DNA from: a virus
IMG/VR virus record: IMGVR_UViG_3300044643_000381
Coordinates: 1 to 29,293 of that record
Reading direction: 5' to 3' (one strand)
Length of the DNA: 29,293 nt
Shown: in pieces, positions 1 through 29,293 of the stretch
Numbering within the stretch: position 1 is the first letter of the stretch
Layout of the letters: every line of letters begins with the position of its first letter
Translations under genes and position numbers: made by a program
The notes under the pieces: model-generated
Told to the model about the DNA's origin: nothing
Seen by the model: only the letters and a program-made list of their open reading frames with translations
The model's database searches: none

Positions 1-1718
1 GTAACCAACCCACCAGGTCCACCAAGCCTTGATTGCATTTCTCTGGTAACAAACTCATAACTAATGTTAGGTCCTGTACCTCCTAATGTAACACCATCTG
101 ATTGGTATTTAAATTGAGAATTTGCAGCCCAATCTGAATCATTTAAAATATTGGTATCATCCTCATTATTAAAAGGATTAACTAAATCTCTTGTGTCTTC
201 TATTACTAATAGGTTTTCTCCTAAAGGAATATTTTCAATAATTACTTCTTCAATTTCTCCTGTAGGACTAGCTTCAATTACAACTGAAGGATTTCCATAA
301 CTATCTGTAGAGTCATATAGAAATGCATTATTGCTTGAATTAAATCTATAAGCTCTAGCATCAAAATCTACATCAAAGAATTTAGTTACAGCATTAGCGG
401 CAAATAATCTATTTCTAACTACATCAATAGTCTTGAATACTTCTGGTGGTCTGTTTAGATTAGCAATATCTGCAGAGTCTACAGGAATATCATTCTCATT
501 ACCATTATGTACTAGTGTTATTTCACCAGTTGGTGGTACAGGTCTTTCATCAAAGAAGAAAGCTTCTGGAAAATCAGGTATCTGATATACAACATACCCT
601 ATTCTAATACTATCATAATTAGTATCTAAATTCTGTAAAAAGATTTCAACAGACTTATCAGAGTTAATTCCAGGATTAGCACCTGTAGTTTTATAATCTG
701 ATAGCTGACCAGGAAATAAATTAATTAAATTACTTACTGGAGAGTAGCTAGACTCTGCTCCTTGGTTAGAAAACAGTTGATAGAAGTATTGATACTTACC
801 TGTAGGTAATGTACCACCTATAATTACTTGACTTACAATAGGTTTTTGTGGTAAGTGAATAGGTATATATGAGAATAACTCTTCTGGTGTAGCCCATATC
901 TGAGGATCAAATAGATTACAAAGTCTTAAGTTTTGATTCCAATCTGTCCATATCAATCTCATTATTTCTGTAGATTCATATCTACATTTTAAGTGCTCAC
1001 TAATAGCATACTGTCTTGACAGGTTTAATTTACCTGCATACTTTAAAGTACCTAATGGTAATAGATAGTTCTGAGTTTCTATTTGAGAACTTACAATTTC
1101 ATTAGTAGCATTATCATACTTACAATCCCATATAAAACCTTCAGTATCTTGAGGATCTTCTAAGTTACTGTTAGCAAAACAGCTTATCATTACTAAGTTA
1201 TCGTTATAATAACCCCATCCTAATATAGTGTGTGATGCTACTCTATCAGTTCTTAACTCTGAACAGTTAGGAAATGTACTTACAACTATACCTTGGTTAT
1301 TACTAGATTGTGGTAAAAAGTCATATATAACAATAAAGTTAGCATTGTAATATGCAATTACATACTGTTTATCTGGTAAAGAAGATGCTTGTATTTGAGT
1401 ATTGATTTCTTGAGTTAAAAAGTCATTGTTCTTATTTTCAACATTATTTAATGTAAAAGTTCTACTGACTGTTCCTCTGCTTATTGTAACAACAACATTA
1501 CCAGAAATATCTGAAAAATCAATCTTATAAGTAGCTTCAACAACAGGTAGCCTAAAGCTGAACTTGTTACCTTTTACATTCTCAATAGCAAATGTAGAGT
1601 TACCTTCATCAGTAATTACCCTAATGTTATTAGCATTAAGGTAACTATCTGGTTGACTCTTTAACTTGGATAAATCTGAATTTAATCCTTTGTTCCACGT
1701 ATTCTTACTAGCAGGCAT
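1..1718 (-). CDS. Tail tubular / muzzle protein, crAss-like (partial, 3' end outside window)
   Basis: The frame is open for 572 codons from the ATG at 1718 to the window edge; the C-terminus is missing. The start follows the upstream stop by 3 nt, and the N-terminus reads MPASKNTWNKGLNSDLSK, followed by a 'DSYLNANNIRV' segment. This N-terminal pattern (NKG..SD....DSY..A.N.R) is what I recognise from the large tail-tubular proteins of crAss-like phages, related to P22 gp10 and called the muzzle in virion structures. Around residues 290-320 there is a fibronectin-like stretch (GTLPTGKYQYFYQLFSNQG). Its place after the ring and HU-like genes is the canonical position. It should form the distal end of the short tail. 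The sequence is mostly beta-type with no signal peptide. Family call is from motif memory and gene order. Confidence 0.75.
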   Translation of the reverse strand, partial: MPASKNTWNKGLNSDLSKLKSQPDSYLNANNIRVITDEGNSTFAIENVKGNKFSFRLPVVEATYKIDFSDISGNVVVTISRGTVSRTFTLNNVENKNNDFLTQEINTQIQASSLPDKQYVIAYYNANFIVIYDFLPQSSNNQGIVVSTFPNCSELRTDRVASHTILGWGYYNDNLVMISCFANSNLEDPQDTEGFIWDCKYDNATNEIVSSQIETQNYLLPLGTLKYAGKLNLSRQYAISEHLKCRYESTEIMRLIWTDWNQNLRLCNLFDPQIWATPEELFSYIPIHLPQKPIVSQVIIGGTLPTGKYQYFYQLFSNQGAESSYSPVSNLINLFPGQLSDYKTTGANPGINSDKSVEIFLQNLDTNYDSIRIGYVVYQIPDFPEAFFFDERPVPPTGEITLVHNGNENDIPVDSADIANLNRPPEVFKTIDVVRNRLFAANAVTKFFDVDFDARAYRFNSSNNAFLYDSTDSYGNPSVVIEASPTGEIEEVIIENIPLGENLLVIEDTRDLVNPFNNEDDTNILNDSDWAANSQFKYQSDGVTLGGTGPNISYEFVTREMQSRLGGPGGLV

Positions 1719-1721
1719 ATT

Positions 1722-2660
1722 TTAAAAGTATCTATATGGATGATTAAACATTTTTTCAGGTAGCTGCATATTTCTAAACATACTACTGTGGTTGTTGTAT
1801 TTAGGTATAAGTCTAAGCCACTGGTTTTTAAATGATTCCATTTCATCAATACCAGGAGTTTTAGTTTTATTAACTGCTTGTGCTACTTTCCAATCTCTTT
1901 CTTTCTCAATAGTTTGATAAACCTTATCTGTAATGTTACCTTGAACAAACATTTTAAAAGCAATCTTGTAAGCAATCTCATACTGTACAGCTTGTCTCCA
2001 CCATTCATCAGCAGGTATCAAAGGATAACCTTCTTCATCAGTAGGAATAGCTAAGTAAGACATCATTATCTTACCTTTATCAAAATTGGTAAATATGTAA
2101 TTGTTGTTTACTGTATATGTACTCCCTGATTTACAGTAAAAGTCATAATCAGTAGAGTGTTGTTTTGTATGGAAGGTATCAGTAGCCCATCTCATAGGTT
2201 CTAGCCTATATCTAGGTGTGGCTAAATTACCGCCTGCAGATCTAATAATAGGTTTTCTAGGTTCACAACCTTCTGGAGTACATTCATCACAAGATGTAAA
2301 AGAGTTACAACCACAAAGTTTAAACTTTCTATTTACAATATCTATTGCTGAAACTTCCACAAACTCAGTACCTCTATCTAATGTAGAGATTACCATTGCT
2401 GTACAACCATCACTACCTTGCTCTACCATTCTAGCTGTTTGTATAATAGATTCTAAATCACAAGGTAAATTACCTCTTGATTCATGGATTTCAATCTCCT
2501 CTACTTTATTCTGTAAAGTCAAAGGAACTTTCAATAAAGCCATAATACTACCTGCCCATTCAGCTGCTTCAGTGAATGATAGGCTATAATTAAAGCCAAA
2601 ATCCATGTAGACTCTTTCTACAATGGTTTTAAGACTAACGTGTTTTCCAGAGATTGCCAT
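1722..2660 (-). CDS. Ring / tail-stabilisation-type virion protein (312 aa)
   Basis: This 312-aa protein lies 3 nt before the muzzle gene and 12 nt after an 85-aa gene. It starts with helices (residues 5-50, SLKTIVERVYMDFGFNYSLS), continues with mixed beta structure, and has a Cys cluster near residues 117-132 (LCGCNSF, CDECTPEGC) that could bind a metal. A later segment (MMSYLAIPTDEEGYPLIP) is followed by a long C-terminal helical part. The plan of N-terminal helices, central beta region, YLAIP/P-D loop and C-terminal helices matches neck-ring adaptors of podoviruses, and the position just upstream of the muzzle fits a crAss-like ring protein. Related in plan to the proteins at 3460-4218 and 18425-19192. 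The exact ring number cannot be assigned by eye. Confidence 0.6.
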   Translation of the reverse strand: MAISGKHVSLKTIVERVYMDFGFNYSLSFTEAAEWAGSIMALLKVPLTLQNKVEEIEIHESRGNLPCDLESIIQTARMVEQGSDGCTAMVISTLDRGTEFVEVSAIDIVNRKFKLCGCNSFTSCDECTPEGCEPRKPIIRSAGGNLATPRYRLEPMRWATDTFHTKQHSTDYDFYCKSGSTYTVNNNYIFTNFDKGKIMMSYLAIPTDEEGYPLIPADEWWRQAVQYEIAYKIAFKMFVQGNITDKVYQTIEKERDWKVAQAVNKTKTPGIDEMESFKNQWLRLIPKYNNHSSMFRNMQLPEKMFNHPYRYF

Positions 2661-2672
2661 AGTTATTTATTA

Positions 2673-2930
2673 TTAGAATGATAAGTTTTCTAGTCCATCA
2701 AGAATCTTATCTTCATAAGACTCTTCTTCTGTTTTGGGAGATGTTCCTTCAAGGGGGTTTTTCTTAGAGATATACTTCTTACACTCACTAGTGTATTTCT
2801 CATCTTCACCAGATGAACCATATTTCTCCATGGTAATTACAAAACCATTTTCAACTTGTTCTACACAAACTCTTTTGGTTACACCATCAGTTGTTTCTGA
2901 TTTTTCCCAGCGTTTTTTATTATTATCCAT
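2673..2930 (-). CDS. Small hypothetical protein in the tail block (85 aa)
   Basis: An 85-aa charged, Lys/Glu-rich protein starting MDNNKKRWEKSETTDG, with a short beta-like segment (RVCVEQVENGFVITMEKYG, about residues 20-38) and an acidic C-terminus. It has no membrane segment or recognisable domain. It is separated from the HU-like gene by 2 nt and from the ring protein by 12 nt, so it is co-transcribed with virion neck genes. It may be a small assembly factor or minor virion component, but the sequence does not say which. The competing plus-strand frame over this region has no context and is rejected. Confidence 0.6.
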   Translation of the reverse strand: MDNNKKRWEKSETTDGVTKRVCVEQVENGFVITMEKYGSSGEDEKYTSECKKYISKKNPLEGTSPKTEEESYEDKILDGLENLSF

Positions 2931-2932
2931 AA

Positions 2933-3460
2933 TTATTGTTCTTTATAATCTGTTTGGTAAGGATTTGTTTTTAAGTGTGTTGCTAATTCTCTACACCATT
3001 TTCTGTTAGGGATAAACATTATAACAGACTTAGCCTTATATTTAGCATTATCCTTAATATATTTGAAAGACATTCTATACTTGTTCTTACAGTATACTCT
3101 AGTTTTACCTTTAATTTCTTTTAATTGTTCAGCAGACAAGTCACCATACACTTGTTTCCAGTGTTGTTTAGTTGCAAGCCAGTCTACTTTATAACATATT
3201 CTGTTTACAGCACCATCTTCATTATATACTATTTTCTGTTTTTTCTTCTGTATTTCAAGATCCCCAAACTTATTTGGAAACTTAAGACTGTAACCTTCCT
3301 TAATAATAAGATTCATCATCTTATCAAATATATCAGTAAATACTTTATTATGTGTTTTCTTATCTAGTGGAATAGGAGAGAACTGCTTATAGTGATCATA
3401 TATATCATCATAGCCTAGGTCTACATTAAACTTATTTTTAGAGTTCTTTCTGCTTATCAT
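2933..3460 (-). CDS. HU/IHF-fold-like protein of the crAss tail block (175 aa)
   Basis: A basic 175-aa protein. Residues about 36-75 read as a helix followed by GYSLKFPNKFGDLEIQKKK, which resembles the core of HU/IHF proteins (helix, then strand, G-F/L-G turn, strand with basic residues). Crassvirales genomes are known to carry IHF-like genes between tail-stabilisation and tail-tubular genes, and this gene sits exactly there, sharing 1 nt with the stop of the ring protein upstream. The rest (KYRMSFKYIKDNAKYKAKSV) is strongly basic, compatible with DNA or RNA contact or a structural role in the neck. The DNA-bending arm of true IHF is not obvious. Assignment is moderate and rests on pattern plus synteny. 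Confidence 0.5.
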   Translation of the reverse strand: MISRKNSKNKFNVDLGYDDIYDHYKQFSPIPLDKKTHNKVFTDIFDKMMNLIIKEGYSLKFPNKFGDLEIQKKKQKIVYNEDGAVNRICYKVDWLATKQHWKQVYGDLSAEQLKEIKGKTRVYCKNKYRMSFKYIKDNAKYKAKSVIMFIPNRKWCRELATHLKTNPYQTDYKEQ

Positions 3461-4218
3461 TATTCTTGTGATTGTTTATTTTGACCAGGATCTGTACCTG
3501 CTTGGGTATAGTTTGCTGCTACACTAGGGATATTATCATCCTTAGAGTTGTTATTTTGATCTATATAAAGTGTTCTCTTAGTTCTTAGTTCATTAAGAAC
3601 AGCTGGTTTAACAAGCGTTTGCCACATCCAAGCATTAATTGGATAACGTGAATTCCAGTTAAAACATGGTTGTTGAGTATCACAGCTAATAAACTTAGCT
3701 GCTTCAGTAGGATCCTCAAATACTCCTTGTAGATTTACAAACTGTAATAGTTTGTTAAAGTTACCTTTGTTGTAAACTATGTATAAATAGTTATTTTTAA
3801 GGAATGCTCCTAGTGCTTTAGTATTATATCTACCATTTCCGTAGTAAACAGCATGATCGTAATCCATAAAATAAATAGGAATAGACATAAAATCCACAGA
3901 GCTAATTCTCGTAATAGTCTTTTCATGGTTTAATTCAATAGCGTTAGGTATTGGTTGTTTACTTTTTAGTATTTTACAGTCTACAAATACCTCACAACAC
4001 CTGTCAGACTGCCTATTAACTAAATCAAGCTCAACACAACCTAGGTCTTGAATGATATTATCATCAATACTCCTGTTTTTATTATGCTCTTTTCTAATCC
4101 AATTAGCCCTTTCTTGGTTAATAAGGTCTTTAATTAGACGTTTATCTAATGTAGTATCATCAGCTGTTATCTGAAGATCCTCATAGATTTGGTAAATCAT
4201 CTGGTTTAAACTAATCAT
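3460..4218 (-). CDS. Ring / tail-stabilisation-type protein (252 aa)
   Basis: A 252-aa protein opening with helices (MISLNQMIYQIYEDLQITADD, then IKDLINQERANWIRKEHNK), followed by a beta-rich middle with cysteines, and a disordered Asn/Gln/Ser-rich tail from about residue 225. This helical start (…YQIYEDL…LI..ER) is typical of neck-ring and P22 gp4-like tail stabilisation proteins of crAss-like phages. It is followed directly by the HU-like gene (1-nt overlap), which supports the call. Its start overlaps the TAG stop of the preceding lysis gene by 8 nt, so translation of the two is probably coupled. It should sit below the portal in the neck or upper tail. Confidence 0.62.
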   Translation of the reverse strand: MISLNQMIYQIYEDLQITADDTTLDKRLIKDLINQERANWIRKEHNKNRSIDDNIIQDLGCVELDLVNRQSDRCCEVFVDCKILKSKQPIPNAIELNHEKTITRISSVDFMSIPIYFMDYDHAVYYGNGRYNTKALGAFLKNNYLYIVYNKGNFNKLLQFVNLQGVFEDPTEAAKFISCDTQQPCFNWNSRYPINAWMWQTLVKPAVLNELRTKRTLYIDQNNNSKDDNIPSVAANYTQAGTDPGQNKQSQE

Positions 4219-4792
4219 GGTCTTTATTTAATTGATAAGAAAAACCTACCATAACTGATTTAGTTAGTGGTAAATAATTTAGTTGGTAAATATAGCCTTT
4301 TTTATGATAATATGATATACCTACACCTGCTTCAAAGGTATTTGCATACTGACTACCCATAAATATACCATTAATTGCAAGTATATTCTTAGTAGTTTTA
4401 ACATACCTAATAACACTATCAGTGTGAGTAATAGTTGTAAGTATCTCTTTAGGTATTTTTAACTTGTAATTAAAGTTAGATTCTACCAATGTACCATCAA
4501 TTTTATTGATGAAAGTAGCATCTAGATTACTATCACTGTACTCTTGAGTATATAGATTGATTGTAGTATCCTCTGGATAAGGAATAGGTACAGGTACATC
4601 TAGTTTTACATACTTAGTAAATGTATCAACTTTAGTTACAACAGTAGTATCAGATGTCCTAATTATCTCAGTTTTAATAATTTCCCTTGGTTCTGTAGGA
4701 CAAGACTTATGACACTGCTGTAATAAGAATAGCAAAGCCAGCAATACAAGTATTGTTACTCTTTCAATGGTAAACCAAGATTTCTTTTTCAT
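4211..4792 (-). CDS. Membrane- or lipid-anchored lysis-cassette protein, spanin-like candidate (193 aa)
   Basis: The N-terminus has basic residues followed by one hydrophobic segment (VTILVLLALLFLLQQC, about residues 12-27). The Cys at the end recalls a lipobox but lacks the usual small residue before it, so a signal anchor is equally likely. A periplasmic stretch with DTT/VDT and Pro-rich pieces (VPVPIPYPEDTT) follows, and the C-terminus looks like beta hairpins (EAGVGISYYHKKGYIYQLN). Small proteins of this plan next to endolysins are common in Bacteroidota phages and have been left as unknown families. Position right after the M15 peptidase (ATGA overlap) suggests a role in the last step of lysis, such as a spanin linking inner and outer membranes; that is inference. 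It ends in a TAG codon. Confidence 0.55.
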   Translation of the reverse strand: MKKKSWFTIERVTILVLLALLFLLQQCHKSCPTEPREIIKTEIIRTSDTTVVTKVDTFTKYVKLDVPVPIPYPEDTTINLYTQEYSDSNLDATFINKIDGTLVESNFNYKLKIPKEILTTITHTDSVIRYVKTTKNILAINGIFMGSQYANTFEAGVGISYYHKKGYIYQLNYLPLTKSVMVGFSYQLNKDHD

Positions 4793-5301
4793 AGTGCCCA
4801 GGTTTTATATAATGTTTTCTTACCAGACTTATATGCTCTTAATACTTGGTTTCTGTTCTTACCTTCAACATAAGAAATGTGAATCCATGAAGGGTTATCA
4901 TCAGTACCAAATTCTAATATACACTGATCAAACTCAAAAGAAGGATCACTTGCTAGTTCTTTAATTGCTACTACAATAGAACCATTAAACTCTTTACCAT
5001 CTTTAATAAAGTTAATATCAGCAGCTTGTCCATAACAGTGTTGAGAAGTTTGTACTGGTTTACCATTAATTACAGTATAAGCTCCACCTATCTTAGCATT
5101 TAATCTAGGACATCTGTAACCAGAAGTTACTGTAATACCTGCTTTTAGATAATCTCTAATTGGCTGGAGTACTTTAACACAAAGTAATGTCAGGTTGTTT
5201 ATAATATCTTGTGGAGGATTAAATTGCTCATCAAATCCCCACCTTACTGCTGATGGTGATTTAACCATTTCAGACAGTGTAAAATTTCTACTCAGTTTCA
5301 T
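4789..5301 (-). CDS. Endolysin: peptidase M15 (D-Ala-D-Ala / L-Ala-D-Glu type)
   Basis: A 170-aa single-domain zinc peptidase that should cut peptide bonds in peptidoglycan stem peptides. Visible motifs are SGYRCPRLNAKIGG (residues 60-73), SQHCYGQAADIN (86-97) with zinc ligands H88 and D95, a probable catalytic Glu at CILEFG (E130), and WIHISY (139-144) with the third ligand H141. These match the M15 family of phage endolysins. There is no signal peptide, so it needs a holin, and a holin-like gene lies directly upstream with a 14-nt overlap. The start MKLSRNFTLSEMVKS is typical of this family (FTL.E...S). The next gene overlaps by ATGA. High confidence in the enzyme class; exact bond specificity is not visible. 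Confidence 0.9.
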   Translation of the reverse strand: MKLSRNFTLSEMVKSPSAVRWGFDEQFNPPQDIINNLTLLCVKVLQPIRDYLKAGITVTSGYRCPRLNAKIGGAYTVINGKPVQTSQHCYGQAADINFIKDGKEFNGSIVVAIKELASDPSFEFDQCILEFGTDDNPSWIHISYVEGKNRNQVLRAYKSGKKTLYKTWAL

Positions 5302-5542
5302 TTTTTACATCTTTGTTTTTAAGTTTTGTTAATCCCATTCCTCCTAGTATTACAGAAGTCATTGTAATCATAGCATATTCTACCAATGCTTTATTTGGTA
5401 TTTCATTCTTCTTATAAAGTACAATTGCTAATGTAACAGCAAACATTATTACAAAAGCAAATACAGTAAGTCTTTTATGATCTATCTTACCATTACTACC
5501 TTTAAAAGATTCTATGAACATTTGTTTAGTTTTGTTTAACAT
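5288..5542 (-). CDS. Holin-like membrane protein (84 aa)
   Basis: An 84-aa protein with two hydrophobic segments, about residues 27-44 (VFAFVIMFAVTLAIVLYK) and 55-72 (EYAMITMTSVILGGMGLT), separated by a short polar loop, and a charged Lys/Glu C-terminus. The small size, two membrane spans and overlap with the endolysin start (14 nt) fit a class II-type holin that lets the M15 enzyme reach the cell wall. The stop is TAG, inside the start region of the endolysin, which suggests translational coupling. A similar plan occurs in many uncharacterised Bacteroidota phage proteins, so holin activity is inferred from context. Confidence 0.65.
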   Translation of the reverse strand: MLNKTKQMFIESFKGSNGKIDHKRLTVFAFVIMFAVTLAIVLYKKNEIPNKALVEYAMITMTSVILGGMGLTKLKNKDVKNETE

Positions 5543-5834
5543 ATTGTTTAAGTTCTATTTTCAGTCTTTCTATTTCAATTGCTTGTCTTAAGTTCTCTTG
5601 TTCTAACTCAGATATTCTCTTAGTTAGTTTTTCTTCTATTAAATAGGATTCTTCCTCTTTTTGTTCTAAAAGATTTATTTTCTTTTCAAGTCTATCAATT
5701 TCACTATAAAGCTTATTTTGAATTTCAGCATACATTTCTACAGCATCCCTTTTTTTACTAAAAAGTCTAGGGATAGTTACTGTTAGGATTGCTGAACCCA
5801 GTGCAATTAAGGCTAAAAGAATAGGTTGTTCCAT
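5526..5834 (-). CDS. Single-pass membrane protein with coiled coil, lysis-associated (102 aa)
   Basis: The first 25 residues form one hydrophobic segment (ILLALIALGSAILTVTIP) and the remainder, from about residue 30, is a highly charged coiled coil (DRLEKKINLLEQKEEES and following heptads). This is the plan of an inner-membrane i-spanin or a class III holin partner. It is the first gene of the lysis cassette and overlaps the holin-like gene by 17 nt. A coiled coil reaching into the periplasm could work with the anchored protein at 4211-4792. No partner evidence is visible beyond gene order, so the functional label is tentative. Confidence 0.6.
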   Translation of the reverse strand: MEQPILLALIALGSAILTVTIPRLFSKKRDAVEMYAEIQNKLYSEIDRLEKKINLLEQKEEESYLIEEKLTKRISELEQENLRQAIEIERLKIELKQYVKQN

Positions 5835-5842
5835 AGGTTAGG

Positions 5843-6391
5843 TTATTTAATTAATGTTACTCTACCAATTTTTTCATGGTATTTATTGTTTATATCTTTA
5901 TAATACATCTTATAAGTATATACATCATCCTCACAAATTCTATTGTTATAAGTACCATCCCATCTTTTGTTTAGATCATGAGAAAAGAATACCATTTCTC
6001 CCCACCTATTCCAAATAGCCATCTTAAAATCAACTATGTTTATACCATATGCACCAAACTCTTCATTATCACCATCACCATTTGGAGTAAAAGCTGTTGG
6101 TATCCATATAAATGTTTCTTTACATTCAATGATTTTTATTACTATTTTGTCATTTGAATAACATGCATCATTACTAAAAGTAGCTGTTATTACATAAGTA
6201 CCTAAATCTTTGAAGGTAATTGTCATAACATCATTATTTACTTGGTATGGTATTAAAGGAATAACACTCCAACTAATATTAGATGAAGTGTTAGCCCTTA
6301 TTTCCTTCTGAATCTCAGCACCACATAGTTCATATACAGGCTGTGCACTCAGTTTTATGCTTATAAATAATAATAGTATGAAATATTTCAT
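5843..6391 (-). CDS. Secreted protein with T9SS type-B (CHU_C / gliding_CTERM) sorting domain (182 aa)
   Basis: A signal peptide (MKYFILLLFISIKLSAQ, residues 1-17) is followed by an Ig-like domain (about 19-90) and a C-terminal domain (about 94-182) with the hallmarks of the type IX secretion type-B signal: WIPTAFTPNGDGDNEEF (96-112), IWNRWGEMVF (126-135), RWDGTYN (143-149) and the terminal GRVTLIK (176-182). In Bacteroidota this domain directs proteins through the outer-membrane translocon to the surface or medium. It is a hallmark of host surface proteins such as gliding adhesins and is unexpected among virion and lysis genes. The start shares 1 nt with the upstream stop (TGATG), so it is probably translationally coupled. 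Domain call is strong; role in the phage is unknown. Confidence 0.88.
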   Translation of the reverse strand: MKYFILLLFISIKLSAQPVYELCGAEIQKEIRANTSSNISWSVIPLIPYQVNNDVMTITFKDLGTYVITATFSNDACYSNDKIVIKIIECKETFIWIPTAFTPNGDGDNEEFGAYGINIVDFKMAIWNRWGEMVFFSHDLNKRWDGTYNNRICEDDVYTYKMYYKDINNKYHEKIGRVTLIK

Positions 6392-6951
6392 CAGTCAGTA
6401 TATATAATTCCAGTAGGTAATGGTTCTACAGTTACAGTACCAGTACCAGTAATAGGACAGCCACCAGCTGTCTGTGATGTTACAGTAATAGTATAGTTTC
6501 CTGCAAGCAATCCAGAAGGATTAAATGTTGTTCCTGAAACTCCTGTACCACTAAATACAGGAGTAGTACCTAGGTTTTGCCCTGTAATGTTCTGAACATT
6601 ACCACCTTCACATACTACAATAGGATCAATAGTAGCTGTTACAGCATTCTGTACAGTAATTTGAGCAGTAGTTGTAAACTGGCAGCCAGAAGCATTTGTC
6701 TCAATCATTGTCATAGTATATACACCAGGTGTAGTCCAAGTAACTTGAATCTGCTGGGAAGATACTGTAAATGGTTGCACAGGTACAATACTAAATTGGT
6801 AAGTTGACGTAGGATCAATAACTTGATCTCCATAGAAATGGGTTTCATTTGGACAAACAGTCTGACCATTAGCAGCATTAGGCGTTGGTACTTGACTATA
6901 AGCTGTTAAACTAGTCAATAAAATAACAATTGAGAATAGCAAATTTTTCAT
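6391..6951 (-). CDS. Secreted protein with two Ig/PKD-like domains of flavobacterial adhesin type (186 aa)
   Basis: A clear signal peptide (MKNLLFSIVILLTSLTAYSQ, residues 1-20) precedes two beta-sandwich domains. The first (about 30-100) contains TYQFSIVPVQPFTV and TWTTPGVYTMTMIETNASGC, and resembles the Ig-like part of the next gene. The second (about 105-180) contains CEGGNVQNITG, FSGTGVSGTTFNPSG and AGNYTITVTS, the pattern of repeat domains in flavobacterial T9SS surface proteins. It ends in PLPTGIIYTD with no sorting domain, so alone it should stop in the periplasm unless carried by a partner. The next gene, with the sorting domain, begins in the overlapping TGATG. The preceding 48-nt gap holds a -7-like element (6966-6973). 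Confidence 0.8.
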   Translation of the reverse strand: MKNLLFSIVILLTSLTAYSQVPTPNAANGQTVCPNETHFYGDQVIDPTSTYQFSIVPVQPFTVSSQQIQVTWTTPGVYTMTMIETNASGCQFTTTAQITVQNAVTATIDPIVVCEGGNVQNITGQNLGTTPVFSGTGVSGTTFNPSGLLAGNYTITVTSQTAGGCPITGTGTVTVEPLPTGIIYTD

Positions 6952-6965
6952 AAAAAATCTTTTAA

Positions 6966-6973
6966 CAAATATA
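6966..6973 (-). promoter_or_regulatory. Bacteroidota-type -7 element before the Ig-domain secreted gene
   Basis: On the minus strand this reads TATATTTG, matching TANNTTTG, 14 nt before the ATG at 6951. No TTG is seen at the expected -33 distance, and it lies in a 48-nt gap inside a dense operon. It may be an internal promoter or chance in AT-rich DNA. Confidence 0.3.
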
Positions 6974-6999
6974 ATTAATAAATAAATCCTTTGATATAC

Positions 7000-7953
7000 C
7001 TAATCTGAGTGTATAATTGGAAGGTCATAGGTGTTAATACCCACATTTACAGTATCATAATATTCTATGGTATTAGAACCACAGTTATACTTAACCTCAG
7101 CAATATATGAATTTGGGTTACAAACTACTAGTTGGGAGTTAGTACCTAAAATATTACCACCACTATCTAACCAACTAAATACACTATTAACTACACCATT
7201 AGGACTAAACCTCCAAGCTTCAGGAGTATTGATAGTATAGTTTGCAGTATTTCTACCTGTAGGTGCATAGGCTATACTACCAGCTGCATTCTGAATACCA
7301 AGGCAAGCTCTACCACCATTCCAAGAACCACAGGTTTGCTTTCTTTCTACATGTATTTCTATTATGTTACTTAGCTCAAATAGAATTATCTGAAATTTAG
7401 ATCTTTGTATTGGACAATTAAAGTGTGAAACATCATTAAAACTAATGACTAATTTTCTACATGGATACACACCTGTAACACCATATCTAACTTCACCACC
7501 TAATGAAGGATCTATATCATGGTAAAGTCCTATCATAGGTCTAGGAAATCCTGGTGGTGGATTAGGATTATTGTTAGGTATTGGTACACTAAAAGCCCAT
7601 GGACAATATAATCCTGCATAAGCTGTATTAAATGATATAATACCATTAGTTCCAATAACATACTGTGTATATGTTTGATTGAAAAAACAGAACTCAAATG
7701 GTAGGGTTACAACATTAGACCACCTATCATCAACAGCTATGTTGTATATAGTACCAGTAGTATATGGTAATGGGTTATATGGTATTGGTGTTATTAAATA
7801 AGCATTTGTAGCTCTAGTCTGTGTATAGTTAGCTGTTAATGTTTGACAGTTATTACAGTCAAGAGTTATATCATTACCTGCATTAATTACATTACATTGA
7901 GACTGTATTGCATTACTTATGATTAATAGAATTATACTTATTAAGTACTTCAT
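7000..7953 (-). CDS. Secreted protein matching the N-terminal domain of T9SS type-B adhesin-like proteins (about 317 aa)
   Basis: The frame is open from 7971, but I place the start at 7953 because that ATG gives a compact signal peptide (MKYLISIILLIISNAIQSQ). The mature part begins CNVINAGNDITLDCNNCQT and carries a run of motifs I recognise from the N-terminal region of large flavobacterial type-B T9SS proteins: DDRWSNVVTLPFEFCFFNQT, YVIGTNGIISF, YCPWAFSVPIPN, IGLYHDIDPSLGG, CGSWNGG, CLGIQNAAG and EAWRFSPNG. In those host proteins this region is followed by PKD/Ig repeats and a CHU_C domain; here the protein stops at IIHSD with a TAG codon. It overlaps the preceding secreted gene by 41 nt (59 nt if the 7971 start is used). 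Its partner domains are encoded by the next two genes. Confidence 0.82.
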   Translation of the reverse strand: MKYLISIILLIISNAIQSQCNVINAGNDITLDCNNCQTLTANYTQTRATNAYLITPIPYNPLPYTTGTIYNIAVDDRWSNVVTLPFEFCFFNQTYTQYVIGTNGIISFNTAYAGLYCPWAFSVPIPNNNPNPPPGFPRPMIGLYHDIDPSLGGEVRYGVTGVYPCRKLVISFNDVSHFNCPIQRSKFQIILFELSNIIEIHVERKQTCGSWNGGRACLGIQNAAGSIAYAPTGRNTANYTINTPEAWRFSPNGVVNSVFSWLDSGGNILGTNSQLVVCNPNSYIAEVKYNCGSNTIEYYDTVNVGINTYDLPIIHSD

Positions 7954-8386
7954 ATAAATAGGTTGTATCATTGATATATACTATATAAGAGTTATCTGTA
8001 ACAATGTTTCTAATAACAATCTTATCTATTAAATGCTCTTTTAACCATCTTATTTCATATGAATTTAGGTTAAAATATGCTACTATTTCACAAGACAACC
8101 TTCTAATGCTGTATGTAGATAATGAGTCTCCTCTAGATATGAATGTCACAAATGTTGAATCTGAACATCTACTAGTTAATGGATCTCCTCTTCTAAAAGA
8201 AATAGGCTTAAATCCTATAGTATCTTTATAGTAAATCTTTATAGTCTGTACATACCAATACTTTTCACCCATCTCTAAGTTTTCAACAATAGGCTGTATC
8301 TTAATATCTTTCTGTACTAAGGGCTCAGGTTGTTGAGCTGTTAGTATTATTGATAAAAGGGCTAATGCAAAAACTAGATATTTCAT
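7913..8386 (-). CDS. Secreted protein of unknown function (157 aa)
   Basis: The N-terminus is a signal peptide (MKYLVFALALLSIILTAQQ, about residues 1-18). The mature 139 residues have no family I recognise; they mix beta segments (YWYVQTIKIYYKDTIGF) with a helical C-terminal half rich in Ile, Asn and Tyr (ILE/ASN pattern: IRNIVTDNSYIVYINDTTYLY). Two Cys residues (CSDS and SCEI) might form a disulfide in the periplasm. It is the first of four genes in a row for exported proteins, and its end overlaps the next start by 41 nt. The gene begins 6 nt after the stop of the 567-aa protein. Its function is probably tied to the following T9SS-like set, by position only. Confidence 0.65.
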   Translation of the reverse strand: MKYLVFALALLSIILTAQQPEPLVQKDIKIQPIVENLEMGEKYWYVQTIKIYYKDTIGFKPISFRRGDPLTSRCSDSTFVTFISRGDSLSTYSIRRLSCEIVAYFNLNSYEIRWLKEHLIDKIVIRNIVTDNSYIVYINDTTYLYEVLNKYNSINHK

Positions 8387-8392
8387 AGTGAG

Positions 8393-10096
8393 TTAGTTAA
8401 CAAAGGTATAAGCTACCGTAACCTTAGCAGCTAATGGCGGAGGCTGGCTGCCTGTACTCCAGTTAATAGTTGTAGGAGCTATTGTTCCTCCGAATGAGTA
8501 TATCGTCTGCTTAGAATAAGGCAAAACACCACCTGTGCCAGAGCTATCAATATCTGTTGCGTTGACATATTCTACCGTCTGAGTTGCAGAGTTTTCAAGA
8601 TTGAATATCGCCCTTACCCCAGCCGAAGAAGCATTTAATGTCACCACAGCCGCTGCTACAGTTGTTAACATAGTTAAGTTGGCGGTAACACTATATACCA
8701 CCACTGCTGACTTTAATGTGATTGGTCTAGCCACTCCAGAGGCATTTATTACTAGAAGATTCTCAACAGTAAATCCAAATGTAGTGCTTGATGTTATTGA
8801 CGTAGAAAAAGCAGCGGATTGTGGCGTTATCCTAAGAGTATTTGCAAGCAATTCACTGTTCAAATTCAAAACTCCCCCAAGAAACTCTAAATACCTAAAG
8901 TTTAAATTTGTGGCGCTATATGTCATTGTTGATGCAGCATTATTGCACCAAAATCTAACAATACAGGTTGAGTTTTGGGTCACTGTTCCTGATGTGTGGG
9001 TGAATGAATAAGACAATCCGCTTGGCACAAATAAGCCAAAGATTCCATTTGAGTTAAAGTTAACACTGCCTCCTGCAGTCTTATTGATTATAAACTCTTT
9101 TATTTGAAGATTGCTAGCCGTTACAGCTGTAATATTACTAGCTGTGGTTCCAGAGAACTCTAGTCTGTCGATAGTGCAGTTACCGCCACCTGTAGCTATA
9201 AAATTGCCTTCAAGCAATAATTTTGCAGATCCTACAGAAGTTATGACTATTGTTGTTGCTTGTATGGTTATAAAAGACTTTATAACTGTATCATTAGCTA
9301 AGATCAGAGATCCACTTGTATATCCATAAAAATCTGAGTTATTAGAAGCATTAAAACCCGAAACAGTTAGATTGCCTCCGTTAGAAAAACTATGAGTCGA
9401 AACAGCATTGAATTGACCTCCAGACTCAACTGTAAGAAAGCTAGTTCCAGCTAACCCTGCGTTCCCTAGCGATGTGTAAGTGCTTCCAGACACAAAGGAA
9501 GCGCGAACATTGAAGCATACAGAGTTTGAAGAATATGTTCTTGATGTTCCATATCCCTTAATGGTAACATGATCTGTAGTATTTATGTTACAAGCACCAA
9601 GGGTTATGTTACCACCAGTCCTTAAATCTACGGTAGTGCCAGTTGCTGCTTTTATATTATGACCAGTGGCGGCTGCTGTTAAATTTCCTTGAAAATCAGC
9701 ATTTCCTGTTAGCGTAAAAGTGCTTCCAGATAAGTTTACAAGTAAATTAACAGGTAGTATTTTATTATTGCTTACCAATCCGGGGTTTGTTCCCGCAACG
9801 GTCAAGGTGTAGGATGTTGGAGTTGCGTTTGTCGCATAGGACGACCCAGAGCCTAAAGTAATCGTGCCGGATGTTATTGTAAAAGAAGCCCCAAACGTAA
9901 ACGTGCCTGTGTAGCCTGTAAAATTCGCACTAAGGGCATTAAAACCAACATTGAGAGTGCAGTTTTTATTACCGTTAGGAGCTACACCATCAAAAATAAT
10001 ATCATCCCCCGCAGCAGGGATAGTTCCACCACTCCAGTTTCCACCAGTGTTCCAGTTTTCATTAGCCCCTGCGCCCGTCCAAGTCTTGACAGCCAT
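8393..10096 (-). CDS. Large beta-rich surface/fibre protein, probable receptor-binding (567 aa)
   Basis: The N-terminus has WTGAGANENWNTGGNWSGG and IPAAGDDIIFDG (residues 5-37), a motif common at the start of beta-helix-type extracellular bacterial proteins and of some environmental phage fibres. The rest is Thr/Ser/Gly/Asn-rich with short repeating beta segments (TLTVAGT, TVDLRTGGNITLG, LTVESGGQFNAVS), as in a right-handed beta-helix or solenoid. No signal peptide is present, so it is more likely a virion fibre than exported. Base composition is richer in G+C than flanking genes: three 60-nt rows in or beside it count 43-47% G+C, versus 30% in a row of the next gene. It shares 1 nt with the stop of the 81-aa gene (TAATG). 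A recently acquired receptor-binding module is the likely reading. Confidence 0.65.
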   Translation of the reverse strand: MAVKTWTGAGANENWNTGGNWSGGTIPAAGDDIIFDGVAPNGNKNCTLNVGFNALSANFTGYTGTFTFGASFTITSGTITLGSGSSYATNATPTSYTLTVAGTNPGLVSNNKILPVNLLVNLSGSTFTLTGNADFQGNLTAAATGHNIKAATGTTVDLRTGGNITLGACNINTTDHVTIKGYGTSRTYSSNSVCFNVRASFVSGSTYTSLGNAGLAGTSFLTVESGGQFNAVSTHSFSNGGNLTVSGFNASNNSDFYGYTSGSLILANDTVIKSFITIQATTIVITSVGSAKLLLEGNFIATGGGNCTIDRLEFSGTTASNITAVTASNLQIKEFIINKTAGGSVNFNSNGIFGLFVPSGLSYSFTHTSGTVTQNSTCIVRFWCNNAASTMTYSATNLNFRYLEFLGGVLNLNSELLANTLRITPQSAAFSTSITSSTTFGFTVENLLVINASGVARPITLKSAVVVYSVTANLTMLTTVAAAVVTLNASSAGVRAIFNLENSATQTVEYVNATDIDSSGTGGVLPYSKQTIYSFGGTIAPTTINWSTGSQPPPLAAKVTVAYTFVN

Positions 10097-10341
10097 TACT
10101 CAATAGTTATTTCTTGGTTTAAAGGTAAAGCTGAAACTACATTTGGAAGATTGGCTAATGCATCTTTTCTCCACTTGTAGCTATTTGCATAATTCACAAT
10201 AGCTTGGGTTGCTTCCTGAGCTGCGGAAGGTAAACTCACAGCGATTTCATTAACATGAATCTCGCCATCTATGTTGAACTCAACATTTATAAACAAAGTG
10301 CCATCAGGCGTAGTTCTTGAAGAAAGTATTTTATAGGTCAT
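10096..10341 (-). CDS. Small fibre-module protein (81 aa)
   Basis: An 81-aa soluble protein with an N-terminal beta part (MTYKILSSRTTPDGTLFINVE, DGEIHVNEIAVSLP) and a helical part (AAQEATQAIVNYANSYKWRK). It overlaps the 600-aa fibre stop by ATGA and the 567-aa fibre start by 1 nt, so the three are translated together. Like the 567-aa gene it has raised G+C (47% in the row 10201-10260), suggesting that the two moved as one unit. Small genes between fibres often encode adaptors or assembly chaperones; that role is a guess here. Confidence 0.6.
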   Translation of the reverse strand: MTYKILSSRTTPDGTLFINVEFNIDGEIHVNEIAVSLPSAAQEATQAIVNYANSYKWRKDALANLPNVVSALPLNQEITIE

Positions 10342-12140
10342 ATTTTAGTTATTGATATTGAAAGATTTACCCAAGTAATTGATGAAATTGCTGATATGTC
10401 AAATTTAAGAACATCTCCTGCTGTAATGGTAGACATACCTGGATTATAAGCTCCTGCATTTGTTGCCTTCTGAAAACCTGCTGGAATTGCAGGATTTGTA
10501 GAATAAACAGCAGAAGATGTAGGAAATCCAGTATAAGTACCTTTGCTAACTGTAATGGTACAAGCACCTGCTTGGTCAGCTACCATTGACCATGCACCTA
10601 ATGTGCCGTTATAAGGTATCTGAACATAGGCTGTCTTACCATTTAATATAACCTGACTACCTCCATCAAATGTAACACCACAAGAACCGACCTTTAAATT
10701 TGTCTTTAATGTTGAAACAACACTTTCAGAAGAACTTGTTGCAGGACCAGCAGTTACATCACCTGTTAATTCTCCTATTGAATTTCCACCACTACTACTA
10801 TACTGAGGAATGTTTAATGTGGCTCCTGTTAATGTAGCAGGACCACTTGTTCCTGTTGTAGTTAATGTTATAGCATCTTGCTTACCATTAAAAGTATCAA
10901 ACTCAGCTTTACTAATCAACCCTGCCGTAACTCCTGCTGCACTAGCTAATGGTATGTTTAATGTATGAGCATCTAAAACAGAACTCCAATTAGGTGCTGT
11001 TCCTGATGTACCTGGAGTTGCAAAGTTTTGTACAAATGCTGTTAGCCCATTAAGAGAATTAATACCTGATGGAAAGTCTGTGATTATTTGACTGAGGTGA
11101 GGTCCTTGGGTATGTAGTGTAATTGTTCTACTACTGTTGTTTACAAAGATTCTTACAGCAAGTCTATCTGTTAAAGCAAGAGTAGTCTGAGGAACACTAA
11201 GTGCTGTAAAGTAAAGATCTATTGCTGTTCCATTAGTAATGCCTTCTGGAGTTGCAGAGCTTGTTGTAATAGGAGTAAATGTACCACCTACTGTATCATA
11301 TTTAGAAAGTTCTACGTAAAAACTAGGGCTTCCACCATTACTGTTAGCACTAAACCATAACTCAAAGTTCCAGTTACCAGCAGGGATTACAGCCTTGTTA
11401 GGATCTCCAGCATCTGTTATAAAACTCTTAATATATCCATTTGTGTTTATAGTAAAGTCAGTACCAGCTCCAATTACAGGAACTGGGCTCATCTGCCTCA
11501 TGTCAACTATACCTCCAAATGTTCCTTGAATAACACTTCCATTTAGATAGTAACTTCTACCTCCACCCCCACCTCCACTTGCTACATCAGCATACTCTAC
11601 AGCAGATTCTCCTAAGTTTACTCTAAGAAATTTACCTGCATTTCCTACAAGAGTATCAGCAGGTGCAAGTTTTGAGTTTAAGGATATTGTACCTGTGTTT
11701 GTTATAGGACCACCTGTCAGACCTGTTCCTGTGCCTACAGATGTTACTGTTCCTGAACCTCCTCCACCAATAGAACTAAAAGTAATGTTACCTAGACCAT
11801 CATCAGTGATAGTCATATTAGTTCCAGCTACTAAATTTAGTAGTGTTTGTACAGGATTTGGAGTACCATTAGTTTCTAATGTTATACCTGCTGCTGAAAA
11901 TGTAGTTGTAGTAACTCCTGTTATTCTACCCCATTGATCTACTTGTAAAATAGGTATACGAGTAGAACTACCATAGGTTCCTGATGTAACTCCTGTTGGA
12001 GTTAGATTAGCAGTTAGGTTTAAATTCTCTAATGTAAAATCTATATTAGCACTGTCAGTAACAAAAAAAGGAGTTCCATCAACCTGCTGTCTAGGAGGTT
12101 GGATACTGAAATCCTTTCTTTTGTTACCAAAAAATGCCAT
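10338..12140 (-). CDS. Tail fibre / appendage protein (600 aa)
   Basis: Residues 47-80 (TGVTSGTYGSSTRIPILQVD, then GRITGV) form the well-known phage fibre motif with a TYGS..ripi..VD..GRIT pattern. A Gly-rich hinge and the segment GTVTSVGTGTGLTGGPITN (about 130-148) follow, which is a recurrent fibre-shaft repeat. A beta-sandwich region occupies about residues 220-350, then GLISKAEFDTFNGKQDAITL (another fibre-repeat signature), and the C-terminal ~100 residues form a small beta domain (GKTAYVQIPYNGTLG onward). These features support a trimeric, modular tail or head fibre. It starts 3 nt after the 1149-aa gene and overlaps the 81-aa gene by ATGA. Which appendage it forms cannot be decided from sequence alone. 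Confidence 0.8.
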   Translation of the reverse strand: MAFFGNKRKDFSIQPPRQQVDGTPFFVTDSANIDFTLENLNLTANLTPTGVTSGTYGSSTRIPILQVDQWGRITGVTTTTFSAAGITLETNGTPNPVQTLLNLVAGTNMTITDDGLGNITFSSIGGGGSGTVTSVGTGTGLTGGPITNTGTISLNSKLAPADTLVGNAGKFLRVNLGESAVEYADVASGGGGGGRSYYLNGSVIQGTFGGIVDMRQMSPVPVIGAGTDFTINTNGYIKSFITDAGDPNKAVIPAGNWNFELWFSANSNGGSPSFYVELSKYDTVGGTFTPITTSSATPEGITNGTAIDLYFTALSVPQTTLALTDRLAVRIFVNNSSRTITLHTQGPHLSQIITDFPSGINSLNGLTAFVQNFATPGTSGTAPNWSSVLDAHTLNIPLASAAGVTAGLISKAEFDTFNGKQDAITLTTTGTSGPATLTGATLNIPQYSSSGGNSIGELTGDVTAGPATSSSESVVSTLKTNLKVGSCGVTFDGGSQVILNGKTAYVQIPYNGTLGAWSMVADQAGACTITVSKGTYTGFPTSSAVYSTNPAIPAGFQKATNAGAYNPGMSTITAGDVLKFDISAISSITWVNLSISITKI

Positions 12141-12143
12141 TTA

Positions 12144-15100
12144 TTATTTTACTAGTTTATTAATATGGTTGATAATATCTGAAACTTGTTTATTAGTTAA
12201 ACACTCTTGCTCAGCTGTAGTTTCTTCACAAGGGTTATCATTAACAAATAGTCCAATATTACCTTCATCAAAAGTACCTTCATAAGGTGTTAATGTAGGA
12301 TCTACACCATTAATAAATGTTGAATTAACATTTACATAATCTGTATATTGTGGAGATACATAATCATATGAATATCTAAATATATAGCCATTAAAGAAAC
12401 TAAAACTATCAGGGGGTGATAAAAACTGAACTACATTACCAACTAAAGGTAATTTAATTTGAAAGTCTAAGTTATCTGGACTAGCGTTGAAACTATCTAC
12501 TAGTGCTTGTCTACTTGTATAATTTTGAGGTGGTAAATCATCATATAAAGTAGCATAAGGATCTAAATCAGCTTCTAATACTTCAGCAGTAAATTGTCCT
12601 ACAGTAGGATCTATACCATTATCAAAAACCCCATTTATAACATACTCACTTGTGTTGTAATCATATGTTAGAATAAAACCATTATATACCCAATTACCTG
12701 TACCAAATACTGGTGTAGTAAGAGGCTGTATTGGAGAATAAAATCTAACTTTTGTTGTTGATATAGAAGCCAAACCACCTTCAAAAGATTCTTCTTTAAT
12801 CAAAGAAGTTGTTGTAGAACCTCCTGTAAAAGAACTAATATTAATTAATGGAGCAGTTGAATATGGTACAGTGTTTACTATAACAGTACCACTAACAACT
12901 AATAGACTAAGTGGAAACCCGTTTAGTGAACTACCTGTAAAAGGTGGTGCAGTTATAACAACTGAAGATCCTGTTGCTATTGCAGTATAACCTCCTCCTA
13001 AAAAACTTATTGAATCTTCTACTAACAAAGCTACTTCAGAACCAAGTTTAAATGAGGATTGGCTGTATATACAAATATTAGCATCACCTACCTTTATAAA
13101 AAAGGATGTATTAGGAAGAGCAGACCCAAAGTTAAGAGTTACTGTTGAAGCTGTATATCTTACTTTATTAATTTTTAATAGTTTACCATTATAGGCAGCT
13201 GCTTCATTAGGTGGTGACTCTTGAAAAATTCCTGGACCTGTAAAACTAGATGTAAGCCCTAGTACATAATTGTTACTAACAATATTACTGTTTAAATTTG
13301 AAATCATAGTAGCATATGAAGGTAAACCCCCTGTAATTGGAGCTTGGTATTTACCCAATTCAAAATCATCTAAATATGCGTTAATTTCTTGACCATTTGA
13401 AATACCAGCTGCCGTCAATTCAGTTATAAAAGCATTTAAAACAGTAGATGGAGTTTCAGCAATAGGATCACCACTACCTGCATACTCTGCTTCATATAAT
13501 AAAGGATTAGTATTAAAATCAGGTATAAGACCGTTCTCTATTTCTGAGCCATTTGGGTAGTTGTAAGAGTCAGCAGTTCTTGAAAATATTGCATTAAGAT
13601 TATCACTAATGTCATATTTATTTGATACAGCATTTATTCCCCCACTAATAGTAGAATTATCGCTAGAATAATCAGAATATTCAGCACTTGTATAATTAAT
13701 AAATAATTTGAAATAATAACCATTGTAAGTATCACATATCAAAGATTGTGGTAGTTCAAATGGGTATGGAAAGTTTGTTGTTATTTCATTATTAGCGTTA
13801 ACACCTATACCAAATACATAAGTGTTATCAATGTTAGTTTGAATGTCAGCCGCTATATCTGCTACAGATGTGTAAATTGTAGGTGTTGTATTTTCAATTA
13901 CAGGTAGTACCAAAACATTAGAAGAATCATAAAGTTCTAAAAGGTAAGTACATTCTGTAGTATCAATACCTCCTTTGTAGTTATTAGAATTAATATATGT
14001 TCCACCTGCATATGTAGGATCTACTGCTGTAAATGTTAAAGGAGTATTGTTATATACAGCTGTAAATGGACCAGCTGGTGTAAATACTAAACGGCTAGTT
14101 CCTGGATTACTAATACCTAAAGATACAGTATAACTTCCTGCTAAAGTAGTATTAAAATCTGTAATAAAATCTTGAACATCACTAAAAGATGGTGCTGTTA
14201 CACTATAGGTTAACCCAATTGTATCTTCTACAGTTAAAGATAAAGGTTTAATAGACTTACCTCCTGAGAATGTACCAGAATTATTTTGATAAATAACAGC
14301 AGCAGTATAAATTATATTTATAACACCATTGTTAAATGGCTGTCCACTAATAGGACTTGCTACTTGAAATCTAGAAAACCCTGAAGTAGGAGATGGTCCT
14401 ACATAACTCATCGTAAACCCATTTCCATTATTAGCATTAAAACCTGATACTAATGCAGCAGGATCTGTATAAGGTCCTGTGTGACTAAACATTATAGTAA
14501 AACCACCATTTGTATAAACAAAAAATTGATTTGATGGGTTTGTTGTACCAAACATAGCTTCATCTTCTACATCAATAGTCATGGTAGCTGCTGCTTGTAC
14601 AGTACTAAATATTGTATTAGGTATGATTATTTCAGCTCTAGCTAGTACAAATTCTGTAACAAATGGTTGAGAAATAGCTGGTTCTATAACAGATGTTGCT
14701 GGTACACTACCTACAAATGTATTAGGTATATCAACAAGAGTAGATGCTCTTGTACCTTCTGTTACAAATGGTTGGGGTATAAATGTAGATAAAGTTCTAA
14801 GTGCTAAAGAATCTTGCCCACCTTCATATTGACTAAATACAACTTTATAGCCTGAATAATCAGTACCATCAAATGGAGTTAACATTGTAAACTGAGTACC
14901 ATCATATAACATTAACCAGTCTTCAGGACCTTCACTATTCCACTTATTAACAATTTCTTGAGGGTTGTCTATAATATCTACAGGTATTGTAAGTGGATTA
15001 TTAAGAATATCTAAAGGAGTTACACCATCAGGTTCATAGATAGTTATATTACCATCCCAATCACCATATATATTATCTGCAGTAACAGGATCATCTGTTA

Positions 15101-15593
15101 CTTCTTCAATAACAGCTACTTCAATAGGTGATATTGTATTAGGTTCAAAACTACAGTTATCTGTAAAAGCTACACCATCTAGATTTAATACATAAGGATC
15201 TTCTGTACTTGGGTCTATTAGAGTAGAAAATTGAATTACTATCTTTTGATTATCGCTATCATAGAAGTAAGTAAAAGGATAGCTTATTTCATTGTAATAC
15301 ATACTACCACTATTATCACAACCAAACTGAATTTTAGCTTCAGTTAATTCTGATAGTTCATTTAGTAATACAGTATAATCACCTTCTATACAACAACTAC
15401 AAGTAATAGTACTACCTACTATTTTAAAGTTTCTAAGAATTTCAACGTAAGCTCTAAGTAATCTAATCTGTTTTAACAAACAAGAATTATTTATACCTAC
15501 AGCTAATCCACCATAATACTTAACTGCTTTTAATGCAATTGAATACCATGCTTTAATTATAGCTGTTTGTATTTTAGATGTAGTAAGTATCAT
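12144..15593 (-). CDS. Giant multi-domain repeat protein, probable virion appendage (1149 aa)
   Basis: The N-terminal ~75 residues are helical with a Cys cluster (TCSCCIEGDY, about 63-72). The rest is a chain of degenerate beta modules of roughly 90-120 residues, each with a helix-like V..FN segment (DPAALVSGFNANNG; VQDFITDFNTT; RQALVDSFNASPD) and a Gly-Gly or Asn-Gly end (FSGGKS, YKGGID, ISGGIN, FTGGST, FDNGIDPT, FINGVDPT). Two adjacent short repeats begin QPFVTE and contain IPNT. The C-terminus returns to Cys (NPCEETTAEQEC) and a helix. There is no signal peptide. Located among fibre genes, it is likely a long virion fibre or adhesin; no enzyme motif was seen. The start is 16 nt after the collagen-like gene. 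Confidence 0.7.
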   Translation of the reverse strand: MILTTSKIQTAIIKAWYSIALKAVKYYGGLAVGINNSCLLKQIRLLRAYVEILRNFKIVGSTITCSCCIEGDYTVLLNELSELTEAKIQFGCDNSGSMYYNEISYPFTYFYDSDNQKIVIQFSTLIDPSTEDPYVLNLDGVAFTDNCSFEPNTISPIEVAVIEEVTDDPVTADNIYGDWDGNITIYEPDGVTPLDILNNPLTIPVDIIDNPQEIVNKWNSEGPEDWLMLYDGTQFTMLTPFDGTDYSGYKVVFSQYEGGQDSLALRTLSTFIPQPFVTEGTRASTLVDIPNTFVGSVPATSVIEPAISQPFVTEFVLARAEIIIPNTIFSTVQAAATMTIDVEDEAMFGTTNPSNQFFVYTNGGFTIMFSHTGPYTDPAALVSGFNANNGNGFTMSYVGPSPTSGFSRFQVASPISGQPFNNGVINIIYTAAVIYQNNSGTFSGGKSIKPLSLTVEDTIGLTYSVTAPSFSDVQDFITDFNTTLAGSYTVSLGISNPGTSRLVFTPAGPFTAVYNNTPLTFTAVDPTYAGGTYINSNNYKGGIDTTECTYLLELYDSSNVLVLPVIENTTPTIYTSVADIAADIQTNIDNTYVFGIGVNANNEITTNFPYPFELPQSLICDTYNGYYFKLFINYTSAEYSDYSSDNSTISGGINAVSNKYDISDNLNAIFSRTADSYNYPNGSEIENGLIPDFNTNPLLYEAEYAGSGDPIAETPSTVLNAFITELTAAGISNGQEINAYLDDFELGKYQAPITGGLPSYATMISNLNSNIVSNNYVLGLTSSFTGPGIFQESPPNEAAAYNGKLLKINKVRYTASTVTLNFGSALPNTSFFIKVGDANICIYSQSSFKLGSEVALLVEDSISFLGGGYTAIATGSSVVITAPPFTGSSLNGFPLSLLVVSGTVIVNTVPYSTAPLINISSFTGGSTTTSLIKEESFEGGLASISTTKVRFYSPIQPLTTPVFGTGNWVYNGFILTYDYNTSEYVINGVFDNGIDPTVGQFTAEVLEADLDPYATLYDDLPPQNYTSRQALVDSFNASPDNLDFQIKLPLVGNVVQFLSPPDSFSFFNGYIFRYSYDYVSPQYTDYVNVNSTFINGVDPTLTPYEGTFDEGNIGLFVNDNPCEETTAEQECLTNKQVSDIINHINKLVK

Positions 15594-15609
15594 ATATTAA
15601 ATTAAGTTT

Positions 15610-16347
15610 TTATGGTAAAATTAAGTCAACAAAAAAGCCAGTAACTTCTGCATCAAAACCAGTAGATTGTGCAAAATTTACACTTAAGTTGTTTATAGCT
15701 GTAAAATCAAGCCCTAGTAAATTTAATTTTTCAGTGTACGCATTTCCATTTACCGTATCTGTATTTGAAACACTAGTATAAGCAACTGCAGTTGTTCCTC
15801 CTGTTCTAATAATTTCAAGTGTATATACACCGCTAAAAGGAACTACATTACTTGTATATAAGTAAATTAAACCTGAACCAGAACCAACGCAAGTGTTATC
15901 ACTATCAAAAGTGATTCCAAGAGCTGTTTCATTTGGAGTTGCAGAAACAAAAGCATTTCTCCAATACATTGTTATTTTTAAAGCTTTTCCATCAGCATTT
16001 AATGTATTTGCAGGAATAGGGGCACTTAGTAATAATGTACCAGAACCTGCTGAAGGAGAAGAAAACCCAGTAGTACTTGAGAATAATCTTGTTATACCAT
16101 TTACACCAGGAATACCTTGTACTCCTTGTTCTCCAGTTTCCCCTTGGATACCTTGCTCTCCTTCTGGAATACCAAAATTAAAAATTGCAGATGAAGTTGT
16201 ACCTGAATTAGTTACTGTAGGCTCAGATCCAAATGGTAAAGAAGTTACTTCTCCTACTGATATACTACCAGAAGGTCCTTGAGGACCCGCAGGTCCTCTA
16301 GGTATTGTTGTTGAATTGCAATTACAATTGCCTGAACATGAACACAT
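15610..16347 (-). CDS. Collagen-like fibre protein with Cys-rich N-terminus (245 aa)
   Basis: The frame extends to 16383, but the ATG at 16347 is preferred: it gives MCSCSGNCNCN, lies 14 nt after the previous stop, and avoids an implausible MWLWLQLKTYIN leader overlapping that gene. Gly-X-Y triplets occur at residues about 18-28 (GPAGPQGPSG) and 62-84 (GEQGIQGETGEQGVQGIPG), linked by a segment typical of phage fibres (GEVTSLPFGSEPTVTNSG ... FNFGIPEG). The C-terminal ~160 residues look like a jelly-roll head domain. The protein should form a trimer, with the triplets as a triple helix. The Cys-rich start may be a metal- or disulfide-stabilised attachment point. Head fibre or tail fibre are both possible. 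Confidence 0.8.
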   Translation of the reverse strand: MCSCSGNCNCNSTTIPRGPAGPQGPSGSISVGEVTSLPFGSEPTVTNSGTTSSAIFNFGIPEGEQGIQGETGEQGVQGIPGVNGITRLFSSTTGFSSPSAGSGTLLLSAPIPANTLNADGKALKITMYWRNAFVSATPNETALGITFDSDNTCVGSGSGLIYLYTSNVVPFSGVYTLEIIRTGGTTAVAYTSVSNTDTVNGNAYTEKLNLLGLDFTAINNLSVNFAQSTGFDAEVTGFFVDLILP

Positions 16348-16361
16348 ATTTATATAAGTTT

Positions 16362-16970
16362 TTAGCTGCAACCACAACCACAACCACCAGCTGAAGTTTG
16401 ATTACAAAGTTTTTGAAGTTTTGTTAATAGTTTGATAAATTCTTGAGTACCTAATGATTCTGCTACTGCTTTTAAAGATTGTAAAATACCATCTGCAATT
16501 AAGAAATCATTGTAAGCATCTGAGTCACAGTGATTACATAATTCTTCAGCTACTTTAGCTGCTAGTTTGGATACACAGCAAGCTACATTACAGTATACTA
16601 CAAATTCTATTTCAGTTTCATATACTTCTTCTGTACTATCTGTAACAGTATAAACAATATTGTAATAACCATCTTGAAGTGTTGAGTTACCTGAACTGTC
16701 TACAGGAGAATAATTATATAATTCAAATACAGGAAATACTGCAGCCTGCACAGCAGGTAAGACATTGAATACTGTAGGTGTACTATCATTCAATGATATT
16801 GATATAGTTGCTGCTATTACATAAGGATCATCTATATCAGTTCTCCATACAGTAGTATCATCATTCCATGCAAAAGGATTAGTATCACTATTAAAAAACC
16901 CAGTAGTATCATTAATTGTTATACCTGTACATCCATTAAGACATGCAGATATTGTTGGTATAAATGCCAT
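16362..16970 (-). CDS. Structural protein with Cys-rich helical end, GGCGCGCS C-terminus (202 aa)
   Basis: The N-terminal ~130 residues are beta-rich (DGYYNIVYTVTDS, EIEFVVYCNVACC), and the last ~70 form helices with many cysteines (ACCVSKLAAKVAEELCNHC, LQKLCN) ending in SAGGCGCGCS. The density of Cys at the C-terminus is striking for a phage protein and mirrors the Cys-rich N-terminus of the next gene. There is no signal peptide. Its place at the head of the fibre block suggests an adaptor on which fibres dock. It is preceded by a 93-nt gap with a terminator whose tail contains a -7-like element. Family not recognised. Confidence 0.65.
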   Translation of the reverse strand: MAFIPTISACLNGCTGITINDTTGFFNSDTNPFAWNDDTTVWRTDIDDPYVIAATISISLNDSTPTVFNVLPAVQAAVFPVFELYNYSPVDSSGNSTLQDGYYNIVYTVTDSTEEVYETEIEFVVYCNVACCVSKLAAKVAEELCNHCDSDAYNDFLIADGILQSLKAVAESLGTQEFIKLLTKLQKLCNQTSAGGCGCGCS

Positions 16971-16995
16971 TTTATATTATAGGTTTTATTGTAAA

Positions 16996-17003
16996 CAAAA
17001 ATA
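16996..17003 (-). promoter_or_regulatory. Possible -7 element (TATTTTTG) before the fibre block
   Basis: The minus strand reads TATTTTTG, fitting TANNTTTG, 25 nt before the ATG at 16970. It coincides with the U-tract of the terminator hairpin, so it could restart transcription just after termination. No clear -33 box is visible, so support is weak. Confidence 0.3.
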
Positions 17004-17040
17004 GTGAAAAACCTAATTGTAAAACTAGGTCTTTCACTAT
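16996..17040 (-). terminator. Strong intrinsic terminator after the 434-aa gene
   Basis: On the minus strand a 15-bp stem (arms 17040-17026 and 17015-17001, ATAGTGAAAGACCTA against TAGGTTTTTCACTAT, fully paired with one G-U) closes a 10-nt loop and is followed directly by a U-rich tract (TTTTGTTT). It lies 23 nt after the stop at 17064. It separates head/neck genes from the fibre genes and should set their relative expression. The plus strand lacks a T tract after the stem. Confidence 0.85.
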
Positions 17041-17063
17041 CCTTATCTAGAGATTAATTGTTA

Positions 17064-18368
17064 TTAGAATACGAAAGTAGTAGGTAAATCTACATTTGAC
17101 CATAGGTTAAAAGTAGTGATAAAAGCTGCTTGTAACTGACCTGCAGTAGGGGTATAAGTTGAAGTACCAGTACCACCAGCAAAATAAACAATAGCTTGTC
17201 CTTTGTTTTCACCCGCACCAATAAGTGAAGGAAGTCTATCTACCCATCCAATTAGAGCTGGTTGATATTGTTGACCAACCACAGCATCTTGTTCACGGAA
17301 CAATGGTGGAACTTGATCAACAAATACTTGACCTTCATCACCCCAAGAGATATACTCATCATTAGCAACTTGCTCATAAACAGCTACTCCATCAAATGCA
17401 GCAGTAGTTACTACACTAGTACCATTAAATGCTTCATTAATAAATGGATTAAATCTAACTTTGTCATATTGTCTCCAACGGTTAACATCGTACTTTTGTT
17501 TAACACCAGTAATTTTGATACCAAAATTAGCAGCATTAGCTGTTGCAGCAACAATACGGATATTATTAGTAGCAGCAGTGATAGTAGTAGTTTCTCCTTG
17601 ATATGGAATATCAAGAACTAGATTTCCACCTGCATCTTTAGATGCTACTTTGTAAACACCTGTTGAAACTGTTGCATCAATTGCTACATAATCTCCAGCA
17701 ACAATATTTGTTGATGCAGTAGCAGCAGATGCTGTTACAAACTTAGAATATTTAGTAAAAGTAAGTGTTACTGCTGCGGTAAGCGTTGCTGCTGTTCTTG
17801 CACCAGAATTAGTTACTTCTGAAAATACTCTCCAGTCAGTAGTTCTGTTTGGAATAAAGTTTTGTACTAGTGATGCTACAATACCATTAGCTACATCAGC
17901 TTGAGTTGGAGCAGTAGTACCAGATTTCCAAGTACCATACTTATAGTTAGCAGGACGCTTACCATAAGCAAATTGGTTAGGTACATGCTCAAGTTTTACT
18001 TCATAAAAAGTATTAGCAGTTAATCCTGCGATTGAACCAGTAGCACCGTTAGAACCAATAAAAGTTACTTGTTCTGAAGCTAGTCTACCTGCTACAGATG
18101 TAGCAGAAACAATTTCTCCTCTTTTGAGAATTACTTGTTGTAGTGGGTTATTAGCACCACGATCTTTGATAATTTTGATTTTATCAAAAAGAGTTGGATC
18201 AAATGCACCTGCAGCAGAAGTATTTAGCACTTCATTAGACATATTAGTGATTACTACTGAATTTAATGCAATTGAACCTGGAGTTACTTTTGTTCCAGCT
18301 GCAGGTACAGTTGCCTGTGTTGGAAAAATAAATACACTCTTAATGTTATTTTTTGAATCTAAAGCCAT
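17064..18368 (-). CDS. Abundant-type virion protein, Ala/Thr-rich (434 aa)
   Basis: A soluble 434-aa protein rich in Ala, Thr, Val and Gly with beta-type segments (VFIFPTQATVPAAGTKVTPG; EQVTFIGSNGATGSIAGL; LTFTKYSKFVTASAAT). No domain is recognised with certainty. It has a dedicated transcription unit: a -7-like element at 18407-18414, a 38-nt A-rich leader, and a strong terminator at its end. That arrangement, and the simple composition, resembles highly expressed head decoration, auxiliary capsid or tube-like proteins. Tail sheath is unlikely because the rest of the gene set is podoviral. Its role is therefore given only as a probable major structural component. Confidence 0.6.
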   Translation of the reverse strand: MALDSKNNIKSVFIFPTQATVPAAGTKVTPGSIALNSVVITNMSNEVLNTSAAGAFDPTLFDKIKIIKDRGANNPLQQVILKRGEIVSATSVAGRLASEQVTFIGSNGATGSIAGLTANTFYEVKLEHVPNQFAYGKRPANYKYGTWKSGTTAPTQADVANGIVASLVQNFIPNRTTDWRVFSEVTNSGARTAATLTAAVTLTFTKYSKFVTASAATASTNIVAGDYVAIDATVSTGVYKVASKDAGGNLVLDIPYQGETTTITAATNNIRIVAATANAANFGIKITGVKQKYDVNRWRQYDKVRFNPFINEAFNGTSVVTTAAFDGVAVYEQVANDEYISWGDEGQVFVDQVPPLFREQDAVVGQQYQPALIGWVDRLPSLIGAGENKGQAIVYFAGGTGTSTYTPTAGQLQAAFITTFNLWSNVDLPTTFVF

Positions 18369-18406
18369 TTTTTTAAAATGTTAATTTGTTGTTTGTTTTT
18401 GTTTTA

Positions 18407-18434
18407 CAAATATAATTGTTTTTTTTATTCCAAA
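18407..18434 (-). promoter_or_regulatory. Bacteroidota-type promoter for the 434-aa gene
   Basis: On the minus strand TATATTTG (18414-18407) matches the -7 consensus TANNTTTG, with a TTTG at 18434-18431 upstream, spaced 16 nt (slightly shorter than the usual 17-23). The predicted start would lie about 30 nt before the ATG at 18368. It is embedded in the end of the 255-aa gene and its AT-rich spacer. Confidence 0.55.
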
Positions 18435-19192
18435 ACATCTGCCGTGAGTTGGTTAATTGGTATTTGTTCTCTTACTGCAGCAGACAGTAATTTTACAGCA
18501 ATATCACAAATTCCTTGGTGAGTTAGAGAATCTAATTCACAATCAACTTGTGATGCTGGATTATTAAGATTTACTACTATATCAGACGGTGTTTTAATAT
18601 ATCTTAAATAGTATTCAGTAACTGCAAAATCATCAGGAGGAGTACTATCAGTAATAAGACCATGGATCTTTCTTTCAGTACCATTAACAGGTTTTCTACC
18701 GTGTTCTAATCTCCATATAATACCTTCTGTACCATCAGTAAATGGTTTTTTATAAGGATTATAATAATTAAGATTATACTCATCATGCGAGATGGGGATA
18801 GTCATAATTCTATTAAAGGTATTCGTAGTTCCACATTGTGGAATATTTGTAATACAACCTTCATAAATTGTAATCATAAAATCAACTGGTAATGCCCAGA
18901 GTTTTTCTCCAGGCAATGTACCAGTTTGTTGGTTGTCGGGTAATTCAATAATAGGTGGATTAGCATCCTGTGAGTCTTTAACTAATGCAGAGAGTCCTTG
19001 GATTCTTATTTCAGTTTCCTCAAATCCTTCCATGTTTCTATTACTTTTAGGGTTTAACCTTTGAAGAATATAATACCATTGTGCTTTAGTTAAAAGTATA
19101 CTAGCTTCAGGGTCAACAAACCCAGGAGCACTTTGTGAATAAAGTGCGTCATAAGTCACTAGTACATTTTCCCACATTTGATTAGCTGTCAT
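18425..19192 (-). CDS. Ring / portal-adaptor-type protein (255 aa)
   Basis: A 255-aa protein with an N-terminal helical part (MTANQMWENVLVTYDALYSQ; LTKAQWYYILQRLNPKS), a middle containing LPVDFMITIYEGCI and GIIWRLEHGRKPVNG, then YYLRYIKTPSDIVVNL and a C-terminal helix (HQGICDIAVKLLSAAVREQI). A loop with an LP.DF segment, the YLRYIK.P motif and the final helix are typical of crAss-like neck-ring and P22 gp4-like adaptor proteins that plug under the portal. It overlaps the preceding gene by 11 nt. Together with 3460-4218 and 1722-2660 it forms a set of three similarly built proteins. Confidence 0.62.
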   Translation of the reverse strand: MTANQMWENVLVTYDALYSQSAPGFVDPEASILLTKAQWYYILQRLNPKSNRNMEGFEETEIRIQGLSALVKDSQDANPPIIELPDNQQTGTLPGEKLWALPVDFMITIYEGCITNIPQCGTTNTFNRIMTIPISHDEYNLNYYNPYKKPFTDGTEGIIWRLEHGRKPVNGTERKIHGLITDSTPPDDFAVTEYYLRYIKTPSDIVVNLNNPASQVDCELDSLTHQGICDIAVKLLSAAVREQIPINQLTADVLE

Positions 19193-20141
19193 AACCTGAT
19201 TGCTCTTTAAGTCTTTCTACAATAGCAAAGTTTTCTGGATTCTCAACCCATTTAATAGCTTGAGTTGTTGGTCCAATATCTTTACCATCTAGGAATTGAT
19301 ATGTTTTTTCTTTAGATAATACAAGAGATCCTACTTTAGTTGCTCTCATTAAAAGCAATTTAGAATCTTTATGAGGATCTTGTACTAATTTTAGGAAGTT
19401 TGATGGAGATTCATTTACTATTTTACCAACATATGCAAACACATAGTCATAGTTTGTAGTATTACTGATTCTTGCATCAGCTAACCACATGATCTCTTTA
19501 AGTTGTCCAATGTCTGATTTAATTCTAGCAAACCAAGAGAATGCTTCAAGTTTAGTGTTAAGATCTTCTTTTTCCTGCACTTCAGCAACTTCTTGATCTA
19601 CAAGCATAAATCTGTAAGTACGTTTTTTGTTTTTCTCAGCAGGTGAAGGTGCTATAACAGTCTTGTTTAGCATAAGTACTTTATATCTAATCATATCCAT
19701 AGGAACAGATAGATCTAAAACATTAGATTCATTTCTAAGTTTTACAGTACCAAGTTTTTGCCAGAAAGTATCTGGATGGCGATTACCTTTTTCATCAGTT
19801 CTGTATTTACCAATATCAAGATCTCCTTTAGCTAGACCAAGTAATCTTTCAAAGAATTCTTGTTCTGTGATTTCCTCATTTGGAAACTCAGGAGTTCTTA
19901 CTCTAGCAATATTATCTAATGGTCTATACATAATACCTGTCTTTTTATTAATAGGTACTGATAGGTATGTAATTGCCGTGTTAAATTGATAAGCACCATT
20001 GGTCTTATCTTTACCATCTTCAGTAATTTGGTATTTGTGAGACCAACTGTTAGGTCTAACTACTGGTACCACTTTTACTACTTTTTCAATTAGAAAGTTT
20101 GTTAATTTTTCCTGTTCTAATTCTAATTCCTTTTTAGCCAT
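19182..20141 (-). CDS. Conserved-position head/neck protein following the capsid gene (319 aa)
   Basis: A 319-aa charged protein, starting MAKKELELEQEKLTNFLIEK, with mixed helix and strand (KYQITEDGKDKTNGAYQFNT; LDLSVPMDMIRYKVLMLNK; RTYRFMLVDQEVAEVQEKED). There are no membrane segments or catalytic motifs that I can identify. It is the first gene after the major capsid protein, separated by a terminator-like hairpin and a -7-like element. In crAss-like phages genes next to the capsid gene encode virion components of the head or neck, so a structural role is likely. The exact function is not visible. Confidence 0.55.
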   Translation of the reverse strand: MAKKELELEQEKLTNFLIEKVVKVVPVVRPNSWSHKYQITEDGKDKTNGAYQFNTAITYLSVPINKKTGIMYRPLDNIARVRTPEFPNEEITEQEFFERLLGLAKGDLDIGKYRTDEKGNRHPDTFWQKLGTVKLRNESNVLDLSVPMDMIRYKVLMLNKTVIAPSPAEKNKKRTYRFMLVDQEVAEVQEKEDLNTKLEAFSWFARIKSDIGQLKEIMWLADARISNTTNYDYVFAYVGKIVNESPSNFLKLVQDPHKDSKLLLMRATKVGSLVLSKEKTYQFLDGKDIGPTTQAIKWVENPENFAIVERLKEQSGYDS

Positions 20142-20163
20142 AATTTCTTATTTATTTATTTTA

Positions 20164-20171
20164 CAAAGTTA
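20164..20171 (-). promoter_or_regulatory. -7-like element (TAACTTTG) before the 319-aa gene
   Basis: The minus strand reads TAACTTTGTAAA, containing TANNTTTG, 22 nt before the ATG at 20141 and directly after the capsid-gene terminator. No convincing -33 box is seen. The same TTTGTAAA extension occurs at three other gene starts in the window. Confidence 0.4.
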
Positions 20172-20173
20172 AA

Positions 20174-20205
20174 ATAAAGAGGGAGATATTTCACCCCCTC
20201 TTTAT
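20174..20205 (-). terminator. Intrinsic terminator after the major capsid gene
   Basis: A perfect 10-bp stem on the minus strand (ATAAAGAGGG at 20205-20196 against CCCTCTTTAT at 20183-20174) encloses a 12-nt loop and is followed by TTTAAC. It begins 8 nt after the stop at 20214. The GC-rich lower stem in very AT-rich DNA and the site after a highly expressed gene support a terminator. The T tract is short, so some read-through is expected; the plus strand also has a T-rich tail. Confidence 0.7.
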
Positions 20206-20213
20206 ATTTTTTA

Positions 20214-21728
20214 TTATACTAAGTTATAACGGAAATCTACAACTTTAGTTGGGTCAGTAATCATCATACCACCCCACATCATTCTGTGAATTTCATATCC
20301 ATCAGAACGTGAAACTGCTACTGAAGGAGAACCTTTTCCTGCAGGAGTAAATGGATCACGCATACCTGGGATATAACGGAATACTGAAGGTTGACCTTTT
20401 ACTGCTACTCTCTTAATTCCTGATTCTCCACCAAAGTCAAGTGCTAGCATTCTACGTGATTCTGTAGTACCACCTTCTGGGTGAGTTTCTGGGAAAAGAA
20501 CTTTATCATCAAACATTGGGCAATACATCAATTCAAATGTAATACCGTTGATTGAGTAGTATTTAGTAAATTGGAAACCAGCTGAAAGTGGCTTAGGAAT
20601 ACCGTTAAGTTTTCCACCATTTTCTTTATAGATAGTTGTATCATTAGAACGTCCTGGACCTTGACCTGAAGTGTTAGCAATCATTAGTTCAGTACCACCT
20701 TTAGCAAGTACAGCTCTGTGGAAATCACGGATACCGTATTCACCTGTGCAAAGTGTTACAACACGATTACCCATTTCAATTCTACCAATAGAAAGATCCA
20801 AGAATACTTCAGTTAAGAAGTCAAGATCTAGTGTTGAGTAGTAGTGAATGTTAGATGGTGCAATTTGCTCAAAAAGACCAGCACCTGATTCAACAGGATA
20901 TTTACCTGATGCATCTTTGTTCAAGAACAAGTCACGATCTGTAAAGTTATGTAGACCATAAAAGTGCATAACTACGTTAGCAACTTCTGCTTGGTACATT
21001 GCAATCATATCTAGATAGTTAATCCAAACACGTTCTTGCTTACCATCTACACCTGGGAATGAGAACTCCAAAGGATAGTTTTTACCTTCATTAATCATGT
21101 TACCAGGAACTTCATATTCAAAACGCTGCATAGTAATGCGGTTTCTCATTCTGAAAGGTGAAGTAAAGTTTGGCTTCTGACCTCTGTTAGATAATGTTGA
21201 TGGAGCTACGTTGAAAAACTTAGCCCAACGCTGACCAGCTTCAAGCTCTTCTGCAGGTACTGAAAGCATTGGATCTGATGTAAGAAGTTCTACTTCATAC
21301 TCAAAGTTAGTGCCTTTTGGTTTAACAGAAAGAACTCTCAAAAGGTATTCTGCTTTGTTACCTTTAAGAATGTTATCTGGCTCAAAATACTCTTCCCCAA
21401 ATACCATATAGAAAGCAGCTACTCCTGCACCAAGCTCACCTGCAGCTGCTGCTGAGGTTCCTGTTGCATCATACGCTTCAAGAAGAGGAATGTTTTTATC
21501 ATGTTGACCTTGGAGCATCCACTCATAGAAGTTGTTTTCTTCTACTTCAATAGTAGGAAACTGGTTGAGGAAATCAAACATCGCATTCTTCAGATTAGTT
21601 CTAAAGATTTGATGAATGGTGTTAGTTACAAGCTGTGGGCGTTTCATATAGAGTGCACCCAAATTGTTTGCAGTTACAAGACCATTGTAATCTTTAGCTG
21701 CGTATTTTTGTAGTTGAAATAATTGCAT
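20214..21728 (-). CDS. Major capsid protein, crAss-like (504 aa)
   Basis: A 504-aa protein starting MQLFQLQKYAAKDYNGLVTA with the segment KRPQLVTNTIHQIFRTNLKN and FEW-type region NNFYEWMLQGQHDKNIPLLE, which I recognise from crAss-like major capsid proteins (HK97 fold). The middle contains a long conserved portion (RFEYEVPGNMINEGKNYPLE; MIAMYQAEVANVVMHFYGLH) and the end has a Gly-rich part leading to EIHRMMWGGMMITDPTKVVD. Length fits the family. It lies 2 nt after the scaffold-like gene and is followed by an intrinsic terminator, so it ends its transcript. It forms the icosahedral shell. Confidence 0.88.
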   Translation of the reverse strand: MQLFQLQKYAAKDYNGLVTANNLGALYMKRPQLVTNTIHQIFRTNLKNAMFDFLNQFPTIEVEENNFYEWMLQGQHDKNIPLLEAYDATGTSAAAAGELGAGVAAFYMVFGEEYFEPDNILKGNKAEYLLRVLSVKPKGTNFEYEVELLTSDPMLSVPAEELEAGQRWAKFFNVAPSTLSNRGQKPNFTSPFRMRNRITMQRFEYEVPGNMINEGKNYPLEFSFPGVDGKQERVWINYLDMIAMYQAEVANVVMHFYGLHNFTDRDLFLNKDASGKYPVESGAGLFEQIAPSNIHYYSTLDLDFLTEVFLDLSIGRIEMGNRVVTLCTGEYGIRDFHRAVLAKGGTELMIANTSGQGPGRSNDTTIYKENGGKLNGIPKPLSAGFQFTKYYSINGITFELMYCPMFDDKVLFPETHPEGGTTESRRMLALDFGGESGIKRVAVKGQPSVFRYIPGMRDPFTPAGKGSPSVAVSRSDGYEIHRMMWGGMMITDPTKVVDFRYNLV

Positions 21729-21730
21729 TT

Positions 21731-22912
21731 TTATTTATTATTTAGGAAATTTTCTAGTGAAGTTAATACATCAACCTCTTTATCATTAAGGTTATTACTT
21801 AAGTTAGAGCCTGATTTAAATGCTGCTTTTTTAAGTCTATCATCAATACTTCTAGTAACTTTTGTTTCTGCTAGACGCATTAGTTTGGTTAAGTCAGGTT
21901 TAATGTTACCTTTCTCATCCATATTGAATAAACCTAGTTCTGTCAAGTAATGCAGTTGCAATCTAAATGCTTCTGGATTCTTTCTGGAAATAGCAGCCAC
22001 TTTGTTTAATGGTTGTTTATTTTCATCATAAGCAACTGTTTCTGTCATTGACTTATACAGTTGATCTTTCATTTTATCTGTAATAGGAACTCCCTTGAAG
22101 ATCTCTGGAGTTTGTGAGATTGTTGCTTTCAAAGCTTGAAGTCTTTGTTGAGCTTCACGTTGTCTTTGAAATGCAATATTTTGTTCTTCTTGTTTTTTAA
22201 GTTCAATCTGTCTTTGAGCTTCTTGATTTAAAATCTGCGCAGCTTCCAAGCCTTCATCAGTTAATTCATCTAGATCTCTAGCTCTTTCCACATACTTGTT
22301 AATTTTTTCTTGAGAAAACCCTTTAGTTTTAAGAAGGTCTCTATAAAGCTGCTCTGCTTTCTGAGGATCAGACTCTAGAGTCTCTTTAGTGATTGATGAA
22401 TAATCAACTACTTTGCTACCAATATCTAGTGAAGAATCTTCATCTAGACCATCCATAAACAGTTCAAACTGTTTACGCATTTTAGTAGGCATTTCAGATA
22501 CAATATCTTCAAAGATCTTTACGCCTCTTTTGAAGTCACGTCTTTCCATTAAAGATTTAAAACTATCTGGAGTACCATCAAATTTAAAATCATCATCTTC
22601 TTGGAAGTCTTCTTCCTCAAATAACCCCTCTGCTTTAAGCTGTTCAGCTAATACTTTATAAAGAGGTTCATCCTCTTCATTAGCAGGTTCTTTCTTATCA
22701 GAAGGTGGTGCAAAATCTTTTGCTTTACTTTCTGGTGTTTCATCCTCATCTGCTGAGTCATTAATTAGATCTGACAACTCTGTGTCAAAGTCAAATTCAT
22801 TGGTTTCAGCTACGTCTTTTACCAAGTTTTTATCAGATGAATTATTGATTACTTCACCTGCTCCTCCTTCAGGAGCTTCAAAATCTGGGCTGTAAAATTT
22901 GTTACGTTTCAT
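21731..22912 (-). CDS. Scaffold-like acidic coiled-coil head protein (393 aa)
   Basis: A 393-aa protein with a strongly acidic, disordered N-terminal third (runs such as DLINDSADEDETPESK and FEEEDFQEDDDFKFDG), a helical centre, and a Gln/Glu-rich coiled coil at about residues 225-265 (NQEAQRQIELKKQEEQNIAF). The C-terminal part is helical and more basic (RSIDDRLKKAAFKSGSN). An acidic, helical protein placed between portal and capsid genes is the classic position and build of a scaffolding protein that guides shell assembly. No protease motif was seen. The capsid gene follows after 2 nt. Function is inferred from composition and synteny. Confidence 0.65.
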   Translation of the reverse strand: MKRNKFYSPDFEAPEGGAGEVINNSSDKNLVKDVAETNEFDFDTELSDLINDSADEDETPESKAKDFAPPSDKKEPANEEDEPLYKVLAEQLKAEGLFEEEDFQEDDDFKFDGTPDSFKSLMERRDFKRGVKIFEDIVSEMPTKMRKQFELFMDGLDEDSSLDIGSKVVDYSSITKETLESDPQKAEQLYRDLLKTKGFSQEKINKYVERARDLDELTDEGLEAAQILNQEAQRQIELKKQEEQNIAFQRQREAQQRLQALKATISQTPEIFKGVPITDKMKDQLYKSMTETVAYDENKQPLNKVAAISRKNPEAFRLQLHYLTELGLFNMDEKGNIKPDLTKLMRLAETKVTRSIDDRLKKAAFKSGSNLSNNLNDKEVDVLTSLENFLNNK

Positions 22913-22922
22913 ATTATTCTTA

Positions 22923-22956
22923 CAAAATTATTATTAATAATTGTTTATCTACCAAA
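22923..22956 (-). promoter_or_regulatory. Bacteroidota-type promoter before scaffold and capsid genes
   Basis: On the minus strand TAATTTTG (22930-22923) matches TANNTTTG and a TTTG (22956-22953) lies 22 nt upstream, inside the usual 17-23 nt range. It sits in the 66-nt gap before the ATG at 22912 and could drive the scaffold and capsid genes together. The short distance to the ATG (10 nt) implies a very short leader. Confidence 0.5.
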
Positions 22957-22984
22957 TAAGCTTGTTTTTCTATATAGCTTATTT
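22954..22984. repeat. Perfect 8-bp inverted repeat over the portal stop codon
   Basis: AAATAAGC (22954-22961) and GCTTATTT (22977-22984) form a perfect 8-bp stem with a 15-nt loop that includes the portal stop codon. On the minus strand it has no U tract afterwards, so it is not a clear terminator of the portal transcript; on the plus strand it is followed by T residues. It overlaps the proposed -33 box. Confidence 0.35.
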
Positions 22985-25513
22985 TTTATCATATTTGTTC
23001 TTGTTTTCTCTAGCTATCTTTAAAGCAGTATCAGCTTTCATTTTTTCAATATCTTTTTTAACATTCAATTCTTTCTCTTTTAAATTAAGTTTTTCTTTTT
23101 CAAGTTGGTTTTTACGTTGTTCTATTTGTCCTTTTAACTGTGACTCTCTTTCTTTTTGAATTTGTTCATATGTTTGTTTTTGTTGCTGTAAAGCAATTTT
23201 GCTTTGTTCTAAAATATCAGGAACCATATTTTCATTAACATCTTGATCTTGTAAATAGCTCATACCTCTAATAGTTTCCAATTGAATCTTATTCTCTCTA
23301 TCCAATTGTCTATTAACATCTTCTCTATTTAGTTTCTCCATTTCAAGCTGTAACTCTTGTGCTCTCATTTCAAGCTGTTGAGCTACCATTCTCTCTTGAG
23401 ATTCTTGCTGCATTTGCTGCATTTGTTGTTGCTCTTGAGTAATCTTATCTTGAGCTTCTTCCAAGTATCTAGCAAGCGCAGATATACTATCTTTCTTATA
23501 GATTTCAATAATATCTCTAAACTTAATCTGACCAGTCTGCATACCTGCGTGTGCAAGTTGGTTAAGAGCCTGCATAAGTTCTTGAGTATTAGGACCATCA
23601 TCAATATGGATATCATACTGTGATTCTGCAAACTCATCATAGTAGCTTACAATCTCTGAACCCATATCATCAAGTACAGCTTGTACTTTATGTGGATTAT
23701 TTTTCCATACATACTTAGCAACTTCTAACAATCTCTCCATACAATCCCTCTTAAATGAGTTATGTAGAGAGAAATACTTCTCAGTCATAGAGTTAGATGC
23801 AGTCCACCCCATATTAGATGTACCTACATTGGCATCACCTTTAACGTCACCTTGTCTGTATTCATTAACACCTGAAATTAAATCAAGCTGTTGTTTTACA
23901 AATGATAGTAACTGTACATGCTGATTAATGTAATTACCCATCTCAAGATTAATACCTGTTGCAGCTAACTGATTATATGTACCTGCTGACTTACCCTGTA
24001 GTGGTCCTTTAAGTACCTCATTGGTAGGATCCATAAACATTACATTGGTAGCTTCAGCATACTGTAACCATTTCAAAGGATCCCATTCTGAAGGAATCAT
24101 ACTAGTATTAATTGCTAGCATTGGACCTTTATATTTAGAAATAGCTAGGTTTAATCTATGAAAGAAAATATCATACAAATAATCCATAGGTTTCATAACA
24201 TCCATAAATGACATTACCCTTGAATTATTAGTATTACAGTAAATACCTACATAAGGTGGTTTACTTTCTGACAGATTAGACATACTTCTTGATTGGTATG
24301 GAATAGGTCTAATCTTAACATAAATATCATTAGCTACTTTAGTACCTTCCCACCACTCATTAATCCATAACCACTCTACAGTTTCACCTGCATCTTTATC
24401 AATCTTGTAGTATTCATCTACAACCTTTTCTTGTGGACTACCATACTCATCATAATAACTTACTTTACCAATCTTTCTTCTAGATCTCCAGCAAACCCTC
24501 ATTACCCTAACATTACCCCTTTGGTCATAAGCACCACCAAAGTAATGTGTAGCAATTTGGTTGGGTACAAACAGCTCACCTGCTGTATATCCAAATCTTT
24601 CTTCAACAGTAATATCTCTGTTGTAAGCCATTTGAATACCACCAGTTCTCATTGAATTATACTCCTTACTTTGCTCAAGATTTGAAATTTGGTCTTTGGT
24701 TAATTCTAAATGGAATGCATCCACAACTTGACCTACTGACATCATTGTATATTCTACAATCCAGTCTGCATCTTCAAGTTTATAAGTTTCAGGTGATTGA
24801 ATAGTAAATAAATATAAAGGATTTACTTTTCTAAATACAATATCATTTCCAAGCTCTTCAATACATACAACTTCCTCACCTGAGATCAAGAAGTCTTCCC
24901 AACATCTTAGGAAAACATCTGGAACTTTTAATTTTTTATACTCATACTTAAGTATCTTATTAGCAGTTATTTCTTTTAAATCCTGATAACTATACTTTAA
25001 ATATTTATCGAACTTAGCTAGTTCTTTTTGCATCTCTTCTTCCATTACTTGAGGATCAACCTCTTGTCCTTGTAAAGATGCTTGTAGCTTTTGTTGTGCC
25101 ATTGATACCAATTTTTGGTACCACATATCTCTAATATCTTCCTCTTTGGAAGAAATCCCCATTTGGTCAGATGATGAAATATACGCCTTAAAAGGATATC
25201 TTGTTAACCTCTTAGCTTCTTCACCTACCAAAGTATTTATCTTTGAGTTACCTAGACCTATATGCTGTATATTTTTAGGGAAAGATGAAAACTCAATTCC
25301 ATATGGTTCACATATAGATTCTAAATCCTTATCTGTTAGCATGTTATTTCTCAATCTATAGTTAACCTTCTTATTATAAAAGGTTTGTCTAACTACAGAT
25401 GAATCAAACATTAAAACATTTTCACCAGCATCAATACATTTTTTAGCCCACTCCAGGTTCTTTTTATCATCTGATAGTGTCTGCCTTGGTACTTGTATTA
25501 CTAAATTATTCAT
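22979..25513 (-). CDS. Portal protein, crAss-like (844 aa)
   Basis: An 844-aa protein between the terminase and the scaffold-like gene. The core has features of phage portals: a long clip/stem region followed by GVNEYRQGDVKGDANVGTSN and SLHNSFKRDCMERLLEVAKY, and many aromatic-rich beta stretches. From about residue 681 to the end it is a long Gln/Glu/Lys-rich coiled coil (QEQQQMQQMQQESQERM and later LEKEKLNLKEKELNVKKD). Large portals are usual in crAss-like phages. It forms the dodecameric DNA channel and binds TerL. A -7-like element lies only 5 nt before the ATG at 25513. The internal minus-strand frame at 23383-23640 is a shadow. Confidence 0.85.
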   Translation of the reverse strand: MNNLVIQVPRQTLSDDKKNLEWAKKCIDAGENVLMFDSSVVRQTFYNKKVNYRLRNNMLTDKDLESICEPYGIEFSSFPKNIQHIGLGNSKINTLVGEEAKRLTRYPFKAYISSSDQMGISSKEEDIRDMWYQKLVSMAQQKLQASLQGQEVDPQVMEEEMQKELAKFDKYLKYSYQDLKEITANKILKYEYKKLKVPDVFLRCWEDFLISGEEVVCIEELGNDIVFRKVNPLYLFTIQSPETYKLEDADWIVEYTMMSVGQVVDAFHLELTKDQISNLEQSKEYNSMRTGGIQMAYNRDITVEERFGYTAGELFVPNQIATHYFGGAYDQRGNVRVMRVCWRSRRKIGKVSYYDEYGSPQEKVVDEYYKIDKDAGETVEWLWINEWWEGTKVANDIYVKIRPIPYQSRSMSNLSESKPPYVGIYCNTNNSRVMSFMDVMKPMDYLYDIFFHRLNLAISKYKGPMLAINTSMIPSEWDPLKWLQYAEATNVMFMDPTNEVLKGPLQGKSAGTYNQLAATGINLEMGNYINQHVQLLSFVKQQLDLISGVNEYRQGDVKGDANVGTSNMGWTASNSMTEKYFSLHNSFKRDCMERLLEVAKYVWKNNPHKVQAVLDDMGSEIVSYYDEFAESQYDIHIDDGPNTQELMQALNQLAHAGMQTGQIKFRDIIEIYKKDSISALARYLEEAQDKITQEQQQMQQMQQESQERMVAQQLEMRAQELQLEMEKLNREDVNRQLDRENKIQLETIRGMSYLQDQDVNENMVPDILEQSKIALQQQKQTYEQIQKERESQLKGQIEQRKNQLEKEKLNLKEKELNVKKDIEKMKADTALKIARENKNKYDKK

Positions 25514-25518
25514 TTTTA

Positions 25519-25526
25519 CAAAGTTA
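25519..25526 (-). promoter_or_regulatory. -7-like element (TAACTTTG) immediately before the portal start
   Basis: The minus strand reads TAACTTTGTAAA, with the TANNTTTG part ending 5 nt before the portal ATG. If used, transcription would start at or next to the ATG, giving a leaderless message. No -33 TTG lies at the expected distance. It lies in the 14-nt gap after the terminase stop. Confidence 0.3.
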
Positions 25527-25527
25527 G

Positions 25528-27573
25528 TTATCTACGGAACATATTATTAAAATACAAGGTATTATCTCTATAGCTATTTACTTCATCCAACGGATCATAG
25601 CTTTCTTTTAAAAACCCCTTTTCTTTAAAAAAAGGAGACTCTAAAAAGGACTTAGTTTTTACCTCTTCTTTCTTAATAATTTCCCTGTTTAAAGTTACGT
25701 CTAAAATCAATGCAGCAATCAAGGATGATACCCTATCAAAGTTACCATCTTTATTCCACTTAATCAACTCTTGAATTAAGCCTGTAGAGCGTATTCTCAT
25801 TACATTTAATATCTCAGAGTTAGGTTCAATTGGTTCCAATAACCACTCTCTAATCAATTCTCTACCCCAAGTATTGGTTCTTTCAGTTGCCTTAAACCCA
25901 TAAGATGTATTCAAGTTAGGTTTCCACTCAATCTTATCTCTAAGTTGTAATGGAGTTTCTGATAACATATGTAAAGCCTTTTTGTGCTCCATATATGTAA
26001 CAAATCCTAGCTTATTAATCTCTGGGAATCCCATAGCGTTGTAGTAAATAATTAACTTCCTACAATTCTCGTAGAAATCCTTAGCTAATTGAGGTCTTCC
26101 TGTGTATTCAGCTACTATTCTTCTAGTAAACCTATCATATACAAAAGCACAACCTGCTGAGTCTGTGGTAGAATAATCATCATCATAAGGGTCAATAGAT
26201 ACTATATATCTTCTAGGAAATACCTTACCATCATTATCCTTTTGAGGCTGTTCAAATATCTCTATACAACCTGTAATATCATCATCTGGTCTTTTCTTTA
26301 AAGGATAGTCTCTCAAAGGAACTACATTATCTAATGAAGTAAACCTTAATTCACCGTCTTCATTAACAGCTAAATTACCAATCCAACTAGCTTCTGCATA
26401 TTTCTGAGGATTACTTTTTAATTCAGCTAACCTTTCATTAAGTAACATAGTAGGAAACATATTCCCTGATGTTACCAAGAATGCTTCTGATGGTGTTATT
26501 GGGTACTGTGTAACAGCATCTCTAAATGCTGATGGATTACCTTTCTTAGTTTCTCTAAATGCTAGAATAGACTTCATAGCAGCATTCTCATTAGAATTAC
26601 CCTCCTCATCTACTAGCTTATAAGTTTCTTTAGTTTCCTTATCAGTATATACACCAAATCTCTGTCTTGTAGCAGGTAAAAACCAACCACACTGTTGATT
26701 ACCTTTATCTGACTCCCAATCATTAGGAAATGATAACAGGTTAAATCTATCAGGATCATAATACATTTCAGAAAATGCTGCTGTACCACCACCCATATCA
26801 CCACCAGTACCATAAATAATAGGAATACCAATCATATCTTCACCATCTTTCCAACAAGGTTCAGATATATTGTAAGATTCAATAATATTACTAAAGATAC
26901 CAGCTTCCTCAAATAAGAATATAGAGCTTGATAAACCAGCAGATGCAAATGAGTTATCCTTAAATGTAATCTTCTTTATCTGTGATTGGTAACCAACCCA
27001 AATATCCCTACCATCTTCCATCTTCTTAAGGTGTCTAGCCTTTACAAAGTCCTGAGTATTAGGGTTTCTAGGCTTATACCATACAGTAGCCTGATCTAGA
27101 AAGTTCAAATTATTTAGAGTCATTGCCATTGTATTATCAGAATACTTATTCTCATAAGCTGATATAATACATTTAGCATCTCTATAGAAATTATATTCAT
27201 GTGTAACTAGAGCAGCATTCTTATAAGAGAAACCAGTTCTTCTTGGCTTAACCATTATAAACCCTTTCTTTTCCTGTCTAGCTTTCTCAATTAAAGTAAA
27301 GAACTCTAAGTCAACATCAGTAAACCTAGGGAAACCTTGGGTTTTTCTACCTGTTTTCTCATCCTTCAAATCCATCCTTGTATAGTTTAGATAGAAGTAA
27401 TAAGTTCCTGGTATAGTTAAGTTACCAATAGTAACCCCTTCCATACATTTTCTCTGCTCTTCTTTCCAGAATTCATTATACTGATGAGTACCAATCAAAG
27501 CATTAGTGTATGCTCCTGTGATCTCATAGTTAATCCTTGCTTCTAGAAATGCTTTTGTATTAGTTAACATCAT
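25528..27573 (-). CDS. terL: Terminase large subunit (TerL), crAss-like (681 aa)
   Basis: The DNA-packaging motor: an N-terminal ATPase and a C-terminal RNase H-fold nuclease. Visible motifs are the Walker A-like KPRRTGFSYKNA (residues 109-120), Walker B SSIFLFEEAG (216-225), the coupling motif IIYGTGGD (252-259), the nuclease acidic motif IVSIDPYDDD (457-466) with D461, and a C-terminal NFDRVSSLIAALILD (611-625) with a second acidic site. This is the normal TerL layout, and the length fits crAss-like phages. It starts within an ATGATG, so Met1 (27573) or Met2 (27570) may be used; the upstream stop is the TGA in the same sequence. The portal follows after 14 nt. Confidence 0.95.
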   Translation of the reverse strand: MMLTNTKAFLEARINYEITGAYTNALIGTHQYNEFWKEEQRKCMEGVTIGNLTIPGTYYFYLNYTRMDLKDEKTGRKTQGFPRFTDVDLEFFTLIEKARQEKKGFIMVKPRRTGFSYKNAALVTHEYNFYRDAKCIISAYENKYSDNTMAMTLNNLNFLDQATVWYKPRNPNTQDFVKARHLKKMEDGRDIWVGYQSQIKKITFKDNSFASAGLSSSIFLFEEAGIFSNIIESYNISEPCWKDGEDMIGIPIIYGTGGDMGGGTAAFSEMYYDPDRFNLLSFPNDWESDKGNQQCGWFLPATRQRFGVYTDKETKETYKLVDEEGNSNENAAMKSILAFRETKKGNPSAFRDAVTQYPITPSEAFLVTSGNMFPTMLLNERLAELKSNPQKYAEASWIGNLAVNEDGELRFTSLDNVVPLRDYPLKKRPDDDITGCIEIFEQPQKDNDGKVFPRRYIVSIDPYDDDYSTTDSAGCAFVYDRFTRRIVAEYTGRPQLAKDFYENCRKLIIYYNAMGFPEINKLGFVTYMEHKKALHMLSETPLQLRDKIEWKPNLNTSYGFKATERTNTWGRELIREWLLEPIEPNSEILNVMRIRSTGLIQELIKWNKDGNFDRVSSLIAALILDVTLNREIIKKEEVKTKSFLESPFFKEKGFLKESYDPLDEVNSYRDNTLYFNNMFRR

Positions 27574-28091
27574 TCATTAAAATTACCATCTACCTTTTTA
27601 TCTCCCCTAATCTTAACATTAGTAGTTTCTTTTTCTGCCTTAACAGCTGATTCTAAAGTCTTATACTGACCAACAAGTTTACTAACAGAATCAATAACCT
27701 TTAATGTAGTTTGAGAAGTTTCATCATTAAAGTCATTATCTTTAAAATAAAGAGTAATGTCTTCTATCTTATCCTTTACTGCATAGAATAACCTTTCAAT
27801 AGGAGATTCTTTTAGATTTCTATAGACTCTACATGCCTGTAATACTTTCTCCGATGGGGTGTAGGTTTTTTCTCCAATGATTTCTTCCTTAACAGCCTCC
27901 TCTCTCTTCTTCTCTGAGTAATTGTTATAAGGAGAGTTAAAATCACATATATGATAGATATACTTAAAATCGTTGTATGCATTCTTTTTGTTTTTACTTT
28001 TATCACTATCCCAAATATCCTTAAATACCAGAATAGATAATACTTCTGGAGATACAGTTATCTCATTATCTTTTAAATCAAAGATCCTCAT
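27570..28091 (-). CDS. Hypothetical protein directly upstream of TerL (173 aa), possible small terminase
   Basis: A 173-aa, mostly helical, charged protein (KSNKNKKNAYNDFKYIYHIC near 30-50 in approximate form; EKKREEAVKEEIIGEKTYTP; KVIDSVSKLVGQYKTLESAV) with a Lys-rich C-terminus (KIRGDKKVDGN). No known domain is recognised. It shares ATGATG with the TerL start, so the two are translated together, and the previous gene ends in the TAATG at its start. Crass-like small terminase subunits have been hard to identify, and position plus a helical, charged build make this a candidate. Evidence is positional only. Confidence 0.5.
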   Translation of the reverse strand: MRIFDLKDNEITVSPEVLSILVFKDIWDSDKSKNKKNAYNDFKYIYHICDFNSPYNNYSEKKREEAVKEEIIGEKTYTPSEKVLQACRVYRNLKESPIERLFYAVKDKIEDITLYFKDNDFNDETSQTTLKVIDSVSKLVGQYKTLESAVKAEKETTNVKIRGDKKVDGNFNE

Positions 28092-28483
28092 TACTTAAGA
28101 AATTTTAATTTATAAATAGTTGAATATGTTAAACTTGCAAGTTCATCAACTTGATTCTTAAGGTAATCTTCCTTAAACATTTCTCTTGATGCTTCTATAT
28201 ATTTAGCAAGCTCTTGGATATACTCCATAAACTCTAAAGGTTTAACAGACTTAACTTCAATATTAACAATACCATACTTACCTTGATAGCTTTCTACAAA
28301 CCCATCAACTAAGTCAAGTAAGGAATCATAAAATCCATTTAAGGCTGTATGTGCTGCATAGGCACCAGGACCTTTAACTTTAAGATGTTCTAGATGTGCT
28401 ACATCTCTAGCTTCAAATAATCTACCAATAAACTTACTCGGTGAGTTCATTGGATTGCTCATTAGTTGTTCTTTTAGATTCAT
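28091..28483 (-). CDS. Small helical protein, possible ferritin-like (DUF5856-type) phage family (130 aa)
   Basis: After a short N-terminal stretch (a second Met at residue 8 is an alternative start at 28462), the core reads FEARDVAHLEHLKVKGPGAYA, AHTALNGFYDSLLDLVDGFV and ESYQGKYG. The pattern of H..HL, AAH.AL, FYD..LDLVD and E..QG recalls a family of phage proteins with a Dps/ferritin-like helical bundle that I know only as an uncharacterised family; the link is from memory. The remainder is helical (EYIQELAKYIEASREMFKED). It overlaps the preceding HU-like gene by 50 nt and touches the next start by 1 nt. Possible roles in nucleotide or metal handling are unproven. Confidence 0.55.
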   Translation of the reverse strand: MNLKEQLMSNPMNSPSKFIGRLFEARDVAHLEHLKVKGPGAYAAHTALNGFYDSLLDLVDGFVESYQGKYGIVNIEVKSVKPLEFMEYIQELAKYIEASREMFKEDYLKNQVDELASLTYSTIYKLKFLK

Positions 28484-28703
28484 ATCTTTTTAATTTACTT
28501 TTATTTACTACAAATTTACCAAAATTTTTGACAATAACATTCTTATCCCAAGTAGATACATCAGCATCAGATATTTGAGAGAACTCCTTAACTAAAAAAT
28601 CAAATAAAGCTGTGTAAACTCTTCTAGTTTCTACAAAGGAAACATTATTACTTTTTCCTACCTCTATTAGCTTTTCTATTACCTTGTCTTGCAGACGTGT
28701 CAT
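28434..28703 (-). CDS. HU/IHF-like DNA-binding protein (89 aa)
   Basis: The 89 residues resemble the HU/IHF core: an N-terminal helical pair (DKVIEKLIEVGKSNNVSFVE; TRRVYTALFDFLVKEFSQI) followed by a strand and turn, VIVKNFGKFVVNKSKLKRYE (about 51-70), matching the VxxxGFGxFxV-type element of HU. The long DNA-binding arm is short or absent. The gene overlaps its upstream neighbour by 56 nt and its downstream neighbour by 50 nt, which is unusual even here; the fold match starting at the first Met argues the start is right. It may bend DNA for packaging or transcription. Confidence is moderate. Confidence 0.55.
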   Translation of the reverse strand: MTRLQDKVIEKLIEVGKSNNVSFVETRRVYTALFDFLVKEFSQISDADVSTWDKNVIVKNFGKFVVNKSKLKRYESKRTTNEQSNELTE

Positions 28704-28977
28704 AAAATCCTTTAATTATTATTCTTGATTGAGTGTTCTTCATCTGTGTAAGTTCATCAAATGAATGATTTACTACTAGCCATTGATCCATACATCTAAA
28801 AAGACATCTCTTCTTATAAGGTTTTTTAGTCCTTGGATTAACTAATTCACTATACTCAGTAATCTCAATAACCTCCATTCTTTTAGAAACAAACTTAGAA
28901 GGTACCTCTTGAGGTAACTCTCCTTCAACATCAGAAGGAACTGTCTTGTAGATTGCTTCTAAAACCTTGATTATCAT
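28648..28977 (-). CDS. Hypothetical protein (109 aa)
   Basis: A 109-aa protein with mixed beta segments (EVIEITEYSELVNPRTKKPY; RCLFRCMDQWLVVNHSFDEL) and a very basic C-terminal tail (SARQGNRKANRGRKK) that could contact nucleic acid. Three Cys are scattered or absent from any recognisable zinc-finger spacing. It starts in an ATGA overlap with the preceding gene and runs 56 nt into the next. No family is recognised. Confidence 0.5.
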   Translation of the reverse strand: MIIKVLEAIYKTVPSDVEGELPQEVPSKFVSKRMEVIEITEYSELVNPRTKKPYKKRCLFRCMDQWLVVNHSFDELTQMKNTQSRIIIKGFYDTSARQGNRKANRGRKK

Positions 28978-29264
28978 CCTTCTGTAATTGCATTAAGGCT
29001 ATTAACCCAAAGATCTTTTTTACTTTGTTCAACAATCATATTATACTCTTTAACTGCTTCATGGTTTGAAGGTAGTAATTTAAAAACTAAGCACCATTTA
29101 CCATCAGGTAACTTTTCAACATGCTTAATGTACTGATACCTCTTAAACTTCTTTATGAATTTTTTGGCAAGTCCTACGTACACACCCATCTTTTCAATTA
29201 CTACTTCAAAATCCTTATGGACAAACACCATAGTAGTACGTCCATAAATTGCATCTGATAACAT
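28974..29264 (-). CDS. Hypothetical protein, first gene of the unit in this window (96 aa)
   Basis: A 96-aa protein with strand and helix segments (TTMVFVHKDFEVVIEKMGVY; VGLAKKFIKKFKRYQYIKHV; GKWCLVFKLLP) and a basic centre. It has no membrane segment and no motif that I can assign. A -7-like element lies 20 nt before its ATG, so it is probably the first gene of the transcript that leads into TerL, and it overlaps the next gene by ATGA. Function unknown. Confidence 0.5.
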   Translation of the reverse strand: MLSDAIYGRTTMVFVHKDFEVVIEKMGVYVGLAKKFIKKFKRYQYIKHVEKLPDGKWCLVFKLLPSNHEAVKEYNMIVEQSKKDLWVNSLNAITEG

Positions 29265-29284
29265 AACTATTTTTTACTAATTTA

Positions 29285-29292
29285 CAAAATTA
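29285..29292 (-). promoter_or_regulatory. -7-like element (TAATTTTG) before the packaging gene run
   Basis: The minus strand reads TAATTTTGTAAA, fitting TANNTTTG, 20 nt before the ATG at 29264. The -33 region is outside the window, so it cannot be checked. The TTTGTAAA extension is shared with elements at 25519, 20164 and 18407. Confidence 0.4.
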
Positions 29293-29293
29293 A

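Follow-up and report, generated by a model that had tools for sequence, protein, structure and literature searches.

What does a phage gain from encoding, as three consecutive secreted proteins, a set of domains that recalls a large flavobacterial surface protein, and do the three products work as one? The locus lies in an IMG/VR virus record that we analysed entire (the window, 29,293 bases), a fragment of a phage genome. Its major capsid protein is of the crAss type, with 32% identity to that of crAss001 over 99% of its length, and its portal and terminase match the PHROG head-and-packaging families phrog_6547 (7e-121) and phrog_6681 (1e-124); on the strength of these matches, the window phage is crAss-like. 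A first-pass annotation had read the three genes as one long host protein split up by the phage, possibly acting in superinfection exclusion, lysis or the virion. Here we weigh these readings using domain profiles, structure models, relatives in phages and hosts, and a short C-terminal motif that links the parts.

All three genes are intact and lie on the same strand. Gene A, the head (7000-7953, minus strand), encodes a signal peptide, a head domain, one Ig-like domain and the C-terminal tag LPIIHSD directly before the stop (7003-7023, minus strand); its open reading frame spans 7000-7971 (323 aa), but translation more probably begins at 7953 (317 aa), 7971 being an in-frame alternative. Gene B, the stalk or adaptor (6391-6951, minus strand; 186 aa), has a signal peptide, two Ig-like domains and the tag GIIYTD before its stop (6394-6411, minus strand). 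Gene C, the anchor (5843-6391, minus strand; 182 aa), follows so closely that the stop of B and the start of C overlap as TGATG; it combines a signal peptide, one Ig-like domain and a type-B sorting domain of the type IX secretion system (T9SS), placed at 5879-6103 (minus strand) by CHU_C and TIGR04131 profile matches. Two further features flank the three genes. Directly upstream of A is a fourth secreted protein (7913-8386, minus strand; 157 aa) with no family and no tag, 92% identical in a sister phage, and another cassette-bearing contig (L029) has a 155-aa secreted ORF between its head and B. On the other side lies a probable lysis block (4211-5834, minus strand), comprising a weak Rz/LysB-like ORF (5526-5834), a small membrane ORF (5288-5542), an M15 endolysin (4789-5301; phrog_894, 3e-37) and a second membrane ORF (4211-4792), all on the minus strand.

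The signal peptides, called from hydropathy and the Bacteroidetes Q-rule (PMC5837995), are shared by the families as a whole: no aligned member of any of the three lacks Q at +1, and in a rough scan the residue is present in 83/85 heads, 91/92 B and 33/34 C proteins, with truncated or misstarted ORFs accounting for the exceptions. C thus has both the hydrophobic leader and the family-conserved Q at +1 expected of a Sec substrate, and the description of A, B and C as three separate secreted genes is borne out. Tail-fibre-like genes sit just upstream of the cassette (8393-15593), which might suggest that A, B and C are themselves virion parts, such as outer fibres. We find this very unlikely given Q-rule signal peptides on all three proteins, a T9SS sorting domain on C, and the lack of any PHROG family covering A, B or C. 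A role as a defence system was rejected because the genes gave no PADLOC match.

Only one of the three proteins carries a recognisable T9SS signal. C scores well above the cut-offs of both type-B models (PF13585 CHU_C, 7.6e-14, 52 bits against 27; TIGR04131, 4e-12, 46.1 bits against 35), and its sorting domain is near-complete, covering profile positions 3-83 of 85; A and B match neither model in the profile search. By sequence, C is a member of the type-B T9SS substrate family and A and B are not, so that the proposed restriction of the export signal to the third protein stands. For B, two matches stay below their cut-offs, one hinting at a type-A domain (0.033, 14.2 bits against 23) and one to PKD_4 (2e-4), and its AF2 model (pLDDT 90.9) contains two Ig-like domains, in keeping with the two Ig/PKD-like domains assigned to it earlier; in the model its tag is extended and unpaired. 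A has no family match in the domain-profile search. Fused surface proteins in phage contigs have an N-terminus homologous to A (33-36% identity), and standalone homologues occur in L003, L004, L005 and L066. The model of A (pLDDT 76) predicts a head followed by one terminal Ig-like domain and a disordered tag (pLDDT about 40). Fold searches with the head gave no confident match, the best Foldseek E being 0.013 at probability 0.08 and the best VIA Z 7.1; against PDB sequences, weak herpesvirus glycoprotein B matches (E about 0.1) were taken as chance.

Could the three genes be fragments of a single decayed gene? The gene order A, B, C is conserved in the sister phage contig (L003), where identity is 80-92%, and dN/dS between the two phages is 0.28 for A, 0.23 for B and 0.12 for C, so the layout is due neither to chance nor to decay. 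Purifying selection, the conserved order and the existence of A homologues 35-83 kb away from B-C in two large phages together rule out a decayed single gene.

Nor is the split peculiar to this phage, as had been supposed. IMG/VR holds at least 98 relatives of C and at least 137 of B, of which 80 were kept for each. After removal of near-copies, a script classed 92 of 145 C-type proteins as split, 27 as fused and 26 as other; these labels are rough, since the resemblance of host B repeats to part of C causes some bacterial loci to be called fused, and about 14 of the 92 split rows are bacterial, some of them redundant. Dozens of further phage contigs in IMG/VR carry a split head-B-C cassette. 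These carriers include crAss-like as well as T4-like phages, a T4-type portal being present in 13 and a Terminase_6N match in 13 of the 22 virus records tested. Across cassette loci, B nearly always adjoins C. Among cultured phages in the GenBank set, B is absent and C has no convincing match, the search for C returning only weak Campylobacter phage matches (E 0.4-0.5) besides two uncultured megaphages and a misfiled bacterial fragment. Type-B sorting domains were matched four times in the two megaphages (LR745206.1 and LR756502.1, each over 630 kb), within proteins as long as 1670 aa; one of the four matches, in LR756502, falls below the cut-off. The fragment, deposited as 'Bacteriophage sp.' (MT839536.1), looks bacterial and has a CHU_C protein followed by an apparent lytic transglycosylase and uvrA.

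The same cassette is found on bacterial chromosomes. Two Flavobacteriales metagenome-assembled genomes (MAGs) hold head-B-C beside guaA and ClpC/gyrA-type genes, and a strong B match was present in 19 of 396 Flavobacteriales genomes. At 14 further host loci, some cut by contig ends, the order is guaA, a LysM-type protein, head, B, C, lolA and ftsK, with neighbours named by reading the translations. Among 395 genomes drawn across the phylum there was one further B match, inside a long protein; the host genomes are mostly MAGs. Given these chromosomal loci, the split layout is, as judged from genome sequence, a resident feature of some Flavobacteriales. This residence bears on a role in lysis, in which an A-B-C complex would loosen the outer membrane beside spanin-like, holin-like and endolysin genes. 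In crAss-like phages, the genes after C are indeed a weak Rz/LysB-like ORF, an ORF for a small membrane protein and an M15 endolysin gene, but no lysis genes were seen adjoining the cassette in T4-like contigs, and the cassette also occurs as a resident set of genes in bacterial chromosomes. We therefore consider the lysis role, for which we found no specific support, highly unlikely.

If the split is this widespread, which came first, the single chain or the separate genes? The split B and C profiles match phage proteins of about 650-820 aa with the order head-B-C; in one 654-aa example (L071), B aligns to residues 325-480 (5e-42) and C to 483-654 (5e-53). In a C tree rooted by midpoint, where host rows fall outside the phage group, the 11 fused rows cluster together (93% of bootstrap trees; branch support 91/68) inside split phage rows, the enclosing branches being supported at 100/99, 95/91 and 98/92. 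The C proteins of hosts make up a group of their own (98/92). Because fused forms are nested within split forms, the simpler reading is that single-polypeptide versions are later fusions of split genes. The derivation of the split genes from one long host protein is thus not supported, given both this nesting and the presence of the same split cassette on Flavobacteriales chromosomes. As the fused phage proteins keep the order head, B, C, the separate proteins probably touch one another in that order.

The head is the variable part of the cassette. Heads belong to at least seven mutually unrelated families, and by clustering they fall into eight groups, of which seven occur in phages; Pfam matches within heads include SprB repeats, PKD and a glycine-rich ALK/LTK-type domain, as well as GEVED in a bacterial head. 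In each of two large phages (G002 and G003), a single B and a single C are accompanied by two different tagged heads, one of which lies 83 kb from B-C in G002 and 35 kb in G003 and is in both a homologue of A. Each of these phages also encodes another protein worth recording: an 858-aa type-B T9SS-type protein in G002 (88742-91318), and in G003 (22193-22966) a 257-aa secreted protein ending in LSGRVIGVK that is type-A-like by eye.

What heads and B have in common, and C lacks, is a short C-terminal motif, PIxHN or YTD/HSD/YTN. The tag pattern fits 81/85 heads and 87/92 B proteins, counts made on the same sequences from which the pattern was first derived; it also matches 56 of 2143 other ORFs, of which, on reading, 3 are clearly not head or B copies or fragments. 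In G003, a looser pattern also matches two non-cassette ORFs of 76 and 194 aa. Since the pattern had been written from cassette sequences, its narrower PIxHN form was tried elsewhere. Among 15 host genomes with the cassette, 9 of 9 distinct ORFs ending in PIxHN are a cassette head or B, and 17 cassette-free Flavobacteriales genomes hold zero such ORFs; the absence is the one fully independent result of the two, as some of the 15 hosts had already shown the PIxHN form. It is the ORF ends that are specific, as the raw 18-base pattern alone has chance matches in cassette-free genomes. Furthermore, the tag class of the head matches that of B within a genome wherever both are typical (76 H/H, 6 TD/TD, 0 mixed and 3 atypical), the 76 H/H cases not being independent, since a single common head family is present in most cassettes and many of these cases come from related phages. 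Stronger evidence, we suggest, comes from two head families that occur in both tag classes, each time matching the B of their own genome, and from the two-headed G002 and G003. The head type of the window ends in ILHN in L066, HSD in the window, YTD in G002 and FTD in G003; a PKD-containing head type ends in IQHN in L050 and YTN in L026, the two being 60% identical.

Two other explanations of the tag deserve consideration. The tag might be a minimal export or retention signal, with A and B using the T9SS or another outer-membrane route alone and no complex needed; this would account for its presence on heads and B and its absence from C, which has a signal of its own, and for heads that lie far from B-C in large phages. 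We judge it unlikely, since T9SS signals known so far are folded domains of roughly 70-100 residues (see also PMC12618676) and not tails of 5-9 residues, since fused homologues hold the tag-equivalent stretch as an internal linker and end in a single CHU_C domain, and since B nearly always adjoins C. In the second possibility, the three proteins merely co-occur, A and B being ordinary proteins of the periplasm or surface whose shared ends are inert linker relics of a former single polypeptide: the tags do resemble the A/B linker of fused proteins (in L068, PTISPIIYSD before TACYN). The nesting of the fused clade in the split clade, tags on unrelated head families in a class matching the local B, and tagged heads far from B-C all argue against such relics, and we regard this account as decidedly unlikely.

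Taken together, we favour, with a probability of roughly 0.6, a surface display complex of three parts, put together by tags and exported via the host T9SS, which supports, from sequence, the earlier proposal of an envelope complex as the likely product. Sec would carry A, B and C over the inner membrane and their signal peptides would be removed, a step well supported by sequence. The short tag of A would then dock onto B and the same-class tag of B onto the Ig domain of C, as tag matching, shared anchors and fused homologues suggest. C, with the only recognisable T9SS signal, would enter the translocon and, from known type-B biology, may remain on a host PorP/SprF-type shuttle, with A and B either co-exported or meeting C at the surface. 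Use of a host shuttle is suggested by the lack of a PorP/SprF gene in the 24 phage records tested and its presence in 2-7 copies in each of 6 hosts; in F. johnsoniae, orphan type-B substrates share one general shuttle (PMC12618676). Since heads are interchangeable, one B-C anchor could present several of them. The likeliest use, and the weakest step of the scheme, may be late re-coating of the infected cell for superinfection exclusion or altered adhesion; that surface remodelling, perhaps superinfection exclusion, is the purpose is a weak inference, in line with what has been suggested for Cryophage cargo (PMC7468147). Whether the cassette is, more broadly, a general plug-in display system of Flavobacteriales and their phages, with C as anchor, B as adaptor and many interchangeable heads recognised solely through short class-matched C-terminal tags, the phage sets rewriting the surface of the infected cell, seems to us evenly balanced. 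If true, T9SS cargo could be displayed without a sorting domain of its own by docking to a small carrier via a few-residue tag, which would enlarge the set of predicted T9SS-displayed proteins, supply a simple genomic signature for finding them and offer a modular display tool; crAss-like and T4-like phages would both remake the host surface via the host's own secretion machine.

How does this compare with known systems? Like T9SS type-B CTD substrates such as SprB and PG1035 (PF13585/TIGR04131), C has a Sec signal peptide, an Ig-like domain and a near-complete sorting domain; it differs from them in its very small size (182 aa), in having partners, A and B, that are encoded separately and lack the domain, and in the absence of a PorP/SprF shuttle from the phage records tested. 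The orphan type-B substrates of F. johnsoniae resemble C in having no shuttle gene of their own and offer a model for borrowing a general host shuttle, but are not reported as tagged multi-gene assemblies (PMC12618676). The sprB operon of Flavobacterium johnsoniae (sprC, sprD, sprB, sprF) likewise places several genes around one type-B surface adhesin, yet it includes a gene for a shuttle of its own, SprF, and the adhesin is giant. GhpA, the grappling hook protein A of Aureispira, has tandem Ig repeats matched by the B profile (2.7e-20; Foldseek TM 0.56 to the query), but is a single chain of about 5900 residues, whereas B is two repeats and a C-terminal tag. Also phage-encoded are the type-A T9SS cargo proteins of Cryophage, variable in content and proposed to alter the host surface, in which the domains sit on single enzymes or PA14 proteins and form no multi-part cassette with tags (PMC7468147). 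The first-pass annotation was aware of no description of the split layout, and within one open-access library neither a split type-B cassette nor a docking tag turned up in any paper; as phage-borne T9SS cargo is already known (PMC7468147), what is new is the three-part layout, its occurrence in hosts as well as in unrelated phages, and the agreement in C-terminal tags.
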